This document shows positions 1 to 64,000 of a DNA stretch of 64,000 bases, piece by piece. Every line of letters starts with the position of its first letter. Positions within the stretch are counted from its first letter, which is position 1. Both the position numbers and the translations under genes were made by a program. Under the pieces are notes generated by a model, which worked only from the letters and a program-made list of their open reading frames with translations, searched no databases and had not been told where the DNA came from. Source of the stretch: Agromyces bauzanensis (GTDB taxonomy: Bacteria; Actinomycetota; Actinomycetes; Actinomycetales; Microbacteriaceae); assembly GCF_014645655.1 (NCBI RefSeq), contig NZ_BMMD01000005.1:62001-126000 (forward strand), read 5' to 3'.

Positions 1-2
1 GG

Positions 3-352
3 TCAGCCGGCGATGGCGGCCGCGCGAAGCAGGAGTGCGACCGCCAGTTCGCCCCCATCCGCTCGTAGGTGACTTTCGCGTGCCGGTTGCGGCACCGGAC
101 TTCGCACTTCGCGATCTCGGCCGTGACCCGCTGCCACGAATACGCCGCCTTCGCGAGTCTCATCACCTCCGCCGCCTTCTCGATGTGCGTCACGATGATC
201 GACGGTGCTTCTCGAGGTTCCCGGCGTAGTACCGTCGAGCCCTGGCCGCATTGCACGCACGACAGACCGACTGCCGCCCGTCGGGCGACGCTGATCGCAC
301 GTTGAACTGCGAGTGCTCGAGTGGGAGGCCTGCGGGTCGAGCAGGTCTTCAC
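3..352 (-). pseudogene. Frameshifted remnant of a short HNH/zinc-finger endonuclease-like gene
   Basis: Read on the minus strand, a GTG at 352 behind a good ribosome site (AGGAGG, 5 bases away) opens with VKTCST. The family-like sequence then continues in another frame (QFNVRSASPDGRQSVCRAC, then ARARRYYAGNLEKHRR, to about position 200) and in a third frame (IEKAAEVMRLAKAAYSWQRV, then EIAKCEVRCRNRHAKVTYER). This order of a Cys-containing N-terminus, a CRAC knuckle and a CxxC-N-H C-terminal motif is that of short actinobacterial/phage HNH proteins. At least two frame breaks are present, and the second Cys of the usual CANCH motif reads Arg (RCRNRH), so the gene looks dead. The family name comes from recalled motifs. 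The TGA at 3-5 is inside the window, so the remnant is complete at its 3' end. Confidence 0.6.
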
Positions 353-514
353 GATTCCTCCTGTCGCAGCCTGAGGGCAGCGTAGAACCTGCCACGGGCG
401 TTGGAGCGGATTCGACGACGGCCAAGACCTTCGGCACCGTGGACCGCTTACGCGCTGGACATCGGAGACGGCAGCAGGAGGGAGCCCGACGGTGCGGGCT
501 GTTAGGGTGATGAT

Positions 515-841
515 GCCCCTATAGCTCAGTTGGTTAGAGCAACGGACTTCAAAACAGAAAATGGAGCGCCAGCGCCGAAATGCGTTGGATGACCGCCGCT
601 ATATGCTGGAACACCCTGAGAGCCCGAGGTACTCGCCCTCCTGGGCAGTGACAATCCGAGGGATTGGGCAATCAGCAGGTAACCGCGAGGGAACCTCAGA
701 GACTACACGCGGCGCACCTGACCGGAGCCAGGCTCCGAAGGTGAAGATATAGTCCAGACTGCAAGCCGCTCGACGGTGGCTGGGGAAACCCAGTGCAGCA
801 GGTTAATCCGTGGGTCCAGGGTTCGAGTCCCTGTGGGGGCA
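515..841 (+). tRNA. tRNA-Lys(UUU), interrupted by a group I intron
   Basis: Exons 515-549 and 803-841 join into a 74-nt cloverleaf. The acceptor is GCCCCTA/TGGGGGC with one G-U pair, the D stem GCTC/GAGC, the anticodon stem ACGGA/TCCGT, and the T arm CAGGG-TTCGAGT-CCCTG with discriminator A841. The seven-base anticodon loop of the joined exons is CTTTTAA, giving anticodon TTT (Lys). The interruption falls between anticodon bases 34 and 35. CCA is not encoded. Conventional tRNA finders may miss this gene because of the 253-nt insert. Confidence 0.93.
550..802 (+). ncRNA. Self-splicing group I intron in the tRNA-Lys anticodon loop
   Basis: The 5' exon ends in U549 and the intron ends in G802, as group I splicing requires. 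P1 can form between exon CUU (547-549) and the guide GAG (564-566) with the U-G wobble at the splice site, extended by C550-G563 and A551-U562. P2 is CCAGCGC/GCGTTGG (569-575/582-588). P3 is GCCGC (595-599) with GCGGC (709-713). P4 is TGCTG (604-608) with CAGCA (673-677). P6 carries a GCGA tetraloop (685-688). The P7 halves are AGACTA (700-705) and TAGTC (750-754), inside the conserved string GAAGATATAGTCC. P8 is CACCT/AGGTG (715-719/739-743). P9 is CTGGG-GAAA-CCCAG (780-793). No believable homing endonuclease is encoded in it. The core resembles small tRNA introns such as Azoarcus tRNA-Ile; the subgroup was not determined. Confidence 0.93.
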
Positions 842-1315
842 CACACCACGTCGCACCGGCCGTGTGAGGACGAGAGCATGCCATGACCAGTGTTGTCAAG
901 GCCTGTCGCTCCTTCACGGCGCCGCGTAGAACGGTACGCATCGGATCCCGAGGGGTCCGACCAGGTGGCCGGACCGGTCGGCGCAGCGCAGACGACCACG
1001 CGCTTCCCAGGACGCGTCGATCGGCTCCGGTCCACCGGGGCGACGACCGGCCCCGACGACGACCGGTGACGCAACTCGATGGGGATGGTGCCACGTCGCA
1101 CGGTTCTGACGTCCGAACGGGTTCTCGCACGCGAAACCCCGGACACCGCCCGGCGGACGTCCCCGCCGTGGCGGCTCCGCCCCAGGTTCCCCTTCCTGCA
1201 CCACGTCGTGCAGGTGAGTCTCACCGTAACCCCCGAATCCGGCGCACACCAGCGTTCCCCACCCGTTCTGGGGGGGCGACAGACGTGACGCGGTGCCTCC
1301 ACGCTCCGTGCGGCG
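842..1315. other. Gene-free stretch downstream of tRNA-Lys
   Basis: About 470 bases without a supportable gene. Several open frames cross it on both strands, but they are Arg/Pro-rich, lack domain motifs, and some run antisense into the tRNA (the minus-strand frames there translate to the LDPRINLLHW-like strings that tRNA antisense reads typically give). I see no repeat, RNA fold or promoter worth naming. Confidence 0.5.
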
Positions 1316-2365
1316 TCAGCCGACGAGCGCCCGGAACCCCGTCATGAGGGCCAACCGCTCCGCCGACGTACGGGCGAGCGGGGTCACCGCGAGGCTCGTC
1401 ACGCCCGCCTGGCGAAAGGCGTCGACCCGCTCGGCGACGTGGGACGTCGGTCCGATGAGCGAGATCGCCCCGACGAGCTCATCGGGCACTGCGGCCGCGG
1501 CCTCCTCCTTGCGCCCGTCGAGGTAGAGGTCCTGGATCCGTGCCGCGTCGGCCTCGAAGCCGTATCCGGCGATGAGGTCGTTGTAGAAGTTCTTGCCGCG
1601 GGCGCCCATGCCGCCGATGTAGAGGGCGAGTTGCGGCTTCACGGCCGCGATCGCCGCCGCTGCGGCATCCGGCCGATCGGTGATGGCGAGCGCCGGGCTC
1701 GCGAACACGTCCAGCGGCGCGAGGCCGGCGTCGCGCTTCACCGCTCCGGCCGCGAGCGCGGCGCCCCAGGTGCCGGCGGCTCGCTCGGGGTGGAAGAACA
1801 TCGGCAGCCAGCCGTCGGCGATCTCGGCGGTCTGCTCGACCGACTTGGGCCCGAGCGCCGCGACGGTGATTGGGATGCGCTCGCGCACCGGATGGTTGAT
1901 GAGCTTCAGCGGCTTGCCGAGCCCGGTGCCCTCCCCCGCCGGCAGCGGGATGCGGTAGTTACGGCCCTGGTGCACGACGGGCTCGCGCCGCCACGTCATG
2001 CGGCACACGTCGACGATCTCGCGGATGCGGCCGACGGGCGCGTCGTAGCGCACTCCGTGGAAGCCCTCGACGACCTGCGGACCGGATGCCCCGATGCCGA
2101 GCTCGAACCGGCCGTCTGACACGTAGTCGAGGCCGGCGGCGGTCATCGCGGTGAGCGTGGGCGTTCGCGTGTAGAGCTGCAGGATGCCGGACGCGAGCGT
2201 GATGGTCGACGTGCGCGCCGCGAGGAAGCCGAGCTGGCTGACCGCGTCGAACGAGTACGCCTCCGGTACCATCACGAGGTCGACGCCGGCCGCCTCGAGC
2301 TCGGCGACCTCGTCGGCGGTGTCGCGGAAGCCGCCCGCGTAGTTCAGGAACATGCCGACGCGCAT
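1316..2365 (-). CDS. LLM-class F420-dependent oxidoreductase (luciferase-like)
   Basis: A 349-residue single-domain bacterial-luciferase-fold protein of the type that uses cofactor F420 in actinobacteria. It begins MRVGMFLNYAGGF and has the family's barrel strands LVMVPEAYSFD, TITLASGILQLYTRTP and RFELGIGASGPQVVEGFHG, then a late segment IADGWLPMFFHP that normally lines the cofactor pocket. The ATG at 2363-2365 is preceded by GAGGAG at 7 bases. It stands alone between the gene-free stretch and the divergent protease gene. The substrate cannot be told; F420 rather than FMN use is inferred from family resemblance. Confidence 0.85.
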   Translation of the reverse strand: MRVGMFLNYAGGFRDTADEVAELEAAGVDLVMVPEAYSFDAVSQLGFLAARTSTITLASGILQLYTRTPTLTAMTAAGLDYVSDGRFELGIGASGPQVVEGFHGVRYDAPVGRIREIVDVCRMTWRREPVVHQGRNYRIPLPAGEGTGLGKPLKLINHPVRERIPITVAALGPKSVEQTAEIADGWLPMFFHPERAAGTWGAALAAGAVKRDAGLAPLDVFASPALAITDRPDAAAAAIAAVKPQLALYIGGMGARGKNFYNDLIAGYGFEADAARIQDLYLDGRKEEAAAAVPDELVGAISLIGPTSHVAERVDAFRQAGVTSLAVTPLARTSAERLALMTGFRALVG

Positions 2366-2596
2366 CCGTCACTCCTCTTCGTGTGCTGGTCGGCCGACGA
2401 CGTGCGCGGCCCCTCAGAGGTTAGCTGACCGCCCGCGGGGTGCGCGCGTCGTTGTGCGTGATCGACGAGGGTCGCGGGCGAGTCCCGGTTCCTGTCGTGG
2501 GTTGCGTGCATCGTGCGTCTTCAGCGGTCTCCGAGGCGGATGCCGCAGGCTGGAGTCCCGCGCGTTCCGCGCCGGTTCGACGACCGGAGGCAGCCG

Positions 2597-3772
2597 ATGA
2601 CCTGGAGCCTGCTGCTCGACCTCCTCCTCATCGTCGTCTTCATCGCCTCGGCCGTGATCGGCTATCGTTCGGGGCTGCTCCGCACGGCCGCCGGCCTCGT
2701 CGGCCTCGTGCTCGGCGGCATCGCCGCGTACTTCGCGATGCCGTGGGTGTCGACGCTCGTGCCCCTGCCCCAGTGGCGCGCGCCTGCCGCGATCCTGGCC
2801 GCGCTCGTGCTGCTCTCGTTGGGCGCGTGGCTGGGTGCGGTCGTGGGCCGGGCACTTCGCCACGGCGCGCGGGTCGCGAAGCTCGGGCTCCTCGATCGCG
2901 TGCTCGGTGCGATCGGCAACCTCATCGTCACCGCGTTCGTGGTCGCCCTCGTGGGGTCGGGCATCTCGGCCATGGGCGTGCCCGTGCTCTCACCGGCGGT
3001 CGCAGGCTCCAGCGTGCTCTCCACCCTCGACCGGGTCAGCCCCGCGCCGGCGCGCAGCCTCCTCGCCGAGCTCCGCACGGCGACGTTCGGCGGGGCGATC
3101 CCGTGGCTCGTCGAGGTGCTCGACGCCCCGACGGAGGCACCCGAGCTGCCCACGGGCGGCGTCGGCGATGGCGAGCTCGCGCGCGCCGCGGCATCCGTCG
3201 TCCGCATCACTGGCACGGCGTACGAGTGCGGCAGCAACCTGTCGGGCAGCGGATTCGTGGTGGCCGAGGACCGGATCGTGACGAACGCGCATGTGGTCGC
3301 GGGCGTCACGGAGCCGATCATCGAGGCGCCCGGCCATCCCGCCGTCGCGGGCCGGGTCGTGGCCTTCGACTCCGAGAACGATCTCGCGCTCATCGCGGTG
3401 TCGGGCCTCGCGACGCCGCCGCTCGCGATCGCCGAGGCGGCTCCGGGCGCCGACGTGGCCGTGGCCGGGTACCCGTTCGGAGGCCCGCTCGAACTGCGCC
3501 CGGCACGCATCATGTCGATCGGGCCGATCACGATCCAGGAGTCAGGACGCACGTCGACGCGCGACATCGTGACGCTCGCGGCCGATGTCGACCACGGCAA
3601 CTCCGGCGGGCCGGTGCTCACGGGCGACGGCGACATCGGTGGCGTCGTGTTCGCGAAGTCGGACTCGGTCGCGAACGTCGGCTACGCCATTCCGGTGACG
3701 ACGCTCGCGCCGCTCGCGGCCGGGGCGCCGCAGCTCGAGGAGCCCGTGGACTCGGGCTCGTGCGTCGGCTGA
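2597..3772 (+). CDS. MarP-like membrane-anchored serine protease (CvpA + trypsin domains)
   Basis: A 391-residue protein. About four membrane helices in the first 150 residues form a CvpA/colicin V production-type anchor; a periplasmic trypsin-like domain follows at about 185-385. The catalytic triad is visible: His232 in TNAHVV, Asp262 in DSENDLAL and Ser336 in GNSGGPV. The family is known from mycobacterial MarP, which supports acid and oxidative stress resistance by cleaving cell-wall enzymes. The ATG at 2597 is chosen because GGAGG lies 6 bases upstream and the first helix (SLLLDLLLIVVF) starts right after it; an upstream in-frame ATG at 2513 would add an Arg-rich non-membrane tail. A Cys pair (YECG and GSCVG) could form the regulatory disulfide known in MarP. 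Confidence 0.88.
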   Translation: MTWSLLLDLLLIVVFIASAVIGYRSGLLRTAAGLVGLVLGGIAAYFAMPWVSTLVPLPQWRAPAAILAALVLLSLGAWLGAVVGRALRHGARVAKLGLLDRVLGAIGNLIVTAFVVALVGSGISAMGVPVLSPAVAGSSVLSTLDRVSPAPARSLLAELRTATFGGAIPWLVEVLDAPTEAPELPTGGVGDGELARAAASVVRITGTAYECGSNLSGSGFVVAEDRIVTNAHVVAGVTEPIIEAPGHPAVAGRVVAFDSENDLALIAVSGLATPPLAIAEAAPGADVAVAGYPFGGPLELRPARIMSIGPITIQESGRTSTRDIVTLAADVDHGNSGGPVLTGDGDIGGVVFAKSDSVANVGYAIPVTTLAPLAAGAPQLEEPVDSGSCVG

Positions 3773-3784
3773 CGCCGCCAGTGC

Positions 3785-4717
3785 TCAGTCGGCGCTGAAT
3801 CCCTCGAAGCGGATGCCCCAGGAGAGCTGCCACTCCTCACCCGGCCCGAGCCACCGCAGGCCTCGACCGGAGTTGAACGCCTCGGCCGGCGCCGTCATCG
3901 GCTCCACGGCGATGGCGACCTCGCCGTCCTCGCCGGGGAACTCGTGCGTCGTGAACGCCTGTACGTAGTCGAACTCGTCGTCCGCCCAGATCGAGACGCT
4001 CCGGCCATCTGGGGCCGTGAGGGTGTGCACGACCGTGCCGTCATGACTCGTCACCTCGCCGAACGCGTCGTCGAGCGTGACGTCGCCGACCCGGCGCCCC
4101 TCGCGGAAGTCCCACTCGGTTCCGTCGACGGGCAACTCGCCGGTCGGGAGCAGCCGGTCGTCGACCTCGATGTGACTCGCCGCCTCGAGGCGCAGCGTCA
4201 GGTCGGCCGTCGGCACACCGCCGATCTTCAGGTACGGGTGGGCGCCGATCGCGACGGGGGCGGCATCGGCGCCGAGGTTCTCGATGAAGTGCGTGACCTT
4301 GAGTCCGTCGGACACAAGCTCGTAGTGCACGGCCGTGCCGAGCAGGAAGGGATAGCCGAGCTGCGGGTAGATGTTCGCCTGGAGGGTGACCGAGTCGCGC
4401 TCGCGAGCGATCGGGCGGTACTCGGTGTACCGGAGCAGGCCGTGGATCGCGTTGTTGCGGCTCGGCTCGGTGATGGCGAGGTGGCGCTCGACGCCCTCGT
4501 GGGTCCAGACGCCGTCACGGATGCGGTTCGGCCAAGGGACGAGCACGATACCCGCGCCCATGGGTTGCGACTGGTCCTCGGGATACTCCGGCACGAGCTG
4601 GATGCCGTTGATGGTGAGGGTGCGGATCCCGGCGGCCACCGCCGTGATCGTGGCCTGGAGGTCGCCGCTTGCCGTCGATGTCTCGAGGACGAACTGCTCG
4701 CCCGTGGGAAGAGTCAT
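3785..4717 (-). CDS. Aldose 1-epimerase (galactose mutarotase) family
   Basis: A 310-residue protein with the galactose-mutarotase beta-sandwich pattern. It interconverts alpha and beta anomers of hexoses, feeding alpha-galactose to galactokinase. Conserved points are the substrate-contact Arg in PWPNRIRDG, the catalytic-type His in NNAIHGLL and IGAHPYLKIG, and the Glu in VAIAVEPMT near the C-terminus. It ends 12 bases from the convergent protease gene and begins 17 bases from the end of the DeoR gene upstream on the same strand, so the two are probably cotranscribed. Placement beside the regulator and galTK supports galactose as a substrate. Confidence 0.88.
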   Translation of the reverse strand: MTLPTGEQFVLETSTASGDLQATITAVAAGIRTLTINGIQLVPEYPEDQSQPMGAGIVLVPWPNRIRDGVWTHEGVERHLAITEPSRNNAIHGLLRYTEYRPIARERDSVTLQANIYPQLGYPFLLGTAVHYELVSDGLKVTHFIENLGADAAPVAIGAHPYLKIGGVPTADLTLRLEAASHIEVDDRLLPTGELPVDGTEWDFREGRRVGDVTLDDAFGEVTSHDGTVVHTLTAPDGRSVSIWADDEFDYVQAFTTHEFPGEDGEVAIAVEPMTAPAEAFNSGRGLRWLGPGEEWQLSWGIRFEGFSAD

Positions 4718-4734
4718 GGATCCACCTTAGGGTC

Positions 4735-5571
4735 TCACGCGAGGTGCACCGCGAGCCCCGCAGCCTCGAGCTCGGCGACGAGTTGAAGCGGAGCTGCGGC
4801 ATCCGTCACCAGCTCGTCGAAGGTGTCGATGGGCGCGATCCGGCCCAGGTGCACCTCGCCGAGTTTGGAGCCGTCGGCGACCACGACGCTGCGCGCGGCC
4901 GCCCGCAGCATGAGCGCCTTGACGGCCGCCTCGGGGAGGTTGGCGTTCGTCACGCCGTGCACGGGGTCGACACCGTTGCAGCCGATGAAGGCGAGGTCGA
5001 CGTGCACCTCGTCGAGCATGGAACCCGCCAGCGGATGCACGAGCGAGTGCTGCTTGGGGCGGAGCGTGCCGCCCGTGACGACCACGGTGAACCGCGGGAT
5101 CTCGTCTTCGAGCTCGAGCGCGATCGAGAGCCCGTTGGTGAACACCACGAGGTCGTCGAGGTCGTCGCGAGCCCGCAGTGCGCGGGCGATCTGGAGGGTC
5201 GTCGTGCCGACGTCGAGGATGATGCTCTGGCCGCTGCGCGCGAGCGACGCCGCGTGCTCGCCGATGCGGCGCTTCGGCTCGACGGATGCCGCGAGCGCCT
5301 CCTCGAAGGTGGGCTCGCGGTCGGGCCGCTCGACGACGAGCGCCGACGAGACGGGAACGGCGCCTCCGTGCACTCGGCGGATCTCGCCGCGACGTTCGAG
5401 CGCGTCGAGGTCGGCCCGGGCGGTGACGGTCGTGACCCCGAACGCGGCGCTCAGCTCGGCGACGCGCACGAAGCCCCGCTCGGCCACGAGCGCGAGGGCG
5501 AGCTCGCGACGCCGGGGAGCATCGAGCGGGGCGGGCGTCGTGGCCAGGGCATCCGTCGCGGCATCCGTCAT
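4735..5571 (-). CDS. DeoR/GlpR-family sugar-responsive transcriptional regulator
   Basis: A 278-residue protein with an N-terminal DeoR helix-turn-helix (about 22-75: VRVAELSAAFGVTTVTARAD, then LDALERRGEIRRVHGGAVP, the family signature) and a C-terminal phosphosugar-sensing domain (about 90-250, DVGTTTLQIARAL, VDLAFIGCNGVD, LMLRAA and VADGSKLG). Such proteins usually repress sugar operons and release DNA on binding a sugar phosphate. It is divergent from galT-galK across an 82-bp region with overlapping promoters, and upstream of the epimerase, so it probably controls galactose use. The ATG at 5571 matches the family length. Confidence 0.9.
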   Translation of the reverse strand: MTDAATDALATTPAPLDAPRRRELALALVAERGFVRVAELSAAFGVTTVTARADLDALERRGEIRRVHGGAVPVSSALVVERPDREPTFEEALAASVEPKRRIGEHAASLARSGQSIILDVGTTTLQIARALRARDDLDDLVVFTNGLSIALELEDEIPRFTVVVTGGTLRPKQHSLVHPLAGSMLDEVHVDLAFIGCNGVDPVHGVTNANLPEAAVKALMLRAAARSVVVADGSKLGEVHLGRIAPIDTFDELVTDAAAPLQLVAELEAAGLAVHLA

Positions 5572-5602
5572 GAGGGGATTCTGCGCGGTCTTCGCGCACT
5601 TT

Positions 5603-5653
5603 GCAATACGAAACTCGATTGTTTGTCAAACGAAAGTCGCATAGGGTTACCGC
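5603..5653. promoter_or_regulatory. Overlapping divergent promoters and candidate DeoR operators (galT / deoR-type gene)
   Basis: Plus strand: -35 TTGTTT (5619-5624), 17-bp spacer, -10 TAGGGT (5642-5647), then 6 bases to the galT GTG, so a leaderless mRNA is expected. Minus strand: -35 TTGACA (5625-5630), 16-bp spacer, -10 TATTGC (5603-5608). Two direct near-repeats, TACGAAACT (5607-5615) and AACGAAAGT (5629-5637), lie 22 bp apart, two helical turns, and overlap both promoters. They are the natural candidates for the regulator's binding sites. Operator identity is inferred. Confidence 0.6.
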
Positions 5654-6775
5654 GTGCAGACCGACTCCCGCATCGTCGTTCGTCCGGCGCGGCTCGCCGA
5701 CGGCCGCGAGCTCATCTACTTCGACGACGCCGACACCACGCTGCCGCCCGAACGCGCCGTCGACGAGCGTGAGCTCGACCCTCGCCCCGTGACGGCGCAG
5801 ATGCGCCAGGACGCGCTCACGGGCGAGTGGATCTCGATCGCCGCGGCCCGGCAGAATCGCGTGTTCCTGCCGCCTGCGGATCTCGACCCACTGGCCCCGC
5901 AGCGACCGGGCAACCCGTCGGAGATCCCGAGTGTCTACGACGTCGCGGTGTTCGAGAACCGCTCGCCGTCGTTCGGTCCTCAGTCGGCGACGGATGCCCC
6001 GAGCGCCGACGCCCTGGCGTCGCTCCGTCGCATCGGGCTCGAGCGCACGCTGCCCTCGGTGGGCCGGTGCGAGGTGGTGTGCTTCAGCCCCGAGCACGAG
6101 GGCTCGTTCGGCACCCTGAGCCGCTCGCGCGCCCGCACCGTGATCGAGGCCTGGGCGCAGCGAACCGCCGCGCTCTCGGCCCTGCCCGGGGTCGAGGAGG
6201 TGTTCCCTTTCGAGAATCGCGGCCGTGAGATCGGCGTGACGCTGCCGCATCCGCACGGACAGATCTACGCGTACCCGTACGTGACGCCGCGCACCGAACG
6301 GCTGCTCGCGGCCATCGACGCCTACGGGCCCACGCTCATGGCCGACCTCCTCGGGCACGAACGCCGCGGCCCGCGCGTGCTGCTCGCGGGCGAGCACTGG
6401 ACGGCGTTCGTGCCGTTCGCGGCGCGCTGGCCGATCGAGGTGCACCTGCTCCCCGATCGGCACGTGCCCGACTTCGCCGAGACCACGCTCGCCGAACGCG
6501 ACGAGCTCGCCACGCTCTACCTGCGCCTGCTCCGCGGGATCGACCGCCTCTACGACACGCCCACCCCGTACATCGCCGCATGGCACCAGGCACCGGTGCA
6601 CGAGCGTCGCGACGACGTGCGGCTCATGCTCCAGCTGACGAGCCCGCGGCGCGCCGCCGACAAGCTGAAGTACCTCGCGGGTTCGGAGGCCGCGATGGGA
6701 GCATGGATCGGGGACGTCACCCCCGAGTCGCAGGCCGAGGCACTGCGCGCGGCCATCGAAGGAGTCGAGGCATGA
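5654..6775 (+). CDS. galT: Galactose-1-phosphate uridylyltransferase
   Basis: A 373-residue HIT-superfamily enzyme that transfers UMP between UDP-glucose and galactose-1-phosphate in the Leloir pathway. The active-site motif is LPHPHGQIYAYPY with His199-Pro-His201, His201 corresponding to the uridylylated residue. Other family points are RQDALTGEW near the N-terminus, VYDVAVFENRSPSF and HWTAFVPFAARWP. It starts with GTG 6 bases behind a good -10 and has no ribosome site, so it is likely leaderless. Its stop overlaps the galK start (ATGA), so the two are translationally coupled. No galE is in the window. Confidence 0.96.
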   Translation: MQTDSRIVVRPARLADGRELIYFDDADTTLPPERAVDERELDPRPVTAQMRQDALTGEWISIAAARQNRVFLPPADLDPLAPQRPGNPSEIPSVYDVAVFENRSPSFGPQSATDAPSADALASLRRIGLERTLPSVGRCEVVCFSPEHEGSFGTLSRSRARTVIEAWAQRTAALSALPGVEEVFPFENRGREIGVTLPHPHGQIYAYPYVTPRTERLLAAIDAYGPTLMADLLGHERRGPRVLLAGEHWTAFVPFAARWPIEVHLLPDRHVPDFAETTLAERDELATLYLRLLRGIDRLYDTPTPYIAAWHQAPVHERRDDVRLMLQLTSPRRAADKLKYLAGSEAAMGAWIGDVTPESQAEALRAAIEGVEA

Positions 6776-7929
6776 GCGACATCGCCGGCGCGATGCATCT
6801 GTTCGCCGAGCGGTTCGGCCGCCGCCCCGCGGGTGTCTGGTCGTCCCCCGGCCGCGTGAACCTCATCGGCGAGCACACCGATTACAACGACGGGTTCGTG
6901 TTCCCCTTCGCGATCGACCGGCGAACCACCGTCGCCCTCGGCGACCGCGACGATCGGCTCATCCGGGTCTCCTCGACGTTCTCGCCCGACGCCGTCGAAC
7001 TGCACGTCGACGAGCTCTCCCCCGACGCCGTCGCAGGCTGGGCGGCCTACCCGCTGGGCGTCGCCTGGGCGCTCGGCGAGTACGGCGCCGACCTCGAACA
7101 CGTGCGCGGGGTCGACCTGCACATCGACTCGGACGTGCCGGTGGGCGCCGGCCTCTCCTCGTCGGCGGCCCTCGAGTGCGCCGTCGCGCTCACACTCGAC
7201 GAGCATTGGGGCCTCGGCTTCGACCGGCCGACGCTCGCGAAGGTGGGCCGCCTCACGGAGAACCGCGTCGTCGGCGCGCCGACCGGCATCATGGACCAGT
7301 CGGCGTCGCTGCTCGGCGAAGTCGACTCGGGCGTGCTCCTCGATTGCCGCAGCCTCGACGCCGACGTCATCCCGCTGCACTTCGCGGCCGAGGGCCTCTC
7401 GCTCCTCGTGATCGACACCCGCGTCGAGCATGCGCACGCCGACGGCGGGTACGCCGCGCGGCGCGCCTCCTGCGAGGCGGGAGCACGCGGACTCGGCGTC
7501 GGCTCGCTGCGGGATCTCCGCGTGGACGACCTCGATCGGGCGGCCGAGGTGCTCGACGACGAGACGTTCCGCCGCGTGCGCCACGTCGTCACCGAGAACC
7601 AGCGCGTGCTCGACACCGTTCGCACGCTGCGCGAGCACGGACCGGGCGCCATCGGGCCGTATCTCGACGCGTCGCACGCGTCGATGCGCGACGACTTCGA
7701 GATCTCGGTGCCCGAACTCGATCTCGCGGTGGAGACGGCACAGGCGAACGGCGCGATCGGCGCCCGCATGACCGGCGGCGGGTTCGGCGGCTCAGCGATC
7801 GCCCTCGTCATCAACCCACTCGTGCCCGTGATCACGCGCGAGGTCGAGGCGGCGTTCGCCGAGCGCGGCTACCGGGCGCCCACCGTCTTCACGGTGCGCG
7901 CCGATCAGGGCGCCAGGCGCGACGCCTGA
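6772..7929 (+). CDS. galK: Galactokinase
   Basis: A 385-residue GHMP kinase that phosphorylates alpha-D-galactose at C1 with ATP. Three signatures are intact: the substrate loop GRVNLIGEHTDYNDGFVFP at about 25-43, the ATP loop VPVGAGLSSSAALEC at about 123-137, and the C-terminal glycine loop MTGGGFGGSAIAL. The ATG at 6772-6774 overlaps the galT TGA. Length is normal for the family. Confidence 0.97.
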   Translation: MSDIAGAMHLFAERFGRRPAGVWSSPGRVNLIGEHTDYNDGFVFPFAIDRRTTVALGDRDDRLIRVSSTFSPDAVELHVDELSPDAVAGWAAYPLGVAWALGEYGADLEHVRGVDLHIDSDVPVGAGLSSSAALECAVALTLDEHWGLGFDRPTLAKVGRLTENRVVGAPTGIMDQSASLLGEVDSGVLLDCRSLDADVIPLHFAAEGLSLLVIDTRVEHAHADGGYAARRASCEAGARGLGVGSLRDLRVDDLDRAAEVLDDETFRRVRHVVTENQRVLDTVRTLREHGPGAIGPYLDASHASMRDDFEISVPELDLAVETAQANGAIGARMTGGGFGGSAIALVINPLVPVITREVEAAFAERGYRAPTVFTVRADQGARRDA

Positions 7930-8315
7930 ACGCGCTGAACACTCGCAGTGGCAGGTACGGGGATCAGCACACCGGATGCTGCTCCAGCACTCCTCGGGAC
8001 GGCTGCAGTCGGGGTCGGGCAAGGTCGCGAGTCGCTCCTGCACGGCCGCTCGGCGTTCGGCGCGTGGCTCCTGCGCGAGCCTGGCCGGGCCGCTGTACGT
8101 CGGCTGATCCGGTAGGTCGTCCAGACCGCCCGCGGCCCGCCGACTCGATTCGGGCGACCTGCGATTGATCGAGCCCGACGGCGGCGCCACCTCCGCGCAT
8201 TCATCACGGCCGGAGTCGTTGGGGTCCGCGAGACTCCGGCACTGATGCCGGAGGCTGGCGGTGGGCCACCTCGGACGATCGCTCGCAGCCTGCGGGTCCG
8301 ACCGTCACCCGAACG
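7930..8315. other. Gene-poor stretch between galK and the GNAT gene
   Basis: About 390 bases between convergent genes. A perfect 8-bp hairpin sits at 8234-8253. On the minus strand a protein-like Cys-rich segment (PDCSRPEECWSSIRCADP, then CHCECS, about 8103-7938) is open, but its frame runs 138 bp into antisense galK and it has no family I recognise, so I do not call it a gene. Confidence 0.4.
8234..8253. terminator. Hairpin terminator candidate between convergent galK and GNAT
   Basis: CTCCGGCA (8234-8241), loop CTGA, TGCCGGAG (8246-8253): a perfect 8-bp stem in the space where two transcripts converge. It has no T-run, as is common for high-GC actinobacterial terminators. Confidence 0.5.
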
Positions 8316-8768
8316 TCACGGCGCGGGATGCCACTCCTCGGCGAGGATCCCGTAGGTGAAGCCGTCGATCCAGCCGAGCTCGGTGAACGCGAGGTCGAAC
8401 ATGGACCGCGCGATGGCCGTCGCGTACCCCCTGCCGGCGTGCGCGGGATCGACGAGACAGCCGAGATCCGCCTCCGTCCCGCGCCAGGCGTCGCCGTCCG
8501 GCTGGCCCACGCCGTCGCGCACGTTCAGCCACCCGGTGCCGATGACGAGCCCATCGAGCTCTGTCACCGCCGCGTGCTGGTCGGGGTCCTCGACGCCGTC
8601 GAGCCACGCCCTTCGGAACGCCTCGGGATCCACGGTGGTGCGCAGCAGCAAGCGGATGACGTCGGGGGGATTGCGCTGCACGAGCACCCCGTCGAGGTCG
8701 TCGCTCATCGGCGGCCGGAGCACGAGCGATCCGGCCGCACGCGGCCACGCCACCTGTGCCGACGTCAC
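8316..8768 (-). CDS. GNAT-family N-acetyltransferase
   Basis: A 150-residue acetyltransferase. The acetyl-CoA loop is present as LGCLVDPAHAGRGYATAIAR (the R/Q-x-x-G-x-G/A type), followed by the typical FTYGILAEEWHP end. The GTG at 8768 is preferred because it overlaps the stop of the upstream YbaK gene (GTGA). A longer frame reaching 8888 would add an Arg/Gly-rich antisense-like tail. The substrate is unknown; translational coupling to a deacylase gene says little about it. Confidence 0.8.
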   Translation of the reverse strand: MTSAQVAWPRAAGSLVLRPPMSDDLDGVLVQRNPPDVIRLLLRTTVDPEAFRRAWLDGVEDPDQHAAVTELDGLVIGTGWLNVRDGVGQPDGDAWRGTEADLGCLVDPAHAGRGYATAIARSMFDLAFTELGWIDGFTYGILAEEWHPAP

Positions 8769-9283
8769 GCGTCGGCCGTCGCCTGGCCCGGCGGTGGCTC
8801 GACCGCCCCAGGCGTGCCGCCCGTGATCCGCACCAGCTCGTCGAACGTGGTCGGGAACACCGTCTTCGCGTGCCCGGCGGCCGCCCACACCCGGTCGTAG
8901 CGCGCGAGGTCGGTGTCGACGACCGTGCGCACGGGCGACGGATGTCCCACCGGCGCCACTCCCCCGATGACCTGGCCCGTCGCCTCCTTCACGATCTCCT
9001 TCGAGGCACGCCCGATGCGACCGCCGAGCTGCTCGCCGAGCCAGTGCGTGTCGACCCGGTGTGCCCCCGACGTGAGCACGAGTATGGGCAGGTCATCGAG
9101 CGTGAACACGAGCGAGTTGGCGATCTGGCCGACCTCGACGCCGAGCGCATCGGCGGCGAGCTGCGCCGTCGTCACCGCGTCGTCGAACCAGACGATGTCG
9201 GGAGTGAGTCCGTGGCGCGCGAGCGCGTCGACGACACGGTCGACGGCGGCGTGCGAAGGTGCGGAGGTCTGCTCGGGGGGCAT
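8765..9283 (-). CDS. YbaK/EbsC-family aminoacyl-tRNA deacylase
   Basis: A 172-residue single-domain protein of the YbaK/ProRS-associated editing superfamily, which hydrolyses mischarged tRNAs such as Cys- or Ala-tRNA(Pro). Typical segments are GVEVGQIANSLVF (with the conserved IxNSLVF core), PILVLTSGAHRVD, GRASKEIVKEATGQVIGGVA and GHAKTVFPTTFDELVRITGG. -10 TAGGAT (9290-9295) ends 6 bases before the ATG, so the mRNA is likely leaderless. The exact tRNA specificity cannot be read from sequence. Confidence 0.87.
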   Translation of the reverse strand: MPPEQTSAPSHAAVDRVVDALARHGLTPDIVWFDDAVTTAQLAADALGVEVGQIANSLVFTLDDLPILVLTSGAHRVDTHWLGEQLGGRIGRASKEIVKEATGQVIGGVAPVGHPSPVRTVVDTDLARYDRVWAAAGHAKTVFPTTFDELVRITGGTPGAVEPPPGQATADA

Positions 9284-9369
9284 GCATCGATCCTACGAGT
9301 GCGAATGCGGCATCCGCCCGCCTCAGCGGTCCTCGCGACCCGTTCACGGGACTGCCGTAGGGTGCGATC

Positions 9370-10728
9370 GTGAGCACAACCCCTTCCCCCGCACACGACC
9401 GGCTCGCCCGCCGACTCGGACTCCGCGACGCCGTCGCGATCGGGCTCGCCGCGATGATCGGCGCCGGCGTGTTCGCCGTGTGGGCGCCCGCCGCGCAGGC
9501 GGCGGGGTCATGGCTGCTCGCGGGTCTTGCGATCGCCGCGCTCGTCGCCATCGCGAACGCCGGGTCGACGGCGCAGCTCGCGGTGCGCTATCCCGAGGCG
9601 GGCGGCGCGTACCGCTACGGCCGTGAGCGGCTCGGCGCGTGGCCGGGCTTCCTCGCCGGGTGGGGATTCGTGATCGGCAAGACCGCGAGCTGCGCCGCGA
9701 TGGCGATCACCGCCGCGGCGTACCTCGTGCCGCCCGCGTGGCAGAAGCCGGTCGCGGTCGCTGCGGTGATCGTGCTCGTCGGCGTCAACGTGCTCGGGGT
9801 CACCCGCACCGCGCGGGTGGCATCGGTGATCGTGTCGGCGGTGCTCGCAGTGCTCGTCGTGGTGGCCGCGGCGGGGGTGGCCGCGATTGCGGGCGGCGGC
9901 TGGGGTGCGGGCGCCATCGGCGAACAGCCCTCCGTCGTGCCTCCGGTCGGTGCACCGGAAACCGCCTCCGCCGCGATCGCCGGGGCCTACGGCGTGCTGC
10001 AGGCTGCCGCCCTGATCTTCTTCGCCTTCGCCGGATACGCGCGCATCGCGACGCTCGGCGAGGAGGTGCGCGAGCCGACCCGGACGATCCCGCGTGCGAT
10101 CGGCGTGGCGTTCGCGATCGTGCTCGTCGTGTACGCAGCGGTGGGCACGGCGGCGCTCGGTGCGCTCGGACCCGACTCGCTCGCGTCATCCGCCGCACCG
10201 CTCGTCGACGTGGTCGGCGTCGCCGGATGGCTCTGGACCGAGCCGATCGTGCGCGTGGCTGCGGGCGTCGCCGCGCTCGGATCGCTGCTCGCGCTCGTCG
10301 CGGGCGTCGGCCGCACGAGCCTCGCGATGGCGCGCGACGGCGAACTGCCGCGCCGGCTGGCCACGGTGCATCCACGGTTCGGCGTGCCGCACGTCGCCGA
10401 GATCACCGTGGGCGTCGCGGTCGTCGTGCTCGTGCTCGTCGCCGACCTTCGCGGCGCCATCGGCTTCTCGTCGTTCGGCGTGCTGCTCTACTACCTGGTC
10501 GCGAACGCCTCGGCCCTCACCCAGCCGGCCGGCGAACGGCTCGTGCCGCGCTGGCTGTCGTGGCTGGGGGCCGTCGGATGCGTCGTGCTCGTCGTGACCC
10601 TGCCGCTGCCGTCGATCCTCGGCGGTGTCACCGTGTTCGCCGTCGGCGCGGTCATCCGGCTCATCGTCGCGGCGATACGCCGCCGTCGGGGCGGATCGCC
10701 GCCCGCCGCCCCGATCCCGAGCGAATAG
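9370..10728 (+). CDS. APC-superfamily amino acid/amine permease
   Basis: A 452-residue membrane protein with about 12 helices. It opens with the family's helix-1 signature LGLRDAVAIGLAAMIGAGVF and continues with the NAGSTAQLAVRYPEAGGAYRYGRERLG segment (in parts), FFAFAGYARIATLGEEV and EPTRTIPRAI. These mark the APC (amino acid-polyamine-organocation) family; the substrate is open. The GTG at 9370 lies 6 bases after a -10 TAGGGT (9358-9363) and lacks a ribosome site. Confidence 0.87.
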   Translation: MSTTPSPAHDRLARRLGLRDAVAIGLAAMIGAGVFAVWAPAAQAAGSWLLAGLAIAALVAIANAGSTAQLAVRYPEAGGAYRYGRERLGAWPGFLAGWGFVIGKTASCAAMAITAAAYLVPPAWQKPVAVAAVIVLVGVNVLGVTRTARVASVIVSAVLAVLVVVAAAGVAAIAGGGWGAGAIGEQPSVVPPVGAPETASAAIAGAYGVLQAAALIFFAFAGYARIATLGEEVREPTRTIPRAIGVAFAIVLVVYAAVGTAALGALGPDSLASSAAPLVDVVGVAGWLWTEPIVRVAAGVAALGSLLALVAGVGRTSLAMARDGELPRRLATVHPRFGVPHVAEITVGVAVVVLVLVADLRGAIGFSSFGVLLYYLVANASALTQPAGERLVPRWLSWLGAVGCVVLVVTLPLPSILGGVTVFAVGAVIRLIVAAIRRRRGGSPPAAPIPSE

Positions 10729-10738
10729 GCTGAGCGGC

Positions 10739-11275
10739 ATGAGCGCAGATCCCTCGGCCCGAATCCTCACCCTCGCCGGCATCCCGGCCCCCTTCTGCGA
10801 CGAGCGCGCGTTCGTCGCGGCCGGCGCCGTCATCGTCGGCAACGTGCGCCTCGCCCCCGGCTCGAGCGTCTGGTACAACGCGGTGCTCCGCGCCGAGGCG
10901 GAGCCCATCGTGCTCGGCGAGGACTCGAACCTGCAGGACGCGGTCGTCTGCCACGTCGACGCCGGCTACCCGCTCACGATCGGGCGCGGCGTCTCCGTGG
11001 GGCACGGCGCGGTGCTGCACGGCTGCACCGTGGAGGACGACTGCCTCATCGGCATGGGCGCGACGGTGCTGAACGGCGCCGTGATCGGCGCGGGTTCGCT
11101 CGTCGCGGCCGGGGCGGTCGTGCTCGAGGGCACGGTCGTGCCGCCGGGCTCGCTCGTCGCCGGCGTCCCGGCCAAGGTGCGGCGCGAGCTCTCCGACGAG
11201 GAGCGCGACGGCCTCAAGCGCAACGCGGCCCACTACCTGAAGCACGTCGAGGAGCACACCGCGCCCGTCGACTGA
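10739..11275 (+). CDS. Gamma-class carbonic anhydrase family protein
   Basis: A 178-residue left-handed beta-helix protein made of hexapeptide repeats (VIVGNVRL, VLGEDSNL, TIGRGVSVG, CLIGMGATV). The three zinc/iron ligand histidines of the family appear in VVCHVD, VGHGAVLHG (first His) and its second His. The family hydrates CO2 or, in many members, has no confirmed activity (YrdA/PaaY types). -10 TAGGCT (10726-10731) overlaps the permease stop codon and ends 7 bases before the ATG, so it has its own, leaderless promoter despite the 10-bp gap to the permease. Confidence 0.87.
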   Translation: MSADPSARILTLAGIPAPFCDERAFVAAGAVIVGNVRLAPGSSVWYNAVLRAEAEPIVLGEDSNLQDAVVCHVDAGYPLTIGRGVSVGHGAVLHGCTVEDDCLIGMGATVLNGAVIGAGSLVAAGAVVLEGTVVPPGSLVAGVPAKVRRELSDEERDGLKRNAAHYLKHVEEHTAPVD

Positions 11276-11287
11276 GCCGAGCGGGCG

Positions 11288-12649
11288 TCAGCGCACCGGT
11301 TGCCCGCTGGCGCTCGACGCGGTGGCCGTGACGCCGACCTCGGCCACGGTCGCAGCCGAGGCATCCGCGTCGCCCGCGAGCCGTCGACGGAGGCGCCGCA
11401 CGCGGTGCACCACGATGCGGACGGCGAGCCCGGCACCCCACGCCGCCGCGCCGAGGAGGCTCCGGTCGTACGGGCCGAGCATGCGCCGTCGTTCGTACGC
11501 CGTGCGGAGCGTGCCGCCGAGGAGGTCGTGAGCGCGCCCGAGCCGCGGCAGTGGCACGATCTCGCGGGCCTCGGCGAGCGCGTGCAGGCGCCCGGTCCAG
11601 TCGTCGGCATCGCGGCCATGGAAGTAGTTGTCGGCGGTCCATGCGGGATCCGCGTGTCGGAAGCGGCCCTCCACCAGGTCCTCCGTGGAGCCGAACAGGC
11701 CCGACCCCTCGAACACGGTGTTGATCATCGACGGCGACACGCCGAAGTCGTCGAGGAGGAGCACCGGCATGCCGAGGGCCACCGCTTCCAGGGCGGCCGT
11801 CGAGCTCACCGTGACGAGCGCGCCCGCCCGCGCGAGCTTCTCGGCCATGGGGCCGTCCTCGACCACAAGGTTCGGCGGTACCCCGTCGGCGAGGTCCTCG
11901 ACGAGGTCAGCGTAGTCGTGCTCCTCGAAGTGGGTCTGCGCCTCGCCGCGACGTGCACGCACCTTGACCACGACGCGCCGCTCGAGGTGTCGGCGGGCAT
12001 GCGCGGCGAGCGCCTCGAGCACGCGGAGCCGGTCGTCGCGCGCGGCGGGCACCTTCGCCTGTGCGGCGAAGACGACATCGGTGCGGTCGGATGTCGCGTC
12101 CGAGGCGGCCTGGCTCGCGACCTCCGTCGCGAGGAAGGGAAGGGTGGCCAGTCCGAACCTGCGGTCGAGGTCGAGCTCGGCGGCGTTGGCGCGGAACTCC
12201 CGCACCTCGCGGCGGCTGTGCAGCACCACGAGGTCGGTCTGCTCGCGGTAGACCACGGCCTTCGGCACCGCCGGGATCGTGAGGCCGGGGAAGCCGCTCA
12301 CGAGCACGGGCCGGTCGTCGCGACCCTCGAGGCGTGGCGCCACGACCCGCACGAACGGCCCCCGCAGCGAGAGCAGCACGGCGTGCGGGTCGAACCCGTC
12401 GACGAGCGCGTCGAGGTCGTCGAGGTGGAGCACCCGCACGTCGGCCGCGGCGAAGCGGGTGCCCGCGAGCGCGTCGACGAGCTGACGCCCGCTCGGCATC
12501 ACCGGCGAGGCGAGGATCACGAGTCGGCTCTTCCACGTGGGCGGCAGCGTCGAGGCGAGCGCCGCGCCCCACTTCACGTAGGAGTCGGAGTCGGCGACGA
12601 CGAGCAGGCGCCGCGCCGCGACAGCCGTCATCGTGGTCGACGACGGAGT
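11288..12649 (-). CDS. DUF6716-type putative glycosyltransferase
   Basis: A protein of about 454 residues (GTG at 12652, overlapping the NeuB stop as GTGA; coordinates here are given to within that overlap). It begins with LLVVADSDSYVKWGAALA and has a glycosyltransferase-like C-terminal half (LVVEDGPMAEKLARAGALVT, VSSTAALEAVALGMPVLLL) resembling CDP-glycerol/sialyl-type transferases, then a basic membrane-proximal segment near the end (VRIVVHRVRRLRRRL). Being last in a three-gene nonulosonic acid operon, it probably transfers the CMP-activated sugar or extends the polymer. That role is inferred from context. Confidence 0.75.
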   Translation of the reverse strand, partial: TPSSTTMTAVAARRLLVVADSDSYVKWGAALASTLPPTWKSRLVILASPVMPSGRQLVDALAGTRFAAADVRVLHLDDLDALVDGFDPHAVLLSLRGPFVRVVAPRLEGRDDRPVLVSGFPGLTIPAVPKAVVYREQTDLVVLHSRREVREFRANAAELDLDRRFGLATLPFLATEVASQAASDATSDRTDVVFAAQAKVPAARDDRLRVLEALAAHARRHLERRVVVKVRARRGEAQTHFEEHDYADLVEDLADGVPPNLVVEDGPMAEKLARAGALVTVSSTAALEAVALGMPVLLLDDFGVSPSMINTVFEGSGLFGSTEDLVEGRFRHADPAWTADNYFHGRDADDWTGRLHALAEAREIVPLPRLGRAHDLLGGTLRTAYERRRMLGPYDRSLLGAAAWGAGLAVRIVVHRVRRLRRRLAGDADASAATVAEVGVTATASSASGQPVR

Positions 12650-13521
12650 CACGCGGCGACCCGGCGGAGCTTCGCGCGCGGTGCCTCCTCACCGGGGAAC
12701 ACACGCTTCACGCCGTCGCCCATGGCGTCGCCGATGATCCGGATGTCGCGCACGAGGTGCGCGAAGCCCTGCGGCTCGAGCGACGCGGCCTGGTCGCTGC
12801 CCCACATCGCCCGGTCGAGGGTGATGTGCCGCTCGACGGCGACCGCGCCGAGCGCGACCGCGGCGAGCGAGATCTGCAGCCCGTGCTCATGTCCCGAGTA
12901 GCCGACCGGCACACCCGGATAACGCTGCCGCAGCGTGTCGATCATGCGGAGGTTGGCCTCCTCGGCCGGCATCGGGTAGCTCGAAGTGGCGTGCATGAGC
13001 ACGAGGCGCTCCGTGCCGAGCGTCTCGAGCGCCCGGTCGATCTCCTCGATCGTCGACATGCCCGTGGAGCAGATGACGGGCTTACCCGTCGCGGCGAGTG
13101 CGGCGAGCAGCTCGAGGTCGGTGAGCGACGCCGACGCGACCTTGTGCGCGACCACGCCCAGCCCTTCGAGGAACCCGACCGACGGCACGTCCCACGGTGA
13201 GGCGAACCAGTCGATGCCGGCGCGCAGCGCGTACGACGCGATCTCGAGGTACTCGCGCTCGCCGAACTCCACGCGGCGGCGGTAGTCGAGGTAGGTCATG
13301 GTGCCCCACGGGGTCTCCCTCGGCAGGTCGCGCATGTGCTCGGGCGTCGCGATCTCGGGCGTGCGCTTCTGGAACTTCACCGCCTGCGCACCCGACTCCA
13401 CGGCCACGTCGATGAGGCGCTTCGCGATCTCGATGTCGCCGTTGTGGTTCAGGCCGATCTCACCGATGACGTAGACGGGGTTGTCGGTGCCGATCTCCGA
13501 TCGGCCGATGCGGACGGACAT
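12649..13521 (-). CDS. neuB: N-acetylneuraminate synthase family protein (NeuB-like)
   Basis: A 290-residue TIM-barrel enzyme that condenses phosphoenolpyruvate with a six-carbon sugar to form a nine-carbon nonulosonic acid. Family motifs are YVIGEIGLNHNGD, AVKFQKRTPE, DWFASPWD, HKVASASLTD, ICSTGMST, YPMPAEEANL and GYSGHEHG. It lacks the C-terminal SAF (antifreeze-like) domain of classic NeuB, stopping just after the barrel (KRVFPGEEAPRAKLR). The ATG at 13521 has AGGGAG about 6-7 bases upstream; a GTG at 13536 overlapping the neuA stop is the alternative. The product could be Neu5Ac, Kdn or a relative. Confidence 0.9.
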   Translation of the reverse strand: MSVRIGRSEIGTDNPVYVIGEIGLNHNGDIEIAKRLIDVAVESGAQAVKFQKRTPEIATPEHMRDLPRETPWGTMTYLDYRRRVEFGEREYLEIASYALRAGIDWFASPWDVPSVGFLEGLGVVAHKVASASLTDLELLAALAATGKPVICSTGMSTIEEIDRALETLGTERLVLMHATSSYPMPAEEANLRMIDTLRQRYPGVPVGYSGHEHGLQISLAAVALGAVAVERHITLDRAMWGSDQAASLEPQGFAHLVRDIRIIGDAMGDGVKRVFPGEEAPRAKLRRVAA

Positions 13522-13532
13522 GTCGTGCTCCC

Positions 13533-14870
13533 TCACTCGGGGTCGCGCGAGTGCGCGGGGTCGGATGCGCCGCGACGGGCGCCTGGCTCGCGGGCCGCGA
13601 GGATCAGGTCGGCGAGCTCGCGCACGGCGCCGTGCCCGCCGGGGCTCTGCAGCACGTGCCGGGCCGCCTCGAGCGCCTCGGGCGCGGCATCGGGCACCGC
13701 GACGGGCCAGCCGGCGAGGTCGAGCGCAGGTACGTCACCGCGGTCGTTGCCGAGGTAGGCGATGCGATCGAGCCGGATGCTGCGGGCCGTCGCCCAGTCG
13801 CGGAGCACCTCGCCCTTGGCGGGGACGCCCTGCGCGCACTCCACGCCGAGCTTCTCGGCGCGGCGTCCGACCACGGGGTTCTCCTCGGCGGAGATGATGA
13901 GCACGGGGATGCCGGCGGCCCGCAGGCGCGCGATCCCGTGGCCGTCGCTGCGGCTCACGCGCACCGACTCGCGGCCGAGCTGGTCGACCATGACGGTGTC
14001 GTCGGTGTGCACGCCGTCGAAGTCGGTGACGAGTGCGTCGACGTCGATGAGCGGATGCCGCGGTCCGAGCTCGCGATCGATCCGCACGGCGAGCGTGCGC
14101 GCGCGCTCGAGGTCGGCGTCGTCGTCGATCTCGATGGCGTGGTCGGGGTGCACGGGCTGGACGCCGACGCGGCCGAAGAAGCGGTGCCCTGCCTCTCGGA
14201 ATCCGTCGGTGGCGAACACGTAGAACGCGCCCGTCTCGGCATACTCGGGCGTGCGGTCCTGCCGGCGCGGGCGGTGGGACATCTCGTGGTTCACGCCCAC
14301 GGCGGTCGCGCCGATCTCGCGCCAGAGGAACACGTGCGTCGGCGCCGCGGCGAACACGACGTCGCGCTCGCCGCTCGCCACGCGCTCGACGGCCGCGTCG
14401 AGGTCGGCCGGGTCGATGAACGGCGACGTCGCCTGGATGAACACGGTGACTGCCGCGGGTTGCAGAGCAACCGAAGGGAGCGTCTCGAAACCCGCCCCCA
14501 CCCGCTCCAGCTCGTCCAGCGCGTGCAGCAGCGCCGACTCGCTCGTCGCGGTGCTCCCCGCCAGCTCGGCCGGGCGGCCGATCACCTCGGCGCCTGCAGC
14601 GCGGGCAGCCTCGGCGATCTCCCCGTCGTCGGTCGTGACGACGACGCGCCCGATCCGATCCGCGGCGAGCGCGGCGCGCACGGCGCGGGTGATGAGCGGC
14701 ACGCCCCCGACCCGGGCGACGTTCTTGCCGGGCAGGCCCTGCGACCCGCCCCGCGCCGGGATGATCGCGGTCGCGACGTCGGGTGCGGCATCCCCCCGCC
14801 CTTTTCGCGTGCCCGAGTGCTGCACGGCGGCGACGGCGGCCGGAGCGTCGGCGAGGTCGATCTGGGCCAT
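13533..14870 (-). CDS. neuA: Acylneuraminate cytidylyltransferase fused to a HAD phosphatase
   Basis: A 445-residue two-domain protein. Residues about 33-275 are a CMP-nonulosonate synthetase (IIPARGGSQGLPGKN nucleotide loop, VVVTTDDGEIAEAA, VFIQATSPF, ETGAFYVF). Residues about 280-430 are a KdsC-like HAD phosphatase (VTDFDGVHTDD with the nucleophile Asp, SRSDGHGIARLR, LIISAEEN, and GNDRGDVPAL for Mg binding). The fusion suggests one enzyme both dephosphorylates a nonulosonate 9-phosphate and activates the sugar with CTP. -10 TAGCTT (14877-14882) ends 6 bases before the ATG, so the operon's mRNA is likely leaderless. Confidence 0.92.
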   Translation of the reverse strand: MAQIDLADAPAAVAAVQHSGTRKGRGDAAPDVATAIIPARGGSQGLPGKNVARVGGVPLITRAVRAALAADRIGRVVVTTDDGEIAEAARAAGAEVIGRPAELAGSTATSESALLHALDELERVGAGFETLPSVALQPAAVTVFIQATSPFIDPADLDAAVERVASGERDVVFAAAPTHVFLWREIGATAVGVNHEMSHRPRRQDRTPEYAETGAFYVFATDGFREAGHRFFGRVGVQPVHPDHAIEIDDDADLERARTLAVRIDRELGPRHPLIDVDALVTDFDGVHTDDTVMVDQLGRESVRVSRSDGHGIARLRAAGIPVLIISAEENPVVGRRAEKLGVECAQGVPAKGEVLRDWATARSIRLDRIAYLGNDRGDVPALDLAGWPVAVPDAAPEALEAARHVLQSPGGHGAVRELADLILAAREPGARRGASDPAHSRDPE

Positions 14871-15017
14871 GGCGCGAAGCTACGCGCGGCAGGCAGCCGA
14901 ACGGTGAACGGACGGTGAACGCGAACCGACCGGGAGGTCGATGAGCGGTGCTGCGGCGGCCGCGGAATCCGTTCATCGGGCGGGTTGGGCACCCGAAGAT
15001 GGCCAGTGCTCCGGCTC

Positions 15018-15287
15018 CGGTTTCCGCGGGGTCGTGCCCGAGTTCACGGCCGATGTCGGCATCAAGCGGGGCGAGAAGATCGACGACGCCATCATGCGCG
15101 ACAACGAAGTTCGGATCCTGATCGAGTCCAAGAGTTCCACCGCTCCGCTCAAGGTCGAGCACGCGTCCCGACTCTTCCGCTACTTCGCCGTCACGAACGC
15201 CCGCGTTGCTGTGCTCACGAGCGGTCAGATCTACCACTTCTTCACGGACCTCGATGCGCCAGATCGAACAGTCGACGCGTTCGCAGG
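15018..15287 (+). pseudogene. Remnant of a type I restriction HsdR-like N-terminal nuclease domain
   Basis: About 85 codons read as the HSDR_N-type domain: VVPEFTADVGIKRGEKIDDA, VRILIESKSS, KVEHASRLFRYFAVTNARVA, VLTSGQIYHFFTDLD. The E..V-D..I-ES-K arrangement is the PD-(D/E)xK nuclease core (Asp in KIDDAI, Glu-x-Lys in IESKSS). The usual N-terminal 60 or so residues and everything after the DLDAPDR segment are missing. The open frame continues only as an Arg-rich read antisense to folD. An ATG at 14941 opens the frame, but its first 28 codons do not look like the family. This is a truncated leftover, not a working gene. Confidence 0.65.
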
Positions 15288-15403
15288 TTCGCGACATCCG
15301 CTCGCCGAAGGCGGCCGATCTTCGCGACGACGCACCGAACTCCGCCCGCCGTCGCGAAACGGAGCCGCCGTCGGCGTGACCGGCGGTGGCGAGGCTCCAG
15401 CGC

Positions 15404-16291
15404 CTACCTGTGTTGCAGGCGCAGTTCCGCGGCCTTCACGACGTTGGCGAGCAGCATCGCGCGGGTCATCGGGCCGACGCCGCCCGGGTTCGGCGAGAGG
15501 TGCCCGGCGACCTCGGCGACGGCGGGGTCGACGTCGCCGGTCAGCCTGCCCTTGCCGGTCTCCTCGTCCTGCACGCGCGTGATGCCGACGTCGAGCACGG
15601 CGGCGCCCGGCTTCACCCAGTCGGCCTGCACGAGGTGCGGCACGCCCACGGCCGCCACGACGATGTCGGCGCGTCGCACCTCCTCGGCGAGGTCGACGGT
15701 GCGCGAGTGCGTGAGCGTCACCGTGGCATCCAGGCCCTTGCGGGTGAACAGCAGGCCGAGCGGGCGACCCACGGTGAGACCGCGGCCGATGACGGTGACG
15801 TGCCGACCGCGGATGGGCACGTCGTACCGGCGCAGCATCTCGACGATGCCGGCCGGCGTGCACGGCAGCGGCGAGTGCAGGTCGCCCTCGATGCCGAGCA
15901 CCAGCCGGCCGAGGTTCGTCGGGTGCAGGCCGTCGGCGTCCTTGTCGGGGTCGATGAGCTCGAGCATGGCGTTCTCGTCGTGGCCGGCGGGCAGCGGGAG
16001 CTGCATGATGTACCCGGTCACCTCGCGCGCCGAGTTGAGGTCGCGGATCGCGGTGCGCACGTCGGCCGTCGACGCCGACGTGGGCAGGTCGACGCGGATC
16101 GACTCGATGCCGACCTCGGCGCAGTCGCGGTGCTTGCCCGCGACGTAGGAGCGCGATCCGGGGTCGTCGCCGACGAGCAGCGTGCCGAGTCCCGGCACGA
16201 CGCCGTGGGAGCGCAGGGCGGTGATGCGGGAGGCGAGCTCCTGCTTCACCGCGGCGGCGGTCGCGACGCCGTCGAGCGTGATGGCGGTCAT
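15404..16291 (-). CDS. folD: Bifunctional methylene-THF dehydrogenase / methenyl-THF cyclohydrolase
   Basis: A 295-residue FolD that oxidises 5,10-methylene-THF with NADP and hydrolyses the product to 10-formyl-THF. Signatures are [22 protein letters not shown] (in parts; Tyr and Lys of the active site in SYVAGK), [16 protein letters not shown]-like [20 protein letters not shown] for NADP, and the C-terminal [19 protein letters not shown]. It lies 231 bp downstream of glyA on the same strand and is presumably in the same riboswitch-controlled transcript. Confidence 0.96.
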
Positions 16292-16317
16292 GGTCTCTCC
16301 TCCTGGTGGCGACTCCG

Positions 16318-16508
16318 CGTTCAGAATTCAGAATCCGGTGTTCGGAATTCAGGAGCGCGGAGCGCGGGTGCGCTGGTCGCACCGGCGATTCGGTCAGTTC
16401 GGAACGACGCCGACCGCCGCGCTCCTGAATTCTGACCGCCACGCTCCCGAATTCCGAACGCCGCGCTCCTGAATTCCGACCGCCACGCTCCTGAATTCTG
16501 AACGGTGG
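16318..16508. repeat. GAATTC-centred 22-bp tandem repeats with inverted flanking copies (glyA-folD gap)
   Basis: Four head-to-tail 22-bp units begin at 16421, 16443, 16465 and 16487. Each reads GCTCC-(T/C)-GAATTC-(C/T)-GA followed by about 8 variable bases. Two inverted copies lie at 16318-16334 and 16340-16360, so the cluster can fold as a nested stem (for example 16340-16358 with part of the unit at 16465). Six GAATTC cores occur in about 190 bp of otherwise high-GC DNA. It fills the gap between two cotranscribed genes, where a REP-like RNA-stabilising or attenuating role is possible. Confidence 0.85.
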
Positions 16509-16522
16509 CGGTGGGCTGGTGA

Positions 16523-17830
16523 CTACTGCTGCAGGCCCGGGTACAGCGGGAACGCCGCCGTGAGGGCCTCGACGCGCGAACGGAGCGTCGGGACATCCGC
16601 CTCGCCCTTGAGCGCGAGGGCGATGATGTCGGCGACCTCGGTGAACTCGGCGTCGCCGAAGCCGCGGGTCGCGAGCGCCGGCGTGCCGATGCGCAGGCCC
16701 GAGGTGACCATCGGCGGGCGCGGGTCGAACGGCACGGCGTTGCGGTTCACGGTGATGAGCGCGTCGTGCAGCAGGTCCTCGGCCTGCTGGCCGTCGATCT
16801 TCGAGTTGCGCAGGTCGGCGAGCACGAGGTGCACGTCGGTGCCGCCCGTGAGCACGTCGACCCCCGCGGCGCGCGAGTCGTCGGCGTGGAGGCGCTCGGC
16901 GAGGATCTTCGCCCCGCGCAGCGTGCGCTCCTGACGGTCCCTGAAGTCGTCGGATGCCGCGATCTTGAACGCCGTGGCCTTCGCCGCGATGACGTGCATG
17001 AGCGGGCCGCCCTGCTGTCCGGGGAATACGTTGGAGTTGAGCTTCTTCGCGAGGTCGGCATCGCGCGAGAGGATGAAGCCCGACCGCGGGCCGCCGATCG
17101 TCTTGTGAACGGTCGACGAGACGACGTCGGCGTACGGCACGGGGTTCGGGTGCAGCCCCGCGGCCACGAGGCCCGCGAAGTGCGCCATGTCGACCCAGAG
17201 CTGCGCGCCGACCTCGTCGGCGATCTCGCGGAACGCGGCGAAGTCGAGGTGACGCGGGTAGGCCGACCAGCCGGCGATGATGACCTGCGGCGTGTGCTCG
17301 CGGGCCTTGTCGCGAACCACGTCCATGTCGACGAGGAACGTCTCGGGGTCGACGCCGTAGGACACGGCGTTGTAGAGCTTGCCCGAGAAGTTCAGCTTCA
17401 TGCCGTGCGTGAGGTGACCGCCGTGCGAGAGCTCGAGGCCGAGGATGGTGTCGCCGGGCGTCGCGATCGCGCTCAGCACCGCGGCGTTGGCGGTGGCGCC
17501 CGAGTGCGGCTGCACGTTCGCGTACGCGGCGCCGAAGAGCGACTTGGCGCGCTCGATGGCGAGGCTCTCTGCGATGTCGACGTACTCGCAGCCACCGTAG
17601 TAGCGCCGGCCCGGGTACCCCTCGGCGTACTTGTTCGTGAGCACGGAGCCCTGGGACTGCAGCACCGACACGGGCACGAAGTTCTCGCTCGCGATCATCT
17701 CGAGGTACTCGCGCTGGCGTCCGAGCTCGAGCTCGAGCACCTGGGCGATCTCGGGATCGACCTCGGACAGCGGCTGGTTCATCACCGATTGCTGGGAAAT
17801 GGCGGTTTCGGCCAAGACTGGCTCCTTCAT
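16523..17830 (-). CDS. glyA: Serine hydroxymethyltransferase
   Basis: A PLP enzyme of about 435 residues that converts serine and THF to glycine and 5,10-methylene-THF. Family markers are [34 protein letters not shown] (in parts), [21 protein letters not shown], the PLP-lysine motif [16 protein letters not shown], and [10 protein letters not shown] near the end. Two starts are possible: ATG at 17830, or TTG at 17815 with AAGGAG at 17822-17827 six bases upstream. The latter has the better ribosome site. A ZTP riboswitch precedes it. Confidence 0.96.
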
Positions 17831-17881
17831 GACATGCGGACCTGTTGGGTGCTGCCTGCTGCGACTCGCGCAGGGACATGC

Positions 17882-17958
17882 GTACCGGCCCAGGCGTACG
17901 GTCGGTCCGTGCCAGTCGCTCCCCGATGGTGACCATCTCAACGCCAGTCGCGACGCTC
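17882..17958 (-). promoter_or_regulatory. ZTP (pfl motif) riboswitch upstream of glyA-folD
   Basis: Read on the minus strand, the conserved pfl blocks occur in order: GCGACTGGCG (17942-17951), a short hairpin ATGG-TCA-CCAT (17925-17936 region), GGGGAGCG (17917-17924), a variable linker, and CGCCTGGGC (17889-17897), the pseudoknot-side block. This RNA class binds ZTP/ZMP, the purine-pathway intermediate that accumulates when 10-formyl-THF is low, and typically switches on glyA, folD or purH. The gene context fits exactly. About 55 bases between the aptamer and the start form the expression platform; its mechanism (terminator or ribosome-site masking) is not resolved. Confidence 0.9.
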
Positions 17959-17961
17959 GCA

Positions 17962-17967
17962 AGCATA
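17962..17967 (-). promoter_or_regulatory. -10 element for glyA riboswitch transcript
   Basis: TATGCT on the minus strand, about 7 bases before the first aptamer bases. That spacing places the transcription start at the aptamer edge. No convincing -35 is seen. Confidence 0.45.
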
Positions 17968-18107
17968 GCAACGGATGCCGCGATCCGCCCGACCGGGTCG
18001 GGTCGGTCGCAGACCGCGGCGGCGGCGGGAAGCAGCAGGCTCCGCTCCGCTGCGACCCACTTGGACCCTGCATGACGGCACCGCGCCATGGCAGGATGGG
18101 CTCGACC

Positions 18108-18203
18108 ATGTTCGTAAGGATTCCTGCTCTATTACTCGTCGCGGCGGCCGTCGTCAGCGCAGCGAGCGCGTGCGGGTCGCCCGACAGAACGGAGACGCCG
18201 TGA
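18108..18203 (+). CDS. 31-residue lipoprotein signal ORF, probably the displaced N-terminus of the GH20 gene
   Basis: The ATG at 18108 follows GACC and encodes 31 residues: MFVR, then a hydrophobic core [16 protein letters not shown], then a lipobox-like SAAS-Ala-Cys (Cys23) and a short GSPDRTETP tail. Its TGA (18201-18203) overlaps the GTG of the hexosaminidase in another frame. A lipoprotein signal directly ahead of an extracellular-type enzyme that lacks one suggests either a frameshift (real or a sequencing error) or coupling to a separate mini-ORF. I favour the frameshift. Confidence 0.55.
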
Positions 18204-19858
18204 CCGGCATCGTCCCCGCGCCCACCTCGTTCGAGCTGCGCGGCGAGGACGCGCCGTTCCGGTTGACCGAGGACTCCCGCATCGTGGCGCGGGGCGGCGG
18301 CGCGGCGGCCGTCGCAGAGACATTCGCCGCGCGGGCCCGGGCGACCACGGGATTCGCGCTGCCGGTCGTCGGCGGTGAGCCCGCGGCATCCGACCTCGCG
18401 TTCGTGATCGCGGGCGGCGAGGCACCGGGCGGGGCGACCGAGGGCTACACGCTCGAGGCCGGCGCCGGCGGCGTGCGACTCGGCGCCGACACCGCCGAGG
18501 GGCTCTTCCGGGGCACGCAGTCGCTGCGGCAACTCCTGCCCGCCGAGATCGAGCGAGCGGATGCCCCGAGCACGCCCGCGGGCGGATGGACCGTGCCCGC
18601 GGCATCCGTCGCCGACGCCCCGCGCTTCGCCTATCGCGGCGTCATGCTCGACGTGGCACGCCACTTCTTCCCCGTCGAGGACGTGCTCGATCTCGTCGAC
18701 CACATCGCGCTGCTGAAGTTCAACGTGCTGCACCTGCATCTCACCGACGACCAGGGCTGGCGGCTCGAGATCGAGTCGTGGCCCGAGCTCACCGGTACCG
18801 GCGCCTCGACCTCGGTGGGCGGCGACGGCGGCGGCTTCTACACGCGAGACGACTACCGCCGCATCGTCGCGTACGCGACCGAGCGCTTCGTCACGATCGT
18901 GCCCGAGATCGACCTGCCCGGTCACACGAACGCGGCGCTCAGCGCCTACCCCGAACTGAACTGCGACGGCGTGGCGCGTGCGCCGTACGAGGGCACCGAG
19001 GTCGCGTTCTCGTCGCTGTGCGCCTCGCCCGAGCGCGCCCAGGCGACCGACCGCTTCCTCGCCGACGTCACCCGCGAGGTCGCCGACCTCACGCCCGGCC
19101 CGTGGCTGCACCTCGGCGGCGACGAGTCGCTCGCGACGAGCCCCGCCGACTACCGCGACCTGGCGCGACGCATCGCCGCCGCCGGCGCGGCGACCGGCAA
19201 GACCGTCATCGGCTGGCACGAGCTGGGCGCGTCACCCGAGCTGCCGCCGGGCACGGTCGGCCAGTACTGGAGCTTCGTGGAGCCGGCGGCGGACGCCGCG
19301 GAGCTCACGCGCTCGATCGTCGACCAGGGCGGGAAGATCATCATGTCGCCGGCGGATGTCGCGTACCTCGACATGCAGTACGCCGATGATCGCCAGGGCC
19401 CACTCGGCCTCGACTGGGCGAAGGGCCCGACGACCATCGACGAGGCGTACCTGTGGGACCCTGCGGCGATCGTGCCCGGGGTCGGCGAGCACGAGATCCT
19501 CGGCGTGGAGGCGCCCGTGTGGACCGAGACGCTGGGCACGATGCCGGAGGTCGAGTTCATGCTGTTCCCCCGCGTCGCGGCGATCGCTGAGGTCGCCTGG
19601 TCACCCGCCGAGCGGCGCGACTTCGACGGGTTCCTCGACCGCGTCGCCGCGCTCGGGCGGCACCTCGATGCGCTCGGAGTCGAGTACCACCCCGTGCGCG
19701 GGGTGCCCTGGGCGGAGTGGGGCGCCGCGGCGGCATCCACTCGGCTACGTGACGCTGCCGGCCGTGAGGCCGCCCACGAGCCGCTTCTCGATGAGCATGA
19801 AGAGCACGACCACGGGGATGATCGCCACGATCGAGACGCCGAACACGTAGTGCCATGA
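18200..19858 (+). CDS. Family 20 glycoside hydrolase, beta-N-acetylhexosaminidase
   Basis: 552 residues as written. An N-terminal GH20b domain (about 1-140, [26 protein letters not shown]) precedes the catalytic barrel ([37 protein letters not shown] in parts, [13 protein letters not shown], and the acid/assist pair in LHLGGDES, about residue 310). It removes terminal GlcNAc/GalNAc from chitin or glycan fragments. It lacks its own signal peptide, while one lies immediately upstream out of frame. Family sequence ends near [12 protein letters not shown] (about 19725). The last 40 residues or so are antisense to the permease remnant, so the true C-terminus may have been altered by the adjacent deletion. 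Confidence 0.88.
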
Positions 19859-20366
19859 CGTCTCGTACTGGCCGACGAACTTCGTGAGGGCCACGGAGAG
19901 CGGCTGGTCGCCTGCGGTCGAGAGGATCACGAGCGAGGCCGCGAACTCGTTCCAGCACGCGACGAACGTGAACACGATCGCGGTCACGATGCCCGGCCAC
20001 ACGAGCGGCAGCATGATGCGGAACAGCACCGCGAGTCGCCCGGCACCGTCGATCTGGGCGGCCTCGTCGATCTCCTTGGGCACGCCGGCGAAGAACGAGT
20101 GCATGATCCACACCGCGAACGACAGGTTGAACGCTGCGGCGTCGTAGCCGGGGATCGAGCCCGTCATGACCTTGAGGATGGTCAGCGAGTTGAACACGTT
20201 GATGATGTTGATGAGCACCGCCACCGACAACGCGCCGCGCAGCTGCGGCAGGACGACGTCCCAGTAGGTGCGAGCGGGGCCGGCGCCGTCCATCTTCGCC
20301 GCCTCGAGCACGTCGCCCGGCACGGTGGCGAGGCCCGCGAGGATCGTGTAGGTCGTCGAGCTCGTC
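19745..20366 (-). pseudogene. Chimeric remnant of two sugar ABC permeases (MalF-type fused to MalG-type)
   Basis: On the minus strand the first ~65 residues (TILAGLATVPGDVLEAAKMD, LPQLRGALSVAVLINIINVF, VMTGSIPGYD) are the EAA-loop region and C-terminal half of a MalF-type permease. Directly after GYD the sequence becomes a MalG-type C-terminal half (NLSFAVWIMHSFFAGVPKEI, DEAAQIDGAGRLAVLFRIML, ending [14 protein letters not shown]). Two EAA loops in tandem without the helices between them cannot be one permease. The frame is kept across the join, but no start or N-terminus exists. This is an internal-deletion scar of an ABC import operon that once sat beside the hexosaminidase. Confidence 0.75.
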
Positions 20367-20672
20367 GGGGCGTACGCCGACGCCGTGCTCGGCAACATCA
20401 CCCTCGACCTCGCGTTCATCGGCGTCATCGGCATCGACGCGATCGTCGGCCCGACGTCGCACGACGAGCGCGAGGCCGCCGTGAACGCGCTCATGGCATC
20501 GCGCGCGACGCAGGCCGTGCTCGTCGCCGACGCCTCGAAGATCGACAAGCGCGCATTCGCCGCAATCGGGCAACGCCGCCTGTTCTCGACCGTCATCACC
20601 GACGCGGCCGCCACCGACGACCAGCGACAGCGCCTCATCGACGGCGGGTACGACGTTATCGTTGCCGAGTGA
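20354..20672 (+). pseudogene. C-terminal fragment of a DeoR-family regulator
   Basis: About 105 residues match the C-terminal sensing domain of DeoR/AgaR proteins: VVELVGAYADAVLGNITLDL, AFIGVIGIDAIVGPTSHDER, ALMASRATQAVLVADASKID, TDAAATDDQRQRLIDGGYDV. The helix-turn-helix and first half are gone. Sequence changes abruptly at about 20354-20366 into the permease remnant on the other strand. Its TGA overlaps the nagA GTG (GTGA), which preserves what was probably a regulator-nagA operon. Confidence 0.8.
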
Positions 20673-21826
20673 GGATTCCTGCCACCGTCATCCACTCGGC
20701 GCGCGTCGTGAGCGGCCGAGACACGGTCACCGACGCATGGGTGCGCTTCGATGGCAGCCTCGTCGCCGCCCGGGGCATCGGCGAGGGCTGGCGGGAGGCA
20801 CTGTCACCCGGCGACCAGGTGACGGATGCCGCGGGCCGCCACCTCGTCCCGGGGTTCATCGACCTGCACTGCCACGGTGCGGGCGGCGCATCCGTGGAAG
20901 AGGGCGACCAGGCCATCGACCGCGTCCTCGGGGTGCACAACGCGCACGGCACCACGCGCTCCGTGCTCTCGCTCGTGACGGCGCCCGTCGAGGCGCTCGC
21001 CGATCGGCTCGAGACCATCGGGCGGGTCGCGGCATCCGACCCGCGCGTGCTCGGCGCACACCTCGAGGGCCCGTTCCTCGACCACGAGTTCCGCGGCGCG
21101 CACGACCCAGCCCAGCTGCGCGACGCCGACGCGGCATCCGTCGACCGGCTGCTCGAGGCGGCGAACGGATGCCTCCGCCAGATCACCATCGCCCCCGAGC
21201 ACCCGGGGGGGCGCGACGCGATCGCCCGGTTCGTCGACGCGGGCGTCGCGGTGGCCGTGGGCCACACGGGCGCCGACTTCGAGACGGCGCTCGCGGCGTT
21301 CGACTCCGGCGCGTCCATCCTCACGCACGCGTTCAACGGCATGCGCGGCATCCACCACCGGGCACCCGGGCCGGTCATCGCGGCCATGCACGCCGACCAC
21401 GTGACGCTCGAGATCATCAACGACGGCGTGCACGTGCATCCCGACGTCGTGAGCCTCGCATTCTCCGGCGCGCCCGGGCGGCTGGCACTCATCACCGACG
21501 CGATGGCGGCGGCGGGCGCGGCCGACGGCGAGTACCTGCTCGGCTCGCTCGAGGTCATCGTGGCGGGCGGGGTCGCCCGGCTCCTCGCAGGCGGGTCGAT
21601 CGCCGGCTCGACGCTCACGCAGGACGAGGCGCTGCGCCGCGCCGTCGTCGACAGCCGCATCCCGCTGGCGGATGCCGTGGGCGCGCTCACCGAGACGCCC
21701 GCCGCGGCCGTCGGCCGAGCTGCCGACCTCGGACGCCTCGACCCCGGGTACGCCGCCGACGCCGTGCTCCTCGGCGACGACCTGTCCGTCGACGCGGTGT
21801 GGGGCGCGGGCGCGCGGCTCGCCTGA
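20669..21826 (+). CDS. nagA: N-acetylglucosamine-6-phosphate deacetylase
   Basis: A 385-residue amidohydrolase that deacetylates GlcNAc-6-P to glucosamine-6-P. It has the metal-site DLHCHGAGG (HxH), the catalytic-region LEGPFL, GHTGADFETAL, THAFNGMRG and ITDAMAAAG (catalytic Asp) motifs, and a closing GRLDPGYAADAVLL typical of the superfamily. The GTG at 20669 overlaps the stop of the DeoR fragment. With the original promoter region deleted, what transcribes it now is unclear. The partner nagB lies about 8 kb away in another operon. Confidence 0.94.
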   Translation: MRIPATVIHSARVVSGRDTVTDAWVRFDGSLVAARGIGEGWREALSPGDQVTDAAGRHLVPGFIDLHCHGAGGASVEEGDQAIDRVLGVHNAHGTTRSVLSLVTAPVEALADRLETIGRVAASDPRVLGAHLEGPFLDHEFRGAHDPAQLRDADAASVDRLLEAANGCLRQITIAPEHPGGRDAIARFVDAGVAVAVGHTGADFETALAAFDSGASILTHAFNGMRGIHHRAPGPVIAAMHADHVTLEIINDGVHVHPDVVSLAFSGAPGRLALITDAMAAAGAADGEYLLGSLEVIVAGGVARLLAGGSIAGSTLTQDEALRRAVVDSRIPLADAVGALTETPAAAVGRAADLGRLDPGYAADAVLLGDDLSVDAVWGAGARLA

Positions 21827-21836
21827 GGAGACCGGG

Positions 21837-23183
21837 ATGGAGCGGATCGGCGACAAGCTCCTGAGCTGGGCGTCCGTGCTCGATCCCGAGGCGCGCGACC
21901 AGGCGCTCGCGACGGCGTCGCTCGACATCGTGCACCCGTACGTCGCGCTCATGCCCGACGCGCATCCGGGCCTCGGCGCGACCGTGGGGTCGGTCATCCC
22001 GACCGTCGGCGCCGTGATCCCCGCGGCTGTCGGACTCGACATCGGGTGCGGCATGATCGCCGTGCGCACCCAGCTCGGCGCCGTCGATCTCCCCGCCGAC
22101 CTGCGCGAACTGCGCGAACTGCGCGAACTGCGCGAGTCGATCGAGCGGGCGGTGCCGCTGTCGGCCGGACACTACAACGACGTCATCACGCCGTCGGCCG
22201 AGGCGCGCGTGCACGAGCTCGAGGCGCTGGCGGCCGACGCGGGATTCGATCCCTCCGATCCGACACGCAACTGGCGGCTCCAGCTGGGTTCGCTCGGCAG
22301 CGGCAACCACTTCATCGAGGTGAGCCTGGACGAGCACGACCGGGTATGGCTGTTCCTGCACACCGGGTCCCGCGGCGTCGGCAAGAACATCGCGGATCGG
22401 CACATCCGGATCGCGAGGAACGAGGCGACCGCGAGGCGGCTCGACCTTCCCAGCCGCGACCTCGCGTGGCTCGTGGAGGGCACCGCCGCGTTCGACGCCT
22501 ACCTCGCCCAGATGCGCTGGGCGCAGCGGTTCGCGCTCCTCAACCGCGAAGAGATCATGGATCGCGTGGTGACGCAGGTCGGGCGCTGGGCGGACACGGG
22601 CATCGTCGAGGAGGAACGAATCAACTGCCATCACAACTTCACCCGGCGCGAACGGCACTTCGGCGAGGACGTGTGGCTCACGAGGAAGGGCGCGATCGAC
22701 GCCGGTAGCGGCGTGCCCGGCCTCATCCCCGGTTCGATGGGCGCTCGCTCGTACGTCGTGGTCGGCAAGGGGAACGCACTCGCCCTGAACTCGGCGCCGC
22801 ACGGCGCCGGCCGCGTGTACTCGCGCACCGCCGCGCGCCGAACCTTCACGGTCGAGCAGCTTCGCGAGGCGATGGCGGGCATCGAGTACCGTGACACCGC
22901 CGCCTTCCTCGACGAGATCCCCCAGGCGTACAAGCCCATCGACCGGGTCATGGCGGACTCGGTCGATCTCGTGGAGATCCGGCACACGCTCCGGCAGGTC
23001 GTCAACGTGAAGGCCGGGAACGGGCGCATCCATGACGCGCGTTCCGGAGAAATCTGCTGGAATGTCGGAAGATCCCGCGCCGTTTCGGTTGGTGCGCAGC
23101 GTGCCCGCTCAGGCGGGCACGCTGCGCACCAACGGAAACGGCCGACCGGGCGTCATGATCGGCATGTCTCCGCGTCTCCATTC
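21837..23183 (+). CDS. rtcB: RtcB-type RNA 3'-phosphate ligase, reading through without a stop
   Basis: About 395 residues match RtcB, which joins 2',3'-cyclic- or 3'-phosphate RNA ends to 5'-OH ends using GTP and Mn in tRNA repair. Motifs are DAHPGLGATVGSVIP, VGLDIGCGMIAVRTQ (metal Cys), QLGSLGSGNHFIEV, HTGSRGVGK, NCHHNFTRRE, GSMGARSYVVVGKG, HGAGRVYSRTAARR and TLRQVVNVK. The ATG at 21837 has GAGGAG 6 bases upstream. Relatives stop right after VNVKG; here no stop follows K (23010-23012) and the frame stays open into the sigma factor gene. The end given is the last base before that gene's ATG. A 9-bp repeat (22101-22136) encodes four Leu-Arg-Glu units. Confidence 0.88.
22101..22136 (+). repeat. 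9-bp tandem repeat inside rtcB
   Basis: Three perfect copies of CTGCGCGAA plus one CTGCGCGAG, in frame, encoding Leu-Arg-Glu four times. It is a likely copy-number variable, frame-neutral surface helix. Confidence 0.85.
23081..23140. terminator. 60-nt near-perfect hairpin between rtcB and the sigma factor gene
   Basis: The left arm 23088-23108 and right arm 23113-23133 are perfectly complementary (21 bp) around the loop TCAG. After one G-G mismatch the stem extends six more pairs (23081-23086 with 23135-23140). No T-run follows. It sits where the intergenic terminator of rtcB would be expected, although the reading frame is open through it. Confidence 0.8.
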
Positions 23184-25040
23184 ATGAAGCCCGAACCCGA
23201 ACCTGGAGGCGACGTGCCACCCCTGCGCACCGACCTGTCCGATGGCGCTCTCATCGAGCGCGCCCGTCGTGGCGACCGCGCCGCCTACGGCGAGCTCTGG
23301 CAGCGGCACGCGGCATCCGCCCGCACGGTGGCGCGCTCGTACAGCTCGCTCGACCCCGACGACCTGGTGGCCGAGTCGTTCACGAAGATCTACGATTCGA
23401 TCCTCGCCGGCGGCGGACCGACGAGCGCCTTCCGGCCCTACCTGTTCACGACGCTGCGGAACACCGCCGCGAGCTGGGGGCGCGGCCGACGGGAGACGAA
23501 CCTCGAGACGCTCGAGTCGTTCGAGGATCCCGCTTCGAGCGACGCCGCAACGCTCGACGCCCTCGATCGGTCGACGACCGCCCAGGCATTCCGCTCGCTG
23601 CCGACCAGATGGCAGGAGGTGCTCTGGTACTCCGAGGTCGAAGGCATGGGACCGCAGCAGATCGCCCCGCTCGTGGGCATGAGCGCGAACGCCACGGCGG
23701 CACTCGCGTACCGCGCGCGCGAGGGCCTGCGGCAGGCGTGGATCCGGGCGCACCTGCGCAACGCCGAGGCCGAGCCCGAGTGCCGGTGGACCATCGACCG
23801 GCTCGGCGGCTACACGCGCGGCAAGCTCCGCGCGCGCGACACCGCCAAGGTCGAGGCGCACCTCGACGACTGCGCGCGATGCACGATCGTCGCGGCGGAG
23901 GCACGCGAGGTGGGATCCCGCCTCGCGCTCGTGCTCCTGCCGCTCTCGGCCGGGGTCGGGGGCGCGACGGCGTACTCGGCGTGGCTGTCGCAGGGCGCGC
24001 CCGCAGTCGACGTCGCCATGGGTGCGACCGGGCTCCCGGCGGTGCTCGCCGGCGTGCCGGAAGTCGCCGGCGGGGCCGGGGGTGGGGCGACCGGGGGTGG
24101 GGCGACCGGGGGTGGGGCGACCGGGGGTGGGGCGACCGGGGGTGGGGCCGCTGGCGGCACGGCGACCGGCGGCTCAGCGACCGGCAGCACGGCGGCCGGC
24201 AGTGGCACGGCCGGGAGTTCGCTCGGCATCAGCGGCATCGCCGTTGGCGCGGGCGTCGGCACGCTCGTGGTCGCCGCGGCTGCGCTCGCGGTGTTCATCG
24301 CGGTGCCGAACCTCAACGCCGCGAACGAGGCCCCGCCCGCGGTGGTCGCCGAGCCTGCCATCGATGCGGCGCCCGCCCCCGTGCCTGCGCCCATTCCGGC
24401 GCCGATCGCGCCACCGGCCGTGCCGGATGCGTCGGTCGACGTCGACATCCCGGTCGAACCCGTCGCGCCGGGGCCGCCCGCACCACCGCCCGTGCAGCCC
24501 GTCCCGGCTCCCCCGCCCGTGCCGGTCGATGACGGCCTGCCCGCCCCGTCGTTCTCGGCCGACACCGCAGGCGGACTCGTCGACCCGCTCCTCACCGGCA
24601 CGGCCAGGGCCGGCGCGAGCCTCGTGGTCACGGCCGACGACGACCGCACGTGGACGACGACCGCCGATGCGGCGGGCGCCTGGAGTCTGGTCGCCAATGA
24701 CCTGCCGGCTGGCACCACGATGCTCACGGCGACGCAGGCGGATGCCACGGGCGAGGTCTCGCCCGTGGCAGAACCGGTCGCCGTCGACCTCGTCACCCCG
24801 GCGCTCGCGCTGCGCCGGAGCGGCCACCTCGTGTGGCATGCGACGTTCACGGGCGTGCCCGGCGCGAGCGTCGAAGTGCTCCTCGGCGATTCGTCCCTCG
24901 CCATCGTCGAACTCGACGATTCGGGGTCCGCGAAGGCCGTCGCGCTCACCGGCGACGACGAACTCGCCGACGCGCTCGTGCGCTACACCGCCGGCGGACG
25001 CACCGGGCCCACCGCCGGGGCGGTCGTCGAGCCCGGCTGA
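23184..25040 (+). CDS. Sigma-70 family factor with zinc-finger, membrane helix and Ig-like C-terminus
   Basis: About 618 residues. Residues ~10-90 are sigma region 2 (IERARRGDRAAYGELWQRHA, DPDDLVAESFTKIYDSI, FRPYLFTTLRNTAASWGRG). Residues ~125-185 are region 4 (FRSLPTRWQEVLWYSEVEGM, PQQIAPLVGMSANATAALAY). A zinc-finger/anti-sigma-like HxxxCxxC (AHLDDCARC) follows, then a membrane helix (GAGVGTLVVAAAALAVFIAV) after a Gly/Ala/Thr repeat, a Pro-rich spacer, and Ig-like sequence. One chain therefore holds sigma and anti-sigma-like parts, tethered to the membrane. The start may be ATG 23184 or GTG 23214 (GGAGG at 23205-23209). Upstream frame is open to rtcB. The 3' end overlaps the convergent MFS gene by 58 bp. 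Confidence 0.85.
   Translation: MKPEPEPGGDVPPLRTDLSDGALIERARRGDRAAYGELWQRHAASARTVARSYSSLDPDDLVAESFTKIYDSILAGGGPTSAFRPYLFTTLRNTAASWGRGRRETNLETLESFEDPASSDAATLDALDRSTTAQAFRSLPTRWQEVLWYSEVEGMGPQQIAPLVGMSANATAALAYRAREGLRQAWIRAHLRNAEAEPECRWTIDRLGGYTRGKLRARDTAKVEAHLDDCARCTIVAAEAREVGSRLALVLLPLSAGVGGATAYSAWLSQGAPAVDVAMGATGLPAVLAGVPEVAGGAGGGATGGGATGGGATGGGATGGGAAGGTATGGSATGSTAAGSGTAGSSLGISGIAVGAGVGTLVVAAAALAVFIAVPNLNAANEAPPAVVAEPAIDAAPAPVPAPIPAPIAPPAVPDASVDVDIPVEPVAPGPPAPPPVQPVPAPPPVPVDDGLPAPSFSADTAGGLVDPLLTGTARAGASLVVTADDDRTWTTTADAAGAWSLVANDLPAGTTMLTATQADATGEVSPVAEPVAVDLVTPALALRRSGHLVWHATFTGVPGASVEVLLGDSSLAIVELDDSGSAKAVALTGDDELADALVRYTAGGRTGPTAGAVVEPG
24081..24140 (+). repeat. 15-bp tandem repeat (4 perfect copies) in the sigma factor gene
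   Basis: The unit GGTGGGGCGACCGGG is repeated at 24081, 24096, 24111 and 24126, with degenerate copies on both sides. It encodes Gly-Gly-Ala-Thr-Gly units just before the membrane helix. Each unit is five codons, so copy changes keep the frame. The runs GGGGGTGGGG could form G-quadruplexes. Confidence 0.9.
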
Positions 25041-26221
25041 CGCGTCGCACCGAACGCCTCGCGTGCGAGCCCGATCATCAGGAGGGCCAACACAGCCGCG
25101 TACGCGAACGGCAGGGCGGCCACGCCCAGGCGGTCGAACAGCACCGCGCCGAGGAGCGCGCCACCGCCGATGCCGATGTTGAACGCCGTCGTGTAGAGCG
25201 CGCTCGCGGCGTCCCGATGGCCAGCGGGCGCCACCCGCAGCAGCCGCGTCTGCAGGAGCGGCGGGATCGCCCCGAATGCGACGCCCCACACCGCGAAGGC
25301 GACGATCGACGGCCACGCGCCGGGTGCGAGTCCGAGCACGACCAGCGACGCCGAGACGAGCCCCATCGCGATCACGAGCGCCCGCATCGGACGAGCGGCG
25401 AGCCGTGAGCCGGCGAGGGCCAGCCCGGCCGCCCCCGCAACGCCGTAGACGAAGAGCAGCGGACCCACGGCGCCGACGTCGAGGCCGACGACCTCGGTGA
25501 TGAGGGGCGCGACGTAGGTGAACACGGCGTACTGGCCGAGCATCGTGACGGCGGTCACGGCGCTGACGAGCAGCACGGGTCCGAGCGCCACGTCGCCGCG
25601 GCGGAACCGCGACGCCGTCTCGCCGTGTTCCCCGAGCACGGGCGGGAGGAATCGCCAGACCAGGAGCCCGCCGACGAGCGTGAGCGCTCCGACGATGGCG
25701 AACACCGGCCGCCATCCGATGACGTGGCCGAGCATGGTCGTCGCGGGGACGCCGGCCACGAGGGCGAGCGTGCCGCCGCCGAGCGTGACCGAGACGGCGC
25801 GACCGATCTGCTGGTCGGGCACGAGCCGCGCTGCGTACGCGGCCACGAGCGCCCAGAACAGGCCGTGCGCAATGCCGCCCACGACACGGATCGCCACGAG
25901 CATCCAGTACTCGGGCACGAGCGCCGAGGCGAGCGTCGTCAGGCCGAGGACCGCGAGCACGGCGACCAGGAGGCCGTGCCGCGGCATCCGGCTCGTGAGG
26001 GCCGTGAGCGGCGTCGACGTGACCACGACGGCGAACGCGAACGCGGACACGAGGAGCCCGACGAACGGCTCCGCGACGCCGAGGCCCTCGCTCATGCCGG
26101 GAAGGAGCCCGGTGGGCAGCATCTCGATCGTGATGGACAGGAAGACCCCGGCGGCCAGCACGACGAGGCCGGGCCAGGGCAGACGAGGTGCGCGCACGCT
26201 CACGGATTCGGTGACGGACAT
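24983..26221 (-). CDS. MFS transporter, DHA1-type drug/sugar exporter
   Basis: A 412-residue, 12-helix major facilitator. The loop 2-3 motif appears as SRMPRHGLLVAVLAVLG and motif C-like helix 5 as VTLGGGTLALVAGVPATTML, which place it among AraJ/YdhP/chloramphenicol-type exporters. It starts with ATG behind GGAGAG. Its 3' end overlaps the convergent sigma factor gene by 58 bp. The substrate is unknown. Confidence 0.87.
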   Translation of the reverse strand: MSVTESVSVRAPRLPWPGLVVLAAGVFLSITIEMLPTGLLPGMSEGLGVAEPFVGLLVSAFAFAVVVTSTPLTALTSRMPRHGLLVAVLAVLGLTTLASALVPEYWMLVAIRVVGGIAHGLFWALVAAYAARLVPDQQIGRAVSVTLGGGTLALVAGVPATTMLGHVIGWRPVFAIVGALTLVGGLLVWRFLPPVLGEHGETASRFRRGDVALGPVLLVSAVTAVTMLGQYAVFTYVAPLITEVVGLDVGAVGPLLFVYGVAGAAGLALAGSRLAARPMRALVIAMGLVSASLVVLGLAPGAWPSIVAFAVWGVAFGAIPPLLQTRLLRVAPAGHRDAASALYTTAFNIGIGGGALLGAVLFDRLGVAALPFAYAAVLALLMIGLAREAFGATRQPGSTTAPAVGPVRPPAV

Positions 26222-26357
26222 TGTGGATGTCTCTCCGACGGCGTTCCCCTGCGGGTGCGTTCACCGCGCGGGTCGGCTACGCGCTCGTGTGCGCGCCCAG
26301 GGCCGTGCGTCGTCCGCCGACCACGGACCAGTCTACCCGACGCAGTACTCTGGGCGG

Positions 26358-27230
26358 ATGACCACGGCTGCCCCGCCCGCGCACCTGTTCCACTGGGTCG
26401 TGACGCTCAGCTGCATCGACGGGCCCGGCATCGTGCACGCGGTCAGCGGCGCCATCGTCGCCGCCCGCGGCAACATCACCGAGAGCCAGCAGTTCGCGAG
26501 CCACGACACGGGCCGGTTCTTCATGCGCATCCAGGTCGAGTCGCCGGCGGGCCGGTCGGAATTCGAGGCGGCGCTCGCGCCCGTGGCCATGCGCTGGGAC
26601 ATGACGTGGCACCTCGACGAGGTGGGGCGGTCGCTGCGCACGCTCGTGCTCGCCTCAACGGCGGGGCACTGCGTGAACGACCTGCTGTTCCGCCAGCACG
26701 CAGGCCAGCTGCCGATCGAGATCCCGCTGGTGCTCTCGAACCACGGCACGCTGCGCGACCTCGTCGACTTCTACGGGGTGCCGTTCGAATCCCTCGCGGT
26801 GACGGATGCCGCATCGAAGGCGGCGTTCGAACGACGCGTGCTCGAGGCGGTCGAGGAGTTCGACATCGAGCTGGTGGTGCTCGCCCGGTACATGCAGATC
26901 CTCACGCCCGAGCTGTGCGACGCGCTCGCCGGACGCTGCATCAACATCCACCACTCGTTCCTGCCCGGCTTCAAGGGCGCGAACCCGTACCGGCAGGCGC
27001 ACGCGCGCGGCGTGAAGCTCATCGGCGCGACCGCGCACTTCGTGACGAGCGACCTCGACGAGGGACCGATCATCGAGCAGAACGTCGTGCGAGTGGACCA
27101 CTCGCGCTCCGTCGCCGAACTCGTCGCGATCGGACAGGACGAGGAGAGCCGCACGCTTTCGCAGGCCGTGAAGTGGTTCGCCGAGCGGCGCGTGCTCCTC
27201 GACGGCGCGCGCACGATCATCTTCCGCTGA
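26358..27230 (+). CDS. purU: Formyltetrahydrofolate deformylase
   Basis: A 290-residue enzyme that hydrolyses 10-formyl-THF to THF and formate, balancing one-carbon units for purine synthesis. Residues ~12-85 are an ACT regulatory domain (CIDGPGIVHAVSGAIVAARG). Residues ~95-280 are the formyltransferase-like domain with LVLSNHGTLRDLVDFYGVPF, VVLARYMQIL, the catalytic NIHHSFLPGFKGANPYRQAH and GATAHFVTSDLDEGPIIEQ. The ATG lies 6 bases after -10 TACTCT (26346-26351), so the mRNA is likely leaderless. Confidence 0.95.
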   Translation: MTTAAPPAHLFHWVVTLSCIDGPGIVHAVSGAIVAARGNITESQQFASHDTGRFFMRIQVESPAGRSEFEAALAPVAMRWDMTWHLDEVGRSLRTLVLASTAGHCVNDLLFRQHAGQLPIEIPLVLSNHGTLRDLVDFYGVPFESLAVTDAASKAAFERRVLEAVEEFDIELVVLARYMQILTPELCDALAGRCINIHHSFLPGFKGANPYRQAHARGVKLIGATAHFVTSDLDEGPIIEQNVVRVDHSRSVAELVAIGQDEESRTLSQAVKWFAERRVLLDGARTIIFR

Positions 27231-27253
27231 AGCGGCAGCTAGGCTGGGAAGCC

Positions 27254-27622
27254 GTGAGCACCACCCAGCCGAACGAGTCCCTGCCGAAGGTCGGGCCGAA
27301 CGACGTCCTCCGATTCCTCCTCGAGCTGTTCGCCTTCGCCAGCCTCGGGATCTGGGGCTTCGCCGCCTTCCCCCTGCCGTGGCCCGGGGTGCTCATCGGC
27401 CTCGGCGCACCCGCCCTGGCGATCCTGCTGTGGGCCCTCTTCGTATCGCCCAAGGCCGTGTTCCGCATCGACGTGTTCGGCAAGGCGCTCGTGGAGATCG
27501 CGGTGTTCTCGGCCGCGGCCATCGGATGGTGGATGCTCGGGCAGCCGGTCGTGGCGGTGGTGTTCGCGATCGTCGCGGCGGTGAGCGGCATCATCAACGG
27601 GCGCAAGCAACTCGCGGACTGA
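27254..27622 (+). CDS. YrdB/DUF2568-family small membrane protein
   Basis: 122 residues with about four membrane helices (LLELFAFASLGIWGF, VLIGLGAPALAILLWALFVS, ALVEIAVFSAAAIGWWML, PVVAVVFAIVAAVSGIING), the usual YrdB pattern. The GTG at 27254 follows -10 TAGGCT (27240-27245) by 8 bases with no ribosome site. It lies 23 bp after purU with its own promoter. The function of the family is unknown. Confidence 0.8.
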   Translation: MSTTQPNESLPKVGPNDVLRFLLELFAFASLGIWGFAAFPLPWPGVLIGLGAPALAILLWALFVSPKAVFRIDVFGKALVEIAVFSAAAIGWWMLGQPVVAVVFAIVAAVSGIINGRKQLAD

Positions 27623-27656
27623 ACGGCGGATGCGAGCCCTCCGCGGCCGGCCGTGG

Positions 27657-28886
27657 TCAGCGGGTGAGCGTCGGCACCGGCCCGGCGGCATCCGCCTCCA
27701 CGTCGTCGGCGTGCGCCGCCAGCGCGTCGGGCTCGGCGCCGCCCGCGGTGCGGAAGTGGCCGATGAACGAGAGCAGGACGCCGCCGACGGCCCATGCCAC
27801 GAGCACGAGCCACGGGAACGTCGTGTCGGCGTCTGGGAAGTACGACAGGTCGCGCAGGAGCGTCGCCGCGGCGCCCGGCGGGAACCACTGGCCGACCGCG
27901 CCCCACGGCTCGAGCAGGAACTCGACGGGCACCGCCGCCGCGGAGATCGGGTTGGCGACGAGGATGAACGTGACCACACCGAGCGCGATGCCCGGCCGCC
28001 CCATGAGGGCGGCGAACCCCGTGATCGGCGCGGCGATCGCCGCGATCGCGAGCGCGATGGCGCCGGCGTTCAGCCAGTAGTCGCCCTGCAGCACGCCGTA
28101 CCAGCCCTGCAGGATGCCGGCGAGCGCGAGCCCCGCGACCGTGGAGTACACGGCCACCGCGACGACCCGGCGCACCGCGCCGATCACGAGCAACGTCAGG
28201 GCGATGCCGCCGGCCAGGCCGCCGAGCACGAGCGGGAAGATCGCGGCCACGAGCCCGGTGCCGCGCGGGTCGGAGTCGGCGAGCGGTACGACGTCGGTGA
28301 CCTCGACGGTGATCTGCGGGATCTCGGGAGCCGCGCCGGGCGACCCGGCCCCCGGCCCCGTCTGCCCGGCGGGCGGCGCCTGGCCCGCGACCAGCGCCTG
28401 GATCGTGGCGGAGGCCCGCTCGAGCGCCGCCTGCACCTGCGCGTCGACCTGCGCGTCGATCTGGTCCTGGAGCTGCGCGGCGAGGCCCGTGAGCAGCTGG
28501 GCCACTGCGGGGCTCGCCGCAGTGGCGATGAGCACCTCGGGGGCGTCGGTGGGCGCGTCGCCGAGGATGATCGCACCGTACGCCTCGCGCCGCTCGATCG
28601 CTGCGACCGCCGCGTCGCGGTCGTCGACCCGCTCGAGGGCGACGGCCCCCTCGGCCCGCTCATCGACGGCGGTCTCGACCTGCTCGACCGCCGCGTCGGT
28701 GCCGCTGATCGCGACGGGGAGGTCCTTCGGCTCCGAGGTGATCGCGGGCCAGGAGAACGCGAGCACGATGACAGCGACGACTGCCGCAATCAGGGTCGCG
28801 GCGCCGAACACGCGCCCGTACGGCGTGTGCGGCGGACGGGTGGTGGAGCGGCGGGATGTGGCGCCGGCGCGGGCGGAGCTGGTCAT
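27657..28886 (-). CDS. YhgE/ABC-2-type membrane protein
   Basis: 409 residues: an N-terminal helix (AATLIAAVVAVIVLAFSWPA), a large extracellular domain with a coiled stretch (QLQDQIDAQVDAQVQAALER), and five or six C-terminal helices of the ABC-2 permease type (FPLVLGGLAGGIALTLLVIG onward). Such YhgE/DUF3533-like proteins are linked to export or cell-envelope stress and usually have no ATPase neighbour, as here. The ATG at 28886 has AGGGAG 5 bases upstream. It is divergent from a TetR gene that probably represses it. Confidence 0.8.
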   Translation of the reverse strand: MTSSARAGATSRRSTTRPPHTPYGRVFGAATLIAAVVAVIVLAFSWPAITSEPKDLPVAISGTDAAVEQVETAVDERAEGAVALERVDDRDAAVAAIERREAYGAIILGDAPTDAPEVLIATAASPAVAQLLTGLAAQLQDQIDAQVDAQVQAALERASATIQALVAGQAPPAGQTGPGAGSPGAAPEIPQITVEVTDVVPLADSDPRGTGLVAAIFPLVLGGLAGGIALTLLVIGAVRRVVAVAVYSTVAGLALAGILQGWYGVLQGDYWLNAGAIALAIAAIAAPITGFAALMGRPGIALGVVTFILVANPISAAAVPVEFLLEPWGAVGQWFPPGAAATLLRDLSYFPDADTTFPWLVLVAWAVGGVLLSFIGHFRTAGGAEPDALAAHADDVEADAAGPVPTLTR

Positions 28887-28918
28887 GACGACTCCCTGAT
28901 CGCGTGATTCGCAAGAAA

Positions 28919-28973
28919 AACGAACCTTCGTTCTTTATACTGGAACGCGATCCTATGCATGTCAAGAACGTTC
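28919..28973. promoter_or_regulatory. Divergent promoter and TetR operators between yhgE-like gene and tetR
   Basis: Minus-strand promoter: -35 TTGACA (28960-28965), 18-bp spacer, -10 AGTATA/TATAAA (28934-28941). Palindrome AACGAA-CC-TTCGTT (28919-28932) sits at its start point, and a second palindrome, GAACGTTC (28966-28973), touches the -35. Both share an AACG core and are good candidates for binding by the neighbouring TetR protein. Binding is inferred. Confidence 0.6.
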
Positions 28974-28991
28974 ATTCTGTTTGGGGGTCCG

Positions 28992-29582
28992 ATGCCGAAG
29001 GTGACCGAGGCGTATCGTGAGGCGCGGCGCGACGAGATCATCGGCGCCGCGCTGCGCTGCTTCTCGACCCGCGGATTCCAGCGCACCTCGATGGCCGACA
29101 TCATCGCCGAGTCCGGCCTGTCGGCCGGCGCGATCTATGGCCACTTCGCGGGCAAGAAGGAGCTGTTCTCGGCGGTCGCCACGCGCATCCTCACCGCCCG
29201 CCGGAGCGAGCTGCAGGCTCGTCGGCGGGAGGGGCCGCCGCTGTCACCCGGGCAGGTGATGGCGACGCTCATCGACGGGATGCGTCGCGAGCCGTTCAGC
29301 GGCGTGCTGATCCAGCTATGGGCCGAGGCCGCCATCGACAAGGAGATGCGCGAGCCCGTCCACGAGGTCCTGGCCTTCGTGCGCGAGACGGTGCGCGCCG
29401 CCTTCGCCGAATGGGCCGCCGCCGAGCCCGGGCGGGTCGACAGCGATCCCCGGGAGTGGGCCGCCCGCCTCACACCCGTGGCCCTGGGCCTCATGCCGGG
29501 ATTCATGGTGCAGCGAGCCATCGCGGCCGACTTCGACGAGGACGCCTACCTCGCCATGCTCGCCGAGGCGCTCCCCCACTGA
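28992..29582 (+). CDS. TetR-family transcriptional regulator
   Basis: 196 residues from the ATG at 28992. The helix-turn-helix is RRDEIIGAALRCFSTRGFQR, SMADIIAESGLSAGAIYGHF, AGKKELF (about 10-58), and the ligand domain follows. Upstream in-frame codons to 28959 lie within the operator region and are unlikely to be translated. It is divergent from the YhgE-like gene, with palindromes between, so autoregulation and control of that gene are expected. Confidence 0.9.
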   Translation: MPKVTEAYREARRDEIIGAALRCFSTRGFQRTSMADIIAESGLSAGAIYGHFAGKKELFSAVATRILTARRSELQARRREGPPLSPGQVMATLIDGMRREPFSGVLIQLWAEAAIDKEMREPVHEVLAFVRETVRAAFAEWAAAEPGRVDSDPREWAARLTPVALGLMPGFMVQRAIAADFDEDAYLAMLAEALPH

Positions 29583-29604
29583 TCCGGGTCCGCCGGGCGC
29601 CGGC

Positions 29605-30390
29605 TCAGATGCCCTGCCAGCGAGGCTTGTTCGACCACGCGTGCCGGTAGTAGGCGAGGTTCACCAGCTCCGACGCCGCGGCCTCGTCGACCACGACCGT
29701 CGCGTGCGGGTGCAGCTGGATCGCCGAGCCGGGCTGGCTCGCCGTCACCGGGCCCTCGACCGCTGCCGCCACCGCATGCGCCTTCGCCTCGCCGAACGCG
29801 AGCAGCACGAGGTGCCTCGCCCGCAGGATGGTGCCGATCCCCTGCGTGATGCAGTGCATCGGCACGTCGTCGGGTGCGTCGAAGAAGCGGGCGTTGTCGG
29901 CGCGGGTGCGCTCGGTGAGGGTCTTCACGCGCGTGAGGGAGGCGAGCGACGAGCCCGGCTCGTTGAAGCCGATGTGACCCGTGCGTCCGATGCCGAGGAT
30001 CTGCAGGTCGACGCCGCCCGCCGCGCCGATGGCCGCCTCGTAGTCGGCACCGGCATGCTCGATCGACGCCGGATCGCCGTTCGGCACGCGCACGAGTTCG
30101 GGCGTGAGACCGAGCGGCTCCACCACCTCGCGCGTGATCACGGCACGATAGCTCTCGGGGTGACCGGCCGGTAGCCCCACGTACTCGTCGAGCGCGAATC
30201 CACGCACCCCGCGCACGTCGATCGACTCGTCGGCGATGCGGTCCGCGAGGGCGCGGTAGGTCGCGAGCGGCGTCGAACCCGTCGCGAGGCCGAGCACGGC
30301 GTCGGGCTTGGAACGGATGAGGGACACGATCGCGTCCGCGACGAGGCGGCCCGCGGCCTCCTCATCGCCGACGATCACGACTTCGGCCAT
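29605..30390 (-). CDS. nagB: Glucosamine-6-phosphate deaminase
   Basis: A 261-residue enzyme that turns glucosamine-6-P into fructose-6-P and ammonia. Motifs are LATGSTPLATYRAL, FALDEYVGL (catalytic Asp-Glu), LGIGRTGHIGFNEPGSSL and FGEAKAHAVAAAVEGPV. The ATG at 30390 is preceded by AGGAG at 7 bases. It overlaps the end of the ROK kinase gene by 16 bp and is the last gene of the amino-sugar operon. The C-terminus SNKPRWQGI matches the family ending. Confidence 0.95.
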   Translation of the reverse strand: MAEVVIVGDEEAAGRLVADAIVSLIRSKPDAVLGLATGSTPLATYRALADRIADESIDVRGVRGFALDEYVGLPAGHPESYRAVITREVVEPLGLTPELVRVPNGDPASIEHAGADYEAAIGAAGGVDLQILGIGRTGHIGFNEPGSSLASLTRVKTLTERTRADNARFFDAPDDVPMHCITQGIGTILRARHLVLLAFGEAKAHAVAAAVEGPVTASQPGSAIQLHPHATVVVDEAAASELVNLAYYRHAWSNKPRWQGI

Positions 30391-31301
30391 GGCGGTTCTC
30401 CTACGAGAGCGGCACCGACGGCGGCCGCCGGGAATCCGAGTGGGATGACCCGCACCCGCGACGCGAGGTCGAGCGAGGCGAGGAAGGCCGATTCGGCGGC
30501 CCACCCGTTCAGGATACGACGGGTGCCGTCGCCGAGCCGGTCACCGAGCGCCGAGAGCCCACCGCCGATGACCACCTCGTCGACGTCGGTCGCGAGCACG
30601 AGGAGACGCACGGCGGCCGCGACGCCCGCGAGGAAGCGGTCACGTGCGTCCACCGCTCGTCCGTCGCCCGCCGTCGCGGCTGCGAACAACGCTCGCGCGG
30701 GCTCCGGGTCGGCCGTCGGCCACATCCGTGCGACCGCCGAGCCCGAGGCGACGGTCTCGAGGCATCCGCGCTGGCCGCACGCACAGGTGACGCCCGACGG
30801 GTCGACCGGGACGTGCCCGATCTCGCCCGCCACGCCGTGCCCGCCCCGCAGCAGCCGCCCGCCGATCACGATGCCCGCGGCGAGGCCGGTGCCGAGGTTC
30901 AGGTACGCCATGGAGTGCGCAGCGACGCCGTCGGCCGCGCCGAGCAGGTGGTGCGCACCGAGTGCGGCAGCCTTCACGTCGTTCTCCACGCGCACCTCGA
31001 CACCGAGTCGATCCGCGAGCCGCGGTCCGAGGTCGAGCCCCTCGAGGCCGAGGTTCACGGCGTGCGTCACCAGGCCGGTCGCGGCGTCGACCGTGCCGGG
31101 GATGCCGATGCCGATCGAAGAGATCGCGGATGCCTCGACGCCCTCGATCCGGGTCATCCGCTCGACCGTTCGCAGCGCGGTCTCGACCACCGCCTCCGCG
31201 CCGAAACCCGTCGGCATGCGCACCTCGCCGCTCACCGCGCCGTCGTCGCCGATCGCGACGGCGGCCGTCTTGGTGCCGCCGATGTCGATGCCGAGCCTCA
31301 C
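30375..31301 (-). CDS. nagK: ROK-family sugar kinase, probable N-acetylglucosamine kinase
   Basis: A 308-residue ROK protein. It has the ATP phosphate loop LGIDIGGTKTAAVAIGDDG, the ROK substrate motif GEIGHVPV and the zinc site CACGQRGCLE, but no helix-turn-helix, so it is a kinase rather than a regulator. Located between nagZ and nagB, it most likely phosphorylates GlcNAc (or MurNAc-derived sugar) released by NagZ. The GTG at 31301 overlaps the nagZ stop (GTGA). The precise substrate is inferred from context. Confidence 0.85.
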   Translation of the reverse strand: MRLGIDIGGTKTAAVAIGDDGAVSGEVRMPTGFGAEAVVETALRTVERMTRIEGVEASAISSIGIGIPGTVDAATGLVTHAVNLGLEGLDLGPRLADRLGVEVRVENDVKAAALGAHHLLGAADGVAAHSMAYLNLGTGLAAGIVIGGRLLRGGHGVAGEIGHVPVDPSGVTCACGQRGCLETVASGSAVARMWPTADPEPARALFAAATAGDGRAVDARDRFLAGVAAAVRLLVLATDVDEVVIGGGLSALGDRLGDGTRRILNGWAAESAFLASLDLASRVRVIPLGFPAAAVGAALVGEPPWPKS

Positions 31302-32827
31302 GTCGCCTCCACCGCGGCGAGCGCCACCGACCGGCCGACGAACGCGATCAGGGCCTCGCCCACGAGGCGGGAGGCACCGAAGGTGGCGACGTCCGCGAGG
31401 GCGCGGTCGTCGGAGGGCCAGCCCATGTCGACCGTCACGACGTCGTCGCGCGCCGCGCGCAGGGCCGCCACCGCGGCAACGGCGAACGGATGCCGGTGCA
31501 GGTCCTTGCCGACGACGAGCACGGCGCCATCCAGCGACGAGGGATCGGGAAGCGGCGCCTTGGCCGAGACGGTGACGAGCCGCGCGGCGTCGAGCCAGGT
31601 CGTGGCCCGGGTCGCCGCAAACGCGGCGAACGGCCCCCACGGGGCGGACCCGATCGCGATGTTCGCCACGGTGTCGATGCGGACGACGGTGCCGATCCGC
31701 GGCGCCGCCGCGAGGCGGGTGCGCGCGGCATCCGTCGCCTCGAACGCCCCTGCGACGCGGCCCAGGTCGACCGCGCCGTTCCGTGGTTCCACGACGGCGG
31801 GCGAGGTCGGCACGGCGGGCGCCGTCGCAGCGAGCGCGCGCACCCGGCCCGCGGCCTCGCGCACGCGGTCGACGGCGGCCCGGCCGGTCGCGATCGCACC
31901 CTCGATGGCCGCGACGATGCCGTCGAGCTCGTCGTCGGTCGTGTCGCTGCCGAGGCAGAGCAGGTCGCAGCCGGCGATGAGGGCGCGCACGGCCGCCTCC
32001 GGGATGCCGTGCACGCCGCTCGCCCCGTGCATGTCGAGGGCGTCGGTCACGACGACGCCCCCGAAGCCGAGCTCGTCGCGGAGCAGATCCTGCACGAGAC
32101 GCGGCGAGAGCGTGGCCGGCTGCTCCGCGTCGAGCCGGGGCAGCAGGATGTGGCTCGTCATGATCGTGCGCGTGCCCGCGGCGACGGCCGCGCGGAACGG
32201 CACGAGCTCGCGTGTGCGGAGCGTTTCGAGCGGCACGTCGACCACCGGCAGCGCCAGGTGCGAGTCGGCGGCGGTGTCGCCGTGGCCCGGGAAGTGCTTC
32301 GCGCTCGCCGCGACGCCCGTGCCCTGGAGTCCACGCACCCAGGCCGCGGCATGCCGTCCGGCGAGCCCGGGATCGGCCCCGAAGCTCCGCACGCCGATCA
32401 CGGGATTGTCGGGATTCGAGTTCACGTCGACGTCGGGTGCGAAGGCGAGGGTGCAGCCCGTCGCCGCGAGCGCCTCGCCCACGGCCCGCGCGACGCGTTC
32501 GGTGAGGGCGACGTCGTCGATGCGGCCGAGCAGCGCGTTGCCCGGGTAGGGCGCACCGACGTCGTGGAAGAGGCGCGTGACGTCGCCGCCCTCCTCGTCG
32601 ATCGCGACGACGGCAAGCGGATTCGCGGCCCGCAGCGACGCGTTCAGCGCGCGCAGCTGCTCGGCGCCCGCGATGTTGCGCCCGAACACGCAGACCCCGC
32701 CGAGGCCGTCGGCGAGCCGGCGCAGGAGCCACTCGGGCGCCTCGGTGCCCGCGAATCCCGGGAGCAGGGTCGTGAGGATGTCCCGGCGCAGGTCGGCACC
32801 CGCACCGGTCGTGGCCGCGTCGCTCAT
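31298..32827 (-). CDS. nagZ: Family 3 glycoside hydrolase, NagZ-like beta-N-acetylglucosaminidase
   Basis: 509 residues. The GH3 barrel carries VVAIDEEGGDVTRL, SFGADPGLAGRHAAAWVRGL and the NagZ-type His loop KHFPGHGDTAADSHLALP, which supplies the acid/base His-Asp of this subgroup. The nucleophile Asp is in VVTDALDMHGA. A second alpha/beta domain of about 150 residues follows. It cleaves GlcNAc from muropeptides or chito-oligosaccharides. There is no signal peptide, so it acts in the cytoplasm on imported sugars. The ATG overlaps the permease stop (ATGA). Confidence 0.92.
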   Translation of the reverse strand: MSDAATTGAGADLRRDILTTLLPGFAGTEAPEWLLRRLADGLGGVCVFGRNIAGAEQLRALNASLRAANPLAVVAIDEEGGDVTRLFHDVGAPYPGNALLGRIDDVALTERVARAVGEALAATGCTLAFAPDVDVNSNPDNPVIGVRSFGADPGLAGRHAAAWVRGLQGTGVAASAKHFPGHGDTAADSHLALPVVDVPLETLRTRELVPFRAAVAAGTRTIMTSHILLPRLDAEQPATLSPRLVQDLLRDELGFGGVVVTDALDMHGASGVHGIPEAAVRALIAGCDLLCLGSDTTDDELDGIVAAIEGAIATGRAAVDRVREAAGRVRALAATAPAVPTSPAVVEPRNGAVDLGRVAGAFEATDAARTRLAAAPRIGTVVRIDTVANIAIGSAPWGPFAAFAATRATTWLDAARLVTVSAKAPLPDPSSLDGAVLVVGKDLHRHPFAVAAVAALRAARDDVVTVDMGWPSDDRALADVATFGASRLVGEALIAFVGRSVALAAVEAT

Positions 32828-33666
32828 CCCTTGACGGCCCCGCTCACGAGTCCGCTGGTCATCCGGCCCTGCACCACGAGGAAGAACACGATGACGGGAA
32901 CGGCCATGAGCGTGGATCCCGCCATGAGCCCAGCCCAGTTGGTCGTGCCGTTGGCGACGAGGAAGGTGCGCAGCCACACCGGCAACGTCATCATCTCGGG
33001 CCGCGCATTGAGCACGAGCGCCATGATGAACTCGTTCCACGCCTGGATGAACCCGAACACGCCGGTCGCGACGAGCCCGGGAGCGAGCAGCGGGAACGTC
33101 ACCCGCCAGAAGGCGCCGGCCCTGGAGCATCCGTCGATCATCGCAGCCTCCTCGAGCTCGACCGGTACACCGTTCACGAAGCCGCGCAGGGTCCAGATCG
33201 TGAAGGGCAGCACGGTCGCCACGTACACGAGGGTGAGGCCCACGATGGTGTTGAGCAGGTGCCAGCCGTCGATCACCCGGAAGATCGAGACGATCATCGC
33301 CTCGCCCGGGATCATCTGCACGACGAGGATCGTGATGATGAAGGCGCGGCGGCTCGCGAAGCGGAACCGCGTCACGGCGACCGAGGCGAGGAACGCGAAC
33401 ACGAGCGCGATGACGACCGTGAGGATCGTCACGGTGAGCGAGTTTCCCGCCGCCGGGAGGAACGGGGTGCGGCCGGGATCGAACAGGACCGTCTCGTAGT
33501 TGCGCAGCGTGAGGTTGTCGGGCCAGAAATGCAGGTCGGAGCCGCGGATCTCGTTGTTCGGCTGGAGCGACGTGTTCACCATCCAGTAGACGGGGAAGAC
33601 GAAGAACGCGAAGAGCACGACCGAGACGGCGCTGTACGCGACGGTCGCGAGCCGGGCGCGGGTCAC
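32824..33666 (-). CDS. Sugar ABC transporter permease (MalG type)
   Basis: 280 residues, six helices, with the EAA loop ELEEAAMIDGCSRAGAFWRV and the C-terminal signature GLVSGAVKG. It starts at GTG 33666, overlapping the stop of the first permease (GTGA). It forms the channel with the preceding gene's product. In context it most likely imports GlcNAc, chitobiose or a muropeptide sugar. Confidence 0.93.
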   Translation of the reverse strand: MTRARLATVAYSAVSVVLFAFFVFPVYWMVNTSLQPNNEIRGSDLHFWPDNLTLRNYETVLFDPGRTPFLPAAGNSLTVTILTVVIALVFAFLASVAVTRFRFASRRAFIITILVVQMIPGEAMIVSIFRVIDGWHLLNTIVGLTLVYVATVLPFTIWTLRGFVNGVPVELEEAAMIDGCSRAGAFWRVTFPLLAPGLVATGVFGFIQAWNEFIMALVLNARPEMMTLPVWLRTFLVANGTTNWAGLMAGSTLMAVPVIVFFLVVQGRMTSGLVSGAVKG

Positions 33667-34655
33667 AGTTCCTCCTCCTTGGCGAGGTGGCGGATGTAGA
33701 AGACCGAGATCGACATGAGCAGGATCGCGGTGATGACGGCGGTCGCGCCGCCGTGGCCGAAGTCGCCGCCGGCGATGGAGGTCTGGTAGATGTACACGCC
33801 GAGGGTGCTGGTGAGGGCCCGGATGCCGCCGATGTCCTGCAGTGCGAAGATCTGCGTGAAGACCCGCAGGTCCCAGATGATCTGCAGGATCGTCACGATG
33901 AGGAAGATCGGCTTGAGGTACGGGAACACGATGAGCCGGAACCGTGCGACACCGCCGGCGCCGTCGAGCTGTGCGGCCTCGAGCACCTCGTCGGGCACCT
34001 GGGTGAGGCCCGCGTAGAGCGTGAACGCGACGAACGGCACCGCGCCCCACACGATGATGAGGCCGGCCACGACGAAGAAGCTCAGCGGGTCGATCAGCCA
34101 GGAGTGCTGGAAGTACTCCGCCAGGCCGAACCAGTTCACGAGCACGTGATTGACGACGCCGTAGGCCGTGTCGAACATCCAGCCCCAGACGACCGTGGCG
34201 GTGAGCGCGGGCATGGCCCACGCGAGGAGCATGCCGATCGAGAGCAGGATGCGGAAGAACTTCGTCAGCCGCGTCATCATGAGCGCGACGAGCGTGCCGA
34301 ACAGCATCGTGGTGACGACGCAGGCGGCGGCGAAGGCGAGGCTGCGCAGGAGCACCCCGTGGAAGACGGGGTCGGTGAGGACGTCGGCGTAGTTCTCGAA
34401 CCACACCCAAGCGGGCGGTGCGCCGAACACCTGCGCGCGACCGAACTCCTGGAACGAGGTGACGACGAGCTGCACGAGCGGCCAGCCGACGATGAGCGCG
34501 AGGACGATGAGCGCCGGCGTGAGAAGCGCATACGGTGTGAGCCCGCCCCGGCGGGAGCGGGAGCGGCTCGCCCGCGTCGGCCGCGGAGGTGTCGGGCGCC
34601 GGCCCTCGCCGGCGCCCGGCGCCAGGTCGGGGCCGGCGGTGTCGACCGTGGTCAT
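33663..34655 (-). CDS. Sugar ABC transporter permease (MalF type)
   Basis: 330 residues with a long Arg/Pro-rich cytoplasmic head (about 1-38), helices from LTPYALLTPALIVLALIVGW on, and the EAA loop DEVLEAAQLDGAGGVARFRL. The ATG has AGGAG 7 bases upstream. It is separated from the binding-protein gene by 85 bp holding a strong hairpin, so its expression is probably lower than that of the binding protein. Confidence 0.93.
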   Translation of the reverse strand: MTTVDTAGPDLAPGAGEGRRPTPPRPTRASRSRSRRGGLTPYALLTPALIVLALIVGWPLVQLVVTSFQEFGRAQVFGAPPAWVWFENYADVLTDPVFHGVLLRSLAFAAACVVTTMLFGTLVALMMTRLTKFFRILLSIGMLLAWAMPALTATVVWGWMFDTAYGVVNHVLVNWFGLAEYFQHSWLIDPLSFFVVAGLIIVWGAVPFVAFTLYAGLTQVPDEVLEAAQLDGAGGVARFRLIVFPYLKPIFLIVTILQIIWDLRVFTQIFALQDIGGIRALTSTLGVYIYQTSIAGGDFGHGGATAVITAILLMSISVFYIRHLAKEEEL

Positions 34656-34689
34656 GGAGGTGCTCCTGGGTATCGGGATCAGGATCGAG

Positions 34690-34721
34690 GGAGGGCGGGC
34701 GCAGAACTCGGCCCGCCCTCC
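34690..34721 (-). terminator. Intra-operon hairpin between binding protein and permease genes
   Basis: GGAGGGCGGGC (34690-34700), loop of 10, GCCCGCCCTCC (34711-34721): a perfect 11-bp GC-rich stem without T-run. At this place in sugar ABC operons such hairpins usually act as partial terminators or 3' stabilisers that keep binding-protein mRNA in excess. Confidence 0.7.
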
Positions 34722-34740
34722 GGTCGGTCGGGTGGCTCGG

Positions 34741-36003
34741 TCAGCGGTTGAGGATCGCTTCGATCTCCTCATCTGCCGCCTCGGCCAGGGCCTGGACGTC
34801 GCCGCCCTGTGCGACCTTGACGAAGAGGTCCTGCAGGATGCCGGCCGCCTCGACGTCGGCCCACTTCGGCGAGGCCGGGGTGAGCTTCGCGTTCCCGGCG
34901 GCGGCGGCGATGGCCTGCGCGACCTCGTCGGTGCCGACGGTGTCGGCGAGCGAGAGCTTCGCCGGGACGAGTCCGTTCTCACCGTAGATCGTCTGGAACC
35001 CGTCGGAGAGGATGATCTTCAGCGCGTCCACGGCGAGCTCGGGGTGCGTCGACTTCGCCGACACGCCGATGTTCGAGCCGCCCGCGAAGACCTGGGCGGC
35101 ACCGCCGTCGATGCCCGGCAGTGCGTACACGCCGAGGTTCTCCTCCTGGTCGGGGCATCCGGGCGCTTCGGCGTCGGCCGGCGCGAGGATCGACCACTTG
35201 ACCCAGCTCGGCGCCGACAACTGCAGCGTCGTGCCGTCGCAGAAGCCGACCTCGGGGCTGGTCTCGTTGGCATCCTTGGGAGCCCGCGACGCATTCGTCA
35301 TCACCTGCTGCACCTGCTCGAGTCCGGCGACCGACTCGGGGCCGGAGAGCTGCGCGTCCCACTCCTCGCCGTCGGGAACGGCGACCTCGCCGCCGTTCTC
35401 CCAGATGTACGGGAGCGCGTTGTACCAGTCCTGGCCGGGCCACCAGATGCCCGACTTCCCCGGGTTCGCGGCCGCGAGCGCCTCGCCGTTCGCGATGTAC
35501 TCGTCGAGCGTCGTCGGAACCGAGAGGCCGGCCGCGGCGAGGGCGTCCTTCTTGTAGAAGACGAGACGCGAACCCGAATAGAGCGGTGCCGCGTAGAACC
35601 GGTCGTCGTACGAACCCGCCTCGACGAACCCGGGCAGGAGATCGTCGCCGCCGAGCTCGTCGTAGAACTCGGTGAGGTCGAGGAACGCTCCGGCCGACGT
35701 GAACGCCGAGGCCTGCGTGTTGCCGACCTCCACGACGTCGGGGCTGTCGGAGCCCGACAGGCTCGTCGTCAGCCGGTCGACGAGCCCGTCCCAGGACTGC
35801 TCCTCGATGACGAGGGTCGAGCCGGGATGCTCCTCCTCGAAGGTCTCCACCAGGTACTCGCGCGCGGCGTCGGGCGTGTCGATGCCGACCAGCCAGACGC
35901 GGATCTCCGCGCCCTCCTCCGGGGCGGCCTCGCCGCCGGAGGCGCAACCGGCGAGGGTGAGCGCAGCAGCGGCGCCGAGCGCCACGATGCCGAGTTTCCT
36001 CAT
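34741..36003 (-). CDS. Sugar ABC transporter solute-binding lipoprotein
   Basis: 420 residues. A signal peptide with lipobox LTLAGC (Cys20) is followed by a type-1 binding protein: EIRVWLVGIDTPDAAREYLV, SPDVVEVGNTQASAF, GIWWPGQDWYNALPYIWENG, VFAGGSNIGVSAKS. The W-rich WWPGQDWYNALPYIW segment is a sugar-stacking surface. The nearest functional parallels are the DasA/NgcE chitobiose and GlcNAc receptors of streptomycetes. The start ATG has an AGGAAAGGA ribosome site. Confidence 0.92.
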   Translation of the reverse strand: MRKLGIVALGAAAALTLAGCASGGEAAPEEGAEIRVWLVGIDTPDAAREYLVETFEEEHPGSTLVIEEQSWDGLVDRLTTSLSGSDSPDVVEVGNTQASAFTSAGAFLDLTEFYDELGGDDLLPGFVEAGSYDDRFYAAPLYSGSRLVFYKKDALAAAGLSVPTTLDEYIANGEALAAANPGKSGIWWPGQDWYNALPYIWENGGEVAVPDGEEWDAQLSGPESVAGLEQVQQVMTNASRAPKDANETSPEVGFCDGTTLQLSAPSWVKWSILAPADAEAPGCPDQEENLGVYALPGIDGGAAQVFAGGSNIGVSAKSTHPELAVDALKIILSDGFQTIYGENGLVPAKLSLADTVGTDEVAQAIAAAAGNAKLTPASPKWADVEAAGILQDLFVKVAQGGDVQALAEAADEEIEAILNR

Positions 36004-36070
36004 TGTCGTTTCCTTTCCTGGGTTGAAGGAGACAGCGGGGGTTCGCTGTGCCCTTGGTGCGTGGAATCCC

Positions 36071-37321
36071 TCACGAGACCCCGAGTTGTCCGGACAGGAC
36101 CATCACGGCCGCGCCGCGGAGCACGATGTCCTCCGCCTGCTCGGTCATCCGGAGCCTCAGATCCCGGCCGAGCTCGGCCATCGTCCGCATCCGGAGCGTC
36201 TCGACGGTCGCTTCGTGCAGCGGTCCGTCGAGGAGTTCGGCGGGGCCGCTGAGGACGACCTCCGACAGGTTGAGCGCGCCGACGACCGGAGCGAGCACGA
36301 TGCCGAGCCGTCGGCCGGCCTCGGCGAGGATGCGTTCGCGAGCGGATGCCGCATCCGGCGCGTCGGGGTCGAGCGCGTCGAGCTGGGTGGTCAGCCGAGG
36401 CACGGCGAGCCACGCCTCGAGACATCCGTGCCGCCCGCACGCGCAGCGCGGACCGCCGTCGGTGCCGACCACGACGTGGCCGATCTCGCCGGCGGCGAAC
36501 CCGCCGCCCACGACGGGTCGTCCGCCGATGATGAGGCCGGCGCCGACGCCGTGGCCGATCTTCACGAGCAGCAGGTCGTCGCGATCCGTGGCGCCGTGCT
36601 CGGCGAGCACCGCGACGTTGGCGTCGTTGGCGACGTGCACGGGCAGCCCGAACTCCGTCGCGAGTCGCTCCTGCAGGTCGAGGTCCGCCCAGCCGAGGTT
36701 CGGCGCCGAGCGCACGGTCCCGCCCTGATCGACGACACCGGGCGATCCGACGCCGATGCCGAGCACGGGCGTCCCGGTGCGGGCGAGGAGGCCGCGCACC
36801 AGCTCGACGACCAGCCCGACCGCCCGCTCCCCCGTCGCATCCGCGCGATCCACCTCGGCACGCGCGACGATGCCGCCGTCGAGGTCGACGATCGCACCGA
36901 GGAACCGCCGGTGCCCGGAGAGGTCGACCCCGATGATCCGGAACGCGTCGCGGTCGACGTCGAGGAGCGTGGCCGGTTTGCCGGGGCGGGCCTCCCCACG
37001 CTGGCCCAGCTCGACCACGACGCCATCGGCGATGAGTTCGGCGACGAGGTCGGAGACGGTGACGCGGGTCAGTCCGGTCGCACGTGCGACGTCTGCGCGG
37101 CTCTGCGCGCCCGCCGAGTAGAGCGTCTGCAGCACGAGGGCGCGGTTGTGCGTGCGGGCGTGCTCGGGCAGGACCTTGCCGACGGGCCGGAGCTCGCGCG
37201 GACGCGAAAGGGGCGGCGTGCCGCCGCCCGACTGCGCGCGGGCCGGCGCCGGCGCGTCGTGGCCGAGGCCCATGGGAGCGGTGGCCCCCGCGGTGGTGCC
37301 TCGCTGCGCTTCCGTCGTCAC
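36071..37321 (-). CDS. ROK-family transcriptional regulator (NagC/XylR type)
   Basis: 416 residues: a disordered head (~1-45), a winged helix-turn-helix (~58-105, QSRADVARATGLTRVTVSDL), and a ROK sugar domain with GVGSPGVVDQGG, GAGLIIGG, GEIGHVVVG and the zinc site CACGRHGCLE. It begins the minus-strand amino-sugar operon and precedes the binding-protein gene by 67 bp. It probably represses the operon until GlcNAc or GlcNAc-6-P binds. The start is GTG; the operator lies immediately upstream. Confidence 0.9.
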   Translation of the reverse strand: MTTEAQRGTTAGATAPMGLGHDAPAPARAQSGGGTPPLSRPRELRPVGKVLPEHARTHNRALVLQTLYSAGAQSRADVARATGLTRVTVSDLVAELIADGVVVELGQRGEARPGKPATLLDVDRDAFRIIGVDLSGHRRFLGAIVDLDGGIVARAEVDRADATGERAVGLVVELVRGLLARTGTPVLGIGVGSPGVVDQGGTVRSAPNLGWADLDLQERLATEFGLPVHVANDANVAVLAEHGATDRDDLLLVKIGHGVGAGLIIGGRPVVGGGFAAGEIGHVVVGTDGGPRCACGRHGCLEAWLAVPRLTTQLDALDPDAPDAASARERILAEAGRRLGIVLAPVVGALNLSEVVLSGPAELLDGPLHEATVETLRMRTMAELGRDLRLRMTEQAEDIVLRGAAVMVLSGQLGVS

Positions 37322-37325
37322 ATTG

Positions 37326-37344
37326 GTTAGTAAACCTTACGAAC
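37326..37344. promoter_or_regulatory. ROK regulator operator candidate at the operon start
   Basis: The inverted repeat GTTAGTAA-ACC-TTACGAAC (7 of 8 arm positions symmetric) is 5 bases upstream of the regulator's GTG. It overlaps the likely -10 (TACTAA on the minus strand, within the repeat), so bound protein would block its own transcription and that of the operon. Confidence 0.65.
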
Positions 37345-37429
37345 AAACTCGACGCAAGCGTTCGGCCGGATTTCGCCGGCTCGTTACCGAGCCGTGACCG
37401 AGTGGATTCGACGCCGCGGCGAACCGGGT

Positions 37430-39310
37430 TCAGCGCGAGGCGACGGAAGCCGGCGACGGCGAGGCCGCCGCCGCGGCGGCGGCGTCACGCCGTCCGCCGA
37501 TGGCGCGCAGGGCCGCGAGGATCGTGGCGAGGTCGACGACCTCCTGCAGGAGCGCCCCGGCCGTCGCCGGGATGAGACCGAACGCGGCGACGATCATGAG
37601 TCCGACGCTCACGGCGATGCCGAGCCAGATGCTCTGCAGCGCGATGCGCACCGTGTCGCGTCCGATCTCGACGGCCTTGGCCGTGCGCGACACGTCGTCG
37701 ACGAGGATGACCGCGTCCGCCGACTCGCTGGCCGCCGTCGCACCGCGCGCGCCCATCGCGATCCCGACGTCGGCGGCGGCGAGCACGGGAGCGTCATTGA
37801 CCCCGTCCCCCACCATGATCACGGGGCGCTCGGGAACCTCCGCGACCTCGCGCACCTTGTCGGCGGGCAGGCACTCGGCGCGCACGCGCTCGATGCCGAG
37901 CTCGGCGGCGATGTGATCCGCGGTCGCCTGCCCGTCGCCCGTGAGCATCATCGTGTGGGTGACGCCGAGCGCGTTCAGGCGGGCGAGGGTGTCACGCGCA
38001 TTGTCGCGGAGCCGGTCCCGTGCCAGCAGCGCACCCGCAAACGCGCCGTCGACGGCGACGTACACGGCGAGCTCGCCGGGCGCGATGTCGGTGCGCCGCG
38101 CATCCGGTGCGTGGTCGAGTACGTACGCGTACTTGCCGACCACGACCTCGCGGCCGCCGATGCGTGCCACGACGCCGTTGGTGGCGGCCTCGCGCGCCGT
38201 CTCGGCTTCGGTGAGGCGCAGCCCGCGGCCGGCCGCCGCGTCGATCATCGACGCGGCGAGCACGTGCGACGAGTACTGCTCGGCGGATGCCACGAGCGCC
38301 AGCAGCCCGTCGGCGTCGAAGCCCGGCTCGGGTCGGATCGCGACGACTTCGGGCTCGCCGTGCGTGAGGGTGCCCGTCTTGTCGAACACGGCGGTGCGCA
38401 CCTTCGCCAACTGCTCAAGCACGCCGCCGCCCTTGACGATGATGCCGTTGCGGGCGGCTCGGCTCATGCCGCCGATGAACGCGACGGGCGCGGCGATGAG
38501 CAGCGGGCACGGCGTGGCGAGCACGAGCACCTCGGCGAAGCGCACGGGGTCGCCCGAGAGCCACCACGCGACCCCGCCGAGCAGCAGCGAGAACACCGTG
38601 AACGGCACGGCGTAGCGATCGGCCAGCCGCACGACGGGCGCCTTGCTCGCGGCCGCCCCCGCGACGAGCGCCACGATCTGCTGGTACTGGCTGTCGGCGG
38701 CGGTCGCGGTGGCGGTCATCTCGACGGCGAGGTGCCCGTTGACCGAGCCGCTCAGCAGTTCGTCGCCGGCGCGCTTCTCGACGGGCATGCTCTCGCCCGT
38801 GATGGACGACTGGTCCATCGACGTCTCCGCCGACCGCAGCGTGCCGTCGACCGGCACGATCTCGCTCGGTCGCACGAGCAGCACGTCGCCTGGTCGCACC
38901 TCGTCGATGGCCACGTCGACGAAGTGGTCGTCGACGATGCGGTGCGCGTACTGCGGCGCACGCGCGAGGAGCGCGTCGAGCTCGCGCTTCGCCCGGCGGC
39001 CGGCGTAGTCCTCGAGCGCCTCGCCGCCCGTGAGCATGAGCACGACGATGAGGGCGGCGATGTACTCCCCCACGACCACCGTCGCCACGATGGCGGTGAC
39101 CGCCAGGACGTCGAGGCCCCAGTGCCCGCGCAGGATGTCGCGAATCATGCCGACGGCCTGCCAGGCGGCGACGGCGAGCGCGTAGACGCCGAACAGCCAC
39201 GGAACCGCTGCGCCCGCGCCGGTGAGGGCGAGCACGATGCCGGTCAGGCCGACCCCGAGCGTGAGCGTGACGACCCAGTACCGCCGGGCGACCCTCACCA
39301 CACGTCCCAT
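37430..39310 (-). CDS. Heavy-metal-translocating P1B-type ATPase
   Basis: 626 residues. It has the actuator-domain SSITGESMPVEK, the transmembrane metal motif ATPCPLLIAAP (CPL rather than CPC), the phosphorylation site FDKTGTLTHGEPEV, and the hinge MVGDGVNDAPVLAAADVGIA. There is no N-terminal metal-binding CxxC domain and the HP locus is not obvious, so metal specificity is uncertain. ATG 39310 is chosen because GGAGG lies 8 bases upstream and helix 1 (YWVVTLTLGVGLTGIVLAL) follows. A longer frame to 39412 is unlikely. Confidence 0.9.
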   Translation of the reverse strand: MGRVVRVARRYWVVTLTLGVGLTGIVLALTGAGAAVPWLFGVYALAVAAWQAVGMIRDILRGHWGLDVLAVTAIVATVVVGEYIAALIVVLMLTGGEALEDYAGRRAKRELDALLARAPQYAHRIVDDHFVDVAIDEVRPGDVLLVRPSEIVPVDGTLRSAETSMDQSSITGESMPVEKRAGDELLSGSVNGHLAVEMTATATAADSQYQQIVALVAGAAASKAPVVRLADRYAVPFTVFSLLLGGVAWWLSGDPVRFAEVLVLATPCPLLIAAPVAFIGGMSRAARNGIIVKGGGVLEQLAKVRTAVFDKTGTLTHGEPEVVAIRPEPGFDADGLLALVASAEQYSSHVLAASMIDAAAGRGLRLTEAETAREAATNGVVARIGGREVVVGKYAYVLDHAPDARRTDIAPGELAVYVAVDGAFAGALLARDRLRDNARDTLARLNALGVTHTMMLTGDGQATADHIAAELGIERVRAECLPADKVREVAEVPERPVIMVGDGVNDAPVLAAADVGIAMGARGATAASESADAVILVDDVSRTAKAVEIGRDTVRIALQSIWLGIAVSVGLMIVAAFGLIPATAGALLQEVVDLATILAALRAIGGRRDAAAAAAASPSPASVASR

Positions 39311-39377
39311 GCGTCCATCCTCCCCCGGATGCGGAGTCGTCGTGACCGCCCTGCGGCCGCCCGGCGGGAACGACGAC

Positions 39378-39400
39378 GGGCCGGATGCGGCATCCGGCCC
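39378..39400 (-). terminator. Hairpin terminator candidate after icd
   Basis: GGGCCGGATGC (39378-39388), one base, then its exact complement GCATCCGGCCC (39390-39400). It lies in the 118-bp gap between the icd stop and the ATPase start, both on the minus strand. It contains the recurring GGATGC word in palindromic form. Confidence 0.6.
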
Positions 39401-39428
39401 CGTCTCGACCACGCGGGCCGCGCGACGC

Positions 39429-40643
39429 TCAGCCCAGGCGCGCCTTGAGGTTGTCGGAGAGCGTGTGCAGGAACTCCTCGGTCGTCTGGTACGGCTGGTC
39501 GGGGCCCACGAGGAGCGCGAGGTCCTTCGTCATGGCGCCCGACTCGACCGTCGTGATGACGACGTCCTCGAGGGTGTGCGAGAACTCGATGAGCTCCTGG
39601 TTGCCGTCGAGCTTGCCACGGTGCGCGAGGCCGCGCGTCCACGCGTAGATCGAGGCGATGGGGTTCGTCGAGGTGGGCTTGCCCTGCTGGTACTGGCGGT
39701 AGTGGCGCGTGACGGTGCCGTGCGCCGCCTCGGCCTCGACGACCTTGCCGTCGGGCGTGGCGAGCACGCTCGTCATGAGGCCGAGCGAGCCGAAGCCCTG
39801 CGCGATGGTGTCGGACTGCACGTCGCCGTCGTAGTTCTTGCACGCCCAGACGTAGCCGCCCTCCCACTTGAGGCTCGCAGCGACCATGTCGTCGATGAGG
39901 CGGTGCTCGTAGGTCAGGCCCGCGGCGTCGAACCGCTCCTTGAACTCGGTGTCGAAGATCTCCTGGAAGATGTCCTTGAACCGGCCGTCGTACACCTTGA
40001 GGATGGTGTTCTTCGTCGAGAGGTAGACGGGGTAGTTGCGGTCGAGGCCGTAGTTCAGCGAGGCCCGCGCGAAGTCGCGGATCGAGTCGTCGAGGTTGTA
40101 CATGCCCATCGCGACGCCCGAGCCCGGCGCCTGGAACACCTCGAACGACTGCGGCTCGGAGCCGTCCTTCGGGGTGAAGGTCATGGTGAGGGTGCCCTCG
40201 CCCTCGAAGCGGAAGTCGGTGGCGCGGTACTGGTCGCCGAACGCGTGACGGCCGACGATGATCGGCTTGTTCCAGCCGGGCACGAGCCGCGGGATGTTCG
40301 AGATGATGATCGGCTCGCGGAAGATGACGCCGCCGAGGATGTTGCGGATGGTGCCGTTCGGCGAACGCCACATCTTCTTGAGCCCGAACTCCTCGACGCG
40401 TGCCTCGTCGGGCGTGATGGTGGCGCACTTGACGCCGACGCCGTGCTTCTGGATGGCGTGCGCCGCGTCGATCGTGATCTGGTCGTCGGTCTCGTCGCGC
40501 TTCTGGATCGAGAGGTCGTAGTACTCGAGGTTCACGTCGAGGTACGGGCGGATGAGCTGATCCTTGATGGCCTGCCAGATGATCCGCGTCATCTCGTCGC
40601 CGTCGAGTTCGACGACCGTGCCTTCAACCGTGATCTTGGACAA
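39429..40643 (-). CDS. icd: NADP-dependent isocitrate dehydrogenase (dimeric, eukaryote-like)
   Basis: 404 residues, TCA-cycle oxidation of isocitrate to 2-oxoglutarate. Signatures are [34 protein letters not shown] (substrate-binding Ser-Pro-Asn-Gly), [19 protein letters not shown] (metal Asps) and [13 protein letters not shown] (NADP). It begins with TTG at 40643; AAGGAG is 8 bases upstream, and this matches the family N-terminus SKITVEG. Confidence 0.96.
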
Positions 40644-40714
40644 GACGATGTCTCCTTGGGTTTCTCGAGGGGGAAATCAGAAGTCTTCGGGGGCGGTGCG
40701 ACACGCCGTCGTAC

Positions 40715-40750
40715 AGCTTAGCGCTTCGCACGAATATCTCGACATCGAGA
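40715..40750 (-). promoter_or_regulatory. icd promoter region with a 14-bp palindrome
   Basis: -10 TAAGCT on the minus strand (40715-40720). The perfect palindrome TCTCGA-CA-TCGAGA (40737-40750) covers the expected -35 position. An operator for an unidentified TCA-cycle or iron/redox regulator is likely. Identity is not determined. Confidence 0.45.
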
Positions 40751-40869
40751 CAAATGGACGCGGTCGGCGAGGCCTGCGCGACACCGTCGGACCCCATGCT
40801 GCAGCGATCGCGGAGGGATCCGGGGACTCCGCTACCGACTGCAGCGGGCGACGGGTTAGCCTTGGCAGC

Positions 40870-41322
40870 ATGGCTGAGCTGAGACTTGAAGAACTGTCCG
40901 CGTCGAACATCGTCGCGGCGAACTCACTCTCACTGAAGCCGGGGCAGGAACAGTTCATCGCCCCCGTGACCTACGCCGCAGAGACCGCGGTGGTGAACCC
41001 CGCGAACGCCTGGCAGCGCGTCGCCCGCATGGGCGACCAGGTCGTCGGCTTCATCCACGGCAACTTCGACCCCGAGAACGAGCACGAGGAGTTCCGGGCC
41101 TGCATCTGGCGCATCAATGTCGATGCCGAGGTGCAGGGCAAGGGCGTCGGCCGCTTCCTCGCAACCGCCCTCGCCGAGGAGGCGAAGCGCCGCGGCTTCG
41201 ACCGCATCACGGTGCTGTGGGAGCCCGGCGAGGAGGGCCCCGAGGCGTTCTTCCACCGCATCGGGTTCGTCGACGTCGGCGAGAGCGCCTACGGCGACGT
41301 GATCGGCGCGCTCGAGCTCTGA
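40870..41322 (+). CDS. GNAT-family N-acetyltransferase (spermidine/PaiA-like)
   Basis: A 150-residue acetyltransferase with the acetyl-CoA loop VDAEVQGKGVGRFLATALAE (Q-G-K-G-V-G) and the end FFHRIGFVDVGESAYGDVIG. The N-terminal half (LSLKPGQEQFIAPVTYAAET) resembles BltD/PaiA-type polyamine acetyltransferases. -10 TAGCCT (40857-40862) ends 7 bases before the ATG and no ribosome site exists, so it is likely leaderless. Confidence 0.87.
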   Translation: MAELRLEELSASNIVAANSLSLKPGQEQFIAPVTYAAETAVVNPANAWQRVARMGDQVVGFIHGNFDPENEHEEFRACIWRINVDAEVQGKGVGRFLATALAEEAKRRGFDRITVLWEPGEEGPEAFFHRIGFVDVGESAYGDVIGALEL

Positions 41323-41338
41323 CCCCGGGGCATCCGAC

Positions 41339-41677
41339 GTGCCGGCCCGGCCTGCAGGACGCCGCCCCGAGACGGCCGAAGGCTTCGTCGCGGCGGTGCT
41401 CGCCATGGTCGCCGACATCCCGGCCGGACGCGTGGCCACCTACGGCGACGTCGCCGCGCTGCTCGGCTCGCGCGGCGCGCGTGCCGTCGGCCAGGTCATG
41501 GCCAGGTACGGGTCGGATGTCCCGTGGTGGCGCGTCGTCCGCGCGGGCGGCCGGCCCCCGTCGGGGCATGCGGCGAGCGCGCGACCGCACTACGAGGCCG
41601 AGGGCGTGCAGCTCCGCCCGTCCGACGACGCCGACGGCTACCGCATCGACCTCGCCGCGAGCCGCTGGCGTCCCTGA
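41339..41677 (+). CDS. Alkyltransferase-like (ATL) DNA-binding protein
   Basis: A 112-residue MGMT-fold domain: AVLAMVADIPAGRVATYGDV, AALLGSRGARAVGQVMARYG. The active-site PCHR of true alkyltransferases reads VPWWRVV, with Trp in place of Cys. It therefore belongs to the ATL class, which recognises O6-alkylguanine and hands it to nucleotide excision repair. GTG start, 16 bp after the GNAT gene. Confidence 0.88.
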   Translation: MPARPAGRRPETAEGFVAAVLAMVADIPAGRVATYGDVAALLGSRGARAVGQVMARYGSDVPWWRVVRAGGRPPSGHAASARPHYEAEGVQLRPSDDADGYRIDLAASRWRP

Positions 41678-41678
41678 T

Positions 41679-43481
41679 TCAGTGTTCGATGAGCGGCCCG
41701 CCGAGCGGGATGTGCACCGTCAGGGTGGTGCCAGCGCCCGGCGGGCTCTCCACCTCGATCGTCCCGTCGACCGCGTCGACGCGGTCGGAGATGCCGACCA
41801 TCCCGGTTCCGGCGTCGAGACGGGCCCCACCCCTGCCGTTGTCTCGCACGACGAGCTCGAGCCGATCGCCGTCGACGATGTGCGCACGCACCCACGCCCG
41901 CGTCGCGGCGGAGTGCTTGGCGATGTTCGCGAGCGCCTCGGCGAGCACGAAGTAGGCGGTCGACTCGATGAGCTCGGGCAGCCGTCCCTCGGCCTGCACG
42001 TCGACGACGACGGGCACCGGGCAGCGTCCGGCCAGCTCGGGCACGGCGAGTGCGAGGCCGCCCGACGAGAGCAGGCTCGGGTGGATGCCGTGCGCGAGCT
42101 CGCGGAGTTCCTTGAGCGACTGGTTCAGCATCGTGATCGAGTCCCCGAGCTCGGTTGCGAGCCGCTCCTCCCCCGCGCCGCGCGCCGCGTTCGCGGCGAG
42201 CCGCAGCCGCATCCCGAGCGACACGAGGTGCTGCTGCGCGCCGTCGTGGAGGTCGCGCTCGATGCGGCGACGGGCCTCGTCGCCCGCCTCGACGATGCGC
42301 TGGCGAGACTGGCGCACCTGCTCGAGCGTGCGTTCGATCTCCGAGCGCAGCCGTCCGTTGTCGACCGAGAGGCGGAGGGCGCTCGAGACGCCGTCGAGCA
42401 GGCGCATGTTGTCGGTGAGCACCCGGTCGTGCCGGATGAGCGCGATGGGCGTGCCGAGGGGCGAGGCGACCGGCAGGATGCTGTGGCTGCCTCGCGAATC
42501 GGCGTCGACCTCGTCGATCGGCGTGCCCGCGGCATCCACGTACCGGCCGCGCTCCTCGTCCCACCAGTAGACACGCACCGAGGCGTCGCGAAGCGTGCGG
42601 GCGAGCGACTCCGCCCACAGCCCCCGATCGGCGCCCTCACGGGTGATGCGCATGAGGTCGGCGACGCGGGCGCGCATGTTCCGCGCGTGTGCGACGCCGG
42701 CGTCGAAGCTCACGGGGATCGAGGCCATCGCGATGAGCGACACGGTGTTCAGCACGGTGTTCGCCGTCGACGACGCCGCGTAGTTCACGGCCTGCGCCGC
42801 GAGGGTGGTCGCCCAGGCGAAGAGGGCGAGCGGCATGAGGAACGCGACCGTGCGCGCGGGCACGCTCGCCCGGACCCAGCGCACGAGCAGGCGCCCCGCG
42901 ATGGCGAGCGCCAGCGCGCCGCCGACAACGCGATAGCCGATATCGATGAGGGCGAACAGTGCCGGGGCGTCCGCGATCCGGTAGGGGTTCGGCACGACGC
43001 ACTCGCAGGCGACGGCCTGCGGGGATGCCAGCAGGAGCACTGCGAGGAGGTTGACGATCGACGTGACGACGGCGATGCCCGCGATCCAGCGGTCGAAGCG
43101 GTCGCCAAGGAAGCCCTTCGGGTAGACCATCACGAGGACGCCCGCGATCACCCCCCAGCCGAGGTCCACCCCGCGCACGAGCGGCCACAGCCAGTCGATG
43201 CCGCCGATCACGTGGTAGATCGACTGCGGGATCCACAGCACCACGAACGCCACCATGAGGCGCGGTGGCGCCCGAGTGGGTCCGATGCGCCACGCGATGC
43301 CCGCGCAGGCGGCGAACACGAGCGGCACGATCGCGTGCAGCGTCGTGTACGACACCTCGGGCCGCTCGGCCTCGGGAGTCGCCATGAAGCCAGCGATCTC
43401 CATCCACAGGCTGAGCGCGACGACGAACGTGATGACGGCGGTGCGCCTGACGATCCGGCCTCTGCGGCCGGGAGCCATCAC
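41679..43481 (-). CDS. NarL-type membrane sensor histidine kinase
   Basis: 600 residues. Seven or eight helices in the first ~250 residues are followed by a GAF-like segment (ASVRVYWWDEERGRYVDA), then the HisKA_3 dimerisation box RRRIERDLHDGAQQHLVSLG (phospho-accepting His) and a HATPase domain with EALANIAKHSAA and DNGRGGARLDAGTGMVGISD. It pairs with the response regulator whose stop overlaps its GTG start. The signal is unknown; a transmembrane or lipid-phase cue is plausible. Confidence 0.92.
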   Translation of the reverse strand: MMAPGRRGRIVRRTAVITFVVALSLWMEIAGFMATPEAERPEVSYTTLHAIVPLVFAACAGIAWRIGPTRAPPRLMVAFVVLWIPQSIYHVIGGIDWLWPLVRGVDLGWGVIAGVLVMVYPKGFLGDRFDRWIAGIAVVTSIVNLLAVLLLASPQAVACECVVPNPYRIADAPALFALIDIGYRVVGGALALAIAGRLLVRWVRASVPARTVAFLMPLALFAWATTLAAQAVNYAASSTANTVLNTVSLIAMASIPVSFDAGVAHARNMRARVADLMRITREGADRGLWAESLARTLRDASVRVYWWDEERGRYVDAAGTPIDEVDADSRGSHSILPVASPLGTPIALIRHDRVLTDNMRLLDGVSSALRLSVDNGRLRSEIERTLEQVRQSRQRIVEAGDEARRRIERDLHDGAQQHLVSLGMRLRLAANAARGAGEERLATELGDSITMLNQSLKELRELAHGIHPSLLSSGGLALAVPELAGRCPVPVVVDVQAEGRLPELIESTAYFVLAEALANIAKHSAATRAWVRAHIVDGDRLELVVRDNGRGGARLDAGTGMVGISDRVDAVDGTIEVESPPGAGTTLTVHIPLGGPLIEH

Positions 43482-44140
43482 CGCTCGCCGAGGAGCGTGA
43501 GCACGGCGAGCACACGACGGTGGTGCTCGGGCGACTCCTCGAGGTCGAGCTTCTGCAGGATGCTGCGCACGTGCGTCTCGACCGTCTTCAGGCCGAGGAA
43601 CAGCGTCTGGGCGATGCCGCCGTTCGAGTAGCCCTGCGCCATGAGCTCGAGCACCGAGCGCTCGCGCTCGGTGAGGCGCGAGAGCGGATCGTCGGCGCGT
43701 GTGCGCTTCACGAGCTGCTCGACGACCTCGGGATCCACCACCGAGCCGCCCGACGCGACCGTCTCGACGGCGCGCACCAGCGTCTGCGGCTCCGACACGC
43801 GCTCCTTGAGCAGGTAGCCCGTGCCGCTGCCCGCGCCCATGACGCGCAGTGCGTACTCGGGCGTCGCGTACATGGACAGGAGCAGTACGCCGATGGTCGA
43901 TCCACCCGAGCGGATCGTCTCGAGCGCGGTGATCCCCTCGTCGCGGTAGCTGGGCGGCATGCGGATGTCGAGGACGGCGGCGTCGATGCCGCCGGCGCGC
44001 ACGACCTCGAGGAGCTCGTCTCCCGTGCCGACCGAGCCGACGACCTCGATGCCACCGCCCTCAAGCACCTTGGCGATGCCCTCGCGCAGCAGCAGTGCGT
44101 CATCCGCGATCGCGACGCGCAGGGTTCGGGCGTCGTTCAT
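43478..44140 (-). CDS. NarL/LuxR-family response regulator
   Basis: 220 residues. The receiver domain (~8-125) has ADDALLL, the phospho-Asp in VLDIRMPP, LSMYATPE and the Lys in LLKERVS. The LuxR helix-turn-helix (~150-210) reads LTERERSVLELMAQGYSNGG, LKTVETHVRSIL. The ATG at 44140 is preceded by GGAGG. It is translationally coupled to the kinase and divergent from the patatin-like gene, a possible target. Confidence 0.94.
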   Translation of the reverse strand: MNDARTLRVAIADDALLLREGIAKVLEGGGIEVVGSVGTGDELLEVVRAGGIDAAVLDIRMPPSYRDEGITALETIRSGGSTIGVLLLSMYATPEYALRVMGAGSGTGYLLKERVSEPQTLVRAVETVASGGSVVDPEVVEQLVKRTRADDPLSRLTERERSVLELMAQGYSNGGIAQTLFLGLKTVETHVRSILQKLDLEESPEHHRRVLAVLTLLGER

Positions 44141-44356
44141 CGCACCTCCGTCCGCAGGCAGGCGTCGCCTCCGGGGGTCACCACCCGCCTCTGGCGACTG
44201 TACCGCGAGCGCTCTCCGGCCGTGCGACCCAGTTCTGGGGACAACCGCGCACACGAGATGCGCGGATCGTGCCACGCTTGGGGTACCGTGCGTCTTTCCC
44301 CCGCCGCGCGGCATCCGAGGCGCCGATGGACCCGCGCCGACCGAATCAGGAGCACC

Positions 44357-47300
44357 ATGGTCAACAGTGACGCGCCCGAAGCCGCAACCGCACGCATCAC
44401 CGGGTCGACGCGTCACGTCCGCGTCATCGTCGTCGGTCCCGGCGAGCGCGTCGAGCAGGTCGCGGCACGCCACCGGGGTGCGATGCCGTCCTTCAACCGC
44501 ACCCTCCGCGTCGCGCTCGCGATGCGGGGTGGCGTGAGCCTCGCGGTATGGATCGGGGGCGCCGTCGCCGAACTCGACCTGCTCCGTCGCATCCGCCTCT
44601 ACGACGCCGGCGGCGAGACCCTGGCGTTCGTTCCCGAGACCCCGGCCACCCCGCTAACGCCACCGGTGATCGCGCGCCTGCGGGCGTATGCCGAGATGCT
44701 CGACGCCGCCGGGTACGACCGGGTCGAGTTCGACCTGCTCGCGGGCGCGAGCGCGGGCGGCCTCAACGCCGTCGTCTACGCCGTGGCCCAACGGGCGGGC
44801 ACCGGGCTCGAGCGCCTCCTCGACACGTGGAGCCGGGTCGGCGGCTTCTGGGGCCTGCTGCACCCGCCAGGGGCGCGGCGCATCCTCGCGCTCATGCGGG
44901 GCGAGGACTACTTCCGCGCCCGCACGTTCGAGGCGCTCTGCGAGATCTACGAGACCGACGACCGGCACCCCGACCTCGTCTCCGAGTTCACGAGCGTCGA
45001 TCTCTCCGCCACGGTCATCGACGCGAGCGACGAGTTCGAAGAGGACGTCAACGAGGGACGCGGGCACTTCCGCTTCGTCGGCAGCGACGAGCACCGCTTC
45101 GACAACCGGATCCCGACTCGCGCCGAAGACCTCGACGAGGCGGAGCGGCTCGACGACCTCGCGAATCTCTCCCGGCTCGCGCTCGCCGCCCGGTCGACGT
45201 CGTCGCTCCCCGGCGGGTTCGAGCCGGCCCACGTCGATTCGTTCGGCGGCGAGGCCGGCGTGCCTGAGGAGGCCGAGGAACGCGGCATGCGGTTCGCCTT
45301 CGCGGCCCACCGCGAGGAGCCAGGCACGCCCTATCGCATCGTCGACGGCTCCGTCTTCGACAACGTCCCGATCGACCGGGCCCTTCGGGCCGCGCGTTCG
45401 CGTGCGTCCGACCGACGGGCCGACCGGGTCATGCTCTTCCTCGACCCCGAGCCCGACGCGCCCGTCGGCGGCGCGGTCGCGTGGGACGAGCACGCATCGC
45501 GCTTCTTCCGCGCGATCGGCGCGATGCTCTCGCGGCAGCTGCGACGGGAGTCGGTCGCGCGCGAGGTGGCCGAGCTCGCGCGCTTCAACGCCGAGCGGCT
45601 GGTCGCCGCCGCCCGGTTCGACAGCGCGGCGCCGCTGATCGCGTCGGCGGCCTGGTCGCACCCCGCCGTCACCGAACGCCAGGAGGCCTACGTCCGGGCG
45701 CTGGGCTCGAACCTCGCCGATCACCTCGCCGACACCCTGTCGGCGCCGAGCGTGTGGCAACTGCAGTCGACGCTGCCGACCCGCCGGCGCTACCGGCCCA
45801 TCGAGCGGATCGCGCTCGCGGGGCTCAGCGCGGCCTGCGAACGTCGCTTCGCGGAGCTGTCGTCGTCGGATTCCCTGGCGATGGCCCGCTCCCCCCTCGC
45901 ACTCGCCGACGCCGCCAACTGCGTGCTCGGCTGGACGCGCGCACTCGAGTCGCTGCCCGAAGACGAGGGCTCGCGCCGCGGGATGGCCTTCCCCGAGGTG
46001 CGCCGCACGGCCTACGACGCGCTGTCGGCGGCGCTCAGGTGGCGCGATGAACTGACCGCCGCGGTCCTGCGCAGCTCCGACCGCGTGGCCCGGAGCGGCA
46101 TCGCGCCCACCGCCGCCGACTTCGACGAGTGGATCGACGAGTGGCTCCGCGCCTCGGCCCGTATCCGCACCTCCGCGCAGTGGCGCGACCTCGACATGGC
46201 GGTCGCGCGCCTGCGCATCTCGAGCTCCGGGGCCGAGCGCGACGCCCGCGCCTCGCGCCGCTCACTGCCGACCGCATGGACGGGCTCGGCCTGGCGTCCG
46301 CTCGCGAGCGCGCCCGGATCGCTCTCGGCGGCCGACCTCGCGCCGCTGTACCACGCGAGCGGCATCCCGGCCGCCCTCTCGCACGTGCGGTACTGGGCGA
46401 TCGGGGTCGACGAGGAGCCCGACGATCCCGCGAGCTTCCGCACGCTCGCGGTCGACCGCTGGTACACGACGCTGGGGCGCGCGATGCGACGGCCGCGGGC
46501 CACGGCCGACGACATCGCCGCGACCGTCAACGCGGCATCCGACCGCGTGGTCCTCGATCGGCAGACGAAGCTCGCGGGCTACGGGTTCGGCAACTTCCTC
46601 GGATTCCTCGCGCGCGACTGGCGCGTGAACGACTGGTGGTGGGGCCGCCTCGACGCCGCGGCGGGACTCACCCGGTTCTTCACGTCCCTCGCGCCCGACG
46701 CCGTGCGCACCGGCTCAGCGATCCGCCTGCTGCAGGACGCCGTGCTCGAGGAGGCGGACGAGCCCGCCGTCGCGGACCGCGGGCTCTCCCCGCTCGAGCC
46801 GGCGTCCACGTCCACCCCGGCCGACCCCGAGGCGCAGCGGGCGGCGCGGCGCGTGCGCCTCCGCGCCGGCACCGACACGATCGCGAACCTGTCGCCCTCG
46901 TATCGGTTCGCGATCGCCTCGCGCACCGTTCGGCTCCTCGACCGGGTGGTCGTGCACCCCGTGAACCGAGGCCTCAGCGCGCTCGCCGGCGCGGCCCTGG
47001 CGCTCCTGCGGCCGGTGCTCGTCGCCCTCCCGACGGTCGCCGACCCACCTCGCCTCGCCCTCGTCGCGGGCCTTGTGGCTGCCGTGGCCTGGCTCCTCAC
47101 GTGGTCGCCGATCAGGCCGCCGAGCGCCGGGTGGATCGCGGGCACCGCGATCATCACGCTCGGCCTCGCCGCCATGATCGTCGTGGGCGTCTGGTCGACC
47201 CGCAGACGGTGGGCGGACGTCGCGCAGGCGCTCGACGTGCCGCTCGACGGGTTCGCGCGCACCGCGGCCGATCGTGCGTGGGCGCCGACGTTGCGCCTCA

Positions 47301-47974
47301 CCGTCCTCACTCTGGCGAGCCTCATCCCGCTCGTCGTGGCGCTGCTGCAGACCAACGTGCTGCTCGTGCTGCTCTGCCTGGGCGTCACGGGCGTACTCAT
47401 GGCCATCACCCTGCGGGTCGCATCGTCGGCGCAACGCGCTCGGATCCCGGGCCGCGACCTGCGCACCGGCCTCATGATCGGGGTGTTCGGGGTGTTCGGC
47501 GGGCTGCTGCCGCTCGTGCAGCTCATCTTCGCGACGCAGATCGGGTGGCTCGCGCCGCCGCCGTCGTGGAACCCCTGGGTGCTCGCGGCCGGTGCCGCGG
47601 CGGTCACCATCGTGCTCACGGCCGACTGGTTGCGCATCGGGAGTTCACCCCGCGCGATCGCGCTCACGCGCGGCGTCAACTGGATCACCGTGACGCTGTT
47701 CTCGGTCGCGGCCGGACTCGCCGGGTACGCCCTCGCGTGGGTGCTCACGGCGGGTGTCGTGCCCCTGATCGCCGAGAACCTCCGCGCGGCGGTGTTCATC
47801 CTCGCGTGGGCCAACGCGCTCTGGTGGCTGCCCGAGCTCGCCAAGGCGACACCCGACATCGAGGACCGCGTGGAGCGCGCGCGACTCGCCGCCGCCGATC
47901 TCGTGGCGACCGAACGCGCCGCGGACGCGCACGCCGGGGACGCGCTCGCCGGGGACGTCGCGCGCGACGCCTGA
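44357..47974 (+). CDS. Large patatin-like phospholipase with C-terminal membrane domain
   Basis: 1205 residues. The patatin domain spans about 50-430: oxyanion loop MRGGVSLAVWIGGAV, nucleophile elbow LLAGASAGGLNAVVY (GxSxG Ser), and the dyad Asp in VDGSVFDNVP. A long helical middle region is followed by six or more C-terminal membrane helices from about 870 (LALVAGLVAAVAWLLTWSPI onward). This layout matches the actinobacterial patatin-related/DUF3376 family. Lipid acyl hydrolase activity at the membrane is expected. The ATG at 44357 has AGGAG 4 bases upstream. Confidence 0.9.
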   Translation: MVNSDAPEAATARITGSTRHVRVIVVGPGERVEQVAARHRGAMPSFNRTLRVALAMRGGVSLAVWIGGAVAELDLLRRIRLYDAGGETLAFVPETPATPLTPPVIARLRAYAEMLDAAGYDRVEFDLLAGASAGGLNAVVYAVAQRAGTGLERLLDTWSRVGGFWGLLHPPGARRILALMRGEDYFRARTFEALCEIYETDDRHPDLVSEFTSVDLSATVIDASDEFEEDVNEGRGHFRFVGSDEHRFDNRIPTRAEDLDEAERLDDLANLSRLALAARSTSSLPGGFEPAHVDSFGGEAGVPEEAEERGMRFAFAAHREEPGTPYRIVDGSVFDNVPIDRALRAARSRASDRRADRVMLFLDPEPDAPVGGAVAWDEHASRFFRAIGAMLSRQLRRESVAREVAELARFNAERLVAAARFDSAAPLIASAAWSHPAVTERQEAYVRALGSNLADHLADTLSAPSVWQLQSTLPTRRRYRPIERIALAGLSAACERRFAELSSSDSLAMARSPLALADAANCVLGWTRALESLPEDEGSRRGMAFPEVRRTAYDALSAALRWRDELTAAVLRSSDRVARSGIAPTAADFDEWIDEWLRASARIRTSAQWRDLDMAVARLRISSSGAERDARASRRSLPTAWTGSAWRPLASAPGSLSAADLAPLYHASGIPAALSHVRYWAIGVDEEPDDPASFRTLAVDRWYTTLGRAMRRPRATADDIAATVNAASDRVVLDRQTKLAGYGFGNFLGFLARDWRVNDWWWGRLDAAAGLTRFFTSLAPDAVRTGSAIRLLQDAVLEEADEPAVADRGLSPLEPASTSTPADPEAQRAARRVRLRAGTDTIANLSPSYRFAIASRTVRLLDRVVVHPVNRGLSALAGAALALLRPVLVALPTVADPPRLALVAGLVAAVAWLLTWSPIRPPSAGWIAGTAIITLGLAAMIVVGVWSTRRRWADVAQALDVPLDGFARTAADRAWAPTLRLTVLTLASLIPLVVALLQTNVLLVLLCLGVTGVLMAITLRVASSAQRARIPGRDLRTGLMIGVFGVFGGLLPLVQLIFATQIGWLAPPPSWNPWVLAAGAAAVTIVLTADWLRIGSSPRAIALTRGVNWITVTLFSVAAGLAGYALAWVLTAGVVPLIAENLRAAVFILAWANALWWLPELAKATPDIEDRVERARLAAADLVATERAADAHAGDALAGDVARDA

Positions 47975-47990
47975 CCCACATGGACCGTCA

Positions 47991-48405
47991 TCATCCGCAC
48001 GCGATGGCGCCGGCGAGGCTGGCTCGCAGCCAGTCGCGATACCGAGGCGCCGTCCGCTCGTGCACCTCGACGAACCAGTCGGCGAGCATGTCCAGCAGCG
48101 CCTCGGCGTCGACCGCCTGCCCCGAGCGCTCCGCGAGGAACTCCGGCACGCTTCGAGGCGCCTCGGGGCCCTGCGCGTGGGCGTCCAGCACCGCCGACAG
48201 GATGTCGGCCTTGGAGCCGACCACGTTGTAGATGGTCTGCACGGCGACGTCCGCTTCGCGAGCGATCGCCGCGATGGAGGTTGCGACGTACCCGTTCTCG
48301 CGGGGGCAGCCTGTCGGCAGCGGCGACGACGACGCCGCGCGACAGCGCCGACTGGGCCAGTCGGAGCGTCGTCGAGGCCCGGTCGGCCCGTCGCTGCGGC
48401 GTGGC
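47991..48405 (-). pseudogene. TetR-family regulator, frameshifted and C-terminally truncated
   Basis: The N-terminal part reads QRRADRASTTLRLAQSALSR, GVVVAAADRL in one frame. After a run of five Cs (about 48302-48306) the rest of the helix-turn-helix (ENGYVATSIAAIAREADVAV, QTIYNVVGSKADILSAVLD) continues in another. A single base too many explains the shift. The ligand domain stops early (YRDWLRASLAGAIACG), about 70-80 residues short of the norm. It is divergent from the monooxygenase remnant, the usual arrangement for a regulator and its target. Confidence 0.75.
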
Positions 48406-48424
48406 AGCTGCAGCAACGAGGTCG

Positions 48425-48930
48425 TCCGAGCGTGGTCCTCGAGGCCCGCGCGCGTCGGGAAGATCTGGCGGGACCGATGGGACTCGCTCCGGCTCTTCAC
48501 GCCCGCGCGCCACAGTGCCCTGCCCGGCGCACCCCACCCTTCGGGAGAACTGTTCCTCGGCAAGGACGCCTTCGCCGACCACCTCGAATCGAACGCGGAG
48601 CGCTTCGGCCTCCCCGTCCGCACAGGGGTTCGGGTGCAATCGGTCCTCACTGAGGGTCTTGGAGCGGGTCGTCACCACGACCGACGGCACCGTCCGGGCA
48701 AGGCACGTCGTCGTCGCGTCCGGACCGAACGCACTGCCGAAGGTGCCTCTGCTGGCCACCGCGACCGCACCATGCATCAGCTGCATTCGCACGACTACCG
48801 GCGGCCCGATCAGGTTCCCGCAGGTGACGTCCTGATCGTGGGCGCGGCGACCTCCGGGCTGGAGATCGCGCTGGAACCCGCTGCGACGCACCGGGTGTCG
48901 CCATCATGGCCGACGCCGTCGTGCCGGCCT
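48425..48930 (+). pseudogene. FAD-dependent monooxygenase (flavoprotein) remnant with several frameshifts
   Basis: Fragments of one family appear in order but in alternating frames: WRDRWDSLRLFTPARHSALP, FLGKDAFADHLESNAERFGL, PVRTGVRVQSVLTE (48475-48655), then VVTTTDGTVRARHVVVASGP, NALPKVPLL in a second frame, then QLHSHDYRRPDQVPAGDVLI, VGAATSGLEIALE back in the first (to about 48870). The last holds the NADPH Rossmann motif GAATSG. The N-terminal FAD loop is missing, and nothing follows THRVSPSW. It is clearly dead. Confidence 0.8.
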
Positions 48931-48971
48931 GATCGGCACGGCACGGCGAAGTCGGATGCCGCGACCGCGCG

Positions 48972-50780
48972 TCACACGAGCGAGTCGCGCCAGGCCGCGT
49001 GCAGCTTCGCGAACCGCCCCGAGCCGCCGATCAGCTCGGCGGGCGAGCCGTCCTCGACGATGCGGCCGTGCTCCATGACGAGCACCCGGTCGGCGATCGC
49101 GACCGTCGACAGCCGGTGCGCGATGATGATCGCAGTCCGGTCGGCGAGCAGGGACTGCAGCCCCTCCTGCACGAGGCGCTCGCTCGGGATGTCGAGCGAG
49201 CTCGTCGCCTCGTCGAGGATGAGCACGGCCGGGTCCGCGAGGAACGCGCGCGCGAACGAGATGAGCTGCCGCTGACCCGCGCTCACGCGACCTCCGCGCT
49301 TGTTCACGTCGGTGTCGTAGCCGTTCGGCAGGCTCTCGATGAACTCATGCGCGCCCACGGCCCTCGCGGCCGCGACGATCTCCTCGAACGACGCATCGGG
49401 CTTGCCGAGCGCGATGTTGTCGGCGACCGACCCCGAGAAGAGGTACGCCTCCTGCGTGACCATGACGATGGCGCGACGCAGGTCCTTCGGGTGCAGCCGT
49501 CGCAGGTCGACGCCGTCGAGCTCGACCACCCCGTCGCTCGGGTCGTAGAACCGGGCGATGAGCTTGGCGAGCGTCGACTTGCCCGCGCCGGTGGAGCCCA
49601 CCAGCGCGATCGTCTGGCCCGCCGGCACGTCGAGGTCGAAGCGCGGCAGCACCACGCGGTCGGGCGTGTACGCGAACTCGACGCCCTCGAACCGCACCCG
49701 GCCACGCGCCGTCCACAGGTCCACCGGGTGGATGGGATCGGGCACGCTGGGCTCCTCTTCGAGCACGCCCGAGATCTTCTCGAGCGCGGATGCCGCCGAC
49801 TGGTACCCGTTGTAGAACATCGCCATGTCCTCCATCGGGTCGAAGAACCGCTTCGTGTACAGCAGCGCCGCGAGCAGCACGCCGATGGCGAGCTGGCCGT
49901 CGACGACCCGGAAGCCGCCGACCACGAGCACGGCTGCCACGCACGCGTTGCCGATGAGGAGCAAGCCGGGGTCGTAGATGCCGAAGAGCTGGATCACCTT
50001 GGCGTTGATGTCGCGATAGTCCTCGACGAGGTCGCCGAACTCCCGCTCGTTGCGCTTCTCGGTGCGGAACGCCTGCACCGCGCGAATGCCGGTCATGGTC
50101 TCGACGAAGTGCACGATGAGCTTCGCGGACGCCACGCGCGAGCGCCGGAACAGCCGCTGTGAGCGGGTCTGGAACCAGCGCGTGAGCACCACGAGCGGCA
50201 CGAGCGCGACGACGAGCACGAGCGCCGACATCCAGTCGAGCAGCGCCAGCGCGATCCCGGTGAACGACATGTACAGCGCGCCGCGCACGAGCTGGTTGAT
50301 GCCCTCGTCGAGGAGCTCCCGGATCGCGTCGAGATCGCTCGTCTGCCGCGAGATGATGCGGCCCGACGTGTACGACTCGTGGAACTCGAGCGAGAGCTTC
50401 TGCGTGTGCAGGAATACGCGGGTTCGCAGGTCGAGCAGCACGGCCTGGCTGATCCTCGCCGAGAGGCGGATGTACCACGCGATGAGGAACGCGCCAGCGG
50501 CGCCCGTGAGGAGGTACGCGACACCCGCGAAGCCCACCGGCATCCAGTCGCCGTCGATCAGGGCCGGCAGGCCCCGGTCGATGCCGTACGCGATGAGCGC
50601 GGGCCCGGCGACCTGCGCGCCCGTGGACACGATGACGATCGCCATCGTGAGCCACAGCCGCGCCCGGACGGGTCGCAGCAACGACCCGAGCAGCCGGAGC
50701 GAGCGCTGCCGGATGTGCCGGGACTCGGCCTTGGTGAAGTCGTGGCGTTCCTCGCCCTCGACGCCCGTGACGGTGCTCAT
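48972..50780 (-). CDS. ABC exporter half-transporter, canonical ATPase site (subunit 2)
   Basis: 602 residues: a six-helix export domain (~30-320) and an ATPase domain (~360-600) with Walker [14 protein letters not shown]-loop [11 protein letters not shown], signature [14 protein letters not shown], Walker B plus catalytic Glu [12 protein letters not shown] and switch [10 protein letters not shown]. The ABC signature VSAGQ is slightly off LSGGQ, while the catalytic Glu is intact. It is coupled to the preceding half-transporter (ATGA), and the two should form a heterodimeric exporter of drugs or lipids. Confidence 0.93.
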
Positions 50781-52651
50781 CGGGTCGCCTCCTCTCGTGC
50801 GATGGATTCGATGTCGGATGCCTCGGCCTGCTCGCGCCGCTCCTCGTCCTCGAGGCTCGAGATGACGAAGCGGTAGTGCTCGGACTCGCGCAGCAGCTCG
50901 GAGTGCGTGCCGACGGCCGTGATGCGGCCGTCCTCGAGGAGGGCGACCCGGTCGGCGAGCATGACCGTCGACGGCCGGTGCGCCACGATGAGCGCGGTCG
51001 TCGCCGCGAGCACGTCGCGCAGCTCGGCCTCGACCCTCGCCTCGGTGGCGACATCGAGCGCCGACAGCGGGTCGTCGAGCACGAGCACCGACGGGGATGC
51101 GGCGACCGCGCGGGCGAGCGCGAGGCGCTGGCGTTGTCCGCCCGACAGGCTCATGCCCTCCTCGCCGACGGTCGTGTCGACGCCGTTCGGGAGGTCGCGG
51201 ACGAATCCCGCCTGGGCGATGCGGAGCGCCTCGTCGAGCACCCGCTCGGCCTCGGCTCGGATCGCCGGGTCGTCGCCCGCCAGGTCGGGACGGCCGAGCA
51301 GCACGTTGTCGCGCACCGAGGCGCTGAACAGCGTCGCGTCCTCGAACGCCATGGCGATGTGCCGGCGCAGCTCCTCGCGCGTCAGCGCGCGGATGTCGAC
51401 GCCGTCGAGCGTGATCGAGCCGCCCGTGACGTCGTACAGCCGAGTCGTGAGCGCCGTGAGCGTGGTCTTGCCGCTGCCGGTGAGTCCGACGAGCGCCATC
51501 GTCTCGCCCGGCTCGAGCGCGAGCTCGACGCCGTCGAGGAGGTCGCCGAACCGTTCGGGCGAGTCCTGGTAGCGGAACCGCACGTCGGTGAAGACGAGCT
51601 CGCCGCGCGGGCGATCGATCGAGACCGGCCGCGCCGGGTCGGTGATCTGGTTCTCGCTGTCGAGGATGTCGAAGAACCGGTCGGTCGCCGTGCGCGCATC
51701 CACCGAGAACGCGAGCAGGAACCCGATCGACTCGATGGGCCAGGCGAGCACGGTCGCGGTCGCGAAGAACGCGACGAGCTGGCCGACGGTGAGCACGCCC
51801 TGCGACGCGAGCCACACGCCGAGCACCAGGCACGCGGCGAGCGCCACGGTCGGCACCGCGAGGAGCCACGCCCAGATGCCGGCGTCGAGCCGCGCCTTCT
51901 CGATCTCGGTCGAGCGCAGCGACTCGGCCTGTGCGCGGAAGCTCGAGAGTGCGTGCTTGCCGCGGCCGAACGCCTTCAGCACCCGGATGCCGTGCACCGA
52001 CTCCTCCACGGTCGTGGCGAGGTCGCCCGCCTGGTCCTGGCTGCGCCGGGACACCTCGGAGTAGCGGCCCTCGAAGTGATAGCCGACGATCCAGAGCGGA
52101 ATGGAGCAGACGAGGAACACGACGCCCAGCAGCCAGTTCATCGAGACCAGGATGACGAGGCCGACGACGATCACGATGAGGTTCACGACGAGCAGCACGA
52201 GTCCGAACGACAGCCAGCGGCGGATGAGGCCGAGGTCGCTCACCGCGCGCGAGAGCAGCTGGCCGCTCGGCCACCGGTCGTGGAAGCTCACGGGAAGGTC
52301 CTGCAGCCGGGCGTACAGCGCATTGCGCATGCGGGCCTCGACGCGCGTGCCGGGCGTGAGCACGAACCAGCGCCGGAGGGCGATCATGCCGGCCTCGAGC
52401 GCTCCGAGGCCGAGCACGAGCGCCGCCAGCGGCCAGATCGCACCGGCGTCGCGGTCGGCGAGCGGACCGTCGACGATCGACTGCAGCACCTGCGGGATCG
52501 CGAGGGCGATGAGCTGGGCGATGAGGGCCGCGACCATGCCGGCGATGATGAACGGCACGGCGGGACCCGCGTACTCGCGCAGCCGGAGCAGCGCGCGCAC
52601 GGTTCCCGTGCGTGCCGGGGCGGGGTCGGGGTGGAGCGGGGTGGCAGACAA
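50777..52651 (-). CDS. ABC exporter half-transporter, degenerate ATPase site (subunit 1)
   Basis: 624 residues, the same layout: export domain ~25-330, ATPase ~350-590 with Walker [13 protein letters not shown], signature [16 protein letters not shown] and Walker [13 protein letters not shown]. Asp replaces the catalytic Glu, and the switch is IVAHRPSTV. One degenerate and one canonical site is the hallmark of heterodimeric type IV exporters such as BmrCD and TM287/288. The start is TTG at 52651 with AAAGGGA about 6 bases upstream. It follows a 285-nt leader that holds a small ORF. Confidence 0.93.
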
Positions 52652-52797
52652 GCCGGTTCCCTTTCGAGATCGAGAGCGCCGAGGCGTCGTCGAACGACGT
52701 GGAAATCGGCGAGATGAGGTGAGCGGGCGCGAGTCGACGGCGCCGGAGCGCGGACGGACCGCGGAATCGGGGCAGGCTGCGCCTGGCGGGCCGGGAG

Positions 52798-52881
52798 CTA
52801 CCCGGCGTGCGCCTCGACGGGGGACGCCGGACGAGCAGCGCCGCGGCCCGTGACCTGGCGGGCGAAGCTGTCTGTCTGCAT
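52798..52881 (-). CDS. Candidate 27-residue leader peptide of the ABC exporter operon
   Basis: ATG at 52881, stop TAG at 52798-52800, 27 codons (begins [10 protein letters not shown]). It has the best ribosome site in the area (AGGAGG, 5 bases upstream) and lies between a clear promoter and the exporter gene, which starts 146 bases further on. Small ORFs in this position ahead of antibiotic-exporting ABC genes often mediate ribosome-stalling attenuation. No family is recognised and its translation is unproven. Confidence 0.5.
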
Positions 52882-52942
52882 GGTGTCCTCCTGCGGATCG
52901 TCTGCTTACCTCATGGCCCCGGGACGCGGCGGCCAGCCCTCC

Positions 52943-52972
52943 AGACTAGGGGAGAACGGCCGTGGCGTGCAA
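52943..52972 (-). promoter_or_regulatory. Promoter of the ABC exporter operon
   Basis: -35 TTGCAC (52967-52972), 18-bp spacer, -10 TAGTCT (52943-52948) on the minus strand. This predicts a start near 52936, so the mRNA has about 285 bases before the exporter start codon, including the 27-codon ORF. Confidence 0.6.
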
Positions 52973-53087
52973 GGGCACCGCAGCGATAGGCTGTGCGGAT
53001 TCGTCGCCGCGCGGACGGTCCCGCCTGCTCCACTGCCCGCCGTCGCGCGCGCCCCCGGACCGGCGAGCGAGGAGAGCGAGTGGGAGC

Positions 53088-53608
53088 GGCGAGCTGGTCG
53101 CCGTGGTCGGCGCGTCGGGCTCGGGCAACCTCCTGCCGTACCTCACCGCCGCCGAGAACATCGCGCTCGCGATGAACGTGGCGGGCACCCGCCGCGGCGC
53201 GGCGCGGCCACGAGGCATCCGCCCTCACGCTCGAGGTGCGCCCGGGCGAGCTGCTCGTCGGGACGGGGCCGTCGGGCGCCGGCAAGACGACGCCCCTGAA
53301 CCTCCTCGGGGCGCTCGACCGGCCCACGTCGGGGCGCGTCATGCTGGGCGACGACGAGCTGTCGTCACTCGGCGGGGACGCGCTCGCGGCCGTGCGTCGC
53401 GGAGTCGCTCGACCTCGTCGGCCTGCTGGTCAGCTCGACACGCGGCACCGCGACGACCGTCATGGACCTCATCGGCGACCTCGTGCACGCGCGCGGCGTC
53501 GCGGCGGTCGTGACGACCCACGAACCGGCGCTCGTCACGCGCGCCGACCGCGTGCTCGAGCTGTACGACGGGCGCGCGCTCAGCGCACTCGCACCGACAG
53601 GCACGTGA
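53088..53608 (+). pseudogene. Scrambled remnants of MacB/LolD-type ABC ATPase genes
   Basis: Three blocks in different frames. Block 1 (53088-53196) reads GELVAVVGASGSGN, where the Walker A loses its Lys and jumps straight to the later LLPYLTAAENIALAMNVAGT segment, an internal deletion. Block 2 (53217-53400) is a second N-terminus, LTLEVRPGELLVGTGPSGAG, KTTPLNLLGALDRPTSGRVM. Block 3 (53406-53608) is a C-terminal piece, MDLIGDLVHARGVAAVVTTH, EPALVTRADRVLELYDGRAL. The signature and Walker B are absent. At least two ATPase copies seem to have been mixed by deletion. Confidence 0.75.
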
Positions 53609-54836
53609 CGCACCCCTCGAGCTTCTCGAACTCGCCGATGTCGACCGTGACCACGCGGTAGCCGAGGCCGGAGAGCATCGACGCCGTCTCAGGGGCGGCC
53701 GACGACATGAGCAGCGATTCCCACGAGAGCTCGACCACGGCGACGCCCTCGGGCTCGGGCACGGGCAGGAACCTCGGGAACAGGCTCGGCACGTCCACGA
53801 GCGCCGGGTCGCCGATGATGGTGCCGTCGGGCAGTGCCGTCACCGTGCTCTTCAGGTGCAGCGCCTTCGTCACGGGCACCGCGACGACCGAGTAGCCGTG
53901 CGGCGTGAGCAGCTGCCGCAGCTGTCGGATGCCCTCGGCGTTGGTGCGGCTCGATGCGCCGACGTATACGGTCGAGCCGACCTTCAGCACGTCGCCGCCG
54001 TCGAGGGTGCCCGGGAGCTCGATGCGTCGCACCGCGATGCCGGGCACCGACCGAACGGCGCGTTCGACGGTCTCGATCTCGGGCCGACGCGACTCGGCCC
54101 CTGGGCTCGCGATGACGGCGAGGTCGCCGAAGAACACCACCGCGTCCTCCACGAACACCGAGTCGGCGAGCTCGGGGGCCGCGTCGACCTCGACGGTCTC
54201 CCAGCCCTCGGCCACGAGCGCCGCGCAGTAGTTGTCCCACTGCTCGTCGGCGCGCGCCTTGTCGACCGGCGTGCGCTCGAGGTGGGTCAGCTCGCCCTCG
54301 TCGAGGTTCGATGCGGGAATGCGCACGAGGGCGATGCGGCGCGGGGGGCGCCGCGGCGAGTAGCCGAGGATGCCGCGCAGCACCCGCGGGGCCAGGAACA
54401 CCTCCGCACCGATGACCGCGAGGATGAAGACGAGGTTCAGGCTCACGAGCGAGCCGACCACGAAGAGGAAGATCGCGCCCGAGAACGGGTCGCCCGCGGC
54501 GCTGGCGGTCACCGTGGTCGCGAGGAGGGCGGCGAGGCATCCGGAGGCGAACCCGCTGATGAGCGCGAGGAACCAGGCCCGGGTCGCGCCCACGGCGTTC
54601 GCGACCGAGAGCAGCACCCACACGATGAGCGCGGCGAGCGCGAAGTGCCCGAAGAGCTGGCTGAAGATCTGCGGCGACTGGCCGTTGCCGATGAAGAACG
54701 CGAACACCGCGACGAGCATCGCGGTGACCGCGACGACGGCCGCGGACGCGACCACCGCCAGCGCCCGCCGCCCCGGCGTCGGGGCCGGCGTGAACCGGGC
54801 CGGGGCGGGCGGGGGCGCGGCGGCGGGGGACGTCAT
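53580..54836 (-). CDS. Dimethylargininase/arginine deiminase-like hydrolase fused to a membrane domain
   Basis: 418 residues. Four helices in ~25-165 (ALAVVASAAVVAVTAMLVAV, FALAALIVWVLLSVANAVG) precede a guanidino-group-modifying domain (~170-418). That domain contains VRIPASNLDEGELTHLERTP, FVEDAVVFFGDLAVIASPGA, LPGTLDGGDVLKVGSTVYVG (catalytic-type Asp/Glu and GGDVL), KALHLKSTVTALPDGTIIGD (His) and the C-terminal TCLS (probable nucleophile Cys412). This is DDAH-like, converting methylarginine to citrulline, but membrane-tethered. -10 TAGGCT (54843-54848) lies 6 bases before the ATG. Confidence 0.85.
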   Translation of the reverse strand: MTSPAAAPPPAPARFTPAPTPGRRALAVVASAAVVAVTAMLVAVFAFFIGNGQSPQIFSQLFGHFALAALIVWVLLSVANAVGATRAWFLALISGFASGCLAALLATTVTASAAGDPFSGAIFLFVVGSLVSLNLVFILAVIGAEVFLAPRVLRGILGYSPRRPPRRIALVRIPASNLDEGELTHLERTPVDKARADEQWDNYCAALVAEGWETVEVDAAPELADSVFVEDAVVFFGDLAVIASPGAESRRPEIETVERAVRSVPGIAVRRIELPGTLDGGDVLKVGSTVYVGASSRTNAEGIRQLRQLLTPHGYSVVAVPVTKALHLKSTVTALPDGTIIGDPALVDVPSLFPRFLPVPEPEGVAVVELSWESLLMSSAAPETASMLSGLGYRVVTVDIGEFEKLEGCVTCLSVRVR

Positions 54837-54866
54837 GGCACGAGCCTATCGGCCGGTGCCGGACCG

Positions 54867-55961
54867 TCAGCGGGCGGCGTCGAGGCGCTCGCGGGCGATG
54901 CGTTCGGCGGCGGCGAGCGTCGTCGTGCCGTGCTCCTCGGCAGAGCGGAGCACGGATGCCACGGTGTCGCCGATGCCCGCGATCCGGGCGTCGAGCGCAG
55001 CCTGGTCGGCGCCCGGCATGCCGGCCACGTCGAGGTAGATGACACCGCCGGCGTTCACCACGAAGTCGGGCGCCCACACGATGCGCCGCTCGGTGAGATG
55101 CCCCGCGACGTCACGCGACGCGAGCTGGTTGTTGGCGGCGCCGACCACGGCGCGCACGCGCAGCGCGTCGACGACGTCGTGGGTGAGGACGCCGCCGAGC
55201 CCGCACGGCACGAACACGTCGGCCTCGACGAGGTGCGCCTCCTCGGGCTCGACCCAGATCGCGCCGAGCTCGTCGGCGAGTGCGCGCTTGGCGCCCGCGA
55301 CATCCGTCACCGTGAGCCGGGCACCGGCTGCGGCGAGGCTCCGGGCGAGGCGTCCGCCGACCTGTCCGAGGCCGGCGACGACGAAGTGGCGACCCGACAC
55401 GCCGGCGGAGCCGAACACGTGCCCGAGGGTCGCGAGGATTGACGCGTACACGCCGGCGGCCGTGGCATCCGCGGGCTCGCCGACGCCGCCCTGCTCGGCG
55501 GGAAGGCCGCACACGTGCTCGGTGCGCTCGTGCACGACGGCCATGAGCTCGGCGCTCGTGCCGACGTCCTCGGCGGTCATGTACGCGCCGCCGAGGGACT
55601 CGACGGCGTCGCCGAGGTCGAGCATCGCGTCGCGCGTGGCCCGCTCGTCGAGGCTGACGCCCCGGGGAATCGCGATGACGGACTTGCCGCCGCCGCGCGC
55701 GAGCCCCGCCGCGGCGTTCTTCATGGTCATCGCCTGCGAGAGGCGCAGCGCGTCCGCGAGGGCGTCGGTCCAGTGACCGTACCGCCACAGGCGTGCGCCG
55801 CCGAGGGCCTGGCCGAGCCTCGTCGAGTGCACGGCCACGATGATGGTGAGTCCGGATCGGGGGCCGCGGGTGATGAGCACACGCTCGTGCTCGGGGGCCT
55901 CCGTCGGGAGTGCTGCGCTGACCTCGGCCGCTGGGGTCGCCGGGGCGTGGGTGATCGTCAT
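54867..55961 (-). CDS. Glu/Leu/Phe/Val dehydrogenase family enzyme
   Basis: 364 residues, NAD-dependent oxidative deamination of an aliphatic amino acid. The substrate domain has MTMKNAAAGLARGGGKSVI (catalytic Lys in GGGKS) and GAYMTAEDVGTS (Asp). The Rossmann domain has VAGLGQVGGRLARSLAAAGA and ends with APDFVVNAGGVI. It most resembles leucine/valine dehydrogenases in length. The ATG has AAGGAG 8 bases upstream. Confidence 0.9.
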   Translation of the reverse strand: MTITHAPATPAAEVSAALPTEAPEHERVLITRGPRSGLTIIVAVHSTRLGQALGGARLWRYGHWTDALADALRLSQAMTMKNAAAGLARGGGKSVIAIPRGVSLDERATRDAMLDLGDAVESLGGAYMTAEDVGTSAELMAVVHERTEHVCGLPAEQGGVGEPADATAAGVYASILATLGHVFGSAGVSGRHFVVAGLGQVGGRLARSLAAAGARLTVTDVAGAKRALADELGAIWVEPEEAHLVEADVFVPCGLGGVLTHDVVDALRVRAVVGAANNQLASRDVAGHLTERRIVWAPDFVVNAGGVIYLDVAGMPGADQAALDARIAGIGDTVASVLRSAEEHGTTTLAAAERIARERLDAAR

Positions 55962-56072
55962 CGATCGTTCTCCTTGTTCATCCGCTTCGTGGGCGGAGCT
56001 GTGTGGGCGCCTTCTGAGCGCCGCTCACCTCAAGAGTACCGCCGGTGATGCGGGCGCGCCGCCCCCTTGCGC

Positions 56073-56142
56073 CGGTGGTCGAGTAGCGACGCAGGAGGGT
56101 GTCGAGACCCGATACGGCGCTGGCGCGCCTCCTCGATCACCG
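56073..56142. repeat. Extragenic palindromic element downstream of purH
   Basis: The arms GGTGGTCGAG (56074-56083) and CTCGATCACC (56132-56141) match with one difference. Between them lie GCAGGAGGGTGTCGAGACC and a complementary-looking CGCCTCCTCG part. I recognise this GTCGAGTAGCG...GTCGAGACC pattern as a dispersed intergenic element common in Microbacteriaceae genomes. Sitting 10 bases past the purH stop, it may also act as a terminator. Confidence 0.6.
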
Positions 56143-56151
56143 CATCCGTCC

Positions 56152-57762
56152 TCAGTGGAAGAAGTGCCGCTCGCCCGTGAAGTACATCGTGATGCCGGCC
56201 GCGCGGGCCGCTTCGACGACCTCCTCGTCGCGCACCGATCCGCCGGGCTGCACGACCGCGCGCACGCCGCCGTCGATGAGCATCTGCAGCCCGTCGGCGA
56301 ACGGGAAGAAGGCGTCGGATGCCGAGACCGCCCCCGCGGCCCGCTCCCCCGCCCGCTCGACCGCGAGCCTGCACGAGTCGACGCGGTTCACCTGTCCCAT
56401 GCCGACGCCGACGGAGGCGCCGCCCGAGGCCAGGAGGATCGCGTTCGACTTCACCGCGCGCACCGCCCGCCACGCGAACTCGAGGTCGGCCAGGGTCGCC
56501 GCGTCGGCAGGCTCGCCGGTCACGAGCGTCCACTCGGATGCGGGCGCGAAGTGCCGGTCGGCCTGCTGCATGAGCAGCCCGCCGGAGACCTGCCGGATCT
56601 CCACCTCGGTGGGCGCGAAGCCCTCGGGGAGCGTGAGCAGGCGGATGTTCTTCTTCGCCGTGAGGAGCTCGACCGCCTCGGCGTCGAACGCGGGCGCCAC
56701 GAGCACCTCGGTGAAGATCTCGGCGACCGTCTCGGCCATGGCCCGGGTCACCGGGCGGTTCGCGGCGATCACGCCCCCGAACGCCGACACCGGGTCGCAC
56801 TCGTGCGCGCGGCGGTGGGCGTCGGCGATGGGGTCGGATGCTCCGGGCGACGCGATGGCGATGCCGCACGGGTTGGCGTGCTTGATGATCGCGACGGCCG
56901 GCTCGTCGAAGTCGAACGCGGCCCGCACCGCGGCATCCGCGTCGACGTAGTTGTTGTACGACATCTCCTTGCCGTGCAGCTGCACGGCCTGCGCGATGCC
57001 GGGCCGGATGCCCTCCGAGGCGAAGAGAGCCGCCGCCTGGTGCGAGTTCTCGCCGTAGCGGAGATCGGCCTGCTTCGTCCACGTGCCGGCGACCCACGCC
57101 GGGAACGGCGACTCGTCGGCCGCCTGGTCGGGCGCGACGACGCTGCCCAGCCACGACGCCACCGCGACGTCGTAGGCGGCCGTATGCCGGAACGCCTCAC
57201 GGGCGAGCGCCTTGCGCTGCGCGAGCGTCGTGCCGCCCGCGGCGAGGGCGCCCATGATGTCGTCGTAGCCGTCGGGCGAGACGACGATCGCGACGTTCGC
57301 GTGGTTCTTCGCCGAGGCGCGCACCATGGCCGGACCGCCGATGTCGATCTGCTCGACGGCGTCGAACTCGGATGCCCCGGCCGCGACGGTCGCGGCGAAC
57401 GGGTAGAGGTTCACGACCACGAGCTCGAACGGCTCTATGTCGAGGTCGGCGAGCTCGCGCTCGTGGTGCTCGAGGCGCAGGTCGGCGAGGAGCCCGGCAT
57501 GCACCGAGGGGTGCAGCGTCTTCACCCGCCCGTCGAGCATCTCGCGGGCGCCCGTGACGCTCGCGACATCCGTCACCGGGAAGCCCGCGTCGCGGATGGT
57601 CTGCGCCGTCGAACCCGTGGAGACGATCTCGGCGCCCGCCTCGGCGAGCGCCGCCGCGAGCTCGGGGATGCGCCGCTTGTCGCTCACCGAGAGGAGTGCC
57701 CGGCGCACCGGCACGAGGTCGCGTTCGCGGTAGAGGCTCGGGTCGTGCGTGGGGCCGCTCAT
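56152..57762 (-). CDS. purH: Bifunctional AICAR transformylase / IMP cyclohydrolase
   Basis: 536 residues, the last two steps of IMP synthesis. The cyclohydrolase domain (~15-210) has [34 protein letters not shown] and [19 protein letters not shown]. The transformylase domain (~215-536) has [14 protein letters not shown] (catalytic Lys-Tyr-Gly-x-N-x-x-Q region), [13 protein letters not shown] and [10 protein letters not shown], ending [11 protein letters not shown]. It is coupled to purN (ATGA). Confidence 0.97.
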
Positions 57763-58355
57763 GATCGGCTCAGCTCCTTGAGGTCGAGGTGGGAGTTGGC
57801 GATGTCGAGCACGGCCTGGATGAGCAGGCGCCGCTCGACGGGTTTGATGCGGTCGTGCAGGGCCTGTTCGGTGTCGCCCGGCAGCACCGGCACGCGCTCC
57901 TGCGCGATGATGGGACCCCCGTCGACGGAGTTGTCGACGATGATCAGGCTGGCGCCGGTCTGGTCGACGCCCGCGGCGAGTGCGTCACGCACGCCGTGGG
58001 GGCCCGGGAACTCGGGCAGGTACGCGGGGTGCGTGTTGATGAGCTGCGGCGAGAACGCATCGACCACCGCCGGCGGCACGAGCCGCATGAGCCCCGAAAG
58101 GATGACGAGGTCGGGCTGCCACTGCCGCACCTGCTCGATGAGGGCCTCGCCCCACGCCTCGCGATCGGGGTACGCCGTGAACGGCACGATGAAGGTGGGG
58201 ATGCCGTACTCCTCGCCGAGTGCGAGGCCGTCGGCCTCGCGGTCTGCGCCGATGGCCACCACGCGGCCGGGGAACTCGGCGTCCTCCGAGGCTTCGAGCA
58301 GGACGCGGAGGTTGGATCCCGTGCCCGAGATCAGCACGACGAGTTGCAGCACCAT
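57759..58355 (-). CDS. purN: Phosphoribosylglycinamide formyltransferase
   Basis: 198 residues; it uses 10-formyl-THF to formylate GAR. Motifs are [25 protein letters not shown], the catalytic [20 protein letters not shown] (Asn, His) and [20 protein letters not shown] (Asp). Two starts are possible: ATG 58355 or the adjacent GTG 58352. TAGGCT ends only 3 bases before the ATG (6 before the GTG), so a leaderless GTG start fits better. Confidence 0.96.
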
Positions 58356-58428
58356 CCGAGCCTACCCGGTGGCGATCGCCGCGTTTCGCGGCGGCCGCGC
58401 CGCGGAATGCGGACGGGCGAGGATGCCG

Positions 58429-59841
58429 CTACGGGGCGTCGCGGCGGCGGTCGGCGCCCCAGGTGAACTCGCGGTGCGCGGGCTCGGGTTCGTCGTCGCG
58501 GTCCGCGGTGTCGGGTCGGGCGCCGCGGGGCAGGGGATCCGGCGCGAGCTCGGGTGCGGGTTCGGATCCGGCGTCGCGGTACGTGCGCCAGCCGTCGGCG
58601 GTGCCGGCCGGCCGCGCGCGGAGACCGGATCGCGCGTACGCGGCGTACCCGCCGACGATGGCACCGAGCCCGACGGTCGCGGCGGCGACGCCCGCGACCG
58701 CCAGCGGCTCGGGGCCGACTTCGGCGAGGCGCCCGGGCCCCACCGCGCCGCCTGACCACCACGCGAGCAGGCCCAGCACGATCGCCGCGACCGCCGCCGA
58801 ACCGAGGCCGCCGGCGAGCGGCACCCACCACGGCAACCGATCGCCGCCGCGGGCGACGACCGGCTCGATCGACACGAGCCACGCGCCCACGAAGGCCAGG
58901 AGCACGGGCACGACGAGCCAGAGGGTGCCGAGCGGGGGCGCGCCCGAGGGCAGCGCGCCGAGGAGCGGGAACCCGGGGACGGGGCCGAGCAGCGTGCCGC
59001 TCGAGGAGACGAGCGAGCCGGAGCCGATCGCGAACCCGGGACCGAGCAGCCACGACGCTGCCCAGATGACGACGTTCGGCAGCAGCGCCAGCTCGGCGAC
59101 AGTGAGCGCCAGGCCGCCGTCGATGCCCGCGCCGAGGGTCTGGTAGAGCCCTGCGATCGTCGCGTAGTCGAACGCGATGAGCACCGCGACGAGCGCGCCG
59201 GCGAGCGCGAGCACGCCGAACGCGGCGCCCGCGCCGACGCGCGCCGCTCCTCGGGCCCCCGCGACGAGGGCCGGTGGAAGGGTCGTGAGCGCGCGGCGGA
59301 CGAGGCCGGTCGCGGCATCCGTCGCCGACGCCTCGCGCAACGCCTCGCCGACGGCGCCGATGATCACGCCCAGCGCCATCACGGAGGCGGGCAGCAGCGC
59401 GCCCTGCCAGGGGTCGGTGCGCGCGGCGCCGGTGGCCGAGAGGAGCGCCAGCCCGAAGCCCGCGAGGCCGAACACGAGGATCGCCGCGATGCCGCCCGAG
59501 AAGGAGTGGCCACCCGCGGCCGAGCGCCGTCCGATGCGCATCCCGCTCGTCACCGAGAGCAGTGCGAATCCGAGCAGTGCGATGGTGATCGGGAACGGGT
59601 CGCCGGCGCCCGGGAGCGCGATGCGCGCGGCAGCGATCGGGTCGAGCTGCACCGTGAGATCGACGCCGTGGCCGACGAGCCACACGTCGGCGGCGGCACG
59701 CAGGAACACCGAGAAGTCCACCCCGAGCCCGAAGTGCACCGCCCACAGCACCACCAGCGGCACGAACGCGACGCCGAACCCGACGAGCGCCATGACGAAT
59801 GCCTCGAGGGCGGCCAGCAGGGCGATCGTCGTGCGTCTCAT
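58429..59841 (-). CDS. DUF6350 multi-pass membrane protein
   Basis: 470 residues with about ten helices (LLAALEAFVMALVGFGVAFV, ITIALLGFALLSVTSG, GIAAILVFGLAGFGLALLSA and more) and a charged cytoplasmic tail from about 395. A membrane protein of this type directly upstream of purN-purH is a conserved actinobacterial arrangement, usually preceded by sucC-sucD, which are not here. Function unknown. TACGCT lies about 10 bases before the ATG, so a very short leader is likely. Confidence 0.8.
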   Translation of the reverse strand: MRRTTIALLAALEAFVMALVGFGVAFVPLVVLWAVHFGLGVDFSVFLRAAADVWLVGHGVDLTVQLDPIAAARIALPGAGDPFPITIALLGFALLSVTSGMRIGRRSAAGGHSFSGGIAAILVFGLAGFGLALLSATGAARTDPWQGALLPASVMALGVIIGAVGEALREASATDAATGLVRRALTTLPPALVAGARGAARVGAGAAFGVLALAGALVAVLIAFDYATIAGLYQTLGAGIDGGLALTVAELALLPNVVIWAASWLLGPGFAIGSGSLVSSSGTLLGPVPGFPLLGALPSGAPPLGTLWLVVPVLLAFVGAWLVSIEPVVARGGDRLPWWVPLAGGLGSAAVAAIVLGLLAWWSGGAVGPGRLAEVGPEPLAVAGVAAATVGLGAIVGGYAAYARSGLRARPAGTADGWRTYRDAGSEPAPELAPDPLPRGARPDTADRDDEPEPAHREFTWGADRRRDAP

Positions 59842-59873
59842 TCCGACGTCGAGCGTATCCCGGAGTGCGGCCG

Positions 59874-61334
59874 TCAGCCGCCGCGACGTGCAGGTTCGGG
59901 CGCACTCGCGGCCGGGTCGGTCGCGACGACGGGAGACTCAGCCGGCGGGACCCCCTCGACGTCGAGCACGGGCGGTTCGGCCACGACCTCGTCGGCGGGT
60001 CGCCGGAGGAGTTCGACGAGCGCCACGACGAGCAAGGCGATCACCACGGTCCAGACGACGAAGGACCCGGTCACCGGGCGGTTGAACAGGATGACCACCG
60101 ACGCCACGACGGCGATGACGACATAGGCGGCCACGCGCCACCGATCGAGCGCGAGGCCGAACGCGCCGGTGGTGACGCCCTGCCTCGCGGCGGCGCGACG
60201 GACGCTCGAGAAGCCGGCGTGCGCGAAGCGGCGCGTGGCGCGTGCCGGGCGCCACGGGCCGGAGAGCCACGCGATGACCGCCACGAACAGGGCGAGTACG
60301 AGAAGCGCCAGGATCGTCGAGAGCATGAGTTGCACGAGGCCGTCGTAGAGTGCTCCGGCAGCATCCGCCGGCATGATCGAGGGGCTCACCGCGCCGAGGA
60401 AGAAGGCGCGACCGATTCCGACACCACTCGCGAGGATCAGCATCGAGAGGGCGAAACCGCCGGCGGTCCACGCGAGCGCCGCCGCCCTTCGCTTCGCGAT
60501 GAGCACGCCCGCCGCCAGCAGCGCGAGCGTGAGCCACGGCAGCCACGTGCCGACGGCGACCGCGAGCGTGTACACGGTCTGCACGAGCACGAAGGCGTCG
60601 TTCTGGGCCACGACGATGCTGCGGTCGATGACGGGGATGGCCGAGGCGAACCCCACGCCCTGCTCTTCGAGCCGATCCTTCACCGCCTCGATGATCGGGC
60701 CGAGCTGCACGGAGATTGTTCCCTCGCTGCCGATCGCGAGGGCCGCGTCGGGGTCGCCCTGCATGGCCGCCACGAACTGGCGATGGGTCACCCGAAGGGC
60801 CGTCGCCCAGATGTCGGCGAAGGCGTCCGACTCGACGACCCGGTCGACCACGCCCGAGACGAGCGACTGGAGCCCCTGGGTGGCCGGAGCCTCGAGGAGC
60901 CCGAGCGCCTGTTCGGCACGCGGCGGCAGGTCGAGCTGGCGGAGTCCGTCGAACACGTCGGCGGTGAGCCCCGGGATGTCGACCTGCTCCTCGATCGCCG
61001 CGGTCACCTGGTCGCCGATGTACGCCTGCACCGCCGGGTCCTCGGCGAGCGGTGCGAACGTGGCGACGAACCGCTCGGTGTCGACGAGCTCGAGCCTCGC
61101 CCACGCGCTGATCACCGCGACGGGCGCGAGCAGCAGGCCGATGACGACCAGCACGACGGCTACCGCCGTGCGGCCCCAGCCGCGTCCGGGTTTCGCCGTG
61201 ACGGATGCCGCAGCCACTCCCTGCGACTCGAACACCTCCTCCTCGGCGCCTTGAGCGCGCGCCCGGAGCGCCGCGTTCTCGGCCTCGAGCTCGGCGATGC
61301 GTTCCTGCAGTTCGGTACTCGACTCCCCAGCCAT
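59874..61334 (-). CDS. Multi-pass membrane protein with N-terminal coiled coil
   Basis: 486 residues from the ATG at 61334 (AGGGGGG upstream). The order is a short coiled coil (ELQERIAELEAENAALRARA), helix 1 (TAVAVVLVVIGLLLAPVAVI), an extracellular domain of about 190 residues with an Ala/Asp-rich alpha-helical look (DPAVQAYIGDQVTAAIEEQV), and five or so further helices. I do not recognise a named family; similar proteins occur widely in actinobacteria. The frame extends to 61358, but that adds only VYPKGGI-type codons overlapping the promoter. Confidence 0.7.
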   Translation of the reverse strand: MAGESSTELQERIAELEAENAALRARAQGAEEEVFESQGVAAASVTAKPGRGWGRTAVAVVLVVIGLLLAPVAVISAWARLELVDTERFVATFAPLAEDPAVQAYIGDQVTAAIEEQVDIPGLTADVFDGLRQLDLPPRAEQALGLLEAPATQGLQSLVSGVVDRVVESDAFADIWATALRVTHRQFVAAMQGDPDAALAIGSEGTISVQLGPIIEAVKDRLEEQGVGFASAIPVIDRSIVVAQNDAFVLVQTVYTLAVAVGTWLPWLTLALLAAGVLIAKRRAAALAWTAGGFALSMLILASGVGIGRAFFLGAVSPSIMPADAAGALYDGLVQLMLSTILALLVLALFVAVIAWLSGPWRPARATRRFAHAGFSSVRRAAARQGVTTGAFGLALDRWRVAAYVVIAVVASVVILFNRPVTGSFVVWTVVIALLVVALVELLRRPADEVVAEPPVLDVEGVPPAESPVVATDPAASAPEPARRGG

Positions 61335-61353
61335 GATGCCCCCCTTTGGGTAG

Positions 61354-61383
61354 ACCATATCGTCGCCGGGCGCCTCATGTCAG
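61354..61383 (-). promoter_or_regulatory. Promoter ahead of the coiled-coil membrane protein gene
   Basis: -35 CTGACA (61378-61383), 18-bp spacer, -10 TATGGT (61354-61359) on the minus strand, overlapping the stop codon of the upstream gene. It gives a leader of roughly 15 bases with an AGGGGGG ribosome site. Confidence 0.5.
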
Positions 61384-61934
61384 TGCACGAAGGACTTGAG
61401 CAGGATCATCGCGACGCCGAACGCCGCCGTGCCGGCCGCGCCGGCCAGGCGGATGGGCCACGGCGAGCCCCGACGCGCGAACGCGATCCAACCCAGCACG
61501 GCGAGCACTGCGACGCCCGCCCAGAGCGCCGCCCAGATGGCGTAGATATCGGGAATGGCCCGCGTGGCCCCGAGGAGCAGGATGAACAGCGGGATGGCGG
61601 ACGACGCGAGCAGGCCCAGGGACCGTCGGAATGCCGACCGGAACGCTACGCCGAGGCCCTCCATGTGCTCGTCGTCGAGGCCGTGGCGGGCGACGGTGCC
61701 CGCGTAGACGTGCGCGGCCCAGAACACCACGACCGTGACGAGCACGGTCCAGAACACCCGCCAGGCGGTGTCGCCGTGCCCTCCGGACACGACGATCATG
61801 CCGGAGACGAGGATGATGCCGTACACCGACTCCTCGGTCACGAACGTCGTGCGCATCAGCTCGCTCCTGAACGAGGGCTGTGCTCGCCGCGGCTGATCGA
61901 CCGCTCCTCGGGGATCCGGCGACGACTCGGCCAT
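61380..61934 (-). CDS. Small multi-pass membrane protein, unknown function
   Basis: 184 residues with five likely helices (SVYGIILVSGMIVVSGG, RVFWTVLVTVVVFWAAHVYA, SLGLLASSAIPLFILLLGAT, IWAALWAGVAVLAVLGWIAF, GAAGTAAFGVAMILLKSFV). The AAHVYAGTVA piece is common in actinobacterial integral membrane proteins without a named function. ATG 61934; no clear ribosome site. It has the same direction as the next gene but a promoter lies between. Confidence 0.7.
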   Translation of the reverse strand: MAESSPDPRGAVDQPRRAQPSFRSELMRTTFVTEESVYGIILVSGMIVVSGGHGDTAWRVFWTVLVTVVVFWAAHVYAGTVARHGLDDEHMEGLGVAFRSAFRRSLGLLASSAIPLFILLLGATRAIPDIYAIWAALWAGVAVLAVLGWIAFARRGSPWPIRLAGAAGTAAFGVAMILLKSFVH

Positions 61935-62208
61935 GTCTCCAGCCTCTCACGCATGGGCCATGAATGACCCCCGTTCTGGAGCATGAGCAATGCTCGGATT
62001 CGCTCGACGCCCACTCGGGCGCGGGTGTACGCTGCGGGCTAGCGTGAGACTCCCTGGGGGGAGGATGCCGCCGGTGCCGGATCGCGCACCGACAGGACGA
62101 CAAACGCCGCTGCGTGCCCGCGCGTCGGTGGGCCGTCCATGCACCGCCTCTTGAGGGTGCGCCCGACTCACCCGACTCGGGCGAACTTCGGTGACACTGG
62201 AGGCGACG

Positions 62209-64000
62209 ATGCCCCACACGAAGAATCCGACACCCGAGACACCTACGCCGACATCCCAGCGCCGACGGCGCGTGCGGCTCGCCGCAGTCGCCGGCGTCGG
62301 CGCACTCGTGCTCACGGCGCTCGTCGCCGGCCCCGCTCATGCAGACCACCCTGAGGTGAGCCTGACGGGCAGCGACTTCGAGATCGACACCAACGCGAAT
62401 CTCAAGGTCGACGACGCGACGCCACCCTCACTCGACTGGGCGAGCGTCGAAGAGAATCGGCAGCCCGACCTGGCGAGCGGGTCCGGTGACGACTCGTTCG
62501 GCCAGGGCTCCAAGGAGGACACCGAAGTGCCCACGGTCGTCGACGGCAGCATCCCGCCCAACAAGAGCGACCTGAAGAACTTCGGCACCTACCTCGAGGA
62601 GGCCGACGGCGGTGACTTCCTGCACCTGTTCTGGCACCGCGTCCAGGACCCGAGCGGCACGACGAACATGGACTTCGAGTTCAACCAGTCGGAGACGATC
62701 TCGGGCAACGACGTGACTCCCGACCGGACCGAGGGCGACATCCTGATCCAGTACGACCTCGCACAGGGCGGCACCAACCCGCAGTTGTTCGTCGCGTACT
62801 GGCTGACCGATGCCGACTTCGACGGCACGGCGGTGACCAAGGCCGACTGCGTCGCGGCCAACGCGTTCCCCTGTTGGGGGCTCCGCGCAGACCTGACCGC
62901 CGCGGGTGACGCGACCGGATCGATCAACACCACCGACATCCCGGCCGCCGACTCCGACGGGCTCGCCCCGCTCGTTCCGGCTGGGCAGGTGGTCTCGGCC
63001 CGGACCTTCGGCGAGGCGACCGTCGACTTCTCGGCGATCGTCGGCGACGACGAGTGCGTCTCGTTCGGCAGCGCGTACCTGAAGAGCCGGTCCTCCGACT
63101 CGTTCACGGCCGCGATGAAGGACTTCATCGCTCCGGCAGACGTCGACCTCACCAACTGCGCGAAGGTGATCATCCACAAGCAGACCGACCCCGACGGCGC
63201 CACGACGTCGTTCGACTACACGACGGCGTTGGTGACGCAGGACGACGGCACGGACCCGAGCTTCAGCCTGTCCGATGACGGCACGCAGGAGTACGACAAC
63301 GTGTTCTTCGGGAGCGACCTGACGGTCACCGAATCGGCACCGCCGTCCGGGTGGAGCCTGATCGGCATCGACTGCTCGGCGAGCGTCGGCGTGACGCCCT
63401 CGAGCACCGACCTCGTGACCGGCACGGTCACGTTCGACCTCGATGACGCCGATGACGTGCTCGAGTGCACCTACACCAACCAGGCGAAGGGCACCATCGT
63501 CGTCGAGAAGGTGACGAGCGAGCGCTTCGGCGCGTTCGACTTCACGTCGGGTTCGCTGCCGGACACCGCGTTCACGCTCACGACGACGGCGGCCGGCGCC
63601 GCAGGCAAGGACGCGAACACGTACGCGAACCTGACTCCGGGCACGTACGACGTCGCCGAGACGGTCCCGACGTACTGGAACCTGACGAGCGCGACCTGCG
63701 ACGACGGTTCGGATCCTGCGTCGATCGACCTCGCCGCGGGTGAGACCGTCACCTGCACGTTCGTCAACGCGCCGGAGAAGGGCTCGATCAAGATCGTCAA
63801 GACGCGCAAGCACGCGGCCGGCGGCTCCGGCGATCAGCCGCACGCCGACGTGACGTTCAAGGTCACGGGCGGCGGACTCTCCCAGGGCATCGTCGTCACG
63901 ACGAACGCTCAGGGCATCGCCTGCGTGCCGGACCTCGTGGTGAGCGGCCTCGCCGGCAACTACACGGTGACCGAGACGGTTCCGAGCGGTTACGTCGCGC
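62209..64000 (+). CDS. Secreted surface protein with SpaA/prealbumin-like repeats (partial, runs off the window)
   Basis: At least 597 residues; the frame is open to the window edge. After an Arg-rich n-region (SQRRRRVRLAAVAGVGALVL, TALVAGPAHA) a signal peptidase site falls after AHA (about residue 45). A unique ~280-residue domain follows (FGTYLEEADGGDFLHLFWHR, LIQYDLAQGGTNPQLFVAYW). Repeated Ig/SpaA-like units follow, each with CAKVIIHKQTDPDGA- or KGSIKIVKTRKHA-type strands, TVTES/AETVP and a Cys in ECTYTN, TCTFVN. It is adhesin- or pilin-like; an LPXTG anchor would lie beyond the window. The ATG has GGAGG 5 bases upstream. Confidence 0.85.
   Translation, partial: MPHTKNPTPETPTPTSQRRRRVRLAAVAGVGALVLTALVAGPAHADHPEVSLTGSDFEIDTNANLKVDDATPPSLDWASVEENRQPDLASGSGDDSFGQGSKEDTEVPTVVDGSIPPNKSDLKNFGTYLEEADGGDFLHLFWHRVQDPSGTTNMDFEFNQSETISGNDVTPDRTEGDILIQYDLAQGGTNPQLFVAYWLTDADFDGTAVTKADCVAANAFPCWGLRADLTAAGDATGSINTTDIPAADSDGLAPLVPAGQVVSARTFGEATVDFSAIVGDDECVSFGSAYLKSRSSDSFTAAMKDFIAPADVDLTNCAKVIIHKQTDPDGATTSFDYTTALVTQDDGTDPSFSLSDDGTQEYDNVFFGSDLTVTESAPPSGWSLIGIDCSASVGVTPSSTDLVTGTVTFDLDDADDVLECTYTNQAKGTIVVEKVTSERFGAFDFTSGSLPDTAFTLTTTAAGAAGKDANTYANLTPGTYDVAETVPTYWNLTSATCDDGSDPASIDLAAGETVTCTFVNAPEKGSIKIVKTRKHAAGGSGDQPHADVTFKVTGGGLSQGIVVTTNAQGIACVPDLVVSGLAGNYTVTETVPSGYVA

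Follow-up and report, generated by a model that had tools for sequence, protein, structure and literature searches.

A group I intron within the anticodon of the only tRNA-Lys(UUU) gene found in Agromyces bauzanensis, and its association with an HNH-endonuclease gene

Group I introns interrupt several bacterial tRNA genes. Passages of one report name them in tRNA-Leu(UAA), tRNA-fMet, and tRNA-Arg(CCU) (PMC5733544), parts of a study of Beggiatoaceae place them in tRNA-Arg(TCT) and tRNA-Leu(TAA) (PMC4853749), and a review of bacterial group I introns, in sections, covers the Azoarcus tRNA-Ile intron (PMC3984707). Like the intron described here, the known bacterial tRNA introns are small ribozymes without an open reading frame (ORF) that sit in the anticodon loop; the present intron differs from them in its host, tRNA-Lys(UUU), and in its P3-P6 domain, which resembles that of rRNA introns. 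The rRNA introns of the same phylum (L104-L107 and L110-L119) are alike in P3-P6 and P7-P8 but differ in host, P1-P2, and P9. Insertions of 22 to 49 nt in cyanobacterial tRNA-Arg, tRNA-Gly, and tRNA-Lys(CTT) have also been reported as group I introns in passages of PMC5733544, and the last of these is likewise a claimed intron in a tRNA-Lys anticodon loop. Those insertions, however, have no room for a group I core at that length, interrupt another anticodon, and are given no group I structure in the portion of that text examined. Another parallel is F-CphI of cyanophage S-PM2, described in parts of PMC6083498 as a free-standing enzyme that cuts intronless psbA while the intron protects its own copy. 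Here too a free-standing endonuclease gene lies beside an intron-bearing conserved gene, but the gene is a bacterial chromosomal tRNA gene, the protein is a putative HNH endonuclease, and the copy nearest the intron under study is broken. A first-pass annotation, made from the sequence alone, had called a tRNA-Lys(UUU) host unfamiliar, and searches of the open-access literature turned up no account of a group I intron in this host.

The window is the whole stretch of A. bauzanensis DNA that was analyzed, 64,000 nucleotides in length. On its forward strand, positions 515 to 841 hold a gene for tRNA-Lys(UUU) that a group I intron of 253 nt (550 to 802) splits between U34 and U35 (Table 1). When ARAGORN was run on the window with introns disallowed, no tRNA was found, and with introns allowed the program took a wrong junction and reported positions 515 to 842 as a tRNA-Leu(caa) whose intron measures 251 nt; under such a label, the lysine gene may go unseen in automatic annotation. 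Once positions 515 to 549 and 803 to 841 were joined, the same program called tRNA-Lys(ttt). The Rfam group I model RF00028 matched the window over positions 540 to 768 with 59.4 bits (E 1.2e-13; cut-off 50), and its single match in the whole A. bauzanensis genome was this intron (E 2.1e-14). The terminal G of the intron was present at 15 of 15 Agromyces loci, a set found without requiring a G. Scans of positions 380 to 1300 for a sigma-70 promoter and a terminator found none, and the single-strand folding energy of 515 to 841 was not unusual (z -1.70). Elsewhere in the window, positions 5654 to 7929 hold ORFs that by eye read like galactose-1-phosphate uridylyltransferase and galactokinase, beside a DeoR-like regulator gene. 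The first-pass annotation had proposed a group I intron of this length, site, and terminal G in tRNA-Lys(UUU) and had suggested a search with Rfam group I models; the score over the threshold, the joined-exon call, and the covariation and splice-site pairing given below bear it out. We conclude that the finding is real and its coordinates exact, and that the anticodon, as read from the joined exons, is UUU and the predicted structure is far from chance.

Table 1. Coordinates of the split tRNA gene, the predicted ribozyme helices, and the neighboring gene remnant (positions in the window)
Feature	Position	Strand	Basis
5' exon of tRNA-Lys(UUU), G1 to U34	515..549	+	ARAGORN tRNA-Lys(ttt) when joined with 803-841
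Group I intron, 253 nt, 3'-terminal G, type A (rRNA-like P3-P6)	550..802	+	RF00028, 59.4 bits; covariation; present in 15/60 Agromyces genomes
3' exon of tRNA-Lys(UUU), U35 to A73, without encoded CCA	803..841	+	Joined-exon ARAGORN call; sequence
P1: exon CUU and C550 (547-550) with internal guide GGAG (563-566), U549.G564 at splice site	547..566	+	Hand-drawn fold; invariant in 28 sequences
P2 hairpin	569..588	+	Double-sided change in 5/7 pairs
P3 (594-599/709-714), with the P4-P6 domain (604-695) inside it	594..714	+	Fold and covariation; P3-P6 similar to rRNA introns
P4 (604-608/673-677), P5 (614-616/666-668), and P6 (678-680/693-695)	within 604..695	+	Hand-drawn fold
P7 (701-705 with 750-754, pseudoknot with P3) and P8 (715-719/739-743)	701..754	+	Fold and covariation
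P9 (759-762/795-798) with two hairpins, P9a and GAAA-capped P9b	759..798	+	Fold and covariation
Broken HNH-endonuclease gene remnant, upstream of and divergent from the tRNA	38..321	-	tblastn pieces 38-271 and 205-321 in different frames

The P1-P9 structure was drawn by hand on the window sequence and then counted over an alignment of 28 introns, 25 of the window's type (type A) and 3 of a related type called C, all of them found with a search pattern that demanded the terminal G. With the P3/P7 pseudoknot included, 98.4% of 1456 cells pair, and sliding by 1 to 3 columns dropped pairing to 33 to 47%. Both sides of the pair had changed in compensation at 17 of 52 pairs, against a shuffled mean of 6.3, and 0 of 500 shuffles reached 17. 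Such double-sided changes fell in P3 (3 of 6 pairs), P7 (2 of 5; GACUA/UAGUC in the window intron), and P8 (1 of 5), among other helices. P1, P4, and P5 are invariant across the 28 introns, so that covariation says nothing on them, P6 has zero double changes, and single pairs of P2, P6, and P9a are broken in at most three sequences each. The U.G pair at the 5' splice site, in which U34 takes part, is present in 28 of 28 introns. RNAalifold alone misfolded part of the intron, and the P7 pseudoknot is beyond what it draws. All core elements that the first-pass annotation had listed (P3, P4, P7, P8, a GNRA-capped P9, and an exon guide) could thus be drawn, with GAAA as the P9b cap and with P3 and P7 compensated. 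We conclude that the predicted P3-P9 core with its P3/P7 pseudoknot is supported by covariation.

Fifteen of the 60 Agromyces genomes have the intron. Thirteen of them matched the Rfam group I model, 12 above the cut-off, and in the other two, G018 and G024, the intron was recognized by DNA match. A pattern composed of the end of the D arm, exon CUU, and the intron start gave 53 loci when one genome per species was searched (84,980 species); it was built from two of the three intron types, so other introns at the site would be missed. These loci come from Agromyces, Microbacterium, other Microbacteriaceae, Nesterenkonia, Phytoactinopolyspora, Demequina, Svornostia, a Solirubrobacteraceae bin, and other metagenome bins. 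A G precedes the 3' exon at 52 of the 53, and at the Demequina locus (L128) no 3' exon was found within 600 nt. By length and identity, 20 loci are of type A, which includes the window intron (247 to 265 nt), 29 are of type B (214 to 220 nt), and 3 are of type C (245 to 252 nt). Types B and C were recognized by position, conserved ends, and similarity, with Rfam scores below the cut-off of 50 for a type B member (L136, 35.5 bits) and a type C member (L137, 32.9 bits). One metagenome bin labelled Bifidobacterium breve contains an intron 97% identical to that of Svornostia (L149:1915-2200), and the label of that bin is probably wrong. A collection of phages held no copy of the split gene, and one of plasmids gave one 44-base match, to the 3' exon. 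Viral contigs gave 0 matches to the full pattern; with a looser pattern, one candidate (L342) stood out among the 80 matches listed, without a tRNA or group I match. The tree of the 28 introns is mostly unresolved, with 4 of 25 inner branches well supported, and shows no decisive transfer between genera.

A gene for an HNH protein lies within 1 kb of 31 of the 53 loci, 14 of them of type A (out of 20) and 17 of type B (out of 29). It is missing from 6 type A loci, 12 type B loci, all 3 type C loci, and the one locus left untyped, absences that are an upper limit because some flanks are short (469 bases downstream in L131, for example). In 26 of the 31, the gene has an intact reading frame of at least 140 codons, and one of these, L141, has an aberrant end. 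In type A it is upstream and divergent at 13 of 14 loci and downstream in the same direction at L121, whereas in type B it is downstream in the same direction at 17 of 17. The opposite sides suggest that the pairing of HNH gene and intron arose more than once. The protein matched PHROG 2255, "HNH endonuclease" (E 8e-32), and D89, D91, H92, and N128 are invariant in 25 sequences. No Pfam or NCBIfam nuclease family matched, and a PDB sequence search with the HNH alignment gave no match. A structure model from the 25 sequences (pLDDT 92) has a strand-strand-helix region; a fold search of the model against the PDB returned none at E 0.001, and its few weak matches were HNH proteins. Relatives less than 60% identical occur in 183 phage records, so the family is widespread.

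Within the 60 Agromyces genomes, 32 had an HNH match, at 33 places that all adjoin a tRNA gene, 30 of them tRNA-Lys(UUU) and 3 tRNA-Arg(UCU). Among 149 Microbacterium genomes, 28 had a match: 19 at tRNA-Lys (14 with an intron and 5 with a gene that has an odd T loop), six near tRNA-Arg(UCU), and three weak ones without a tRNA nearby (L241, L245, and L246). HNH homologues near tRNA-Arg(UCU) (L216-L218, L237-L240, L243, L244, and L247) often lie in a tRNA-Arg/tRNA-His region.

The tRNA-Lys(UUU) allele could be typed in 57 of the 60 Agromyces genomes; the patterns found no gene in the other three (G013, G069, and G072), which were dropped. Fifteen alleles have the intron (HNH gene at 10, absent at 5), 15 are divergent tRNAs with an odd T loop (HNH gene at 14), and 27 are uninterrupted and of canonical type (HNH gene at 6), one of the last, L215, with a mismatched anticodon stem. 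The same neighbor gene, a luciferase-like monooxygenase gene by its reading, stands beside the tRNA at 11 of the 15 loci with the intron, at 6 of the 15 with an odd T loop, and at 11 of the 27 of canonical type. It is on the downstream side at all of these except one canonical-type locus, where it is on the other side. At least those alleles are therefore alternatives at one locus; at the remaining loci, the neighbor gene is outside the available flanks or the locus differs. The split tRNA of the window matches the canonical tRNA of L176 at 59 of 74 positions. Given that match and the neighbor common to split and canonical-type loci, it appears that the whole tRNA allele was replaced, rather than an intron inserted into a resident gene.

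Altered alleles are enriched beside the HNH gene in both genera. The canonical junction GACTTTTAATC is present in 0 of the 19 Microbacterium genomes with an HNH gene at tRNA-Lys and in 117 of the 130 others (Fisher 7e-16), and its reversed control pattern is present in 2 of 149. The contrast is weaker in Agromyces, where canonical-type alleles are found in 6 of 30 genomes with the HNH gene and in 21 of 27 without (p 1.6e-5); both p values overstate independence because the genomes are related. The six HNH-bearing canonical-type genes count against a strict rule. Genes with odd T loops, such as GTCGGAA or ATCGTAA instead of TTCGA, stand in place of the canonical gene and mostly beside an HNH gene in Agromyces (L182, L184, L194, and L203-L214) and Microbacterium (L219-L221, L227, and L242), and 11 of the 12 in L203-L214 go undetected by ARAGORN. 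Because L182 and L184 have a canonical anticodon arm, the alleles do not point to one recognition target for the putative enzyme.

Our best explanation for these associations is that tRNA allele and intron move as a unit when a single chromosomal locus is exchanged, perhaps with the aid of the neighboring HNH endonuclease, whose gene is open in many relatives and broken in the window; the odd-T-loop alleles would then be a second way to escape the putative cutting. Such spread looks like collaborative homing at a tRNA gene, with a cleavage that we infer. In its fullest form, Microbacteriaceae would carry a chromosomal homing system in which the HNH protein cuts canonical genes for an essential tRNA, tRNA-Lys(UUU), and travels with whichever allele escapes, be it through either intron type or through changed stems and T loop, and the intron would confer immunity within a gene drive that acts on decoding itself. 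We hold this full form tentatively, at not quite an even chance. A rival account treats the HNH gene as a hitchhiker unrelated to the intron, since tRNA genes often serve as insertion sites, and has the intron inherited vertically with many losses. The homologues beside tRNA-Arg(UCU), the six beside canonical-type tRNA-Lys genes, and an intron tree that does not reject few changes between genera are in keeping with that account; the adjacency of all 33 Agromyces HNH places to a tRNA gene, 30 of them tRNA-Lys(UUU), the enrichment of altered alleles in both genera, and the placement of the HNH gene, which is upstream at 13 type A loci and downstream at one other type A locus and at 17 of type B, speak against it. 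The hitchhiker account is a serious contender, to which we would give somewhat less than even odds.

A further question is where the intron came from. Intron segments were compared by local alignment, with z taken from a null of mononucleotide shuffles. The comparison introns came from 29 loci (L092-L120), less L109 and L120, which by look had neither a tRNA nor an rRNA host, and comprised 14 introns by eye in rRNA genes and 13 other tRNA introns, a set from which the tRNA-Leu intron is absent. The P3-P6 domain of the window intron resembled that of the 14 rRNA introns of the same phylum (median z 13.2) and of type C (28.8) and had no likeness to type B (1.1) or to the 13 other tRNA introns (0.1). 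Type B P3-P6, in turn, gave z 4.0 against the other tRNA introns and 1.0 against the rRNA introns. In the remaining segments, the window intron resembled the rRNA introns in P7-P8 (z 5.9) and not in P1-P2 (-0.3) or P9 (0.3). The two intron types are presumably IB4-like (window type) and IC3-like (type B); the z of 0.1 against other tRNA introns speaks against IC3-like membership for the window intron. We conclude from these alignments that two different ribozymes came to occupy the position between U34 and U35 of tRNA-Lys(UUU).

A swap of the P1-P2 domain between types A and B was also considered (z 2.9 for the window intron against B, 5.1 for a B query against A). The likeness fell to z 0.8 to 2.2 once the exon-pairing bases were masked, and the swap is kept as a hint only; between types B and C, the masked z stayed at 1.5 to 3.9. 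The P1-P2 likeness among the Lys introns is largely because all pair with the same exon. Among the comparison loci themselves, the group I introns of L092-L103 and L108, of the same phylum, sit in tRNAs labelled by ARAGORN as Asn(GUU), Thr, His, Ser, and Gln(CUG), though some of these labels may be shifted, as with the Leu call in the window. The Asn intron of L092 lies by eye between positions 35 and 36, and the introns of L097 and L098 apparently have an HNH-like ORF inside. The introns seen by eye in rRNA genes (L104-L107 and L110-L119) include several near the 3' end of 16S and at conserved 23S sites, some in tandem.

The first-pass annotation had thought it plausible that the intron jumped by reverse splicing from the tRNA-Leu(UAA) intron into a resident tRNA-Lys gene. 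The relative position after exon CUU is the same in both, and a P9 with two hairpins presumably resembles that of tRNA introns. The comparison goes the other way: P3-P6 sides with rRNA introns and not with the 13 other tRNA introns, a set without tRNA-Leu, and the exons differ from the canonical L176 allele at 15 of 74 positions. We therefore disfavor a jump from tRNA-Leu, which seems improbable.

Whether the cell needs the intron to be spliced depends on what other tRNA could read AAA. The A. bauzanensis genome is a 3.72-Mb draft of 93 contigs, 99.89% complete. The tRNA model found 46 further tRNA-like places in it, ARAGORN named 44 of these, and the sole lysine tRNA among the 44 has the anticodon CUU; the two remaining places are weak and by eye lack a lysine anticodon. 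The uninterrupted junction GGACTTTTAATCC is present in 29 of the 60 Agromyces genomes, with 0 occurrences in A. bauzanensis and 0 across all 15 intron-bearing Agromyces genomes. A looser pattern matched seven places in the A. bauzanensis genome, none of them another UUU gene. Thus, neither the tRNA model, ARAGORN, nor the junction and looser patterns found a second tRNA-Lys(UUU) in the draft, which could miss one. The first-pass annotation had held that splicing would be essential for growth if there was no other UUU tRNA, and the count of genes agrees with its premise.

An anticodon of CUU is not expected, by decoding rules, to read AAA. With no other UUU gene found in the draft, splicing should be required to read that codon, and we conclude from the gene content that it probably is. 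Lysine is encoded by AAA 9 times and by AAG 239 times (AAA 9 of 248) in 56 ORFs of the window, which were picked by length and third-position GC and some of which may not be genes. The rarity of AAA may make slow splicing tolerable. In the proposed reaction, which we infer from established group I biochemistry, the intron would fold within the precursor RNA into the P1-P9 ribozyme, and a guanosine bound at P7 would attack after U34, at the U.G pair in P1. The freed U34 would then join U35, the intron ending in G would be released, and the anticodon UUU would be rebuilt.

The rarity of AAA would also suit a split gene that is dead, with AAA read by another tRNA. No such UUU gene was found in the draft, the CUU tRNA would not be expected to substitute, and the 28 introns conserve both the ribozyme core and the exon junction, with compensation, so a dead gene is very improbable. 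A tRNA-Asn(GUU), made by splicing one base further upstream, as the ARAGORN label Asn(gtt) at the related locus L091 would have it, can be dismissed as next to impossible: introns so shifted would end not in G but in A (L004 and L090) or T (L091), the U.G pair of P1 sits at U34, an ordinary tRNA-Asn is elsewhere in the genome (L047), and the uninterrupted genes with the same neighbor are Lys. We conclude that the need for a group I intron to be spliced from the only tRNA-Lys(UUU) found is strongly supported by the predicted structure and the gene content. Taken as a whole, ribozyme splicing of a sole gene together with HNH-aided spread of the allele is very probably the best explanation of the locus.

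The locus extends bacterial group I introns to another host tRNA, and the reading of a sense codon in these cultured soil bacteria apparently depends on a ribozyme. Programs that search such a genome for tRNAs can overlook its tRNA-Lys(UUU) or mistake it for a tRNA-Leu. Because two unlike introns occupy one site, each accompanied in many genomes by the same kind of endonuclease mostly on opposite sides of the gene, ideas on how tRNA introns arise and spread could be put to the test in bacteria that grow in culture.
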